Source: an uncultured Colwellia sp. (GTDB lineage: Bacteria; Pseudomonadota; Gammaproteobacteria; Enterobacterales; Alteromonadaceae). From it: a stretch of DNA of 40,342 bases. Location: the NCBI GenBank assembly GCA_913058405.1, contig CAJXRC010000015.1:1-40342 (forward strand), written 5' to 3'. This document shows, one piece after another, positions 1 to 40,342 of the stretch; the first letter of the stretch is position 1, and each line of letters begins with the position of its first letter. The position numbers and the translations under genes were made by a program. The notes under the pieces were generated by a model. The model did no database searches, was not told the DNA's origin, and worked only from the letters and a program-made list of their open reading frames with translations.

Positions 1-50
1 TACGAGATCTAGTACGGTCTCGTGGGCTCGGAGATGTGTATAAGAGACAG
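1..50 (+). other. Residual Nextera i7 sequencing adapter
   Basis: The first 50 bases are not biological. They read as the tail of the Illumina P7 oligo (TACGAGAT), an 8-base index CTAGTACG, the i7 linker GTCTCGTGGGCTCGG and the Tn5 mosaic end AGATGTGTATAAGAGACAG. The index is the one I know as Nextera N702. The exact reverse complement closes the window at 40293-40342. Genomic sequence begins at about 51. Confidence 0.98.
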
Positions 51-98
51 GAGTTCCTCAAACGTCCTGAAACACACATCTTCAAGTAGCTTGGGTAT
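51..98 (+). repeat. Truncated right end of a dispersed inverted-repeat element
   Basis: The segment CTGAAACACACATCTTCAAG followed by TAGCTTGGGTATA matches the right ends of the elements at 29602-29867 and 37632-37966 (CTCAAACACTCTGAAAC..GCATCTTG..GGGTATA pattern). It is also the reverse complement of the left end of the element at 14296. Only the terminal 48 bases remain because the contig starts inside the element, so a multi-copy repeat probably ended the assembly here. Confidence 0.7.
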
Positions 99-250
99 AA
101 GTAAAGGACTAAGCTAATTCAACTATAGACCACATCACATCATAATTTTTAAAATTTCCATAAGCACTAACTGGTGGTTTCACATTATGGAATGCAGTGC
201 TAGTTAATAAGGCTCTAAATAAAGCTCCCTTCCCTCAAAAAACGCAAAAA

Positions 251-294
251 AAAGACCAAGCTAAATGAATACCAAAAGGTATAGCTTGGTCTTT
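251..294 (-). terminator. Rho-independent terminator of the S9 peptidase gene
   Basis: Perfect 13-bp stem: AAAGACCAAGCTA (251-263) pairs with TAGCTTGGTCTTT (282-294) across an 18-nt loop. A run of A's just before the left arm (245-253) becomes a U tract on the minus strand. It lies about 70 nt beyond the peptidase stop codon. A weaker T-rich tail on the plus strand could make it bidirectional. Confidence 0.85.
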
Positions 295-362
295 GCTTTT
301 ATAGCCGTTAGTAGTTAAATAACGTAAAGATACGATTTGTTACCTTACTAAATCTCGTTGTT

Positions 363-2444
363 CTACTCAGCTGCCTTGGTCTTATATTTTTCAAACCACG
401 CAAGAGTATGCTCAATTTTAGTAATCATTCTCGATGGTTTTCCCGCGATACCATGAGGCGAGCCTGGTACTTTGACTAACACAGTATCAACCTTTCTTAA
501 TTTCAGCGCTTGATAGAACTGCTCAGTTTGCGCCATTGGTGTACGTAAATCTTCTTCACCTGTCATCAACATAGTTGGTGTTGTAACGTTACCTACTAAT
601 GACATTGGAGAACGCTTCCAATAATGTTCAACGTGTTCCCATGGCATTCCAGGGAATTGTGTCGGTATTTGCCCTAAACCACTATCCGCAGTTAGCACTT
701 TACTTAACCAGTTAATAACCGGTTTAACCACTACAGCGGCAGAAAAACGATCGGTTAAGCCAATAGCATAAGCCGTTGCAATACCGCCAGCAGAGCCGCC
801 AGCAATAAACAAATTATTTTCATCAATAAAGCCCAAGCCCAACATAGCATCAACACCTGAGTTATGATCGGCAAAATCTTCTTTCGAACTGTATTTATAC
901 TTCAATAACATGGCAAAACGCTCGCCGTAAGAACTACTACCGCGATGGTTATCATAAAACACCACATAACCTTGCGCTGCAAAGCGTTGAAGTTCAGCAG
1001 AGAAATGTGGGCCGTAAGCTAAGTGTGGACCACCATGGATCTCTAAAATAAGGGGATACTTTTTCTTAGGGTCGAAGTTTGGAGGGGTAACGTACCAACC
1101 CTGAATAGGCTCATCATCAAATGATGATTTATAATTAATTTCAGTGACTTTACCTAGGTTTTTATGTGCCAATAAATCTTCATTTAATTGTGTTAGTTTA
1201 ACAATTTTTTTACGGGTGTTAATAACTGCAACATCTGCTGGACGTGAACTACTACCTTGCGTAAAGGCCATATAACCTTCACTTGAGGCGGTAAAACCAC
1301 CACTGATATAAGGACGACCAATGCTACTTCCTACTAGAGTATCCGTTAAGTCTTTAACTTTACCTTTGGTTGAGATAGTCGCCAATTTACGCTTACCAAA
1401 ATCATCATAAGTCATCGCTAACAACGAGCTTGATAACCATTGTGGGTCTTGGACAGAGCGGTCAAAATCACTCGCAATCTCACTCGTTTTTTTAGACTTC
1501 CAATCCATAATATTTAATTTGGCATTACGATAAGGGTTCAATGCGTTAGAAGTCGACAAAAAGGCAAGTTTCTCACCATTTTCAGAAAACACAGGATTAA
1601 ATTCTTTACCCGGTGTAGAAGTTAATTGCGTTAGCTCACCATCTTTTACCATCACTTTAAATAAATCACCTTCAAGTGATTTATATTCCCAATCTGAAAT
1701 ACGATTTGCTGAAAAAACGATAGCATCACTTTTTTTATTCCAAGCAAGCTTTCCTTTATGATGAAAATTCCCTTGAGTGATCTGACGTGGAGTACCACCC
1801 TCACTAGGTAAAACAAAAATATGTTTGTAACCCGGTTTAAGCAATCCACGGCCATCTGCTTGATAATATGCTTGATCAATAACAACGACAGGTTTTGACC
1901 ATTTAGCCCCTTTAGGCTTTTTAGGCATGTTGGCAATAACCGTTCTTTTATCGGCAACAAGTTGTGTAAACGCCAGCCATTTTCCATCTGGCGACCAAGT
2001 TAAACTGCTCACACCGCCTTGCACTTGGCTAACTAAAGCTGTGCGATTTTGTTTAAGGTAATGCACGTGTATTTGATAACTGCCGGTTAAATTACTGACA
2101 AAGGCAATTTTTTCGCCATCAGCTGACCAACGTGGTTGTGAATATTGTTTGTCATCAGAAAAAAGTGGTAACTGCTTTTTACTGTCAACATCAACCAACC
2201 ATAAGTTTTTGTTTTTATCATCAGTCATAATATTGTTTGAATTTCTGATATAAACAATTTTTTCGCCATCTGGAGATATTTGCGGATCGCTGGCATATTC
2301 CAGTGAAAAAATATCTTTAGCTTCAAAGAGGTTACTAGCCCCTGTACTACTAGCAACAGTGGTATTTGCCACCGTTATGAAAGGTGTCGCTAGAACACTA
2401 ACAGCAAAAGCTAATCGACAAGAAAAGCGAGAAAAAGAACGCAT
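363..2444 (-). CDS. S9 family prolyl oligopeptidase / acylaminoacyl-peptidase-like serine peptidase
   Basis: A 693-aa exported peptidase. Residues 1-30 form a signal peptide (hydrophobic LAFAVSVLATPFITV). Residues about 45-420 are WD40-like beta-propeller repeats, with recurring SPDGxxIxF-type strands (SPDGEKIVYI, SADGEKIAFV, SPDGKWLAFT, SENGEKLAFL). The C-terminal third is an alpha/beta-hydrolase peptidase S9 domain. The nucleophile elbow GGSAGG puts the catalytic serine at S551; D632 (GEEDLRTP) and H664 (GSPHGIAG) complete the triad. Members of the family cleave short peptides, often releasing N-terminal dipeptides or acylated residues, and the propeller restricts substrate size. It is probably periplasmic and used for peptide scavenging. 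It is monocistronic, with its own terminator at 251-294. Exact substrate class (dipeptidyl versus acylaminoacyl) cannot be read from sequence. Confidence 0.93.
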   Translation of the reverse strand: MRSFSRFSCRLAFAVSVLATPFITVANTTVASSTGASNLFEAKDIFSLEYASDPQISPDGEKIVYIRNSNNIMTDDKNKNLWLVDVDSKKQLPLFSDDKQYSQPRWSADGEKIAFVSNLTGSYQIHVHYLKQNRTALVSQVQGGVSSLTWSPDGKWLAFTQLVADKRTVIANMPKKPKGAKWSKPVVVIDQAYYQADGRGLLKPGYKHIFVLPSEGGTPRQITQGNFHHKGKLAWNKKSDAIVFSANRISDWEYKSLEGDLFKVMVKDGELTQLTSTPGKEFNPVFSENGEKLAFLSTSNALNPYRNAKLNIMDWKSKKTSEIASDFDRSVQDPQWLSSSLLAMTYDDFGKRKLATISTKGKVKDLTDTLVGSSIGRPYISGGFTASSEGYMAFTQGSSSRPADVAVINTRKKIVKLTQLNEDLLAHKNLGKVTEINYKSSFDDEPIQGWYVTPPNFDPKKKYPLILEIHGGPHLAYGPHFSAELQRFAAQGYVVFYDNHRGSSSYGERFAMLLKYKYSSKEDFADHNSGVDAMLGLGFIDENNLFIAGGSAGGIATAYAIGLTDRFSAAVVVKPVINWLSKVLTADSGLGQIPTQFPGMPWEHVEHYWKRSPMSLVGNVTTPTMLMTGEEDLRTPMAQTEQFYQALKLRKVDTVLVKVPGSPHGIAGKPSRMITKIEHTLAWFEKYKTKAAE

Positions 2445-2646
2445 TGGTTTACTCCAATATAAAAGTGAGCGTTAAGGCTGGCTCACCGAATGATGAATAA
2501 CAATCTATTATTGTATACAAAATATTTTAAATGCACAGGTCATTTACTGGCTTTTGTCTTATATCTTGGTGAGTTAGTCGCAAGTGAAAGGTTAAATATC
2601 TTAAAAGACGATATTAATAGTTAAATTTTCAGTGTGATACACTCTT

Positions 2647-2652
2647 TATAAT
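2647..2652 (+). promoter_or_regulatory. Candidate -10 element of the creA-like gene
   Basis: A perfect TATAAT stands 36 nt before the start codon of the CreA-family gene. No convincing -35 hexamer is seen at 16-18 bp upstream, so this is a weak call based on position and consensus. Confidence 0.35.
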
Positions 2653-2687
2653 TTGCTTACCCAATATTTATTCTCCAAGGAAAATTC

Positions 2688-3167
2688 ATGAAAAAATTTA
2701 TGCTGGCCGTCGGTTTTTCAACGCTACTACTGGGCTGCTCTGATAATGAAGTCGGTGATGTTTCATTAGGTATGTTTACGCTCAAGGATATTAAACTAAA
2801 TACCTTAGTTGACCCGATAGTGCCGGGCGTTACTTGTCATATAGCAAGTGTTGAAGCGAATTTGAGCTTGTCTGATCCCAGTGATAGTTCAATCGCTTGT
2901 CGTCAAACAGGTGAAATCACCTCAGCTATGATCGCTCAAATAGATAAAAGTAAATCTGGCGAAGTGGTCTTTAAAAAATCAAAAAGCATCTTTTTTAAAA
3001 CCATGAAAGTAAGACGTATTTATGACGCCCAAAATCAAACATTGATGTATTTGTCTTACGCGACCAAAGAAACATCAGGAAGTTTTAAGCATAGTCTTTC
3101 TACGGTTCCGTTATGGGGAACTAAAGCCTATACAGCACCACAAATCATCTTAAAAAATGATGGGTAA
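2688..3167 (+). CDS. creA: CreA family lipoprotein
   Basis: A 159-aa protein with a lipoprotein signal peptide; the lipobox LLLGC places the lipidated cysteine at residue 17, where E. coli CreA has an ordinary signal peptide. The body follows CreA closely: VDPxVPGVTCxI, a central ISCRQTGEI-like segment (here SIACRQTGEI), GEVVFKKSKSIFFKTMKVRRIYDA and YLSYATK. The function of CreA is not established; the name comes from its position in the E. coli creABCD locus, but no creBCD genes are next to it here. A good ribosome site (AAGGA) precedes the ATG. Assignment to the family is secure; role is unknown. Confidence 0.88.
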   Translation: MKKFMLAVGFSTLLLGCSDNEVGDVSLGMFTLKDIKLNTLVDPIVPGVTCHIASVEANLSLSDPSDSSIACRQTGEITSAMIAQIDKSKSGEVVFKKSKSIFFKTMKVRRIYDAQNQTLMYLSYATKETSGSFKHSLSTVPLWGTKAYTAPQIILKNDG

Positions 3168-3250
3168 ATCCGCTTTGAATACCGTAACGAAATAAGAAAG
3201 TTTAATTACTAAGTGGCTGGCTGCACATAATCATTAAAATAACTATTCAC

Positions 3251-3292
3251 CGATAATGAAATGATCACTGAACTCCACAGTGATCATTATCG
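3251..3292. terminator. Hairpin between convergent creA and lysE-like genes
   Basis: ATGATCACTG (3261-3270) pairs perfectly with CAGTGATCAT (3278-3287) over a 7-nt loop. The outer CGATA/TATCG pairs extend the stem after a 5-nt bulge. There is no long T tract, so factor-independent termination is only plausible. Its place between two converging genes supports a terminator role. Confidence 0.5.
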
Positions 3293-3338
3293 CTTATCAC
3301 AATCAACATAGAAGCCATTTTTGACTTAAACATGCTAA

Positions 3339-3971
3339 TTAAACTAAGCTGAGCTTTATAGCAATTAGCATCAATACAAATCCTGCTACTTTATCAACTT
3401 TTTGTTTTTGTCGATTGAAACGAGGCAATATGCTTGGGTGTGATAACAATAAAGCCACACCGCTGTACCAAATAAAATGTGCCAACACTATGATCAAGCC
3501 ATAACTTATTTGCATTATTATCGGGGTATCTATCGACACCACTTGCGTAAAAATACTTAAGAAGAAAATAGATGTTTTGGGGTTTAATATATTGCAAGTA
3601 AAGCCTAAACGTAATGCCACAAAAGCTGACATTTGAGTCGTTGAACTGCTTTGGTCTTTATTTAAACTCTCGCGTGTTGTTAATAACTGCCAAGCAATAT
3701 AAATAAGATAAGCCGCACCTAAATATTTGATTGCTGAAAATAACCATGGCGAATTTGCTATCACTACTGCTAATCCAGCAATAGAATAGCTGGCGTGAAT
3801 ACAAACAGATAAACACATACCTAAGCTCATATATAAACCTGCAAAACGGCCATTGTAGATGCTCGTACGTGTCACCATCACAAAATCAGCGCCGGGTAGC
3901 ATAGCCATAAAAATAGCAATTGTGCTCACCGCTATAATTTCTGCCATATAAGTATTTATTAACAATTCCAT
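3339..3971 (-). CDS. LysE family amino-acid exporter (RhtB/LeuE type)
   Basis: A 210-aa inner-membrane protein with about six hydrophobic segments. The family signature is clear near the N-terminus: MLPGADFVMVTRTSIYNGRFAGLYMSLG, which matches the PGPDxxxVxxxSLxxGRRAGxxxALG pattern of LysE/RhtB translocators with PGP changed to PGA. The middle has the usual ALRLGFTCNILNPK loop (NxxNPK) before the second helical bundle. Such proteins export amino acids or their analogues by proton exchange. A LysR gene is transcribed divergently 115 nt away, the standard arrangement for a regulator controlling its exporter. Substrate cannot be determined. Confidence 0.9.
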   Translation of the reverse strand: MELLINTYMAEIIAVSTIAIFMAMLPGADFVMVTRTSIYNGRFAGLYMSLGMCLSVCIHASYSIAGLAVVIANSPWLFSAIKYLGAAYLIYIAWQLLTTRESLNKDQSSSTTQMSAFVALRLGFTCNILNPKTSIFFLSIFTQVVSIDTPIIMQISYGLIIVLAHFIWYSGVALLLSHPSILPRFNRQKQKVDKVAGFVLMLIAIKLSLV

Positions 3972-4086
3972 ATTTACCTCTTACAATTTTAAGTTTGCTC
4001 GCAGCAACTCATTTATTACTATGCAACTATGTTAATATATGATTTATTTTAAACAATACAGTTAATTGACAAAGGACTTGTGCCTC

Positions 4087-5013
4087 ATGAACACAAATAA
4101 ATTAATCCCTTTATTATCTGATATGGCTATTTTTGTCACTGTGGTCGAGCAAGGAAACTTTAGTAAGACAGCAAAAAAACTTGGGGTCACACCTTCAGCA
4201 GTGAGCCGTCAGATTAGTAGGTTAGAAGATGCGTTAGGCATCAAACTATTGCAGCGTACTACAAGGCAACTGGCGTTAACGGAGTCAGGTAAGTTAACCT
4301 TTGATTATTGTAAACAGATGGTTGAGTCTGCGGATCAAGCAGTTAATGCCAGTCGCTCTGCAACATCGACGGTTAGTGGGCTGTTGCGAGTATCAGCGCC
4401 AAAATCACTTGCGAACAAGGTGTTACGACCACTATTTGTTGAATTTTTAAAATGCTATCCGGACATTCAGTTACACTTAAAAGTAACCGACCGTATTTTA
4501 GATCCTATTCATGACGGTGTTGATTTCTTGATTCATATTAATGATTACCCGATTGAAGCCTTAGTAAATATTAAAATTGGTCGCGTTGAACAGGTTTTAT
4601 GTGCCAGCCCTGAGTTCCTAAAAAGTCATACACCACCAACACACCCCGATGATTTAAAATATTTATCATGTATTTGTTTAGGCGAAAACATGGTCGATAA
4701 CCGTTGGCGCTTTATTAATGAAAATCAACAAACAACCGTACAAGTGGCAGGTTCATATCTACTTAACCACAGTGACATGCGTCGAGATGCGATAGAACAG
4801 GGTTTTGGTATAGGGCCATTGCCGGATTATATCGCGCAACAGGGTATTAAAACGGGGAAGCTCATTCCATTATTGGAAGGTTGGCAATTAACAGGGAGTT
4901 ACCAAGGTGATATTTGTTTACAGTATGTACAAAGTAAATACCTACCTAATAAAAACCGTGTGTTTATCGATTTTATGAAACAAAAGTTACTTATAATCCA
5001 GCCTGATTCGTAA
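4087..5013 (+). CDS. LysR family transcriptional regulator, divergent from the LysE exporter
   Basis: A DNA-binding regulator of 308 aa from the ATG at 4087. An in-frame TTG at 4066 would add seven residues, but AAAGGAC at 4071-4077 sits about 10 nt before the ATG and there is no ribosome site ahead of the TTG, so 4087 is preferred. The N-terminal winged helix-turn-helix is typical (MAIFVTVVEQGNFSKTAKKLG, then SAVSRQISRLEDALG, LLQRTTRQLALTESG). The C-terminal two-thirds is a periplasmic-binding-like effector domain of the CrgA/AaeR-like subgroup (RVSAPKSLANKVLRPLFVEFL, DFLIHIND). Likely ligand: an amino acid or analogue exported by the divergent gene (inference). Confidence 0.93.
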   Translation: MNTNKLIPLLSDMAIFVTVVEQGNFSKTAKKLGVTPSAVSRQISRLEDALGIKLLQRTTRQLALTESGKLTFDYCKQMVESADQAVNASRSATSTVSGLLRVSAPKSLANKVLRPLFVEFLKCYPDIQLHLKVTDRILDPIHDGVDFLIHINDYPIEALVNIKIGRVEQVLCASPEFLKSHTPPTHPDDLKYLSCICLGENMVDNRWRFINENQQTTVQVAGSYLLNHSDMRRDAIEQGFGIGPLPDYIAQQGIKTGKLIPLLEGWQLTGSYQGDICLQYVQSKYLPNKNRVFIDFMKQKLLIIQPDS

Positions 5014-5061
5014 GTGGTGGTTAGGGTCTGCTTTATTGTTTAATGAGTGATCATGATGAAA

Positions 5062-6381
5062 TTACGCTTTGGGTAAGATCACATTAAATTGAGCGCCTTG
5101 TAACTCAGCTGAGTTTTCAATAATAATCTCGCCGTGGTGCCACTCAACAATTCGCTTAACGATGGCAAGGCCCATTCCGTAGCCTTTCACTTTTTTCTCC
5201 GTACTTTCTCCGCGAATAAAAGGTTTAAGAATTTTTTCCCTTTGATCTGCTGGGATCCCAGGTCCATTGTCAGCAACCGTTATAACAATAGTACTGTCTT
5301 GCGCTATTATTTTAACCGCTATTTTTCCTTTACAATACTGATGGGCGTTTTGTAATAAATTACTCATCAAAATCATCAAATAGGAGAGATCACCATCAAC
5401 GAATACCGCTTGCTTTGGTGCATCAAAAGTTAGTTGAACATCATCCTGACTTTTGTTTTTAATACAAGTCGCCGTCAGTGCTGAAAAATCAACTGGCGCT
5501 TTATTTATAGTAATTAAGGTTTGATCTAAACGCGCATAACTCAATAAGCTCTCTACCAAATCGACCATTTCATCAACGTTATCACTAATGCGCTGTTCAA
5601 AACGTTTTCGCAAGACAGGGTCATCTTCTTCTTGAATGGTATCAATGCCAAAGCGGATACGTGCAAGCGGTGTGCGTAAATCATGAGAAACGGCACTACT
5701 AAGCAGTTTTATATCAGTCACTAAATCATCGATACGCTGCGCCATGCGATTGAACTCTAATTCTAAATCACGAATATACGAAATAGAGCCAACATCAATA
5801 CGTTGGTTTAGATTACCTTCACCAAATGACTTGGCCGTTTGACGCAAAGTCATTAACCTTCTCATTAGCGGATAAAGCCAAAGCAACATTAATAACAGTA
5901 CGGCTAGATAAAATAGACTGGTCAGTAAAATGGGTAAAAATGAGTTATTTTGATGAACCGTTACCGGGGGAGTTGTGAGCACTAAAAGTTCATCCGTAGC
6001 TGGCAGGTAAAAATGCATGGCGATACTATCATCGGTTTCAAGTAATAACGGCTGCCCTGCGACTAAGTCGGTGAGTAAAGGTTGCGGTAGGGGGAAATTC
6101 GTTAACGGTTTCAAACGTAATGACAATGTCCTTTCACTCGGCCATTGTTGGATAAATTCTTGACGATTATCAATACCAGAGAGTGCGATTGATAAGTGAG
6201 TGCCTACTTGCTCTAACGTATCAATGACACTCTGCTGGCCACTCGTTTCTTGATTTGACTGCGTAGCACTTTGATCAAGGTTTTGGTTGAGGTATTGGTT
6301 ATAAATACCATCAAACATCCAACCTAAACCTATGGTTGCGATAAGCACCACGGCGACTAATGAAAGTGTCAAATTACGCAT
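5062..6381 (-). CDS. RstB-like sensor histidine kinase
   Basis: A 439-aa inner-membrane sensor. Transmembrane helix 1 lies at about 5-23, a periplasmic sensing domain at about 27-145 and helix 2 at about 148-170. A HAMP domain follows at about 171-223. The HisKA dimerisation helix carries the phospho-acceptor H233 in SAVSHDLRTPLARIRF. The ATPase domain shows an N box (NLLQNAHQY), G1 DNGPGIP and G2 GYGMGLAIV. The layout and phospho-acceptor region are those of RstB-type kinases. The gene is 59 nt downstream of its response regulator and transcribed in the same direction. The signal is unknown; the neighbouring envelope proteins suggest envelope or ion stress. RstB assignment is by resemblance, so no symbol is given. 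Confidence 0.93.
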   Translation of the reverse strand: MRNLTLSLVAVVLIATIGLGWMFDGIYNQYLNQNLDQSATQSNQETSGQQSVIDTLEQVGTHLSIALSGIDNRQEFIQQWPSERTLSLRLKPLTNFPLPQPLLTDLVAGQPLLLETDDSIAMHFYLPATDELLVLTTPPVTVHQNNSFLPILLTSLFYLAVLLLMLLWLYPLMRRLMTLRQTAKSFGEGNLNQRIDVGSISYIRDLELEFNRMAQRIDDLVTDIKLLSSAVSHDLRTPLARIRFGIDTIQEEDDPVLRKRFEQRISDNVDEMVDLVESLLSYARLDQTLITINKAPVDFSALTATCIKNKSQDDVQLTFDAPKQAVFVDGDLSYLMILMSNLLQNAHQYCKGKIAVKIIAQDSTIVITVADNGPGIPADQREKILKPFIRGESTEKKVKGYGMGLAIVKRIVEWHHGEIIIENSAELQGAQFNVILPKA

Positions 6382-6440
6382 TAAGTTTACCTAGTAATAT
6401 TAAGAAGAAGGCCGTTAGGTTTTATTATAAAAAATTATAC

Positions 6441-7187
6441 TTACCAGACATCATTAGCAAATAAATAACCTTTGCCCCAAATCGTTTTGATACGAAAAGG
6501 CTCTGATGAATCATCTTTTAGCTTTTTACGTAACCTTGAAATGCGTAAATCAATAGAACGATCAAAACCATCATAATCAAAACCACGAAAATGACTGACC
6601 AACTCTTTTCTCGACACAACCTGCCCAGCTTTTGTGGCAAGAAACCATAAAACATCAAATTCATTAGAGGAGACTTTGATCGACTCGCCGTCCAGAGTAA
6701 CGCTTCGGGCTTGTTCACTAATGACCAAACCGCTAAATTTTAATACGCCTTTGGATTCAAGTTCGTCATCCGTTAACTGCTGAACCTTACTTTTATCTGC
6801 TGTTCTAGATTTATCTTCTCGACGAAGTAACCCTCGAATACGGGCTAATAATACTCTGGCTCTCACGGGTTTAGTAATATAATCATCGGCTCCCATTTCA
6901 AGCCCAAGCACTTCATCAATTTCTTCATCACGTGCGGTGATCATAATAATAGGGTTATCAAAGGTGGCTCGCACTGTTTTACAAACGTCGAGCCCATCCA
7001 TGCCTGGCAACATGCCATCAAGTAAGACAATATCCGGATTGAGAGATTGTATAAGATCAACTGCATCATCACCGCGATGGCAAGTAGTAACCTTAAATTC
7101 ACGTCCTATTAAATAATCAGCAATCCACTCAGCGAGATCAATATCATCTTCTACCAATAAAATATGCGGTCTCGCTTGTGCTGTCAT
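6441..7187 (-). CDS. RstA-like OmpR-family response regulator
   Basis: A 248-aa two-domain regulator. The receiver domain (about 7-120) has the acidic pocket E13 D14 D15, phospho-acceptor D57 (LLDGMLPGMDG), T84 and K106 (TKPVRARVLLARIRGLLRR). The KPVRARVLLARIR stretch is characteristic of the RstA branch. The C-terminal winged helix (about 150-245) carries SSNEFDVLWFLATKAGQVVSRKEL and the wing RSIDLRISRLRKKL. GAGGA precedes the start. It pairs with the kinase downstream. The likely target is the mipA-like/DUF3019 operon immediately upstream, which has an RstA-box-like site at 8920-8933 (inference). Confidence 0.94.
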   Translation of the reverse strand: MTAQARPHILLVEDDIDLAEWIADYLIGREFKVTTCHRGDDAVDLIQSLNPDIVLLDGMLPGMDGLDVCKTVRATFDNPIIMITARDEEIDEVLGLEMGADDYITKPVRARVLLARIRGLLRREDKSRTADKSKVQQLTDDELESKGVLKFSGLVISEQARSVTLDGESIKVSSNEFDVLWFLATKAGQVVSRKELVSHFRGFDYDGFDRSIDLRISRLRKKLKDDSSEPFRIKTIWGKGYLFANDVW

Positions 7188-7223
7188 TAACGCATTCCTC
7201 TACTCAAAACAATAATTACTCTT

Positions 7224-7253
7224 GCCATAACTTCTATTATCAGAAGCTATGGC
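7224..7253. terminator. Hairpin between the DUF3019 gene and the response regulator gene
   Basis: GCCATAACTTCT (7224-7235) pairs with AGAAGCTATGGC (7242-7253) with one mismatch and a 6-nt loop. It lies 25 nt beyond the DUF3019 stop codon and 37 nt before the response regulator start. No U tract follows on the minus strand, so it may attenuate rather than fully stop transcription from the envelope genes into the two-component genes. Confidence 0.45.
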
Positions 7254-7277
7254 TAAAAGTAAACTTAAAAGGTAAAA

Positions 7278-7718
7278 CTAAAAGATACGCCATGACTTTC
7301 TTGGCTGACCTTTTTTCTTGTGTACCCATGCCATTTTTACTACCGCAGTGGCAACAGATAAACTTTCATTCTGACGCCTTAACGAAAATTCCAAATTGAC
7401 CTTACTATCAAATGATTTTTTCATTTCACCCACAGAACTATTTATCCAACAATTGAGTGCTTTAGATTCCCCTGAGGTATATAAGCAATAATTGCCCGGC
7501 GTATCAACTTGCCAACTTAACTCGACAGAAACATAACAAGCCTGACCTTGGCGCATAGCAACACATTGCTCAGGACTTACCTTCATGCTAGCTTGAATAT
7601 CGGTTGCATTCGCCACTGAACTTATTACCAGTAATAACATTAATAAGCAGGACGTTTTTATTTGTAAAAGCAGTCTTTGTAACCGCTTTTTAATTTTAGT
7701 AAGCTTTTTAGCGTGCAT
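7278..7718 (-). CDS. DUF3019 family periplasmic protein
   Basis: A 146-aa protein with a positively charged N-terminus and a signal peptide ending near ANA (residues 36-38). The mature part has the DUF3019 pattern: MKVSPEQCVAMRQGQACYVSVELSWQ, then YCLY and LNCW, giving four cysteines (C52, C61, C78, C90) probably joined as two disulfides. The fold appears to be a small beta sandwich. Function is not known. In Alteromonadales these proteins are usually next to MipA/OmpV-like genes and an RstAB-like pair, as here (established co-occurrence from memory). The gene begins 12 nt after the mipA-like gene ends, so the two form an operon. Confidence 0.85.
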   Translation of the reverse strand: MHAKKLTKIKKRLQRLLLQIKTSCLLMLLLVISSVANATDIQASMKVSPEQCVAMRQGQACYVSVELSWQVDTPGNYCLYTSGESKALNCWINSSVGEMKKSFDSKVNLEFSLRRQNESLSVATAVVKMAWVHKKKGQPRKSWRIF

Positions 7719-7730
7719 AATGATGCTCCC

Positions 7731-8837
7731 CTAAAAAACGAAAGTTAGTAGAAGACCGCCTCTAACACCGTCTTCAACGGCATCTTGACGAGTAGAAATA
7801 CTACGATCTGATAGTGCGTTATAACCTACATAGCTACCGATAACCCAATCGGTTGTTAGTGGATATTCAATGCCGATCTCTGCCGAATAACTGATACCTG
7901 CCTTCGTTGACAAATCATCTTCAACCCAGGTTTGTACGCCATAAGGAGTCACTTCTTTTGAACGGTATTGTAACCCTAAGTTAGTGTACAAATTCCAGTT
8001 TCTAACTTGCCAGTCATAACTGTATGAAATAGAAGCTTCGATACCATCACTGCCTTCATCGTTGCGACTAACCGGTGAGTATATCAATTGCAATTGACTG
8101 TTTTCATAAAAGCCGGTCATTCTCAGACCTGCACGTTCATCTTCATTACGCGTTTGAATGCCTTCTAAACCTTCAATGCCCCGCGTACTGTATTGATAAA
8201 ATAAATCGAAAGAATAATCATCACTATTATAGAAGTTGACTCCCCATGCTGGCATAGAGTACATACCTTGAATTCGTCTAGTACTTATTCCTGGTGATTC
8301 AATAAATAGTCCGAGTAACTGTACTCGGTAACTTATCGCTACATCAAATTCTGATTCAGTATCTTCATTCGAAGAAAGAGTATAATCATCGCCAAAACTG
8401 CTTATAGCACTGACATCAACATAAAAGCCATCACGACGATTATGAATGAGACGGTGAACTTTCTCACATTTTTCATCATCTTCATCACAGTTTCGAGATT
8501 CATGGTTTTCACATTCGCCGAAACAAACAGAAAACTCATCTTCTTCTTTTGATTCAGTTGTTGGCCCTTTCTGATCATTTACTGCTTTAGCTGTATTTTC
8601 ACTTTCAACAATAACCTTTGCTTTCGTAATCTCGGCTATTTTATTATTTTCATCCGCATTAGTTGCTTGCTCATTCTTGTCACTGTTAACTTCGGCGGTA
8701 TTTTTATTACTTATTGCCTGCGAAGTGGCTTCAGTAAGTTTCTCTTCGAGATCAGAATTTGCGCTAGCAGCAAAAGAAGTCAAAATGACACTGGAGGCAA
8801 TTAGGCTAATGACGGCTATTTTTGTTATATTTTTCAT
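7731..8837 (-). CDS. MipA/OmpV family outer membrane protein with an acidic Cys-containing N-terminal extension
   Basis: A 368-aa exported protein. The signal peptide covers residues 1-27. Residues about 135-368 are a MipA/OmpV-type beta barrel, with alternating hydrophobic strands and a C-terminal aromatic residue in LLLTFVF, the usual outer-membrane insertion signal. MipA-type barrels are about 250 aa; this one carries roughly 105 extra residues after the signal peptide. That extension is Glu/Asn/Lys-rich and ends in an acidic cluster with cysteines C105, C109, C117 and C124 and histidines H112 and H128. It is the first gene of an operon with DUF3019, upstream of the RstAB-like genes. It could be a stress-induced porin or scaffold; the specific role is unknown. 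Confidence 0.82.
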   Translation of the reverse strand: MKNITKIAVISLIASSVILTSFAASANSDLEEKLTEATSQAISNKNTAEVNSDKNEQATNADENNKIAEITKAKVIVESENTAKAVNDQKGPTTESKEEDEFSVCFGECENHESRNCDEDDEKCEKVHRLIHNRRDGFYVDVSAISSFGDDYTLSSNEDTESEFDVAISYRVQLLGLFIESPGISTRRIQGMYSMPAWGVNFYNSDDYSFDLFYQYSTRGIEGLEGIQTRNEDERAGLRMTGFYENSQLQLIYSPVSRNDEGSDGIEASISYSYDWQVRNWNLYTNLGLQYRSKEVTPYGVQTWVEDDLSTKAGISYSAEIGIEYPLTTDWVIGSYVGYNALSDRSISTRQDAVEDGVRGGLLLTFVF

Positions 8838-8850
8838 ATATTCCCTATGA

Positions 8851-8902
8851 ACGTCTGTTTTTGTTAACCGTAATATTAACTAAGCTTTGCAAAAATAGAC
8901 GT
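8851..8902. repeat. Inverted repeat in the leader of the mipA-like operon
   Basis: ACGTCTGTTTTTG (8851-8863) and CAAAAATAGACGT (8890-8902) are complementary at 12 of 13 positions, separated by 26 nt. It ends 14 nt before the start codon. It could be a leader-RNA stem hiding or spacing the ribosome site, or an operator; position favours a leader structure. Confidence 0.5.
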
Positions 8903-8919
8903 AACACAAATTAAGCTGA

Positions 8920-8933
8920 TGTATCAATTTGTA
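8920..8933 (-). promoter_or_regulatory. RstA-box-like operator upstream of the mipA-like operon
   Basis: On the minus strand the site reads TACAAATTGATACA. The E. coli RstA box, as I recall it, is TACATNTNGTTACA; this agrees at all but two defined positions. It contains two TGTATCA direct repeats on the plus strand spaced 10 bp apart, the spacing expected for OmpR-family dimers. It lies 83 nt before the mipA-like start, and an RstA-like regulator is encoded in the same cluster. Confidence 0.5.
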
Positions 8934-9060
8934 TCATGTTTTAACGCAATAATAACATCGCTTTACATTATGAGGAATCAAGATAAGGTCAATTGAATTA
9001 ATAAAGGTTATAACTCCCCTTTTAAAAGAAGCAGTCAGAACAAAGCGGAAAAAACAATGG

Positions 9061-9222
9061 TAATACCAACCAGACTAACTAAGTGATCTTTTTAAATGGT
9101 CTAAATAGCCAATAACATCGTTGCTTTCAATCTCAATAGCCAGCTATTGCTCATTCAAGCGCCTTATTATTGAAAATTTATTCTCATTAAAATTTGAACC
9201 ATTAATTAATCTGATTGGTATA
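9061..9222. repeat. Palindromic MITE-like element with TAATACCAA ends
   Basis: Left end TAATACCAACCAGACTAA (9061-9078) is an imperfect inverted copy of the right end TTAATCTGATTGGTATA (9206-9222). A second, inner pair of arms (AATGGTCTAAAT near 9096 and ATTTGAACCATTA near 9191) makes the whole 162-bp segment able to fold into one long hairpin. It encodes nothing. Its ends differ from those of the TATACCC family elsewhere in this window, so it is a separate family. The rest of the 8934-9446 spacer shows no gene, only a nine-G run at 9327-9335. Confidence 0.65.
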
Positions 9223-9446
9223 AGAGTAGATGCTAAGGCTTTAGTAAAAAGTCCTTGAGCTAAACTGTATCGATATATTGGAAAGCCGCACTATATCGTT
9301 TAACAACTATAGTTAGAGTTTTTACAGGGGGGGGGAAATTCTAGCGAAAATATTTTGGTCTTCAGGTACTTTTGATCTAACCTGTTTTAAGGTCAGATCA
9401 ATAGGGTAACCCGCTAAAGCTGCGACGGTAGATATAACAACAAGCG

Positions 9447-9629
9447 CTAATACGAATATTGCTCAAAGTCGGTAATCTCTCGTCTTAAACGGCGTTGCTC
9501 TTTAATTGATTCAATTTCACGCCATTTACGTTTTCGATCACTACCTTTAGCTTTACCTTTTTTATCAGGTCTTGTTAGTTCATCTTCATCGTCGAAAACA
9601 TCCGTTTCATGCCAATATTCGTTATTCAT
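9447..9629 (-). CDS. DUF3545 family small protein
   Basis: A 60-aa, highly charged protein with an acidic N-terminal half (ETDVFDDEDE) and a basic C-terminal half. The core KRKWREIESIKEQRRLRREI is the diagnostic segment of DUF3545, a small family found in Vibrio, Shewanella and relatives. A strong ribosome site, GAGGAGAG, lies just before the ATG. The basic helix could bind nucleic acid, but no function is known to me. Confidence 0.82.
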   Translation of the reverse strand: MNNEYWHETDVFDDEDELTRPDKKGKAKGSDRKRKWREIESIKEQRRLRREITDFEQYSY

Positions 9630-9761
9630 AGTACTCTCCTCTCACTAACGTTAAATGGCAATTTAAGGGAGTTAGATGAAAGTAATATGAAACAAACATG
9701 ACATTTTGATGAAAGCGCGAATTAATTAGTGGCTGTGACCAATCAAACTAATTCAATCACT

Positions 9762-10217
9762 TTACTTAGACTTGATTTTTAAACCTTTTAAGAATGCAGA
9801 TAATACTTCATCAGAACAGTCTTTATAGTGCTTATTATTTACATTTCTAAAAAAAGCGCTTAGTTCATACTTACCTAAACTTAAATCAGCTAATTCAAGT
9901 GTAGCAATAACTTCTTCAGCTTTTAAAGACAAGGCTATTTTCACTTTATTAAAGATCATGTTATTGGTTAATTCTTCTTCAACCGGACGCTCTGGTCCAT
10001 CACTAGGACCTCTTTTAGCAATGATAAGACCATTTAAAAAACTGGCAAATTGCACATCTTCTAATGGTTGATAAGCAGCATCATCTTTTTCTTTAAAGAA
10101 GTTTACAAGCTGTTCTGCACTTATCTCACACTGGCTTAACGCAAAAGTTGTCAGGATTGTTTCATCGGTTAAATCAAAGATAGTGCTGATGCGGCGAAGG
10201 AGGTCGTTATTAATCAT
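9762..10217 (-). CDS. yehS: DUF1456 family protein (YehS-like)
   Basis: A 151-aa cytosolic protein made of two copies of the about 68-residue DUF1456 domain. Copy 1 starts MINNDLLRRISTIFDLTDETIL and ends in FASFLNGLIIAKRG; copy 2 starts NNMIFNKVKIALSLKAEEVI and ends in LSAFLKGLKIK. The paired 'FLNGLI..KRG' and 'FLKGL' motifs and the length match E. coli YehS. Function is not known. Transcribed alone, with the ATG preceded by a purine-rich region. Confidence 0.88.
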   Translation of the reverse strand: MINNDLLRRISTIFDLTDETILTTFALSQCEISAEQLVNFFKEKDDAAYQPLEDVQFASFLNGLIIAKRGPSDGPERPVEEELTNNMIFNKVKIALSLKAEEVIATLELADLSLGKYELSAFFRNVNNKHYKDCSDEVLSAFLKGLKIKSK

Positions 10218-10304
10218 TTAAGAGCCTAAAAGTTGTTTGCTTGAGCAGTGAGTAATTCATTGCTTGAGAAATATTTCTAAATATTGGCATAGTATAACTG
10301 ACTA

Positions 10305-10572
10305 TAATACCGATCGTACTAATTTATTGACCACTTAGCGAGAATTAAAAGGCTTAGAGGCAAGGCAGTGATTGCAGAGAAGGGTTGCTCCCTTGTCAAA
10401 ATCAATGACGCTGAATGTAAGCCTTATAAACTCGTCCTTTGGGAGCTCATTAGCAAACAGATAACATCACAAAAAAAATGAAATATAGAGTAATTATAGT
10501 TAACTCCTTTTGCTTGTTTTAAGCTCGCTATTGTAGATCTAAGTTGTCCAATAAATTAATACGAATGGTATA
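10305..10572. repeat. Inverted-repeat element with shared 53-nt core
   Basis: The left end TACCGATCGTACTAATTTAT and the right end ATAAATTAATACGAATGGTA are inverted copies, matching at about 21 of 26 positions when extended to the TTGACCA/TTGTCCAA inner edge. Inside, AAGGCTTA (10349-10356) pairs with TAAGCCTT (10418-10425). The segment between them (10359-10411) aligns without gaps to the cores of the elements at 13055 and 29602. No open frame of note. It fills most of the 10218-10736 spacer; the remainder holds only the MscS gene's leader. Confidence 0.7.
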
Positions 10573-10736
10573 CATTAGCGTGTTTTGATTACAAAAATGA
10601 AACTTGCCCATACTACACGTTTAGCTAAGTAGCTAACTTTTTAATATTGATGAAAATTTGTCAAAAGCACAAATTGTAATTATTATTAGTCAGGTAAATG
10701 TAACTAATTATAATCATTGCCAATAAAGGAAATTCA

Positions 10737-11573
10737 ATGAACGCAATAGACGCCCCCATGACACAACTTGAAACTCTCACTATGAAGGCCTACGAACTTG
10801 GCCTAATTTACGCCCCTCGATTAGTTTTATCAATTCTTACGTTATTGATCGGTTTATGGATAATCAGTGGCATTACTAAGTTAGTAAAAGCTTCAATGGT
10901 TCGTTCAAAGGTAGATCCAACCTTAGTCCCTTTTATGGGAAGCTTGGTTTCTTGGTTACTTAAATTACTACTATTTATCTCTGTTGCTTCAATGATAGGT
11001 GTTGCTACGACTTCATTTATTGCGGTATTAGGTGCGGCTGGCCTAGCCATTGGTTTAGCGCTGCAAGGTAGTTTAGCTAACTTTGCCGGCGGCGTACTTA
11101 TTATGGTATTTAAACCTTATAAAGTAGGTGATTTGATTGAATCTCAAGGTCATTTAGGTGTTGTTAAAGAAGTGCAAATCTTCAATACCATTTTACTTTC
11201 GCCACAGTCAAAACGCATTATTATTCCAAATGGTGCAACCTCTAATGGCTCTGTTATTAACTATACAGTTGAAGGTAAAATTCGTGTTGATCTTACTATC
11301 GGTGTTTCTTACCTTGCCGATATCGATCAAACTAAAGCTGTGTTAATGGATGTTCTACTAAATAATGACAAGGTATTAAAAACACCAGCTCCGTTTGTTG
11401 GCGTATCTGAAATGGCTGACAGCTCAGTAAACTTTGCCGTTCGTCCACATTGTTTACCTGAGCATTACTGGGCTGTTTACTTTGAAGTCAATGAAGCTAT
11501 CAAGAAAACCCTTGATAAGAATGGTATTGCTATTCCGTTCCCGCAACGCGATGTACATTTAATTCAAGCATAA
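10737..11573 (+). CDS. Small-conductance mechanosensitive channel (MscS family)
   Basis: A 278-aa inner-membrane channel of minimal MscS size. Three N-terminal hydrophobic helices span about 22-46, 66-88 and 90-120. The pore-lining third helix has the Gly/Ala-rich pattern FIAVLGAAGLAIGLALQGSLANFAGG and is followed by MVFKPYKVGD, the conserved entry to the beta domain. The beta domain reads VVKEVQIFNTILLSPQSKRIIIPNG, with the family PNG motif. The C-terminal alpha/beta domain ends in IPFPQRDVH. It opens under membrane tension to release solutes during hypo-osmotic shock, a fitting role for a marine bacterium. AAAGGAAATTCA precedes the ATG; a terminator follows at 11614-11651. Confidence 0.95.
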   Translation: MNAIDAPMTQLETLTMKAYELGLIYAPRLVLSILTLLIGLWIISGITKLVKASMVRSKVDPTLVPFMGSLVSWLLKLLLFISVASMIGVATTSFIAVLGAAGLAIGLALQGSLANFAGGVLIMVFKPYKVGDLIESQGHLGVVKEVQIFNTILLSPQSKRIIIPNGATSNGSVINYTVEGKIRVDLTIGVSYLADIDQTKAVLMDVLLNNDKVLKTPAPFVGVSEMADSSVNFAVRPHCLPEHYWAVYFEVNEAIKKTLDKNGIAIPFPQRDVHLIQA

Positions 11574-11613
11574 AATTAGGTAAGCGTTAAGAAGTTAACT
11601 TTTATCGTAAAGC

Positions 11614-11651
11614 AAAAAAACCGTTAGTGGCTCGCCATTAACGGTTTTTTT
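11614..11651. terminator. Bidirectional terminator between mscS-like gene and rhlE
   Basis: AAAAAAACCGTTAGTGG (11614-11630) pairs with CCATTAACGGTTTTTTT (11635-11651) across the tetraloop CTCG, with one G-T pair. The T7 on the plus strand and A7 (U7 on minus) give both converging genes a proper U tract. Confidence 0.92.
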
Positions 11652-11733
11652 ATCTCGGTATTTATATATTCGCCATTGTATTTTTACGATACTAGCTTTA
11701 ACAATAACCGCTTAATAATACAGCCTAAGCTAT

Positions 11734-12939
11734 TTATTTTTTAGAGGCCGCGTATTTAGTGACATAGTTTAATTTCGAGAGTGGTACCGTCTTTTTCACG
11801 GGAAATTCTTCAAACTCTTTTCGTTCAATAATATGGCCCAAGCGACTTTCAATAGCACAAAGCTCTCTAAAGTTATCCTTAGAAACTAACGAAATTGCTT
11901 CACCAGATGCTCCCGCTCGACCCGTTCGGCCAATACGGTGAATGTAGTCATCGACTTGCGCAGGTAAGTCATAATTGATAACACGCGAAAGTTCACCAAT
12001 ATCAAGTCCACGTGCCGCAATAGCAGTTGCAACTAAAAACTTTATTTTTCCCGATTTAAAATCATTGAGGATTTTTTCACGATTATCTTGTGCTCTTCCG
12101 CTGTGAATACTTTCAGCAACAATACCGCGTTTTTCCAACTGACCGACTAGTTTTGCCGCGCCATGTTTAGTCTCAATAAAAATGAGTGCTTGTTGCCAAT
12201 TTTGCGTAGTAATTAAATGGCTTAATAACGCTGACTTGTTCGTTTTATCAACCGTTACCAACCACTGCTCTATTTTAGGTTTAGAGGCTTTATCTGCACC
12301 GATAGAAATTTCAACCGGCTTGTGAATTGTTCTTTTCGCTAACCCACGAACTTCTTCAGACATGGTGGCAGAAAAGAGTAAGTTTTGACGGTGCTCAGGT
12401 AAACGCTCAATTATTTTATTAATGTCATCAATAAAACCCATATCAAGCATTCTATCGGCTTCATCAAGTATCAACATATCAAGCACATCAAAATGTAAAA
12501 CCCTTTGATGTGCCATATCGAGTAAACGACCCGGTGTAGCAACCAATATGTCTACACCCCAAATTAATCGCTGCTTTTGTTCTTGTGCGTCAACACCGCC
12601 ATACATTGCCATAGAGCTAAGATCTAAATATTTAGCGTACTGACTAATACTCGCTTCAACTTGAACAGCAAGCTCACGCGTAGGTACAAGAATAAGAGCA
12701 CGAATACGTTTAGCACGTAACTTCTTCTCTGTTTCTTTGTATCGACTATTCAGTTGCTCTAATAATGGCAAAACAAAACTAGCTGTTTTACCTGTACCTG
12801 TTTGTGCTGCGGCAATAATATCTTTGCCCGCTAAAACAACAGGTATTGCTTTTTGTTGAATAGCTGTTGGCTTGGTATAGCCTAGATCAGCAATGGCGTT
12901 GAGTATTGGGGTAGATAATTTAAGTGTTGAGAAGGACAT
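11734..12939 (-). CDS. rhlE: DEAD-box ATP-dependent RNA helicase, RhlE type
   Basis: A 401-aa cytosolic helicase that unwinds structured RNA, linked to ribosome assembly and growth in the cold. The Q motif is at GYTKPTAIQQKAIP (20-33), Walker A AQTGTGKT at 45-52, PTRELAVQ (motif Ia) at 86-93, DEAD at 159-162, SAT at 190-192, ARGLD (motif V) at 309-313 and HRIGRTGR (motif VI) at 334-341. LDEADRMLDMGF and the short C-terminal tail are typical of the RhlE branch rather than SrmB, DbpA or CsdA. It faces the MscS gene across a shared terminator. Its own promoter must lie in the 12940-13054 spacer, next to a repeat element. Confidence 0.93.
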   Translation of the reverse strand: MSFSTLKLSTPILNAIADLGYTKPTAIQQKAIPVVLAGKDIIAAAQTGTGKTASFVLPLLEQLNSRYKETEKKLRAKRIRALILVPTRELAVQVEASISQYAKYLDLSSMAMYGGVDAQEQKQRLIWGVDILVATPGRLLDMAHQRVLHFDVLDMLILDEADRMLDMGFIDDINKIIERLPEHRQNLLFSATMSEEVRGLAKRTIHKPVEISIGADKASKPKIEQWLVTVDKTNKSALLSHLITTQNWQQALIFIETKHGAAKLVGQLEKRGIVAESIHSGRAQDNREKILNDFKSGKIKFLVATAIAARGLDIGELSRVINYDLPAQVDDYIHRIGRTGRAGASGEAISLVSKDNFRELCAIESRLGHIIERKEFEEFPVKKTVPLSKLNYVTKYAASKK

Positions 12940-13054
12940 AATGTGTCTTAGCCATAGTAATAATCACACTGCGATGATAATTTGCCTTAGTTTAATATAT
13001 TGCGGGCAAAATACAGATGATAGGAACGATAATGCGCGGAGTATAGCAGTTATC

Positions 13055-13233
13055 TATACCCATTCCACTTGAAGATGCATGATTCAGCTGGAATTAGAAA
13101 CGCCTTTAGGCAAGGCATTGATTGAAGAGAATAGTTATTCTATAGTCGAAATCAATAAAGCAGCATAAAGCGTTTCTAAACCAGCCCCTTGGGGAAGAAG
13201 ACTGAGCGAGCATCTTCAAGTGGAGCGGGTATA
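13055..13233. repeat. Compact 179-bp inverted-repeat element
   Basis: Terminal inverted repeats match at 22 of 24 bases: TATACCCATTCCACTTGAAG (with ATGC following, 13055-13078) against GCATCTTCAAGTGGAGCGGG (with TATA following, 13210-13233). A second stem, TTAGAAACGC (13094-13103) with GCGTTTCTAA (13170-13179), encloses a core at 13109-13161 that aligns base for base with cores in the elements at 10305 and 29602. This is the shortest full copy. The remainder of the 12940-13426 spacer has no gene that I can support. Confidence 0.8.
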
Positions 13234-13426
13234 TAGTGCGTAGAAGCAAGAAGCTACTTGCTTAAGATAAAGCATTAAATACCTAAAAATTATCCTAGAG
13301 TACACTTAGTTCAAGCGCGAACAGCCGTTAAGACAAACGCATAATTATAGCTATGCATTAAAGATAGGTTATAATAATAGGAGTAAATTTCGAGCTCTGC
13401 TCAAGATAATTGGATCTATCTACCCT

Positions 13427-13768
13427 ATGAAAAATACAGAAAGTACAACCGATACAACAACAGAAAAAGACATTGCTTTAGGTAATGTTTATGTGATGAC
13501 ACATTCTTTTTTTTCCGATGTAGTGAAAATAGGCTGTACCACTGAAGATCCTCAAGAATATGCTAAATCACTATCAGCTAAGACTATTGGTGAATACAGC
13601 GTTGCTTTTTCATTACAGTGCAATAACCCTTGTAAAGTAAAAAAACAAATAAAGAAATACTTAGACGCGCAAGAATACGTTAATGAGTTTTACCAAGTAT
13701 CACCTGACGTTGCCAAAAAACTATTAAAAAGAGAGACTTTAGTCATTCCAAGCCTTAGTAGCTTTTAG
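13427..13768 (+). CDS. GIY-YIG-fold protein of the T5orf172/Mug113 type, probably catalytically altered
   Basis: A 113-aa protein. After a Thr-rich N-terminal tail (1-18), residues 19-92 fit the T5orf172 branch of the GIY-YIG superfamily: GNVYVM stands for the GIY strand (21-23), VVKIGCTTEDP for the YIG strand (34-36), then a helix EYAKSL and a C-terminal YVNEFYQVS, where E87 could be the metal-binding glutamate. In nuclease-competent members the helix begins DPxxRxxxL; here the arginine position is Y45. Loss of that arginine suggests a binding or regulatory role instead of DNA cleavage. The gene stands alone between two repeat elements and has its own terminator. Confidence 0.72.
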   Translation: MKNTESTTDTTTEKDIALGNVYVMTHSFFSDVVKIGCTTEDPQEYAKSLSAKTIGEYSVAFSLQCNNPCKVKKQIKKYLDAQEYVNEFYQVSPDVAKKLLKRETLVIPSLSSF

Positions 13769-13774
13769 TTAAAA

Positions 13775-13805
13775 AAAAGCATTGCTCTAGATGAACAATG
13801 CTTTT
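13775..13805. terminator. Terminator shared by the GIY-YIG-fold and DUF2750 genes
   Basis: AAAAGCATTG (13775-13784) pairs perfectly with CAATGCTTTT (13796-13805), loop of 11 nt. An A8 run (13771-13778) before the left arm gives the minus strand a good U tract; on the plus strand the T4 is shorter. It sits between two convergent genes. Confidence 0.82.
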
Positions 13806-13868
13806 AATGATTACCCTACCGAAACTACTTAGTGATATCAGCTCAGATAAAATTAGATTAATTAAGAC

Positions 13869-14231
13869 TTATTTTAACGATTCTATTTCTGCAAGTGCCT
13901 GAGTAAATTCACTCAATTCTATTTCTAAACACTCATCATCGCCTTGCCAGTTAATACCAACAATAACACCATCTTCATTAAGATCTTCAAGCCAAAATTC
14001 AAACCAATCGGCTAGCGATATTTCACAAGGAACATAATCACTCCATTCTTCGATGCAATGCTCTTGTGCTAATGCTGAACTAGACCAAAGCGGCATGACT
14101 TCGCTATTTTCAAAGCTAGGAGAATCAAGTACAACCCAATCTTCACTCGCTTTATCTTGTAGTGCCCAAATAACTTGGGTAGGTTTAGCTTCTGCCAAAA
14201 ACGTTTTCAAAATATTGTTGCTATCGCTCAT
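13869..14231 (-). CDS. DUF2750 family protein
   Basis: A 120-aa acidic cytosolic protein. The family pattern is visible: VIWALQDKASEDWVVLDS, then EVMPLWSSSALAQEHC, ISLADWFEFWLEDLNEDGVIVGINW and a closing short helix. The 'MPLWSS' and 'L..DG..VGINW' motifs match DUF2750. No enzymatic motif is evident and the role is not known. Monocistronic. Confidence 0.83.
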   Translation of the reverse strand: MSDSNNILKTFLAEAKPTQVIWALQDKASEDWVVLDSPSFENSEVMPLWSSSALAQEHCIEEWSDYVPCEISLADWFEFWLEDLNEDGVIVGINWQGDDECLEIELSEFTQALAEIESLK

Positions 14232-14295
14232 AAGATAAGTACTTCTCTTTAATTAGATGAGCAGATTATAACGGAGTTACCATCAGAGATCATGT

Positions 14296-14564
14296 TATAC
14301 CCAAGCTACTTGAAAATACATGTTTCAGAGCTTGGGTAGGGAACGAATACAAGGCATAATTTTTCATTAATGGTTATTACCTAATGATTAAATAACAACG
14401 CTGCAGTCTTTTTCTACCCGAACGCCCTTCGGGCAAGGCGATAAGCGACCAACTGTGTCGTTATAAAATGAGGATGAGCGATAACCACACCATACATTTT
14501 AAGCCTAGCATTTGGCACGCTTCTCGTATTGCTGAAATCGAGAATTTCCAAGTGGTTTAGGTAT
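14296..14564. repeat. 269-bp inverted-repeat element with TATACCC ends
   Basis: The left end TATACCCAAGCTACTTGAAA and right end TTTCCAAGTGGTTTAGGTAT are imperfect inverted copies; the left arm continues to TTTCAG and the right begins CTGAAA. A perfect 10-bp local stem lies at the left end (TACCCAAGCT 14298-14307 with AGCTTGGGTA 14329-14338), and a tight GCCC-TTC-GGGC hairpin sits inside at 14424-14434. The interior differs from the 53-nt core of other copies, so this is a different subtype with the same ends. No gene was found elsewhere in 14232-14774. Confidence 0.68.
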
Positions 14565-14774
14565 TTTTCCAAACCATTCAAAATGTCTGTTAGGTGCTTA
14601 AGCTACATGCCTACAGCGTCGATGCAAAAAAGGTGTAGTAACAATGAATTATTGCTAATACCCGTTTAATGGCAACACAGATTTACAGAGCAAAAAACAC
14701 TTAAAAAATTAAAGGCTTTTTATTTTCTCCCTTGACCTATAAACTTGTCGGCTTTTTCGCTCTGAGATCTGTTT

Positions 14775-15974
14775 ATGCTTTTTCGAATAAATTTCCTTCT
14801 GTTGGTGTTATTGTTCACTGCTTTTTCCTCTGCCAATAATATTAGCCAATTTAAAGAAAGCTTCTCTAGCCAAGTTAAAAAGCAATTTAAAGCCTATAAC
14901 ATACCAGGTGGCGCTTATGCCATAGTGCAAAATGATACTATTATTGCCATGGAAACTTTTGGCCATACTGATAAAGCTAAATCTCATCAAGTTGATTACA
15001 ATACTGTATTTCGATTAGCCTCAGTTTCTAAAACGTTTGCCGCTACAGTTACCACCATGTTAGCGCAAGAAAAGCAGTTAAACTTATCGGATCCAATAAC
15101 CAAATACGTACCAAACTTTACCCTCGCCACAGATGGTGCAGCACAAAAGATTCAACTCAAACACTTATTAAGTCACTCTAGTGGTTTGATGCCAAATGCC
15201 TACGATAATCTTCTGCACGAAAACTGGACTATGGAAAAAATTATTGGCCGTTTTGATCGCATCACACCTATTTGCCAACCTGAAAAGTGCTATGGCTACC
15301 AAAATATTGCCTATGGTCTTTTACAACCAGCTATAGAAGCGAGCCAGAGCAAAAACTATGCAACGCTATTACAAGATCGCGTATTTACACCACTAAATAT
15401 GACCAATGCGTCTTTAGGAATTGATGTATATAAAGAAAAAGAAAATACAGCTAAACCCCATATTCTAAGAAAACGAGTCAAAACAGGACATAAAGACTCT
15501 CAAGGTCGAGATATTAGAAAATATGTATGGCGTACAGTAAAAGTAACGCCTGATTATTACAAAGTTGCGCCCGCAGCCGGTGTTAATGCCAGTATTAGTG
15601 ATTTAGCTAAGTGGCTAATTGCTAATTTAGGACACAAACCAGAGATATTATCTCCCTCACTATTAGCTGAATTAACAACACCGAGAATTAGAACGAAGAA
15701 AGACTTACGAAGACGTTTTTGGCGTGGTCATTTAACCGATGCTCATTACGGTTATGGCTGGAGAATTTATCAATTTGAAGGTCACCCCATCATTTACCAT
15801 TCAGGCTGGGTTGCAGGGTTTCGTGCTGATATAGGTTATTCGCCCGATTTAGATATCGGCTTTGCCATAGTGATTAACGCTGAATCTAATGCGATTAACA
15901 AAATATCAAGTCAGTTTTGGATACAAGCAAGTACCCTATTTGATAAAAAGTTAGCTAAACAAGTTAAAAGCTAG
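14775..15974 (+). CDS. Beta-lactamase-fold serine hydrolase (class C / penicillin-binding-like)
   Basis: A 399-aa exported protein with a signal peptide of about 20 residues. The catalytic set of the serine beta-lactamase/DD-peptidase fold is present: S83-V-S-K86 (RLASVSKTF), Y175-x-N177 (CYGYQNIAYG) and H342-S-G344 (YHSGWVAGF) in place of KTG. HSG instead of KTG is common in esterases and peptidases of this fold and less so in true AmpC enzymes. So the likely job is hydrolysis of an ester, D-amino-acid peptide or cell-wall fragment in the periplasm; cephalosporinase activity is possible but not indicated. A basic insert (about 230-255, 305-320) is unlike AmpC. The ribosome site is weak. Confidence 0.9.
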   Translation: MLFRINFLLLVLLFTAFSSANNISQFKESFSSQVKKQFKAYNIPGGAYAIVQNDTIIAMETFGHTDKAKSHQVDYNTVFRLASVSKTFAATVTTMLAQEKQLNLSDPITKYVPNFTLATDGAAQKIQLKHLLSHSSGLMPNAYDNLLHENWTMEKIIGRFDRITPICQPEKCYGYQNIAYGLLQPAIEASQSKNYATLLQDRVFTPLNMTNASLGIDVYKEKENTAKPHILRKRVKTGHKDSQGRDIRKYVWRTVKVTPDYYKVAPAAGVNASISDLAKWLIANLGHKPEILSPSLLAELTTPRIRTKKDLRRRFWRGHLTDAHYGYGWRIYQFEGHPIIYHSGWVAGFRADIGYSPDLDIGFAIVINAESNAINKISSQFWIQASTLFDKKLAKQVKS

Positions 15975-16080
15975 TGTTTATAGTATAACAAAGTGATGTG
16001 GTACATCGCTTTGTTATTTCAACGTCCTACTTAGCGTAAACTGATTTAAATCAATCCCATTTAATTCAAGTAATAAACCA

Positions 16081-16707
16081 CTAACTCAACTTTTGGATAT
16101 AAGCCAAGGTTGCCTTGTAATCAATGTAATCCAGTGGGATTTGTTGAATAACACCATCAATTTCGAGCACTAAAGAAGGGAAACCTTGTTGGGTTAATTC
16201 TCTTGCTAAGCTCACTTGTTTTTCTAATTCTTTATTTGTTTCTAACGAGTTTATGTCAGTAATAAATTGCGCTACATCTAAAGTATGTGATGTCTGCTCG
16301 TTTAGCTCTTTCGCCACACTAACTAACACATCGACATCAGACGGGTTTAACGCGCGTAAGTAATATGCCTGTTGAATTGCCTCTACCATAGGTTTTTGAC
16401 AAGACTGTTTATGCGCTGCAATCGCTGCTCTACAGGCGTTATACGTTGAGCGTCTTGGCGTATTATCTCGCCAAAAATCATGGTTAAATCTTGTACCTAA
16501 TTTTTGCTCTATGGTACGCCAATGGTTTTGTATCATCTGCTGTTGATCAATTGGCATCGCACAATCTGAATCAGCAGCCAAACCGCCTGCAACATATTCT
16601 ACAGCTATCGACTTAGGTAAATGTTGTTGCAAAAGGTCCCAAACAGGACGATAACCCCAACACCAGCTGCACATTGGATCGTAAATATAATATAACTTGC
16701 TGCTCAT
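16081..16707 (-). CDS. Cytosolic DsbA-like thiol oxidoreductase (FrnE-type)
   Basis: A 208-aa protein with no signal peptide. The active site C13-S-W-C16 is in YDPMCSWCWGYRP, a motif typical of cytosolic DsbA-family/FrnE proteins. The helical insert carries ...STYNACRAAIAA, and the cis-proline loop is QGFPSLVL (P177). Such proteins catalyse thiol-disulfide exchange or act in oxidative-stress defence and are structurally close to 2-hydroxychromene-2-carboxylate isomerase. It converges with the serine hydrolase gene and has no evident partner. Confidence 0.87.
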   Translation of the reverse strand: MSSKLYYIYDPMCSWCWGYRPVWDLLQQHLPKSIAVEYVAGGLAADSDCAMPIDQQQMIQNHWRTIEQKLGTRFNHDFWRDNTPRRSTYNACRAAIAAHKQSCQKPMVEAIQQAYYLRALNPSDVDVLVSVAKELNEQTSHTLDVAQFITDINSLETNKELEKQVSLARELTQQGFPSLVLEIDGVIQQIPLDYIDYKATLAYIQKLS

Positions 16708-16850
16708 ATGATCTCTTTATGGTGAAACAAAGTAGTGATTTTAAGTAATATTACACGTTATAAATAAATATTGGACAGTTTAGCCATATTTATAGGGTGA
16801 CTAGCTACATATACTAGCGTCAACTTATTACTACTTAAGGGCTAACTCCC

Positions 16851-17582
16851 ATGTTACAAACGTTAAATAAAACTCTGATAACTTTATCCCTTTTGATCAC
16901 TAGCTCAATGGCGAACGCCTCATTAATTACTAATGGTAGCTTCGAACAATTAGTATTTTCTGATAACTCTAGCTCTCAAGGTTTGGTTCACAAAACTAAC
17001 TTAAAAACCTTTGAAAATAAAAACAGTGCCTGGGATATTTTTTATGCCTTACCTGGTTGGGTAACAACGGCAGGCAATGGTATAGAATTACAAAAAAATG
17101 TAGTGACCCATTCTGTCGAGGGTAAAAATCACGTTGAACTTGATTCCCACAAGAATGGTTCATCAAACTCAGTGATGACTCAATCATTAGACTCATTAAC
17201 CATTGGCGCAAAATATTTGTTGGAGTTTTCTTACAAAGCACGAACTAACCATAAAAACGATAATGGTATAAATGTATATTGGTATGATGCCAGCACTGAT
17301 TTCAACAAAAACATGATTGCTGATTTTGCCATTAATGGCAGAAGTAAACAGAACCCGAACTGGTCAGTACAATCAGTACTACTTACAGCACAATCGGAAA
17401 CAATGGATATAAGCTTTGGTGCTTTTGGCAAACAAAACTCATTGGGTGGTTTACTCGATAATGTATCGTTAGTCAAAGTCAGTAACGGCCCTGTAGCAGA
17501 TATTCCTGAGCCTTCAGTGTTCGCTCTATCATTACTTGGTTTTGCCGCATTAGCTCGCCGTCAGTACAAAATAGCTAAATAA
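16851..17582 (+). CDS. PEP-CTERM sorting-domain exported protein
   Basis: A 243-aa secreted protein. The signal peptide covers 1-23 (ending SMANA). The mature part starts SLITNGSFEQ and continues with WVTTAGNGIELQKN, HVELDSH, LEFSYKAR and LLDNVSLVKV: a beta-sandwich of the DUF642 / carbohydrate-binding type common in PEP-CTERM proteins. The C-terminus has the whole tripartite sorting signal: IPEP at about 218, a hydrophobic helix FALSLLGFAALA and a basic tail RRQYK. Exosortase recognises this signal and anchors or releases the protein, usually with exopolysaccharide export. No exosortase gene is in this window. Probably surface or matrix associated. Confidence 0.9.
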   Translation: MLQTLNKTLITLSLLITSSMANASLITNGSFEQLVFSDNSSSQGLVHKTNLKTFENKNSAWDIFYALPGWVTTAGNGIELQKNVVTHSVEGKNHVELDSHKNGSSNSVMTQSLDSLTIGAKYLLEFSYKARTNHKNDNGINVYWYDASTDFNKNMIADFAINGRSKQNPNWSVQSVLLTAQSETMDISFGAFGKQNSLGGLLDNVSLVKVSNGPVADIPEPSVFALSLLGFAALARRQYKIAK

Positions 17583-17643
17583 AGCTAATCAGTAATTTTG
17601 ATTTAAATATTTATAAGTAAAGAATAATGCTCGCACGTTATAG

Positions 17644-17687
17644 CTTTCTCAGTCAGCCCCCCTCTTGTAAAAGAGTGGCTGAGAAAG
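17644..17687 (+). terminator. Terminator after the PEP-CTERM gene
   Basis: CTTTCTCAG (17644-17652) pairs with CTGAGAAAG (17679-17687), and CCTCTT near the loop pairs with AAGAG; a small bulge lies in the left arm. TTTCCTTTATT follows on the plus strand. It could also serve the convergent AraC-HDOD gene. Confidence 0.65.
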
Positions 17688-17741
17688 TTTCCTTTATTCT
17701 TTGAAGCTAATAAGATTACCAGAGTTACTGCAAAATATTGG

Positions 17742-18890
17742 TCAGTACTCAGTAAACAATAAGGCTTTAATTTCAGTAAAGTTTTCTAAACCTAACAATT
17801 GAGATTTCTCTTCTAAGACACTGAAGTCATTATGTCTTGTCGCTAACACATACAAACAAGACAGCATAAACAATTCCAGCTCATCCTGCTTACTCCCTTT
17901 AATTTTTTGCTGACTCACTTTGTCTAAATGATTAAGTTGCTTTATGACACTGGCATCAATATGCCATAGCGACAACATTAAAGTGGAAGCGGAATAGATA
18001 CTAATCTTCATTGCTTGATTAACATGCTGATTTAACGACTGTAAATCGTTAATCCCTTGCAGTGAATGCAATATAAGCTCATGTTTAGCAGAGTTTTTAT
18101 GCGTCAGTAGTAAAATACCTAAAAGTGCAAATATTAGTACTTGCTCAGTCAAAGTACTATCAAACTTGATATCTCTCTTTACTGATTTTCGCATTAACTG
18201 AAAGAACTTAGGTGCAATCAAAAAAGCATGTGTCGATTGGTCAATAACTCTTTGTTCTACCTGTGATTCTAGTGCATCTTTAACGCCATAGATTACGGCC
18301 ATATTTATGACAGTATTAATGCCTAAATTTCGACTGATAGCTTCTTGAGTAGTTCTAGGCGTTTTACCATAAATAGCCTTACTGGCTAGCCCAATCACAC
18401 GACCGGTAAAAATAGGATCACTAGCAACAATTTCAACAACCCTTCCTACATCTAAGTTATCTTGCTCTTTTTCTTGAAGCAGTTGCAGGCAACTATCAGG
18501 TAAAGGAGACATATTTTGTGCGATATGAGTTAAGGTTTGCTTATCACTTTGATCACCAATAAGAGATAAATCACGAAATTGCGACGGTGTAATACCAAAC
18601 TTATTCCGAAAGGCTCGCTCGAAAGTTGCGCGTTCAGAGTAACCCAACTTCACCACTAAATTATCAATACTCGCCTGCTTAGTCAGTAAGGCGTGTACAC
18701 ACAACTCATTTAAGTACTTTTGTTGAATTAGTTTGAACGTAGTTTCTTCTTGGCTAAGTTTACGCCTAAACGATGTCATACTCATAGCTAAGGCTACCGC
18801 ACATTGCTCTATCGTAAGCGTTGCAGGCACAGCACTTTTTGTTAGTAGGATATTGACCGCTTCAACGAGCAGTAACTCTTTATGATTCAT
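17742..18890 (-). CDS. AraC-type helix-turn-helix fused to an HDOD domain
   Basis: A 382-aa cytosolic protein with an uncommon architecture. Residues about 14-108 form a complete AraC/XylS double helix-turn-helix: MSMTSFRRKLSQEETTFKLI for the first motif, and LVVKLGYSERATFERAFRNK followed by FGITPSQFR for the second, which is the diagnostic AraC segment. Residues about 125-325 match HDOD: a PLPDSCLQLL start, VVEIVASDPIFTGRVIGLAS, and AISRNLGINTVINMAVIYGVK. HDOD domains resemble HD phosphohydrolases without the metal ligands and act in signalling. DNA-binding at the N-terminus is the reverse of usual AraC order, where it is C-terminal. It probably joins a stress or second-messenger signal to transcription; target unknown. 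Confidence 0.82.
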   Translation of the reverse strand: MNHKELLLVEAVNILLTKSAVPATLTIEQCAVALAMSMTSFRRKLSQEETTFKLIQQKYLNELCVHALLTKQASIDNLVVKLGYSERATFERAFRNKFGITPSQFRDLSLIGDQSDKQTLTHIAQNMSPLPDSCLQLLQEKEQDNLDVGRVVEIVASDPIFTGRVIGLASKAIYGKTPRTTQEAISRNLGINTVINMAVIYGVKDALESQVEQRVIDQSTHAFLIAPKFFQLMRKSVKRDIKFDSTLTEQVLIFALLGILLLTHKNSAKHELILHSLQGINDLQSLNQHVNQAMKISIYSASTLMLSLWHIDASVIKQLNHLDKVSQQKIKGSKQDELELFMLSCLYVLATRHNDFSVLEEKSQLLGLENFTEIKALLFTEY

Positions 18891-19125
18891 TTGAATGGTA
18901 ACTGTAAATTAACGCTATAAAGATAGTTTAATCATTGATTAGGCTATCTTTATTACTTGCTGTTTTAATAGATATTATCGATTATACAGTTAAGTATTTT
19001 ATTTACATATTGATATCATTTATATTTTTTACATCTCTTCACTGATAAAAGAACCAATAAATAAAAACATATTGCCAAAGTGACTCTAAATATCCTTGGA
19101 TAACACCAACTAAAAATTCAGCTTA

Positions 19126-19168
19126 TATACTCAGGATACTTCAAAGTGTCTGTTTCAGAACGCCTGAG
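19126..19168. repeat. Solitary end of a TATACCC-type element
   Basis: TATACTCAGGATACTTCAAA then GTGTCTGTTTCAGA resembles the left end of the element at 14296 (TATACCCAAGCTACTTGAAA..TTTCAGA). CTCAGG (19130-19135) can pair with CCTGAG (19163-19168). No matching right end was found within a few hundred bases, so it is a relic or a solo end. It lies 18 nt beyond the mlaC-like stop codon and may serve as its terminator. Confidence 0.45.
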
Positions 19169-19185
19169 CAATTCATGAAGAAGCA

Positions 19186-19836
19186 TTACTTCGCTAAAGC
19201 TGCCAACTCTAAAGTAACGTGTTCTATACCCTGTCTAGCTATTTTCTTATTCAACTCGGCTTGTTTGGTACTTAATAAAGAAATACCTTCAACCGTTATA
19301 TCAAAGGCTTTCCATTGACCTGTTTTTTTGTTCTTTCTCATTTGAAAGACAATATTAATCGTGGGTGCGCCTTGCTCAATTATTTGAGTTTTAACGCCAA
19401 TAATTCTTTTACCCTTAGTTGGCTTTTCTGGTTCAAAAACAACTTCTTGATTTTTGTACTTAGATAAAGCAACTGAATAAGTTCGTACCAAATAATGACG
19501 CATCGCTTTAACAAATTCAGCTCGTTGCTCTTTTGATACTTTTTTCAAATGTTTACCCAAAATACGATATGAAGCATAACGGTAATCTATTGATGGCATT
19601 AACTCTTCTTCAACAATATCACGCATTAAATGAGGGAACTTTTGAATCGCTTGCTGATTAGCTGAGATGCGTGAAAACAAATTAGTACCTGCTGTTTTCA
19701 ATACCACATATGGTGAGGCATTCGCTGTAGGCGAAACAGAAGCAGTTGCGGTTGTGCCAGATGAAGCAGCCGATGCTTCAGGAATAAAAGAGAATAAAAC
19801 CAAAGCTATAATGCTGGTTGTAATGAGTGCTCGCAT
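19186..19836 (-). CDS. MlaC/Ttg2D-like phospholipid-binding periplasmic protein (orphan)
   Basis: A 216-aa exported protein with a signal peptide ending ASA (about 24) and a Ser/Thr/Ala-rich linker. Family features: MRDIVEEELMPSIDYRYASYRILGKHLKKVS (the MlaC 'ELxPxxDxxxxxxxxLGxxW' region), EQRAEFVKAMRHYLVRTYSVAL and a C-terminal GQWKAFDITVEGISLLSTKQAELN. MlaC carries phospholipids between outer and inner membrane complexes. It normally sits in mlaFEDCB; here it stands alone, so it is a paralogue or a dedicated carrier. Two copies of a motif shared with the upstream tetR promoter lie 53 and 92 nt before the start, suggesting TetR control. Confidence 0.88.
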   Translation of the reverse strand: MRALITTSIIALVLFSFIPEASAASSGTTATASVSPTANASPYVVLKTAGTNLFSRISANQQAIQKFPHLMRDIVEEELMPSIDYRYASYRILGKHLKKVSKEQRAEFVKAMRHYLVRTYSVALSKYKNQEVVFEPEKPTKGKRIIGVKTQIIEQGAPTINIVFQMRKNKKTGQWKAFDITVEGISLLSTKQAELNKKIARQGIEHVTLELAALAK

Positions 19837-19888
19837 GAGAACGTGATCCTTAAATATAATATAGGTACTGCAAAACTAATTACGACAT

Positions 19889-19902
19889 ACCGACCAAGCG
19901 GT
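19889..19902. promoter_or_regulatory. Candidate TetR operator O1 (mlaC-like promoter)
   Basis: ACCG-ACCAAG-CGGT; the flanks extend it to ACATACCG and CGGTTTGT, complementary at 7 of 8. The same 14-bp layout recurs at 19928 and before the tetR gene at 20706. Confidence 0.55.
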
Positions 19903-19927
19903 TTGTTATTGATAACGAGATAATAGC

Positions 19928-19941
19928 ACCGACCGCACGGT
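19928..19941. promoter_or_regulatory. Candidate TetR operator O2 (mlaC-like promoter)
   Basis: ACCG-ACCGCA-CGGT followed by ATGT. It differs from O1 at three central positions and from O3 at two positions. It lies 92 nt before the mlaC-like start. Confidence 0.58.
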
Positions 19942-20074
19942 ATGTTAAGGATATTTTAAAGAATAAAAAAGTTTACGAAAGTGTAAATGGGAATAAGCAT
20001 GTGCGACGAAGACGACAAAGTGTTATTAAATTCGAGTGCTGGTTTAAGAGATGAAAACACGGGTAAACATTGGC

Positions 20075-20659
20075 TTACTTTTTCAATGCTCTGATATAAA
20101 GACATAACTCAGCAATAACTTGTTGAAATAATTCTTTATTACGTGAGCTCTTGCTTAAGCTTGTAGCGCCATTTAGTGTGGCAACAATAAAGTACCCTAC
20201 TTGACTAAACGCTAAGTTATCACGTAAATCTTCACTGACTCGCTCTAATGCATCAACAATTAACTGATTCAATTGTTCTTGCATACACAATATACGTAAA
20301 CGAAAGCCTTCATCAACATTGGCCATTTCTTCGCAAAGATTATTGAGCGGACAGCCACACACAACCTCACTACACGACATTTCATCTGTCATTGCAGTTA
20401 AAAATTTGCACAAGCCTTCAATAGGATCTTCATCTGTTAGTGGTGTCTGCCATACGCTCAGAAACATCGGAGTATAAATTTCTTCAAAAACGGCGTAACC
20501 CAGCTCTATTTTACTAGTGAAGTGGTAATACAATGCACCTTTTGATATTTCACAGCGATTGAGAATAGACGATAAACTGGTTGCCTTGAAACCATGGTGA
20601 TGAATTTCATCGGCGGCCACGGTTAAAATATTCTGACGGGTTTGCTCTGCATCACTCAT
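20075..20659 (-). CDS. TetR family transcriptional regulator
   Basis: A 194-aa repressor. The N-terminal helix-turn-helix reads RQNILTVAADEIHHHGFKAT, SLSSILNRCEISKGALYYHF, then SKIELG, a textbook TetR pattern (recognition helix ISKGALYYHF). The ligand domain has a CSEVVCGCPLNNLCEEM segment, typical of a TetR_C subgroup often next to stress or efflux genes; the four clustered cysteines might sense thiol-reactive compounds. The mlaC-like gene lies 238 nt downstream on the same strand but with its own promoter region. Both promoters carry the ACCGACCGnnCGGT motif, so autoregulation and control of the mlaC-like gene are likely (inference). Confidence 0.92.
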   Translation of the reverse strand: MSDAEQTRQNILTVAADEIHHHGFKATSLSSILNRCEISKGALYYHFTSKIELGYAVFEEIYTPMFLSVWQTPLTDEDPIEGLCKFLTAMTDEMSCSEVVCGCPLNNLCEEMANVDEGFRLRILCMQEQLNQLIVDALERVSEDLRDNLAFSQVGYFIVATLNGATSLSKSSRNKELFQQVIAELCLYIRALKK

Positions 20660-20705
20660 GGCACTACTCTGTTATTTACTAAACGGTTTTGTCTGTTAAA
20701 TAATA

Positions 20706-20719
20706 ACCAACCGCTCGGT
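20706..20719. promoter_or_regulatory. Candidate TetR operator O3 (tetR promoter)
   Basis: ACCA-ACCGCT-CGGT followed by ATGT, 46 nt before the tetR start. It matches O2 at 12 of 14 core positions and keeps the CGGTATGT right half exactly. A weaker half site, CGGTTTTGT, follows at 20684. Confidence 0.55.
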
Positions 20720-20829
20720 ATGTTGCAAGCATTGCTTAAAAAACTCTCCCTCTTGAGTCAATTTTGGCTTTTGTAATGAATCTGAAAAGTAATTGCTGAT
20801 GAAATGATATAAAGCGATTCGATTGAAAA

Positions 20830-20861
20830 ACTCTAAAATAAAATCCGTCTTTATTTAGAGT
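20830..20861 (-). terminator. Terminator of the LEA2 lipoprotein gene
   Basis: ACTCTAAAATAAA (20830-20842) pairs with TTTATTTAGAGT (20850-20861) with one bulged base. On the minus strand the stem is followed by TTTTTCAA. It lies 94 nt beyond the LEA2 stop codon. Confidence 0.7.
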
Positions 20862-20954
20862 AGGTAATCTTTAACCTTTTCATTTAACTCTATAAAATTT
20901 ACTTACCAAATCATCGATTATGCTACTTTGTAGTTATTAACTAATAAGTATCAA

Positions 20955-21434
20955 TTAAGGCTTCTGGCCCAAAGGTACAACGCCATCTTGAATAACAGTC
21001 AACTTTGGCATAAAAGGAATGTCGATATCTAATTTGGCCTTCAGTTGGTAACTAATATCCTTTCCTTGACTAGACATTAGCGCTCTTATCACCTTAAAAC
21101 CTCCAAATAAGCTAGCTGAAACAGGCACCACAAAGCGTGATTCACCGTAAGCTTCTGCTGTGGGAATATTCGAGGCTACACCATGAGCTAATTCCTCTCC
21201 TGCCACGCTCAGTTGATAGCTGATACCATTTAACGGCAAGTCAAAATTATTAGGATTGGTTAACTTCAAACCTATCTCGAAGTTTTGTTCAAAACCACTC
21301 GCTGGTAAAGCCTTAAAAGAAATCAACTCTACACTGGGATCTTCGTAGTCTAAATTCATGCTGGCACAGCCAGACAGAAAAAATAGTACTGCCACGAAAA
21401 AACAGTATACGGGCACCGATCTAGCTATATTCAT
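20955..21434 (-). CDS. LEA type 2 / WHy-domain lipoprotein
   Basis: A 159-aa lipoprotein; the lipobox is LSGC (cysteine at 23). The mature domain shows the water-stress/hypersensitive-response (LEA_2) pattern: FEIGLKLTNPNNFDLPLNGISYQLSVAGEELAHGVASN, where the TNPNxxxLPLxGxxYxL segment is diagnostic, followed by SRFVVPVSASL and YQLKAKLDID. Bacterial members are thought to be envelope lipoproteins of unknown role, sometimes linked to desiccation or osmotic stress. Monocistronic with a terminator at 20830. Confidence 0.88.
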   Translation of the reverse strand: MNIARSVPVYCFFVAVLFFLSGCASMNLDYEDPSVELISFKALPASGFEQNFEIGLKLTNPNNFDLPLNGISYQLSVAGEELAHGVASNIPTAEAYGESRFVVPVSASLFGGFKVIRALMSSQGKDISYQLKAKLDIDIPFMPKLTVIQDGVVPLGQKP

Positions 21435-21694
21435 TATTTATCCTCATTGAGTGATTTCTTCTCGTTATATTAAAGGGGGAGTTTTTAATACATTTTACTA
21501 TTTATCATTATATTATTCACCAAAGAAACCTAACGATTGATATTACTAAAACCTGTCACTAATATGACACGAATATTGGTGATAACGACTAATTAGACAA
21601 GTTGAATGATATTCTGCCTAGTATTCACGTTTAAGGATCTAAAAATGGGTTCATAACATTTTCGGCGACTACGTTACCCCTTTGAATGAATATA

Positions 21695-22243
21695 TTAGCG
21701 ACTAATGGAACACAAAAAATCAAGATAATTGGTATAACCAGAATGACTATAATTCGTTGAATAGTAATTCATAAAGCCATGCAAGTATTCAACTCTCTCA
21801 GCATTGACATTAGCTTTTAAAGATAGGATGTTTTGCAGCTCAACAACATCAAAGTGAGGCTCACTTTTTGGAAAGACCAAATTCATTTCAAAATTCGGCT
21901 CTATATGAGTGAAATTTCTGATTTGTGAACCATAAAAGCAATACGCTTGTTTTATAAGATAATTACCTTTTATTTCAGACAAGCGCCAAGTAACAGCCGC
22001 TCCGATACTAAAACCAATTAGTGTCGTTTGATGTTCAATTAATTCGACTGCCTGTAATAGCTGAGATAGGTAGTTATCTAGGCTAACTGTTTTTACAAAG
22101 TATGAGTAAGCTTCAGCTTCATTTTCAAAGCCCATCATTTGACCTTTGTATGGATCAACAATAGGGCATGCACCTAATTTTTCACTTATTGCCAATAAGG
22201 CTGGAGTCACACCAAATACATCTGAAACTAAAATGATACTCAT
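21695..22243 (-). CDS. Dienelactone-hydrolase-like alpha/beta hydrolase
   Basis: From the ATG at 22243 the protein has 182 aa and starts MSIILVSDVFGVTPALLAIS, a standard first strand and helix of this family. The nucleophile elbow is GFSIGAA, with serine in place of the cysteine usual in dienelactone hydrolases. The catalytic His may be in YLHGFMNYYS, and a carboxylate in PHFDVVEL. The frame stays open upstream to a TTG at 22378, but those 45 residues look non-family, lack a ribosome site and overlap the DUF2798 gene, so the shorter start is preferred. Substrate unknown; a small carboxylester hydrolase is the safe call. Confidence 0.72.
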   Translation of the reverse strand: MSIILVSDVFGVTPALLAISEKLGACPIVDPYKGQMMGFENEAEAYSYFVKTVSLDNYLSQLLQAVELIEHQTTLIGFSIGAAVTWRLSEIKGNYLIKQAYCFYGSQIRNFTHIEPNFEMNLVFPKSEPHFDVVELQNILSLKANVNAERVEYLHGFMNYYSTNYSHSGYTNYLDFLCSISR

Positions 22244-22346
22244 AAATTTTATTATCCGCTGTGGCCAGACTACAGGGTTAAGAAGTCGTTGACTAAATGT
22301 TACTAGGGAAAAATCATAAAATATAAGAAGCCCCTTGAATTGCTGT

Positions 22347-22586
22347 TTAGGTATTATCTTCTTGCTCATGTAATACAAGGCTAACTAGCTTATGTACAAT
22401 TGGCGATACAATAATAACCGTTGGAAATGCTACTAGAAAAGCAAAACTCCAAGCTTTTAACCAAATACTAACTATATTTGTAACCAAACCTACATTAAAA
22501 ATACTGATAACCAAAGACATAATACATGACATGAGTAATGCCATAAAAAAAGAAAATACCGTTTTGTGATGTTTACGTGAAATCAT
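22347..22586 (-). CDS. DUF2798 family small membrane protein
   Basis: A 79-aa protein with two hydrophobic helices (about 10-33 and 42-66). The family pattern is seen in HHKTVFSFFMALLMSCIMSLVISIFNVG and WLKAWSFAFLVAFPTVIIVSPIVHKLV, which match DUF2798 ('FxxxMsxxMsxxvtxxN.G...W...w..af.vafP.v..v.P...kl'). Function is unknown. It is upstream of the small hydrolase in the same direction. The spacer 22587-22987 beyond it has no supported gene or repeat. Confidence 0.85.
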   Translation of the reverse strand: MISRKHHKTVFSFFMALLMSCIMSLVISIFNVGLVTNIVSIWLKAWSFAFLVAFPTVIIVSPIVHKLVSLVLHEQEDNT

Positions 22587-22987
22587 TTAAATACTCATAA
22601 TTGGGGTTGACACATAACGCTTTGCTAACAAGTGGTAATATAGTTGGCTAGGAGAAGTGACGAAAGAGAGAGACTATATTCTGTTTGTTCTTACTTGCTT
22701 GATGGCTATATTATGCACAATTTTTTATACCTTAATTTTATCACAGTAATTAAAATAAGCAGCTTTAATATCAGGATAATAAGCATAAGGTAGGTGCTAG
22801 ATACCTTCATCAATAATTGCTTTCAAAAGATTAGCCATTTACGTCTCGGTGCAAAAATTTAATTGAATAACGCGAAGTCACTTCATTGATTTAGCGTTAA
22901 CAGATTACCTCATCATTATCAGATAAGATTACCTAGTTTTAATAAACAATGATTTTCCTCAAGCGCCATAATTATCGGGGGTTATGC

Positions 22988-23001
22988 TTGATTTACATCA
23001 A
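22988..23001 (+). promoter_or_regulatory. FNR-type operator upstream of the universal stress gene
   Basis: TTGAT-TTAC-ATCAA is a perfect match to the FNR/ANR/EtrA consensus TTGAT-N4-ATCAA. Its centre is at 22994.5. A -10-like TATGCT at 23023-23028 implies a start of transcription near 23035, placing the box close to -41, the class II activator position. The start codon is at 23066. Oxygen-limited induction is the direct prediction. Confidence 0.78.
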
Positions 23002-23065
23002 ACAAAGTTTTCAGTTAAGTCGTATGCTTATTCTAATTACTCCAGAATAGATAAAGGGAAATGTC

Positions 23066-23551
23066 ATGACAGAAATCAATACAATATTATATGCTACTGA
23101 CCTTGGAAAACATACAAGACCTGCTTTTCGTATGGCGGTGAGTCTTGCTAAAAGTAATAACGCTAAAATTCATTTTCTCTATGTAATAGAGCCGTTAAAT
23201 ACAAATACAGCATCACTGGTTAACTCATATCTACCTGAAGGCACCATAGAAGATATATACCAGCGTTCACTTGATGAATTGCATGAGAAAGTTAACAATC
23301 GCATTGAGAAATTCTGCCTAGAGGAATTAGACGGTGCAGAATTCCCCGGAGGTAAGCCTGTAGCAGATATTATTGAAGGTTCGCCCGCCGCAACCATAGT
23401 TAGTTTCGCAGAAGAAAAAAACATTGACCTTATTGTTATGGGTAGTCACGCACACAGTGTCTTAAACAATCTATTTATTGGCTCTGTGGCAGATAAAGTA
23501 GTGAACAGATCAACAACTCCCGTACTACTTGTACCACTCAAAAGTGATTAA
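23066..23551 (+). CDS. Universal stress protein (UspA family)
   Basis: A 161-aa single-domain Usp protein, cytosolic. Family features are the start TILYATDLGKHTRPAFRMAVSLAKSNNAKIHFLYVI, and the C-terminal IDLIVMGSHAHSVLNNLFIGSVADKVVNRSTTPVLLVP. The ATP-binding pattern G-x2-G-x9-G-S is present except that the second glycine is A129 (G126-S-H-A129, then G139-S140), so nucleotide binding is uncertain. The ribosome site AAAGGGAAA is good. A perfect FNR box lies 64 nt upstream, matching known anaerobic induction of Usp genes in Pseudomonas and others. Confidence 0.93.
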   Translation: MTEINTILYATDLGKHTRPAFRMAVSLAKSNNAKIHFLYVIEPLNTNTASLVNSYLPEGTIEDIYQRSLDELHEKVNNRIEKFCLEELDGAEFPGGKPVADIIEGSPAATIVSFAEEKNIDLIVMGSHAHSVLNNLFIGSVADKVVNRSTTPVLLVPLKSD

Positions 23552-23652
23552 TGTCAGTGGGGACTTAATTAATTAACCCCAAATTCAAGATGCTTGATAT
23601 ATAACTGATGGCACCTAAAAGACTTACATTCAAGATATATTGAGATATTAAA

Positions 23653-23675
23653 AAGCCGTCTTACAAGGACGGCTT
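23653..23675 (-). terminator. Terminator of the PAS protein gene
   Basis: AAGCCGTC (23653-23660) pairs with GACGGCTT (23668-23675), loop of 7. The A-rich left flank (TTAAAA) supplies a U tract on the minus strand. It lies 107 nt past the PAS gene's stop and 102 nt past the Usp gene's stop, so it may block both. Confidence 0.7.
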
Positions 23676-23781
23676 AACACTAGCTTTTTAGCTTTATAAT
23701 AACGACAAAATAATAAGTAAATTAGATAGCCTGACTACTCATCCTCTGTATTGTAAAAACTAAATTTAAGAAAAATATGGT

Positions 23782-24192
23782 TTAATCAATTCTATTGGTA
23801 AGCGATTTTTTATAGTCAACTTTGCAAGCTTGATATACATTCTCTGAGACTTCGTTACCAAAACATCGTGTATGTACAAATTCTCCATTTTCGACATAAA
23901 CACTTGAGCTATAAAGTATATATTTCATTTTATGCTTACCACATACCATCGCAGGAAAGTTTGAAAAAGGTTCAAATTTAGCTAGTTTGCTCATCATTTG
24001 TTCTAAACACGATTTATCGAATTGAAACTCAGACACATGATGCCCTACATATTCCTCTTCAGTGTAGCCTAAAACCTTCAGTTCATGCTCGTTAGCATAT
24101 TTAATTATGCCTTCAGGTGAAACTGTGTGAATGCCAATATTTGCATTTTCGATAAAATCTACAGCATTTTCTATAAGCACTTGTTTAGTCAC
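23782..24192 (-). CDS. Stand-alone PAS domain protein
   Basis: A 136-aa cytosolic protein that is one PAS domain with little else. The order is clear: FIENANIGIHTVSPEGIIKYANEHELKVLGYTEEEYVGHHVSEF (Abeta to Calpha, with the family 'N.aeLkllGY..eEyvG..i.eF' motif) and a C-terminal beta sheet YILYSSSVYVENGEFVHTRCFGNEV. No kinase, cyclase or DNA-binding domain is attached. Such single PAS proteins may pass signals to a separate partner. It converges with the FNR-box Usp gene. Ligand or cofactor is not evident. Confidence 0.83.
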   Translation of the reverse strand: MTKQVLIENAVDFIENANIGIHTVSPEGIIKYANEHELKVLGYTEEEYVGHHVSEFQFDKSCLEQMMSKLAKFEPFSNFPAMVCGKHKMKYILYSSSVYVENGEFVHTRCFGNEVSENVYQACKVDYKKSLTNRID

Positions 24193-24381
24193 CTTAATTA
24201 CATTGTTCAGAAATAATTATATTCATTATTTGATAATAGGTAAAATATCACATGGGAATATTTGGTATTTTTCAGCGTTGTAAATTATCTATTCATTTTT
24301 CGTTTTCGACAATTTAGTCATATAACCATCATATTTAACAAACCGTTCGCATTGGTGTTTATCGCAAGAGTGTAAGACGAG

Positions 24382-24843
24382 TTAATAAATACCGACTTCA
24401 AGACCGGCAGCCATTGTCATGCCTAGCTCTTCACATTGTGCAAGAAACCTAGCTTGCCAGTCTCCACGACATACTAAGGGGGCTTGAATCCAGTTCCAAC
24501 GTAATCCAGTACAAATGGATTCAACAGCCCGACAAGTACCCGTGCCATCATTACCGGCGCGTACGTATAACGCACAAGGTAATCCTTGTTTCACTTCTAA
24601 ACAAGGATAATAACAACGATCAAAAAAGTCCTTCAAAGCACCACTCATATAACCAAGGTTCTCAGTTGTTCCCATGATTATGCCATCACAGCTCAAAACA
24701 TCTTCAGGGATGGCTTCTAAGGGTTTTACCCAACGTGTTTGGACTTGATCAATATCAGGATGCTGCGCGCCTTTTAAAACCGCTTCAGCCATTAATTGTG
24801 TATTGTCAGATGGCGCGTGCGCTATTATTAGAAGTGTTTTCAT
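24382..24843 (-). CDS. Flavodoxin-like NAD(P)H-dependent reductase
   Basis: A 153-aa cytosolic protein from the ATG at 24843 (MKTLLIIAHAPSDNTQLMAEA). A GTG four codons earlier is possible but has no clear ribosome site. The FMN phosphate-binding loop is HAPSDNTQ; the second FMN loop is GTTENLGYMSGALKDFFDRCYYPC, a pattern found in flavodoxin/WrbA/NADPH-dependent FMN reductase proteins (SPTxxGxMSGxxKxFxDR). Cys-rich segments (YYPCLEV, GTCRAVESICTGL) are conserved in this branch. It probably reduces a quinone or small acceptor; partner unknown. Confidence 0.85.
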   Translation of the reverse strand: MKTLLIIAHAPSDNTQLMAEAVLKGAQHPDIDQVQTRWVKPLEAIPEDVLSCDGIIMGTTENLGYMSGALKDFFDRCYYPCLEVKQGLPCALYVRAGNDGTGTCRAVESICTGLRWNWIQAPLVCRGDWQARFLAQCEELGMTMAAGLEVGIY

Positions 24844-25093
24844 TGTTATACCCACATTAGTTTAAAACACCTAGGTAAAATAAAAGATTTCACAAAACTT
24901 AATCCCTGTTTTTAGGTTACACGATTTAAAAGAAAAGTCCTCCTTTGGTTTGTGATCTCTTACGCTAAATCATCTTTTTGAAGAGCACGGCACTCGTTAT
25001 AGGAGAAAAAGTAGCTGAAATTATGATACGGGCTGAAATACACGAATGGTTTTGCAAAAGTCAATTGATTAACACGGTTTGTAAAAAAGAAAA

Positions 25094-25120
25094 AAAACTC
25101 TCTGAGCACCAAAGAGTTTT
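25094..25120 (-). terminator. Terminator of the OYE reductase gene
   Basis: AAAACTCT (25094-25101) pairs with AGAGTTTT (25113-25120) over an 11-nt loop, preceded on the plus strand by a long A run that gives U's on the minus strand. It starts 28 nt beyond the stop codon. Confidence 0.8.
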
Positions 25121-25147
25121 GTTTTTATAAGGAATAGGCGCTTACCG

Positions 25148-26203
25148 TTAAACTAGGCTTGTTAACATTTCATCTGAATAACTTGTTAAAGGCTCATTGT
25201 TTCTTATTTTAGCAACATAATCAGGGTTGGCGATGAAGGGTCTGCCAATAGCAATTAGATCAAACTTATCATCATTTATTGCACTACTTGCCGCTTCAGC
25301 ACTATAACTACCAACACCCACTAAAGTTTTGCTGTAATTTGCTCTAACATAACTTGATGCGCGACCACCTAAGTAATCAAATTCCATGCTATCGTCGAAT
25401 ATGCCGATATGGAGGAATGCTAAATCCCGTTTTTCTAACTCAGGCAATAACAGATCAAATACTGCGCGATCTTGGCTATCGCCTGTCATATTAAAATAAG
25501 CACCGGGTGAAACTCTTAATCCCGTTCTATCAGCGCCAATTTTACTAATTATTTCATCAACTACCTCTAATGGAAAACGCACCATATTCTCACTACTGCC
25601 ACCATATGCATCAGTACGACGATTACTATCATGATGTAAAAATTGGTCAATGAGATAGCCATTAGCGCCATGAATTTCAACACCATCAAAACCTGCTTTG
25701 ATTGCATTCTCAGCGGCTTGGCCATAATCGGCTATTAATGTTTTTATTTCTTCAACAGTAACAGCTTTTGGTATTTTATAAGTTAACTCTCTCATTCTAG
25801 GCACAGTACCTTCAACGCCAATAGCCGAGGGTGCTAATACGGGTACTTCAGCATCACCGTTACCGTAAAAAAAAGGATGAGCTACGCGGCCTGTGTGCCA
25901 AAGTTGAGCAAAAATTTTCCCGCCATTTTTATGTACTGCAGCAGTAACTATTTTCCAGCCTTCAATTTGTGCCTCAGAAAATAAGCCAGGGGTATTGGGA
26001 AACCCTTGGCCATCAGGGCGAATAATTACCGCTTCAGAAATGATTAAGCCCGCTTCAGCTCTTCGTGCGTAATATTCGGCCATTAACTGAGTTGGTACTA
26101 AATTCTCATCAGCCATGCAGCGTGTTAAAGGGGCCATTAATATACGGTTTCTTAAATTAATAGTGTTGTTTAAAGCATAAGGCTTAAGTAAATTCTCTGT
26201 CAT
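25148..26203 (-). CDS. Old yellow enzyme family alkene reductase (NemA-like)
   Basis: An FMN-dependent ene-reductase of 351 aa acting on activated C=C bonds, nitro compounds or electrophiles with NADPH. The start at 26203 (MTENLLKPYALNN) is chosen because AAGGAA stands about 9 nt before it; an earlier in-frame ATG at 26260 would put the operators inside the gene. Motifs: NRILMAPLTRCMA (FMN region), AQLWHTGRVAHP, then GFDGVEIHGANGYLIDQFLH with the substrate-binding His and Asn pair HxxN, NRRTDAYGGS, GLRVSPG and IAIGRPFIANPD near the C-terminus. The tetR gene is divergent, as a NemR-like partner. Three operator copies lie between them. Confidence 0.93.
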   Translation of the reverse strand: MTENLLKPYALNNTINLRNRILMAPLTRCMADENLVPTQLMAEYYARRAEAGLIISEAVIIRPDGQGFPNTPGLFSEAQIEGWKIVTAAVHKNGGKIFAQLWHTGRVAHPFFYGNGDAEVPVLAPSAIGVEGTVPRMRELTYKIPKAVTVEEIKTLIADYGQAAENAIKAGFDGVEIHGANGYLIDQFLHHDSNRRTDAYGGSSENMVRFPLEVVDEIISKIGADRTGLRVSPGAYFNMTGDSQDRAVFDLLLPELEKRDLAFLHIGIFDDSMEFDYLGGRASSYVRANYSKTLVGVGSYSAEAASSAINDDKFDLIAIGRPFIANPDYVAKIRNNEPLTSYSDEMLTSLV

Positions 26204-26217
26204 GGTGAGATTCCTTC

Positions 26218-26285
26218 TTGAATGTTCGTTCAAGATACTCCTAATTGAATGATCGTTCAAGTATTGTTTTTGAATGACTATTCAA
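26218..26285. promoter_or_regulatory. Three tandem TetR operators between OYE and tetR genes
   Basis: Palindromic 16-mers recur at 26218-26233 (TTGAATGTTCGTTCAA), 26245-26260 (TTGAATGATCGTTCAA) and 26270-26285 (TTGAATGACTATTCAA). Start-to-start distances are 27 and 25 bp, so sites are 2.5 helical turns apart. The first two share TTGAAnnnnCGTTCAA ends and the last is a weaker match in its right half. They cover the whole space between the divergent genes. Confidence 0.85.
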
Positions 26286-26330
26286 ATAAGGGTATAATCG
26301 AAAATATAATATTGCTAAGGTGCTAAATAA

Positions 26331-26912
26331 ATGCGTAATGCTGAGTTTGATAGAGAACAAGTATTAAGATCTGCGATGAATGCTTTTATGAGGAAAGGTT
26401 ATGCAAATACCAGCATGCAAGACCTTAAAAAAGCAACTGGTCTTCATCCTGGCTCTATTTATTGTGCGTTTGAAAATAAACGGGGCTTATTACTCGAAGC
26501 ACTTGAACAATACCGGTTAGATAGATCTGCTGAATTTGAGCAGTTCTTTTCTGCGTCACAAAAAACGATAGATAATCTAAAGTTATATCTCGATAATGTA
26601 GTCGTTGAGTGCCTCAGTTGTGATAATACGCAGGCATGTTTAATGACCAAAGCTTTGAATGAAACCGCAGAGCAGGATATTGAAATACAGCAGATAATTA
26701 GTAATAACTTATCTATGTTGCAACAAGCCTTTACTGAAAAGTTTGAACAAGCTAAAGAAGAAAAAGGCATCAGCGCGCACAAAGATTGTGAGCACTTAGC
26801 GAGATATTTTTTGATGGGGATATATGGTTTAAGAACTTTTGCACAAACTCATCCAGAGCCTGAAGTATTAAAGCAACTCGCAGAGCAACTTTACCAAGAT
26901 GTTTTAAGGTGA
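26331..26912 (+). CDS. TetR family regulator (NemR-like) divergent from OYE reductase
   Basis: A 193-aa repressor. The N-terminal DNA-binding domain shows REQVLRSAMNAFMRKGYANTSMQDLKKATGLHPGSIYCAFENKRGLL, closely following the TetR pattern with recognition helix HPGSIYCAF. The ligand domain has cysteines in VVECLSCDNTQACLMTKALNE; E. coli NemR senses electrophiles through a conserved cysteine in a comparable region, so redox or electrophile sensing is plausible. The regulator and enzyme share the triple operator at 26218-26285, meaning both are probably repressed by it and released together by reactive electrophiles (inference). Confidence 0.92.
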   Translation: MRNAEFDREQVLRSAMNAFMRKGYANTSMQDLKKATGLHPGSIYCAFENKRGLLLEALEQYRLDRSAEFEQFFSASQKTIDNLKLYLDNVVVECLSCDNTQACLMTKALNETAEQDIEIQQIISNNLSMLQQAFTEKFEQAKEEKGISAHKDCEHLARYFLMGIYGLRTFAQTHPEPEVLKQLAEQLYQDVLR

Positions 26913-27053
26913 TTTTTAACAGTGTAAATTCAGAAGATAATGACTGTTATTGAGCAATAGCGAAAAGGACAAGTGTTTTCATGCTTATACTGACATTAAC
27001 TTAAAACGCCCCTTTAAAAATAAATAGTTCTGCGATACCTTGAATGCTCTCCC

Positions 27054-28004
27054 CTACTGAGGTTTTGTAAGCTGCTTTAACTGAATTGATTCTTTAATTT
27101 CAATGTATTTAGCAAGTAGAGTCACTATCACTATTGCAAAGATAATCCTCAGCCACAATATTGCTATAACATCTGCACCGAGTAATAAAATCAATAAGGT
27201 ATCTTCAATCAAACTATGGGCCAAGCTTAAAAAACTAATAGAAAGCAATACGTCTTTTTTACCGATATGGCCCTTTTTTATTTCTGAAATGAGCAAACCA
27301 GCGCCGTAACTTAAGCCCAATGTAATGCCTGTAATAGTAATACTGCTTGCATCCTTGGTGATATTCAGTAATTTAAACATTGGCGATAGTATCTTTTGCA
27401 ACAAACTTTCCACACCTATTTTTTTCAAAATTCGCAATAATATAATTAATGCTGAGATAATAAAGAATATACCAACCAACATTTGTAATTGATCTAAGCC
27501 CCATTGCATTATCGTTTGCTCTTTTATCTCGTGCTGCCAAAGCAATACGGCGGCCTGCTGTTGATAATCCAATGCAGTATAGAACCAGTTCACCAGCGCA
27601 GCTAAGAGTAATCCTCCTCCTATTTTTAAGCTTATTGTCAGTCGCCAGCTAACGCCAACCATTTTAGCAACTGCACCTTCAATGGGAACGGAGTGAGAAA
27701 TTAAAATCAAAAGTCCAATCACAGATACCTGAGCTATCGATAATTCGAGTTGAGCTGTCGTATCAACAAACACGACCATCGCTGTAAATATATTAGTTAA
27801 AATTGCGGTTGCCCAAACCAGTCCTAACTGCTCTGGCAGACCGACAAACTTCATCAAAGGAGCTAGTATTTCAGCTAACCATTGGGTTCCACCGAGTAAA
27901 TCTAAAATTTTTACTATTATAATCGCTGGCACCATAACTTTTAATAACGTTAGGTAAACTTGGCTAACTTCTTGAAATACACTTTTTATAGTTTTAACGA
28001 ACAT
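27054..28004 (-). CDS. Nucleoside-recognition (Gate) domain membrane protein
   Basis: A 316-aa inner-membrane protein with about eight hydrophobic segments arranged as two Gate-domain halves. Half 1 runs from KVMVPAIIIVKILDLLGG to MVGVSWRL, and half 2 from IFFIISALIILLRIL to AHSLIEDTLLILLLG. Characteristic pieces are LAPLMKFVGLP with GLVWATAILTNIFTAM, and LSPMFKLLNI with ITLGLSYGAGLLISEIKKG. Members of the family carry nucleosides or other small solutes, or act with permease partners. The divergently transcribed Lrp-family gene is 119 nt away, suggesting amino-acid-related control. Substrate unknown. Confidence 0.84.
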   Translation of the reverse strand: MFVKTIKSVFQEVSQVYLTLLKVMVPAIIIVKILDLLGGTQWLAEILAPLMKFVGLPEQLGLVWATAILTNIFTAMVVFVDTTAQLELSIAQVSVIGLLILISHSVPIEGAVAKMVGVSWRLTISLKIGGGLLLAALVNWFYTALDYQQQAAVLLWQHEIKEQTIMQWGLDQLQMLVGIFFIISALIILLRILKKIGVESLLQKILSPMFKLLNITKDASSITITGITLGLSYGAGLLISEIKKGHIGKKDVLLSISFLSLAHSLIEDTLLILLLGADVIAILWLRIIFAIVIVTLLAKYIEIKESIQLKQLTKPQ

Positions 28005-28123
28005 AAGTACTGCTCTACTGCTGAGTTTTATAAGTAATATAATAACGGCTCAATTGAGAAACAATTCCAATAAATCACCAATAAAGTTAATATAAGTTTC
28101 TTTTTATTACGATTATATTAATT

Positions 28124-28591
28124 ATGTTTCTTGACAGACTAGATAAAGCCATTCTTCGTCAATTACAAAGTGACGCGTCAGTGAGTAATGTAAAGCTTGC
28201 AGAAATAGTTAACCTGTCTGCACCCGCTTGTTTAAAGCGGGTGAAACGGCTAGAAGATCAAGGTGTCATTAATAAAAGAGTTGCACTATTAGATCAAACA
28301 AAGTTTGGCAGCTGTCTTCATATGATTGTTGAAATTATGATGCATCAAGATAGGTTAGATCTAAATGAAACCTTTAGCAAAGCGATAACAAATTGTGAGC
28401 AGGTACATGAATGTTACAAGGTAACGGGAGAAGTAGATTTTGTGTTAGTGGTCGTAGTACCTGATATGCCGAGCTATGAGCTGTTCTGTGAAGAAATCTT
28501 ATACCAGCACCCAAATATGCGTAACTTCAGAACTTTAATTTCAATGAATCGGATAAAATATAACACTAAGGTTTATATCCCAATTGATTGA
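28124..28591 (+). CDS. Lrp/AsnC family transcriptional regulator
   Basis: A 155-aa regulator. The N-terminal helix-turn-helix is MFLDRLDKAILRQLQSDASVSNVKLAEIVNLSAPACLKRVKRLEDQGVINKRVALLD, the normal Lrp head. The RAM/effector domain covers about 68-150 with VHECYKVTGEVDFVLVVVVPDMPSYELFCEEIL and ends in the typical NMRNFRTLISMNRIKYNT. It probably binds an amino acid and controls the divergent Gate-domain transporter (inference). A long perfect hairpin lies downstream at 28648-28686. Confidence 0.94.
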   Translation: MFLDRLDKAILRQLQSDASVSNVKLAEIVNLSAPACLKRVKRLEDQGVINKRVALLDQTKFGSCLHMIVEIMMHQDRLDLNETFSKAITNCEQVHECYKVTGEVDFVLVVVVPDMPSYELFCEEILYQHPNMRNFRTLISMNRIKYNTKVYIPID

Positions 28592-28647
28592 TTACTCAAC
28601 ATAGGGCGACATGTTTAAGCTGAGGTAATTTTCAGCCCATTATGCTT

Positions 28648-28686
28648 TCACTATAAGAAGTTCAACATTAGAACTTCTTATAGTGA
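28648..28686. terminator. Perfect 16-bp hairpin after the lrp-like gene
   Basis: TCACTATAAGAAGTTC (28648-28663) is exactly complementary to GAACTTCTTATAGTGA (28671-28686) around AACATTA. It is 57 nt past the stop. Without a U tract it is not a classical intrinsic terminator; it could protect the mRNA 3' end, or be an operator. Confidence 0.5.
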
Positions 28687-28808
28687 TAGCATTCGTTTTG
28701 AGCAACTAAAACTAATGATTTAATATAAGAAGAAAGGACTACAATACCTGCTTTTCACGCTCAAAAGACGTTAAACTTTTCCCTTATCAACGTCAATAAG
28801 GGAAACAA

Positions 28809-29585
28809 TTAGAACATTGCCTTAAAAGATTTCTCTTGCTGAATTTTGCTAAGCATTTTTTCCAAATCATTTTGCAGCGCATCAAAGAGAAAGTTACCCA
28901 TACTTATGCGCTTTACGCCTAATGACTGTAATGAATCAAAATCACTTAACTCTGGCATGCACATAACATTAACGGGCAAGGTGGTGCTATTTACTATGTC
29001 ATTAATTGCTTCTTTTTGAACTAGACAAGGCACAAATAAACCATCTGCGCCTGCAGTTTGATATAACTTGGCGCGCTTTTTCGTTTCGCTCTCTGCCTCA
29101 GTAACTCCAAGTAAAAAGGTATCTGTTCTGACATTAATAAAAAGAGAGTCATTCTCTTTTTTTAATCGAGTAGTGATAGCCGAAAGGTAACCAGCAAAGG
29201 TTTTTTCACTTAGTAAAGTTCGTTGTTCGTTAGTTTTATTGACCTTACTGTCTTCGATATTTATACCAACAACACCAACTTCCGCTAATGCTTTAATATA
29301 AGCCGCAGTTATTTGTGGATCTTCACTAAAACCCGCTTCAATATCGACACTTAGCGGTAATGCACAACAAGCAGCAATACGTTTAACAATAAAAAGTAAC
29401 TCTTCAAATGCCATATGTTCGCCATCAGCATAACCAAGCATTCTGGCAATAGCAGCACTTGAAGTACCCATAGCACTAAAACCTAATTTTTCTGCGGTTT
29501 GGGCACTAGCAACGTCCCAAACATTACACAGTAGCAAGGGAGCAGTTTGTTGATGTAATAAAGTAAATGGCGTTTTTTTCATCAT
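28809..29585 (-). CDS. Isocitrate lyase / PEP mutase family protein
   Basis: A 258-aa cytosolic TIM-barrel enzyme of the PEP mutase/isocitrate lyase superfamily, short form. Features: LLLCNVWDVASAQTAEKLGFSAMGTSSAAIARMLGYADGE (substrate loop), PLSVDIEAGFSEDP (metal-binding acids), VGINIEDS, and INVRTDTFLLG with AGADGLFVPCL. The KKCGH motif of true isocitrate lyase is missing. It probably cleaves or rearranges a small oxoacid or phosphonate; methylisocitrate or oxaloacetate-type activity is possible. The start is one of two adjacent ATGs. A LysR gene is divergent about 420 nt away, with a repeat element in between. Confidence 0.88.
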   Translation of the reverse strand: MMKKTPFTLLHQQTAPLLLCNVWDVASAQTAEKLGFSAMGTSSAAIARMLGYADGEHMAFEELLFIVKRIAACCALPLSVDIEAGFSEDPQITAAYIKALAEVGVVGINIEDSKVNKTNEQRTLLSEKTFAGYLSAITTRLKKENDSLFINVRTDTFLLGVTEAESETKKRAKLYQTAGADGLFVPCLVQKEAINDIVNSTTLPVNVMCMPELSDFDSLQSLGVKRISMGNFLFDALQNDLEKMLSKIQQEKSFKAMF

Positions 29586-29601
29586 TAATCTCTTTGTTGT
29601 T

Positions 29602-29867
29602 GATACCCGCTATCATTCAAAGTGCAGGATTTCAGTGGTAGCTAAAAACGATTTAGGTAAGGCACTTACTTTAGACAATGGTTGTTCAATTGTTCAAATG
29701 AATAACGCAATATAAATCGTTTTTAGCCCCATCAAAGAAGCGCTTGAGCAACACCACTACGTCGTTGCACCTTTTTGTAAGGGAATCACCATTACTACAA
29801 AGGTGCGCCTTGTATTGAAATTACTCAAACACTCTGAAACCTGCATCTTGATTGATAACGGGTATAG
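29602..29867. repeat. 266-bp inverted-repeat element with both core and 3' module
   Basis: The ends GATACCCGCTATCATTCAAA (left, then GTGCAGGATTTCAG) and CTGAAACCTGCATCTTGATT (then GATAACGGGTATA, right) are inverted copies. A perfect 13-bp stem, GCTAAAAACGATT (29641-29653) with AATCGTTTTTAGC (29715-29727), encloses the 53-nt core at 29656-29708 shared with the elements at 10305 and 13055. The 3' part (29731-29867) matches 37831-37966 at 106 of 136 positions without a gap. This copy links the two modules in one element. It fills most of the 29586-30006 spacer. Confidence 0.8.
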
Positions 29868-30006
29868 TTAGGAAGTCTGTCGGTATTTCTTGTGGGATTA
29901 GTTTGCTGTTTGGAGACATTAATAACCAACGATAAAAATCGACTACAATTATAAGCTGTGCTTATAATACAAAAATAAATTCCTTTGATTTAACTGAAAA
30001 TGCACC

Positions 30007-30918
30007 ATGATCAAAAGAGCATTAAAGAATATTAATTTATTACATAGTTTTGAATGTGCAGCTAGGCACCAGAGCTATAGTAAGGCTGCTACTGAGTTAT
30101 GTATTTCCCAAGCAGCCATTAGCCAACAAATGCGTCAACTAGAAGAAAATCTCTCGACTCGGTTATTTTTGCGCAAAGGAAAATCCATGTTGTTAACCCA
30201 ACAGGGAAAAACACTGTTGTTAGGTGCGCAGCATGCGTTCAAGGTGTTAGAGAAAAGTATTAATGAGATAACCGTTGAAGAAATAGCGGGTAGTTTAACC
30301 ATTAGTTCCACCCAAGCTTTTACGACTTTGTGGCTTATGCCAAAACTGAGTAAGTTTTCAGCGCTTTACCCTGATATTAATATTCGTGTCATGTCGTCGC
30401 CTCGATTTGAGGATATTAAAGAACAACACATTGATCTTGCCATCCGATTCGGCCCTCACGTTAAAGAGAATACCGATACATCGCTTAACTGTGAATATTT
30501 TGGTGAAGATCCCGTTTATCCAGTATGTTCCGCTGCATTAGCTAAATCGGTAAACTTTAACGCACCTGAGGATCTACTTAAAACTTGGTTAGTTAGTTTA
30601 GACAATCCTGGCTGCTACGACTGGCCTTCTTGGTTTGAACATACCCATACGCAAGGTTATCAAACTCATCAACAATGGACAGAAGTACACAGCACTGACA
30701 TGGCCATAAATGCGGTATTAAATGGTCATGGTTTTACACTGGCTGCCCGATATTTAATTATTGAACCGCTTGAATCAGGCCAATTGGTGATGCCCGTAAA
30801 TATACCTCACCCAAATGTAGTAAAACGGTATTTTGTTTATGATGAAAACTCGGCAAAGATAGCCCGTTTAAATACTTTTACCGACTGGTTAACGAAAGAA
30901 ATGAACTCGACTAATTAA
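30007..30918 (+). CDS. LysR family regulator, GcvA-like
   Basis: A 303-aa regulator. The N-terminal domain matches the GcvA branch: NINLLHSFECAARHQSYSKAATELCISQAAISQQMRQLEENL, then LFLRKGKSMLLTQQGKTLL. The effector domain has LTISSTQAFTTLWLMPKLSKFSALYPDINIRVMSS and IDLAIRFGP, also typical of GcvA/AmpR-like regulators. The divergent PEP-mutase-like gene is the probable target, though the repeat element inserted between them lengthens the control region unusually. A short hairpin with TATAAGAAG/CTCTTATA follows the stop. Confidence 0.93.
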   Translation: MIKRALKNINLLHSFECAARHQSYSKAATELCISQAAISQQMRQLEENLSTRLFLRKGKSMLLTQQGKTLLLGAQHAFKVLEKSINEITVEEIAGSLTISSTQAFTTLWLMPKLSKFSALYPDINIRVMSSPRFEDIKEQHIDLAIRFGPHVKENTDTSLNCEYFGEDPVYPVCSAALAKSVNFNAPEDLLKTWLVSLDNPGCYDWPSWFEHTHTQGYQTHQQWTEVHSTDMAINAVLNGHGFTLAARYLIIEPLESGQLVMPVNIPHPNVVKRYFVYDENSAKIARLNTFTDWLTKEMNSTN

Positions 30919-30991
30919 ACAATCTATAAGAAGTTCACAGCTAATGAGCCTCTTATAAAATGCCTTAATCCTCCCCATAACAGACAAAGCA

Positions 30992-32383
30992 CTAGTCCAT
31001 TATCTTCTTACTTTGATGATGCCTAGTCGAAGCTGAGGAGTGTCTTGGTGACTGCCGTACTGATTGCTTAGGTGCTGATCTAGTCGCTGGTCGATTATAA
31101 ACCGCCTGCTTTTTCACTGATGCTCTCTGCCCGTGAGTATTCTGAGCCGTTTTATTGTGCTTGACTTGCTTATAACGTTGTTGATTTTTTATTTGATTGT
31201 TACCCTGATACCTTGCTTGGTATTTATTAGGGTTATGCTGTTTTACCTTATGGTTATTATTTGCTACAACCGTTTTTTTATACTGTTTTCTTTGGTTATT
31301 GTTGTAAGCATGACTGCGTTTAGATTTACTATTAAGGGCCTTATTGTTACGCGCATTACTACTGCGAAGTTTAGAATTGTTAATATTGGCGCTTCTAACG
31401 GCTTTATTATGCTTGATGGCCTTATTTTTGTAGTACTTGTTTTTATAAACATGGCCTTTGCGAACATTATTTTTATACGTATTTGTGCTCTGAACACTAG
31501 GACGAGAGCCATAATATTTATGGTTTAACCGTCCGTTACTGTAGGCAACACCGCGTCTATGTTTTGGCTGATGATTCCAACGTTTTGCACTATGACTTGA
31601 TACAATTTTTTTTCTGGAATGATAACCAGGACGATTATAGTGCTTAACAACCACATGGCGGTTGTTCCAATGAAATGCACTAAAATAGAAATGACTACTG
31701 ATGTGTACACCATGTCCCCAATAAAAATGTCCATAGTGAGCGGCATAATAATTAGGGTTACGCCAATAAACAGGTGGATAATGTGTCCAATGCCAACGAC
31801 CATAAACTACACGAGTATCATAATATGGTACGTAAATAACCTCTGGTTGCGCCGGTTCAATGATAATAACTCTCTGCTCTTTTATCACCTTCACATTATC
31901 CATATTGGCCAAATTACCAGCTTGATCCGCCTGTTGTCTCAACGATTGAATGCTGGCCAGCACTCTGGCTTCATCTTGTAGAAAACCGTTACCGAGTTCT
32001 TGCATCCAAGTAAGATCTTCACTTAATTTAGTTATTACGCGTGGAAAAGCTAACAGTGCTTTGATGCTGGCATCCCACTCTTTTTTCTCTGCTTTTTCCT
32101 CTATTTGTGCAGCCGTTAATTTTGAGTGTTTGTTAAGCCATCGCTCAGCTTCAATGACCTCAATGGGGTAGGTAGATGCAATTAAAATATGGGTAAGTAA
32201 AGTATCTGGATACAAGGCGATGGGCGCTAGCGTTTGCGCAAGCTCTGCTTCAGATAACACAAGTACTTGCTCTTCTTCTGCGTCTAATGAGGCTGAGAAA
32301 GCAGTAGTGGTAAATAGTGTGGTGGATAATAGGAGTCCCCCTATTATCACAAGATGTTTTAATACTGTTGAGTGAAAGTACAT
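30992..32383 (-). CDS. DUF3300 exported protein with a long basic low-complexity tail
   Basis: From the ATG at 32383 the protein has 463 aa; AAAGGTGAG lies directly before this codon, while an in-frame start 13 codons upstream has none. Signal peptide: 1-31 (LKHLVIIGGLLLSTTLFTTTAFSA). Residues about 40-215 are the DUF3300 domain: LAPIALYPDTLLTHILIASTYPIEVIEAERWL, AFPRVITKLSEDLTWMQELGNGFL and VIYVPYYDTRVVYG. Residues about 216-463 are His/Tyr-rich and then Asn/Lys/Gln/His/Arg-rich, strongly cationic and probably disordered. Function is unknown; the tail could bind polyanions such as DNA, LPS or exopolysaccharide. Confidence 0.87.
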   Translation of the reverse strand: MYFHSTVLKHLVIIGGLLLSTTLFTTTAFSASLDAEEEQVLVLSEAELAQTLAPIALYPDTLLTHILIASTYPIEVIEAERWLNKHSKLTAAQIEEKAEKKEWDASIKALLAFPRVITKLSEDLTWMQELGNGFLQDEARVLASIQSLRQQADQAGNLANMDNVKVIKEQRVIIIEPAQPEVIYVPYYDTRVVYGRWHWTHYPPVYWRNPNYYAAHYGHFYWGHGVHISSHFYFSAFHWNNRHVVVKHYNRPGYHSRKKIVSSHSAKRWNHQPKHRRGVAYSNGRLNHKYYGSRPSVQSTNTYKNNVRKGHVYKNKYYKNKAIKHNKAVRSANINNSKLRSSNARNNKALNSKSKRSHAYNNNQRKQYKKTVVANNNHKVKQHNPNKYQARYQGNNQIKNQQRYKQVKHNKTAQNTHGQRASVKKQAVYNRPATRSAPKQSVRQSPRHSSASTRHHQSKKIMD

Positions 32384-32402
32384 AAGCTCACCTTTGTTCA
32401 TA

Positions 32403-32420
32403 GCTAATCTTATGATTAGC
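32403..32420. promoter_or_regulatory. 18-bp palindrome upstream of the DUF3300 gene
   Basis: GCTAATC-TTAT-GATTAGC is a perfect dyad 19 nt before the DUF3300 start. It could be a repressor site or a leader hairpin. No regulator nearby is an obvious match. Confidence 0.4.
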
Positions 32421-32495
32421 ATACGACTGTTTAGCTGAACAAAGGCTGAACATACTTAAAGCGCACTTAAAACATTGTGAAAATAGCGGTTTCTC

Positions 32496-33461
32496 CTATT
32501 CAAGCTGACTCTTATTGAGTATCCCTTGCTCGACTAACTTATTTTGAATAATGGCGCATTTTTCTTTTAGCATGTCTCGTAATAAACGTACTGCCGGAGT
32601 AATAGACTGTCTACTTGGGCATACCAGCCATAATTCAGTTTTTCTCGGCTGGTAATCAGTCATGACACTTACTACGTTACCCGCAAGTAAATCGTTAGAC
32701 ATATCGAGGCATGATTTCACCGCAATGCCTTTCCCTGCCACACACCATCGCCTCACTAAATCACCATCATTCGATGCTCGATTTCCCTTCATTTTTATTT
32801 TAATCACATTGCCTTTATGCTCGAACTTCCAGACATCGTGAACTACATCATGGAGTTGATAAAAAAGTCCGTTATGAGCGCTTAAATTATGCGGATGTTG
32901 TGGCGTACCGTTATCTTTAAGATACTGTGGTGTAGCACAAAGTATGCCTGGCACATTACATATTTTAAAGCCATAGAGGTTGGAATCAGTTGGTGAGCCG
33001 TAGCGTATTGCAACATCAACGGAGTCACGGTAAAAATCAATATTACTATCGCTAATATTCAATTTTAAACCAACCTTAGGATGGTTTTGTATCAATTCAT
33101 CAAGCCAAGGTGCAACCAAGTTACGGCCTAAGTCCGAAGATATTGCAATACGAAGTTCACCATCGACAATTTCTAAATCGTCGCGCATATTTTGTTTAGC
33201 TTGCTCAAGCATTAACAGTGCCTGCTGGCATTGAGGAATATACCTTTCCCCTGCACTAGAGATTTTCAACTGCCGTGTTGTTCGGATAAATAAATCAACA
33301 CCTAATGCAGCTTCAACCCTTTTTATAGCTGCACTTGCTGTTGCGGTTCGCATATCAATACTTGCAGCGGCTTTGGTGATATTTTTAAATTCGGCGACTT
33401 TAAGGATGACTTGTAGGTCTTCTAATAACATATTGTCAAATATTTTTTGATAATGATTCAA
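32496..33461 (-). CDS. LysR family regulator divergent from the quinone-oxidoreductase-like gene
   Basis: A 321-aa regulator (311 aa if M11 at 33431 is the start; neither codon has a clear ribosome site). DNA-binding domain: LEDLQVILKVAEFKNITKAAASIDMRTATASAAIKRVEAALGVDLFIRTTRQLKIS. Effector domain: GELRIAISSDLGRNLVAPWLDELIQNHP and DVAIRYGSPTDSNLYGFKIC, of the type seen in regulators of quinone or electrophile response (AaeR/CrgA-like, with a C-terminal LVCPSRQSITPAVRLLRDML). The oxidoreductase and monooxygenase genes that start 97 nt away in the opposite direction are the likely targets. Confidence 0.92.
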   Translation of the reverse strand: MNHYQKIFDNMLLEDLQVILKVAEFKNITKAAASIDMRTATASAAIKRVEAALGVDLFIRTTRQLKISSAGERYIPQCQQALLMLEQAKQNMRDDLEIVDGELRIAISSDLGRNLVAPWLDELIQNHPKVGLKLNISDSNIDFYRDSVDVAIRYGSPTDSNLYGFKICNVPGILCATPQYLKDNGTPQHPHNLSAHNGLFYQLHDVVHDVWKFEHKGNVIKIKMKGNRASNDGDLVRRWCVAGKGIAVKSCLDMSNDLLAGNVVSVMTDYQPRKTELWLVCPSRQSITPAVRLLRDMLKEKCAIIQNKLVEQGILNKSQLE

Positions 33462-33558
33462 TTATTATGCTGTTTATCTTTACTAAATCAAGTTCTATTA
33501 TTATCACTGTTAGCAGCACTTAAATTAGCAGCCTAAATTAAACAACCGGAGAATACAC

Positions 33559-34587
33559 ATGAAAGCCATTGGTTATAAAAAATCGTTACCCATTAGTGAT
33601 ATTGACTCTTTAGTCGATATTGAAATACCACAGCCAATAGCCACTGGCCAAGATATTTTAGTAAAAATAAGCGCAATTGCCGTTAATCCTGTCGATTATA
33701 AAATCAGACAAAACAAACCTTCAGAAACAGATCAATATAAAGTAATCGGTTGGGATGCTGTCGGTGAGATAGTCGCTATGGGTGAAAATGCGACAAAATT
33801 TAAGTTAGGTGACAAAGTATATTATGCCGGCGATTTAACTCGTCAAGGAAGTAATGCTGAATACCAATTAGTTGACGAACGCATTGTTGGCCATAAGCCT
33901 AAAAGCTTAACTGATGTTGAAGGAGCAGCCCTGCCATTAACAACAATTACCGCTTATGAAATGTTATTTGAACACCTTGCATTGCCTAAGATAATACCCG
34001 ATTCATCTGAAAAATCTAACGACGTTATTTTAGTTGTTGGTGCTGCTGGTGGTGTTGGCTCAATTTTAGTACAGCTTGCCAAAGCTATTACCGGTGCAAC
34101 CATTATTGCGACTGCATCACGAGAAAGCTCAAAAGCGTGGGTAGAAAAACTTGGGGCTCACCATGTTGTCGATCATACCAAACCACTTAAGCCACAAATT
34201 GACGCCCTGAATATTGGCCAAGTTACACATGTTGCGAGCCTTAATGGCACAGAAAGCTATTTGGATACATATATTGAGTTACTTGCACCTTTTGGCAAAA
34301 TTGCCATGATTGATGATCCTCAAAAACCTTTAGACGTAATGAAATTGAAATTTAAAAGCTTGTCATTACATATCGAGTTTATGTTTGCACGCTCAATGTT
34401 TAATGCCGTCGATATTGAAGAACAAAGTCACTTATTAAATCACGTGTCCGATTTAATTGACCGTGGATATATTCAAACAACAGTAGGCCAAGAGTTAGGT
34501 TTAATTAATGCCGATAATTTAAAGCTTGCCCATGAGGAATTGGAGTCAGGAAAATCCATTGGAAAAATAGTATTACAAGGCTTTTAG
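33559..34587 (+). CDS. Zinc-type alcohol dehydrogenase-like / quinone oxidoreductase (MDR family)
   Basis: A 342-aa medium-chain dehydrogenase/reductase that uses NAD(P)H. N-terminal GroES-like domain: DILVKISAIAVNPVDYKIR, VIGWDAVGEIVAMGENATKF and LGDKVYYAG. The Rossmann fold has VVGAAGGVGSILVQLAK (Gly motif about 161-167). The structural-zinc cysteines of classical alcohol dehydrogenases are absent, so it is of the quinone-oxidoreductase-like group despite the 'zinc-binding' family name. The strong site CCGGAGAA precedes the ATG. It probably forms an operon with the small monooxygenase 90 nt downstream and is controlled by the divergent LysR. Confidence 0.9.
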   Translation: MKAIGYKKSLPISDIDSLVDIEIPQPIATGQDILVKISAIAVNPVDYKIRQNKPSETDQYKVIGWDAVGEIVAMGENATKFKLGDKVYYAGDLTRQGSNAEYQLVDERIVGHKPKSLTDVEGAALPLTTITAYEMLFEHLALPKIIPDSSEKSNDVILVVGAAGGVGSILVQLAKAITGATIIATASRESSKAWVEKLGAHHVVDHTKPLKPQIDALNIGQVTHVASLNGTESYLDTYIELLAPFGKIAMIDDPQKPLDVMKLKFKSLSLHIEFMFARSMFNAVDIEEQSHLLNHVSDLIDRGYIQTTVGQELGLINADNLKLAHEELESGKSIGKIVLQGF

Positions 34588-34677
34588 AGCCATAAATTCA
34601 AATACAAAACTATGCCAAAAATGTGTCATGGATGATGCAAAGACACAGTAAAATATAATTTACTTTGAGGAATGAAC

Positions 34678-34968
34678 ATGACCCAATTAACCATTGTCGC
34701 TAAAATCGAAGCCAAGGCTTCTGACATCGACTTAGTGAAAACCGAACTTTTAAAACTTATTGAGATTACCCGTAGCGAGCAAGGTTGCATTAATTATGAT
34801 TTGCATCAAGATAATGACAACCCCGCTCAGTTCATATTTTATGAAAACTGGAAGACGCGTGAATTATGGCAAGCACATATGGCCAATGGCCATTTGAAAG
34901 CCTACATGACAGCAACAGAAGGTAAGGTTGAAACTTTCACTCTCAATGAAATAACAAATATTAACTAA
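34678..34968 (+). CDS. Putative quinol monooxygenase (ABM family)
   Basis: A 96-aa ferredoxin-fold protein of the antibiotic biosynthesis monooxygenase family (YgiN-like). Sequence: LTIVAKIEAKASDIDLVKTELLKLIEITRSEQGCINYDLHQDNDNPAQFIFYENWKTRELWQAHMANGHLKAY, which fits the family closely (GCxxYxLHxxxxxPxxFxxxExWxxxxxxxxHxxxxH with the last His slot as 'MANGH'). TGAGG at 34666-34670 is 7 nt before the ATG at 34678 but only 1 nt before an ATG at 34672, so 34678 is preferred. With the neighbouring reductase it would make a quinone/quinol redox pair. Confidence 0.9.
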   Translation: MTQLTIVAKIEAKASDIDLVKTELLKLIEITRSEQGCINYDLHQDNDNPAQFIFYENWKTRELWQAHMANGHLKAYMTATEGKVETFTLNEITNIN

Positions 34969-34980
34969 ACCAGTAATAGG

Positions 34981-35016
34981 AAAGAGTTGCCACAAGATTG
35001 TGGTAACTCTTTTTAT
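34981..35016 (+). terminator. Terminator of the oxidoreductase-monooxygenase operon
   Basis: AAAGAGTTGCCACA (34981-34994) pairs with TGTGGTAACTCTTT (34999-35012), one G-T pair, loop AGAT, followed by TTTAT. A classic intrinsic terminator 13 nt beyond the stop codon. Confidence 0.92.
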
Positions 35017-35089
35017 ATTCTTCTTGTTTTAGCCACAATAAATGTATTTGTGCAGTTCGCTCCAAAGTACTTTATTAACCCCTTCACAT

Positions 35090-36502
35090 TTATGCTTTAT
35101 GAATAAAGCTTAAGGTAAATTTCGCCCCACCGAGTACTTCAGAAGTACCGATATGCATTTCTCCTTGGTAGCTTGCAACCAAATCTCGTACGATCGCCAA
35201 ACCGACACCGTGTCCTGCTTCATAAGTATCAGCCCGAACGCCTCGTTCTAGTATTTGCGTAATTTGCTGTTCTTTAATACCAACGCCATCATCTTCTATA
35301 CACATGATTAACGCATCATCTTGTTGGCTAATTGTCAGTTTAATAGTGCTTTTCGCCGCTTTATAAGCGTTATCAAGTAAATTCCCCAACAGCTCCAGTA
35401 AATCAGCTTCATCACCTTTGAAGGTGATTTTACCAGTGAAATTAAGTGTTAATTCTTTATGATCGCCCTGATAAATCTTTGCTAAGGTATTTAACAATTT
35501 ATCGACAACAGGTTTCACCTCAATCCCTAACAGCCAAGAAGAATGCCCTGCACTCTGCGCACGTTTTAACTGATGCTCAATAGTAGAATTTATACGATTG
35601 ATTTGCTCTTGATTAACCGCAGAAATAGCCCTTTGTGCTTGCAGTACTGCCAATGGCGTTTTCAAGCTATGAGCAAGGTCCGATAAAGCATTTCGATAAC
35701 GTTGCCTTTGCTTTTGCTCTGTTACCAAGAGTTGATTTAATTGTGTAGTGAGTTTCGCTAACTCTACAGGATATAGACTAGTTAGCTTTTCAGCTCTGCC
35801 CTGCTCAACCGCTTTAATCTCATGCGCTAAAGTAGAAAGGGGTTTTAATGTCCACATCAACCAGACAAGTTGCAGTAATAAAATAATGACCATCAAAATC
35901 GCTAAACCAAGCCAAAGTTGCTGTTTAAAGTTACTTATGAGTTGAGTGAAGGCTTGTTTGTCTCTAATAATATGTACGGTAATTGGAAAGTTATCGGCCC
36001 CTTCCGTAAAGCTGACCGCATAGCTATAGATAAAGTGAGGTGAGCCATTAATCTCAAGACTCAAAAAGGATTTAGCTCCCGTTGCCAGCGGGACTAGTTT
36101 TTTTGATAATTTCTCATCAATTATATTAATAGTGAGCAAAGATTGAGAACGCCATAAGATAGTATTTTCTAGTTTTACTTCTGATGTTGCCTTAATTTCA
36201 TGATTAATCGGACCTGAAATAAAAGCATATAAACCTGAGTCGCTGACATTAAACTGGTTTTCAATTAAAGCTTCAGGCATCACTAAGTTTACCTGTTCTA
36301 CTTCCGCAACGGCCAAAATAGAATAGCTATAGGCACTTAACTCATTTTCTATACTGCGCATCATATGTTTTTCAAAGGAATTCATGATGATCAACGCTAT
36401 GGTTGGCAATATAATTACCACCATGGCAAGTAAACTCACTATTAAACGTAATTTAAGGGAGTTTAGAAAAACATTAAAAAATGATTTGATAATAGTAAGC
36501 AA
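35090..36502 (-). CDS. PhoQ-like sensor histidine kinase
   Basis: A 470-aa inner-membrane kinase starting from a TTG codon. Helix 1 spans about 18-41 and helix 2 about 196-218; the periplasmic sensor lies between (about 42-195), and a HAMP region follows (TLKPLSTLAHEIKAVEQGRAEKL). The phospho-acceptor H278 is in SDLAHSLKTPLAVLQ, the exact PhoQ-type motif. The ATPase domain has LLGNLLDNAYKAAKS (N box), EDDGVGI (G1) and GHGVGLAIV (G2). In PhoQ the sensor detects low divalent cations, low pH and cationic peptides; whether this one does is not shown. Third gene of the pepSY-regulator-kinase operon, 26 nt after the regulator. Confidence 0.92.
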   Translation of the reverse strand: MLTIIKSFFNVFLNSLKLRLIVSLLAMVVIILPTIALIIMNSFEKHMMRSIENELSAYSYSILAVAEVEQVNLVMPEALIENQFNVSDSGLYAFISGPINHEIKATSEVKLENTILWRSQSLLTINIIDEKLSKKLVPLATGAKSFLSLEINGSPHFIYSYAVSFTEGADNFPITVHIIRDKQAFTQLISNFKQQLWLGLAILMVIILLLQLVWLMWTLKPLSTLAHEIKAVEQGRAEKLTSLYPVELAKLTTQLNQLLVTEQKQRQRYRNALSDLAHSLKTPLAVLQAQRAISAVNQEQINRINSTIEHQLKRAQSAGHSSWLLGIEVKPVVDKLLNTLAKIYQGDHKELTLNFTGKITFKGDEADLLELLGNLLDNAYKAAKSTIKLTISQQDDALIMCIEDDGVGIKEQQITQILERGVRADTYEAGHGVGLAIVRDLVASYQGEMHIGTSEVLGGAKFTLSFIHKA

Positions 36503-36528
36503 AAATAAACCTAATCAGGGAAGTTAAG

Positions 36529-37203
36529 CTAAGTGAATTTAAGTAAACGATAGCCTTGGCCACGCTTCGTTTCAATGAAGTTATATTTACTGTCCGGGTC
36601 AAGCTTTTTACGTAAGCGTCTGATAAATACTTCAATGACATTAGAGTCTAAATCGAAGTCTTGATCATAAATATGTTCAGTTAAGGTGGTTTTAGAAATC
36701 ACTTCCCCTACATGTAACATTAAATATTTAAACACTTTAAACTCATGCGCACTTAAACTAACACTTACCTGCTCTACCAGTACTTGCGAGGTAGCGATAT
36801 CCAAACTATATGGGCCATTCTTAATCGTGGTACTGGCTTTGCCCGCACTACGTCTAATTAACGCATTTAAGCGTGAAGTGAGCTCTTCTACATGAAAAGG
36901 TTTGGTTAAATAATCATCTGCGCCAGCATCTAGACCAGAGACTTTATCTTGCCAGCGATCGCGCGCAGTAAGAATTAGAATTGGGAAATTACGGCCTTTT
37001 TCTCTGAGTGCTTTAACTACCGTAGTACCATCAATTTTTGGTAAACCTAAATCGATAACAGCAATATCATAGTCATATTCAAGCCCTTGGAATAAGGCAA
37101 TCTCTCCATCAGAAGCGACATCAACCGAATAGTTTTGTAAAAGTAATTGTTGTTGAAGCTCTTGTTGTAACGCTTGATCATCTTCAACTAAAAGTAAACG
37201 CAT
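36529..37203 (-). CDS. PhoP-like OmpR-family response regulator
   Basis: A 224-aa regulator from the ATG at 37203, chosen because AAAGGAAAAGG sits directly before MRLLLVEDDQ; the frame runs 20 codons further up but overlaps the end of the PepSY gene. Receiver: E7-D8-D9, phospho-acceptor D51 (VIDLGLPKIDG), T79, K101 (YLTKPFHVEELTSRLNALIRR). Output domain: LSAHEFKVFKYLMLHVGEVISK and DSNVIEVFIRRLRKKLD with GQGYRL, as in PhoP/QseB. The PhoP-box-like pair at 37577-37593 before the PepSY gene suggests autoregulation. Confidence 0.93.
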   Translation of the reverse strand: MRLLLVEDDQALQQELQQQLLLQNYSVDVASDGEIALFQGLEYDYDIAVIDLGLPKIDGTTVVKALREKGRNFPILILTARDRWQDKVSGLDAGADDYLTKPFHVEELTSRLNALIRRSAGKASTTIKNGPYSLDIATSQVLVEQVSVSLSAHEFKVFKYLMLHVGEVISKTTLTEHIYDQDFDLDSNVIEVFIRRLRKKLDPDSKYNFIETKRGQGYRLLKFT

Positions 37204-37237
37204 TGCCTTTTCCTTTCGAGTGATTTTCTCGTTAGTT

Positions 37238-37510
37238 TCATTCAATTTTACCGGTTTTGGCATTGACCTTTTTCGATACTACTTGCCCATTGGGTTTTAC
37301 AATCTTTACTTTATACGCGGTATTATTTTTTTGTTTTTTTACATTTAAAACTTTACCACCGTAGCGTTTTTTCACGAGTTTAGCCGCCTGCTGTGAGCTA
37401 ATAGCTTGCTGTTTCTTCTGCGCATTAGCTTGCGTATCTGCCGCCAGAGCGGAAGTACTTACAGCCATGACACTTATCAATAGCGTGAATAAAAGAACTC
37501 GTAACATCAT
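37238..37510 (-). CDS. PepSY domain periplasmic protein
   Basis: A 90-aa exported protein; signal peptide 1-24 (LLFTLLISVMAVSTSALA). The mature part is one PepSY domain: AISSQQAAKLVKKRYGGKVLNVKKQKNNTAYKVKIVKPNGQVVSKKVNAKTGKI, with the standard 'GKVlxVkxxxxxxxYxVKilxxxGxvxxvxVdAxTG' shape. It is very basic. It leads an operon with a PhoPQ-like pair; in related bacteria the same trio occurs. PepSY proteins are thought to inhibit peptidases or to modulate a sensor at the membrane, so it may tune the kinase (inference). Confidence 0.88.
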   Translation of the reverse strand: MMLRVLLFTLLISVMAVSTSALAADTQANAQKKQQAISSQQAAKLVKKRYGGKVLNVKKQKNNTAYKVKIVKPNGQVVSKKVNAKTGKIE

Positions 37511-37576
37511 CTCAATACCTAATGCGGATTAAACCTACCTATATAGTACTCAGTGTAAAAGAATGCTTACCGCAAA

Positions 37577-37593
37577 TAAACCAAGTTTAACCC
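37577..37593 (-). promoter_or_regulatory. PhoP-box-like direct repeat upstream of the PepSY operon
   Basis: On the minus strand: GGGTTA-AACTT-GGTTTA, matching the PhoP box (G/T)GTTTA-N5-(G/T)GTTTA at 11 of 12 defined bases with the right 5-bp spacing. It ends 67 nt before the PepSY start codon, and a PhoP-like regulator is the second gene of the operon. Confidence 0.55.
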
Positions 37594-37631
37594 TATACTA
37601 CAAAAATATAACTGAACGCAGTCTGAATACT

Positions 37632-37966
37632 TATACCCAAGCTCCTTGATAATGCGTATTTCAGACTTACTCAGGTGAGTTAGCACAAGGTATATAAATA
37701 TAGGAGTGCTTATTGTCTTTCAAATTGATGTTACGCAGTGATTGCTTACCTGAGAAACTCCCTACGGGCAGGTTTAAAATGGCCAACTACCGCGTTATTG
37801 TTCAACGCCGTATGTAGTAATTTTAAGCCCATCAAAGAAGCACTTGAGCAACATCACTTCATCGTTGCTGTGATTCATAAGGGAATAACCATTCTTTCAT
37901 CACAGCGCTTTGAATTGAAATGACTCAAGCACTTTGAAACATGCATATTGAATGGTAACAGGTATA
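37632..37966. repeat. 335-bp inverted-repeat element carrying the 3' module
   Basis: The left end TATACCCAAGCTCCTTGATA (then ATGCGTATTTCAGA) and right end TTTGAAACATGCATATTGAA (then TGGTAACAGGTATA) are inverted copies. From 37831 to 37966 it aligns without gaps to 29731-29867. It carries an 8-bp hairpin GCTGTGAT (37867-37874) / ATCACAGC (37899-37906) at exactly the same place as the unrelated-sequence hairpin in the other copy. A 61-codon open frame crosses it (37738-37923); I do not count it as a gene. The remaining spacer (37511-38078) holds the PepSY promoter. Confidence 0.78.
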
Positions 37967-38078
37967 TATCCTTTATAAATCTACCTGCTAAAAGTCATCC
38001 GTTGGCATTTTTAATTGTTCAGCTTGAGTTCATTTAACTTACGCTTTAATGGTCTTAAATCGATATAGGAAGGATTTA

Positions 38079-39020
38079 ATGATGAACAATTTTATCAAGC
38101 AGTTAACATTAAAAATAACATCAAGGTTTTCGACAATACTACTAACGACATTACAGTTAACACTCATGTTAACTGTAATGATGATTACACTACCAAGCTT
38201 TGCAGTAGAAGCCGACAATGCAAATGAGATAGCAAATACCGTGAGTACTGTGGAGATAAAAAATACTAAAGTTGTTCAAAGTTATTCTAGTGGGCAAATA
38301 GCCAGTTCAACGGAAAGTGCAACACAAGAACAAGTATTAAAAGATATTAAACAAAGAGTGCTACTTGGCGATAGCGACCAAGAAAACAATAAAGCATTAA
38401 ACACTACTCGTGAAAGTATGATTAATCAAAAATATCAACAGGCACGTAACCGAAGTGTAGCTAAAAACATAGCAGCATTGCCAAGGTTGAACCAGACTAG
38501 CAGAAGCTTCAGCGACGGTACTTTTGCTATCTATGAAGGCTATTCACAGTTAATTGAAGATCTCGATGCTGATGGTTATTTTCAGACCTTTAGTGTGACC
38601 TTTGATGCCGATTTACTAACTGGTAATCCTCATGATGAAGCGGTAGTTTATGCTGAGTTGTACTTAAGTGAAGATGGCGGTCCATGGGTTCATTATTACA
38701 GCACTGACAACTTCGTTATTCATGGCGAAAGTTCAGATGATGAATTCGAGGTCTATAGCACCTTAGAGCAAGGTTTTAGTAGCAATCATTACGACATCCT
38801 CATCGATCTTTATGAAGTGGGTTATCCCAATATAGTGGCTTCATACAGTAGTGATGACAGTAATAGCTTATATGGCCTCCCCCTCGAAAGCAGTGACTAT
38901 GATCTGGAGTATGTTGAGTATTATACTGAAGTGCATAGTGATGGGGGTAGTAGTTCTGTCATTATTTTAATCATAATGATGATTGCTTTATCAATACGCC
39001 AAATCAAATTTAACAAATAA
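38079..39020 (+). CDS. Choice-of-anchor H-like exported protein with GlyGly-CTERM-like end
   Basis: A 313-aa protein from the ATG at 38079; AGGAAGGA at 38067-38074 supports this start (or the adjacent ATG) over an upstream ATG at 38049. Signal peptide about 10-43. After a variable linker, the beta-rich domain reads FAIYEGYSQLIEDLDADGYFQTFSVTFDADL and VVYAELYLSEDGGPWVHYYSTDNFVI, which I match to choice-of-anchor H proteins. The C-terminus SDGGSSSVIILIIMMIALSIRQIKF has the Gly-Gly-Ser, hydrophobic helix and basic tail of GlyGly-CTERM signals, processed by rhombosortase and linked to type II secretion. Likely surface-exposed; function unknown. Confidence 0.75.
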   Translation: MMNNFIKQLTLKITSRFSTILLTTLQLTLMLTVMMITLPSFAVEADNANEIANTVSTVEIKNTKVVQSYSSGQIASSTESATQEQVLKDIKQRVLLGDSDQENNKALNTTRESMINQKYQQARNRSVAKNIAALPRLNQTSRSFSDGTFAIYEGYSQLIEDLDADGYFQTFSVTFDADLLTGNPHDEAVVYAELYLSEDGGPWVHYYSTDNFVIHGESSDDEFEVYSTLEQGFSSNHYDILIDLYEVGYPNIVASYSSDDSNSLYGLPLESSDYDLEYVEYYTEVHSDGGSSSVIILIIMMIALSIRQIKFNK

Positions 39021-39180
39021 TTTAATAACTATCGATAAAGTAGGTAACCAAATTTAAGAAACGTTAGATCATCAATTAAATTTGGTTACCTAGTTATCTA
39101 ATTTTTCCAATATAGGACAAGTACTTTTACATCGACCATAAGATTAACAACGCCTAAATTTCAAGTGGTATAAAACACTT

Positions 39181-39993
39181 TTATTGATTAAATAAACGTT
39201 TTCGATTCGAAATGGTTAATAGAATGAGTCCCATTGCCAATATGAAAAGGCTACTTGGTTCAGGAGTTTGCGTTACAACAGGCGCACCTAGCGCAGACGA
39301 TATTAGAACTTGAGACTGACTGAAATGACGTTCAGCAAAGAAAAAACTAAATTTATATTCTTCACCTTCAGCAATCCCCTGATCGGCAGCAACTGTAGCC
39401 ATATTAAAGTCACCATTTACTGCACCGTGAATACCACCGATATCAAGCACTAACTCATCATTTATAAATACCCATACATCATCATCACCCGTAAAACTAA
39501 ACAAGTTACTATTAGCGGCATTATAAATAAGATCTAAATCAAATTGTGCTGTAAATAAATAGTTATGTTCCACATGGGGATCAAAATCAGGGTTTACAAA
39601 ATCTAACGGGAAAAATTCTGAGTTATCATAAGTTAAAGTGCCTGTACCGTCATCAAGTTGTGCAGTAATAGGTATTACATAATCTTGAATACATGTAGTT
39701 CCAGGGGTTAATGGGTTACAAGCACCGTACCAAGTAGAAAAGGTAGTAGCGTTGTCTACAGCACCGTAACCATTAGCGCCGGCAAAAACAGGAACGCCAC
39801 CTACAAGCATAGGACCAACCATACCAGTAGTTAAGCCTGTAATATTTGATTCATCAAAGTCAGCATGTGACGGTGTAAAATCCCGAAATGTCACGTTTAC
39901 ATCATAATCAACTAAAGCGGCCTGAGTCAGTGCCGAAAAACAAAAGATGATAATAGCAGCGGTATGAAGTAATGATTTTTTAATAATTTTCAT
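39181..39993 (-). CDS. Fibro-slime domain PEP-CTERM exported protein
   Basis: A 270-aa secreted protein from the ATG at 39993, with GGAG eight nt upstream. Signal peptide 1-25 (LLHTAAIIIFCFSALTQA). The mature body is a fibro-slime domain, first known from slime-mould and fibrobacter cellulose-binding proteins: YDVNVTFRDFTPSHADF, then FTAQFDLDLIY, FSFTGDDDVWVFINDELVLDIGGIHG and YKFSFFFAERHFSQSQVLI. The DDDVWVFINDxLVxDIGGxH motif is diagnostic. The C-terminus has TPEPSS, a helix LFILAMGLILLTI and a basic NRKRL tail, a PEP-CTERM signal. It may be part of an extracellular matrix. The only open feature beyond it is the 40018-40292 spacer. Confidence 0.9.
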   Translation of the reverse strand: MKIIKKSLLHTAAIIIFCFSALTQAALVDYDVNVTFRDFTPSHADFDESNITGLTTGMVGPMLVGGVPVFAGANGYGAVDNATTFSTWYGACNPLTPGTTCIQDYVIPITAQLDDGTGTLTYDNSEFFPLDFVNPDFDPHVEHNYLFTAQFDLDLIYNAANSNLFSFTGDDDVWVFINDELVLDIGGIHGAVNGDFNMATVAADQGIAEGEEYKFSFFFAERHFSQSQVLISSALGAPVVTQTPEPSSLFILAMGLILLTISNRKRLFNQ

Positions 39994-40017
39994 CTGGCTA
40001 TCTCCATTAGTGAACAA

Positions 40018-40292
40018 AAGTTAGTGTTAAACACTAAACTTAGGTTAGTTAAATAGCGAGTTAAGCAAAAAAAACTCTTCCTGATGTACCCTTTCCCTTT
40101 ACTTACTTCAACCGACTTTATGAAATTAAAAACTAACCTAATACTTAACACATCAACCGATTTAAACTGGTGGATGTGATAATGAATATGCTTAATTTAT
40201 GCCATTAAAAAATTGTCAGCCTTATCATTAGACTATAAATTTGTATAAAGAAATAATAAAATTATTGTAAAAAAACTGGACAGTTTATCGTC
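40018..40292. other. Spacer with no supported gene
   Basis: 275 bases upstream of the fibro-slime gene. It is AT-rich and must contain that gene's promoter. I see no hairpin terminator, repeat end or open frame that I would defend. The contig adapter follows at 40293. Confidence 0.6.
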
Positions 40293-40342
40293 CTGTCTCT
40301 TATACACATCTCCGAGCCCACGAGACCGTACTAGATCTCGTA
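40293..40342 (-). other. Residual Nextera i7 sequencing adapter (reverse orientation)
   Basis: An exact reverse complement of bases 1-50: the Tn5 mosaic end CTGTCTCTTATACACATCT, then the linker CCGAGCCCACGAGAC, the index CGTACTAG and ATCTCGTA. Non-biological. The same i7 index at both ends is consistent with read-through adapters kept by the assembler. Confidence 0.98.

Follow-up and report, generated by a model that had tools for sequence, protein, structure and literature searches.

The covarying hairpin of a Colwellia contig is half of a small mobile repeat related to ERIC, and its pairing suggests selection on a folded single strand

Introduction

Two similar segments of a Colwellia contig raise the question of what is being conserved when the letters of a stem change and its pairing does not. 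The window, by which we mean the whole stretch of DNA analysed (40,342 nucleotides), is one entire contig (C15) of a 4.98-Mb assembly that is 99.85% complete. Segments 29731-29866 and 37831-37966 share 106 of 136 positions, and within them five of the eight base pairs of a short stem differ on both sides, all eight being Watson-Crick in both copies. Identity is 6 of 16 positions in the stem and 100 of 120 in the remainder. The original prediction, whose coordinates, arms and counts were all correct, had also stated that the flanks are more conserved than the stem, that the double changes exceed chance, and that the shape is kept while the letters are free. It read the shape as either a functional RNA or a recognition fold on single-stranded DNA of the REP/IS200 type, served by a Y1 or RAYT transposase.

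Several known systems bear comparison. REPINs consist of two inverted hairpins on opposite strands, so that each strand has its motif-sense hairpin at the 5' side. REP and REPIN sequences, which go with RAYT, are not known to show a target duplication, single-stranded DNA being cleaved next to the hairpin. Integron attC sites have paired core sites GTTRRRY / RYYYAAC and lie by gene cassettes and an integrase. The literature on ERIC is said by the papers that cite it to include Hulton 1991, De Gregorio 2005, and Wilson and Sharp 2006.

By the citations in PMC2229807, ERIC-type repeats have been known since 1990-1991; the same paper also gives a TA target duplication for them. According to the relevant passages of PMC2229807, PMC10969869 and PMC3049150, ERIC within Yersinia mRNA destabilises the upstream mRNA in one orientation, with an RNase E site. 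In the corresponding parts of other reports, stem-loop repeat families including ERIC are listed for V. cholerae and Y. pestis (PMC2267715); MITEPlu5, an ERIC relative of Photorhabdus, resembles CCC-type IS630 ends (PMC6267812); RUP of pneumococcus has an IS630 link (PMC2229807, PMC3049150); and Correia/NEMIS of Neisseria is a structured MITE, the transcript of which has been proposed as a substrate for RNase III (PMC2229807, PMC10969869).

Results

Architecture and copy number of the repeat

The hairpin is half of a small, mobile, dispersed Colwellia repeat, a relative of ERIC from gut bacteria. The "3' module" of the original prediction proved to be half of a larger element, which has a second, oppositely oriented hairpin. 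The element is mostly ~264 bp long with inverted ends TATACCC...GGGTATA. Its body is an inverted pair of oppositely oriented hairpins, each with an internal loop AAGGC / AACG(A/C) and an apical loop of the GGUUAUUCC type. Copy 2 (Table 1), used as a query against its own genome, gave at least 52 matches (40 of 140 candidates were scored), and the end repeat TATACCCGTTACCATTCAAGATGCA occurred 58 times at three mismatches or fewer, against none for the backwards control. A set of 201 distinct full copies was collected from Colwellia genomes, of which 161 are 240-290 nt long (most ~264 nt), 35 are 290-330 nt and five fall below 240 nt. Both ends are exact, TATACCC and GGGTATA, in 144 of the 201; one is exact in 47 and neither in 10.

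Copies of the long class have 47-48 nt more, in the loop of hairpin 1. The insert has been gained or lost in place in two pairs of loci with matching flanks (L381 versus L143 and L339 versus L445). It has small hairpins of its own and was found with more than one stem type. A small central hairpin parts the two large ones, and reads CCC-TNCG-GGG by eye at many loci (L246, L253, L509 and others); both of its loop types, UNCG on one strand and GNA on the opposite one, are known to be extra-stable.

Coordinates of the two copies in the window are collected in Table 1. Copy 1 lies 16 nt from the start of a minus-strand ORF (28809-29585). Its hairpin-1 stretch, scored with a covariance model of hairpin 1 (R1) that was built from 72 copies including this one, reaches 26.9 bits when read on the plus strand (29739-29834), compared with 97.8 bits on the minus strand. 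Rfam gave no matches in the window at the gathering score and weak matches at loose thresholds, with no family for the element, and no tRNA or tmRNA was found there. No terminator-like site was detected in 29500-30050; one promoter-like site was detected, with 2.2 expected by chance.

Table 1. Features of the two repeat copies in the window
Feature	Position	Strand	Remarks
Copy 1, complete two-hairpin element	29602..29866	-	ends GATACCC left, GGGTATA right; intergenic
Hairpin 1 of copy 1	29738..29833	-	model R1, 97.8 bits
Copy 1, 8-bp stem arm GCACCTTT (on +)	29767..29774	-	
Copy 1, opposite 8-bp stem arm AAAGGTGC (on +)	29799..29806	-	
Hairpin 2 of copy 1	29637..29732	+	model R1, 37.5 bits; own-strand G.U bias among copies
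Copy 2	37632..37966	-	divergent left end TATACCCAAGCTCCTTGA and divergent left hairpin; normal right half
Hairpin 1 of copy 2	37838..37933	-	model R1, 97.3 bits on -
Copy 2, stem arm GCTGTGAT (on +)	37867..37874	-	
Copy 2, stem arm ATCACAGC (on +)	37899..37906	-	
Left-half hairpin of copy 2	37665..37760	+	model R1, 32.5 bits
TA target duplication of copy 2, left	37632..37633	.	versus empty site in L312
TA target duplication of copy 2, right	37965..37966	.	versus empty site in L312

Other parts of the window also matched the model. A short element with TATACCC-type ends at 13055-13233 has one R1 match (13090-13183, plus strand, 31.7 bits) and is possibly a one-hairpin, ERIC-like derivative. At 14296-14529 there is an element of the divergent type, with the left end TATACCCAAGCTACTTGAA, R1 matches on both strands (27.6 and 24.9 bits) and CCCTTCGGG between its hairpins. 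Weak hairpin matches were seen at 9094-9188 (28.4 bits) and 10339-10435 (30.5 bits). The contig begins and ends (1-52 and 40291-40342) with an adapter-like sequence, AGATGTGTATAAGAGACAG, the two copies being perfect inverted repeats of each other; we take it to be the Nextera adapter, and contigs C24 and C377 of the same assembly have the same kind of end sequence.

Pairing and covariation

Seventy-two distinct copies were aligned in minus-strand reading (alignment A1). In the 8-bp stem, 95.3% of cells are paired and seven of the eight pairs show double changes, so that the covariation proposed from two copies extends to many. Non-complementary arm positions, the outcome that would have counted against a conserved stem, are uncommon, with 27 non-standard cells (22 other and 5 A.C) among 574 in the stem. 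Over the whole of hairpin 1, 93.9% of 2446 cells pair, compared with 85.7% when the letters of the 3' side were shuffled (0 of 500 shuffles reached the observed value) and 34-49% when the partners were slid by 1-3 columns; double changes are found at 23 of the 34 pairs. Further stem types among the copies are GCAGTGAT/ATCACTGC, CACTTTT/AAAAGTG, GCGCCAA/TTGGCGC and GCGTCAA/TTGACGC. The consensus fold of 72 elements has an energy of -57.4 kcal/mol on the minus strand versus -36.9 kcal/mol on the opposite strand.

Co-substitutions were counted by parsimony on small trees of copies that may recombine. When the stem columns were left out of tree building, the count for the stem was 30 co-substitutions where 8.0 +/- 2.5 were expected (maximum 17 in 2000 randomisations), in agreement with the claim that the double changes exceed chance. 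For the whole hairpin the count was 59 versus 15.3 +/- 3.4 (maximum 28), and 48 of the 59 retain a standard pair. Selection to keep the structure is near certain.

Strand bias of half-changed pairs

Half-changed pairs in double-stranded DNA should be G.T as often as A.C. Since G.U (G.T) is the better tolerated of the two in a folded single strand, a bias between them reveals the strand. Among the 72 copies the hairpin-1 stem has 60 G.U and 5 A.C cells on the minus strand. The equivalent stem of hairpin 2 has 66 G.U and 4 A.C cells on the plus strand, 38 of these G.U cells coming from one pair. Counted as events on a tree of the 161 distinct copies of 240-290 nt (out of 201), the G.U:A.C ratio is 56:13 for the hairpin-1 stem on the minus strand and 33:5 for the hairpin-2 stem on the plus strand. 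Pairing between the end repeats, which served as an internal control for double-stranded recognition, gave 67:52, with no significant bias (p 0.2), and the two stems together (89:18) differ from it at a Fisher p of 1.3e-5. The bias is present on internal branches (15:2 and 14:0) as well as terminal ones (36:10 and 18:5). The other helices covary with a weak wobble bias (P1a 44:32, P1b 21:9, P2out 36:21).

Each hairpin is therefore conserved in single-stranded form, on whichever strand has its 5' end at the nearer end of the element. This counts against a single full-length transcript as the sole selected molecule, and against explaining the data mainly by a symmetric cruciform or by arm-to-arm correction. 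The last of these deserves separate mention, since palindrome correction, in which replication switches template from one arm to the other, would keep the arms complementary with no selection at all. It would give many double changes at once, and a stem less conserved than its flanks suits it as well; but it predicts no strand bias, and the inner stems differ sharply from the ends in this respect, on opposite strands for the two hairpins. We regard it as very unlikely. The pattern of stem letters that change freely while the shape is kept on one strand points instead to preservation of a folded single strand. The original prediction of a conserved shape with free letters is strongly supported, and the strand-specific signal is one that a functional RNA or a single-stranded DNA fold would give.

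The relation to host transcription, the one comparison that could tell RNA from single-stranded DNA, was examined in copies in tandem gene context. On terminal branches, stem breaks numbered 11 in hairpins sense to host transcription versus 20 in antisense ones, which is the direction expected for RNA; the difference is not significant (permutation test on 101 copies, p 0.24). A rough assignment of gene orientation around the 201 copies, from the longest ORF in 600-nt flanks and with orthologous copies included, gave 103 tandem, 48 divergent and 20 convergent contexts; seven copies had no ORF on one side and 23 had flanks that were too short. In the tandem contexts the hairpin-2 side is transcribed first in 66 and the hairpin-1 side in 37.

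Reach of the hairpin beyond Colwellia

Model R1, whose E-values are rough and for which IS630 loci served as the negative control (0 matches in 48771 bases), matched 71 of 295 genomes and 23 of 99 genera order-wide, and 60 of 369 genomes and 47 of 272 genera class-wide. The order-wide matches were aligned by fitting to the model (alignment A2), which leans towards its structure. In 47 of them there are 560 double-change cells versus 173.7 after shuffling (0 of 500 shuffles reached the observed value) and at most 149 after sliding; double changes occur at 33 of the 34 pairs, a count that is weak evidence alone, as 23 of 500 shuffles reach it. A second R1 match in the opposite orientation is present at 20 of 27 loci of the order. 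In distant GC-rich genomes there are similar hairpins that carry CAAGGCGC, a GGTTGTTCC-type loop and GCAACGC, between ends that by eye are unlike TATACCC; of these distant loci, L509/L512, L510/L514 and L513 have two R1 matches each and L515 has one. Similar cores between unrelated ends make the hairpin core look independent of the ends of the element. An exact 18-mer was also found, among the matches listed, in records named Kofleriaceae, Myxococcales and others, which may be chance.

These counts bear on a purely historical account, in which the copies in the window come from old subfamilies and the covariation reflects shared ancestry and block exchange between copies. Stem types do form subfamilies, more than one of them occurs with the 47-48-nt loop insert, and L139 and L439 are separate insertions of different subfamilies in one intergenic region. 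Creating new complementary stems is nevertheless beyond the power of such a history, which also leaves unexplained stem co-substitutions at nearly four times the tree-based null and the order-wide excess of double changes. An explanation on these lines is extremely unlikely. As main causes, palindrome correction and pure subfamily history were both rejected on the excess of co-substitutions and the strand bias.

Mobility

The exact empty site of copy 2 is preserved in another genome (L312 of G330) as ACT-TA-TATCC, which shows that this copy was inserted with a TA duplication. An IS630-family insertion sequence of ~1.1 kb in the genome of the window (contig C196) has ends like those of the repeat and an ORF with an in-frame TGA. 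An intact relative in G017 has the ends TATACCCATCACACTTCAAGATGCA and TATACCCGTGATCAATGAAGGTGCT. Over the first 25 bases, the ends of the former match the MITE consensus at 20 and 19 positions and those of the latter at 21 and 19. The unbroken G017 transposase (L449) matches NF033545 (E 2.4e-67) and also PF13358. Counting distant ones, its relatives were found order-wide in 92 of 394 genomes (31 of 114 genera). In 12 of 30 fetched loci, that of this genome among the 12, the transposase match is bracketed by TATACC...GGTATA ends separated by 900-1400 bp, a count made without a chance control.

The TA duplication and the IS630-like ends fit a DDE transposase acting on double-stranded ends, and mobility is probably conferred by the ends and not by the hairpin. 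The element is very likely an ERIC-like MITE with IS630-type ends. A search for DDE_3, the IS630 transposase, gave no match in 24 of 39 Colwellia genomes, and some of them may therefore be unable to move the repeat today; G032, one of the 24, has at least 21 matches to the repeat.

At each end of the element a hairpin follows immediately inward of the end repeat, and the hairpins might for that reason be part of the recognition site of an IS630-type transposase. However, R1 found no match at E up to 1 in 13 IS630 loci, including the insertion sequence of this genome, which indicates that the IS does not include the hairpins, and a similar paired-hairpin core stands between unrelated ends in distant Gammaproteobacteria. 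Such a role for the hairpins is barely credible.

No match to Y1_Tnp (PF01797) was found in the genome of the window (G000) or in G034, G035, G330 and G331, which also hold copies; a match is present in 27 of 39 Colwellia genomes. The RAYT or Y1 transposase anticipated by the original prediction was therefore not found in this genome, and the ends of the element are IS630-like with a TA target duplication. A REP or REPIN mobilised by Y1/RAYT is not supported by these two observations.

Orthologous sites

Eleven pairs of copies have matching flanks on both sides. One of them, L139/L439, had been considered as a single orthologous copy with a swapped stem, which was ruled out, the pair being two separate insertions. 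In nine of the ten remaining pairs conservation is higher in the element than in either flank; the lone exception is L187/L026, a deleted copy. Copy 1 and its ortholog in G031 (L290) are 97.3% identical over the element (257 of 264), compared with 82.7% in the gene to the left, 88.8% over 700 bases rightward and 89.1% in the right intergenic stretch. Exact insertion junctions were read for L290/L017, L139/L439 and the empty site of copy 2. To the left of the copy-1 ortholog in L290, and directly adjoining it, is a ~45-bp element made of end repeats only (TATACCCAAGTGACTTGAA-type, inverted).

Comparison with ERIC

ERIC (also IRU or RU-1; MITEEc1, MITEPlu5, MITEYpe1), a 127-bp enterobacterial repeat, shares with the Colwellia element the ends TATACCC...GGGTATA, a ATTCRAGWTGCA-type inner end and a TA target duplication. 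Both are dispersed and mostly intergenic, both have a long hairpin whose internal loop is AAGGC / AAC, and in both the structure is preferred on the AAGGC-sense strand. The internal loop, AAGGC-stem-AACGC, is present on the structure-preferred strand, by eye and not exactly in every copy. The two differ in that ERIC is ~127 bp with one central hairpin, whereas the Colwellia element is mostly ~264 bp with two hairpins and a distinct apical loop. The ERIC query sequence matched real copies, of which two were fetched (L227/L228) and 32 aligned. It gave no match in the Colwellia genomes G000 and G013 at E 0.001, and model R1 did not find the two fetched copies.

The 32 aligned ERIC copies fold with -43.1 kcal/mol on the preferred strand versus -16.2 kcal/mol on the other. 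Their G.U:A.C ratio is 114:13 with the structure predicted from the preferred strand, and 39:20, which leans to G.U as well, for the structure of the other strand scored there. On the preferred strand the two fetched copies matched the Rfam family V_AS5 (E ~1e-7) and, weakly, Ysr49 (E 0.056 and 3.1), below the gathering scores.

Discussion

The results suggest that what evolution preserves in this repeat is a folded single strand, probably RNA. The explanation that we consider best, and on balance probable, is an ERIC-like MITE, mobilised through IS630, with hairpins that function within transcripts. Its copies would spread in trans, an IS630-type transposase recognising the double-stranded TATACCC...GGGTATA ends and duplicating TA. 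Between the ends lies the inverted pair of hairpins, each kept, according to the covariation and the wobble bias, as a single strand on the strand that has its 5' end at the near end of the element. If the selected molecule is RNA, the first hairpin made would be the motif-sense one from whichever side transcription enters. This hairpin would fold and be recognised through its internal loop and apical loop, and recognition may set the fate of the carrier transcript, be it stability, processing or tolerance of the insert, as with ERIC in Yersinia mRNAs. The letters of the arms would meanwhile drift through G.U intermediates to compensatory changes.

The main competitor is selection on single-stranded DNA, the 5' half of each strand folding during replication, excision or transfer and being bound by protein as in REPINs. 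Like a REPIN, the element is an inverted hairpin pair with a motif-sense hairpin in the 5' half of each strand. A wobble bias would be expected there too, G.T being tolerated better than A.C; stem breakage does not differ significantly between sense and antisense transcription; and most of the 39 Colwellia genomes have a Y1_Tnp match. Against this, unlike REPIN/RAYT systems, the element has a TA duplication and IS630-type ends, which indicate a DDE enzyme on double-stranded DNA; no Y1_Tnp match was found in this genome or the four other copy-holding genomes named above; and the same strand of the ERIC copies matches an Rfam RNA family. We consider single-stranded DNA unlikely and favour RNA as the selected molecule. 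The original prediction is partly borne out: a kept shape, as a functional RNA or a single-stranded DNA fold would give, is supported, and the REP/IS200 (Y1/RAYT) version is not.

The link between IS630 and ERIC is already known and is not new here. Other IS630-family insertion sequences and MITEs, such as RUP and MITEPlu5, likewise have IS630-like ends and a TA target. The Colwellia element differs from them in core hairpins that were not found in the IS630 loci searched, a similar core occurring also with unrelated ends. Correia/NEMIS repeats differ in their Neisseria hosts and in the RNase concerned. In the literature searched, mostly non-subscription papers, we came across neither a two-hairpin Colwellia element nor a wobble bias of each hairpin on its own strand.

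A broader reading, which we put forward tentatively and hold to be possible though rather doubtful, is that the paired-hairpin core (CAAGGC-stem-apical loop-stem-AACG, once per strand) is a portable, bidirectional RNA module. Such a module would be much older than any one transposon, spread across Gammaproteobacteria by MITEs with unrelated ends, and work from either transcribed side, shielding the host from the insertion or making use of it; ERIC would be a one-hairpin derivative.

ERIC-type repeats are used for strain typing, and what keeps their structure has stayed unclear. Here some 160-200 copies with strand-specific pairing and no significant bias in the end repeats allowed selection on a folded strand to be told from selection on double-stranded DNA ends, and they supply concrete, testable parts, namely the internal loop, the apical loop and the strand. 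If the core is indeed common to elements with unrelated ends, the module, and not the transposon, would be the conserved unit.
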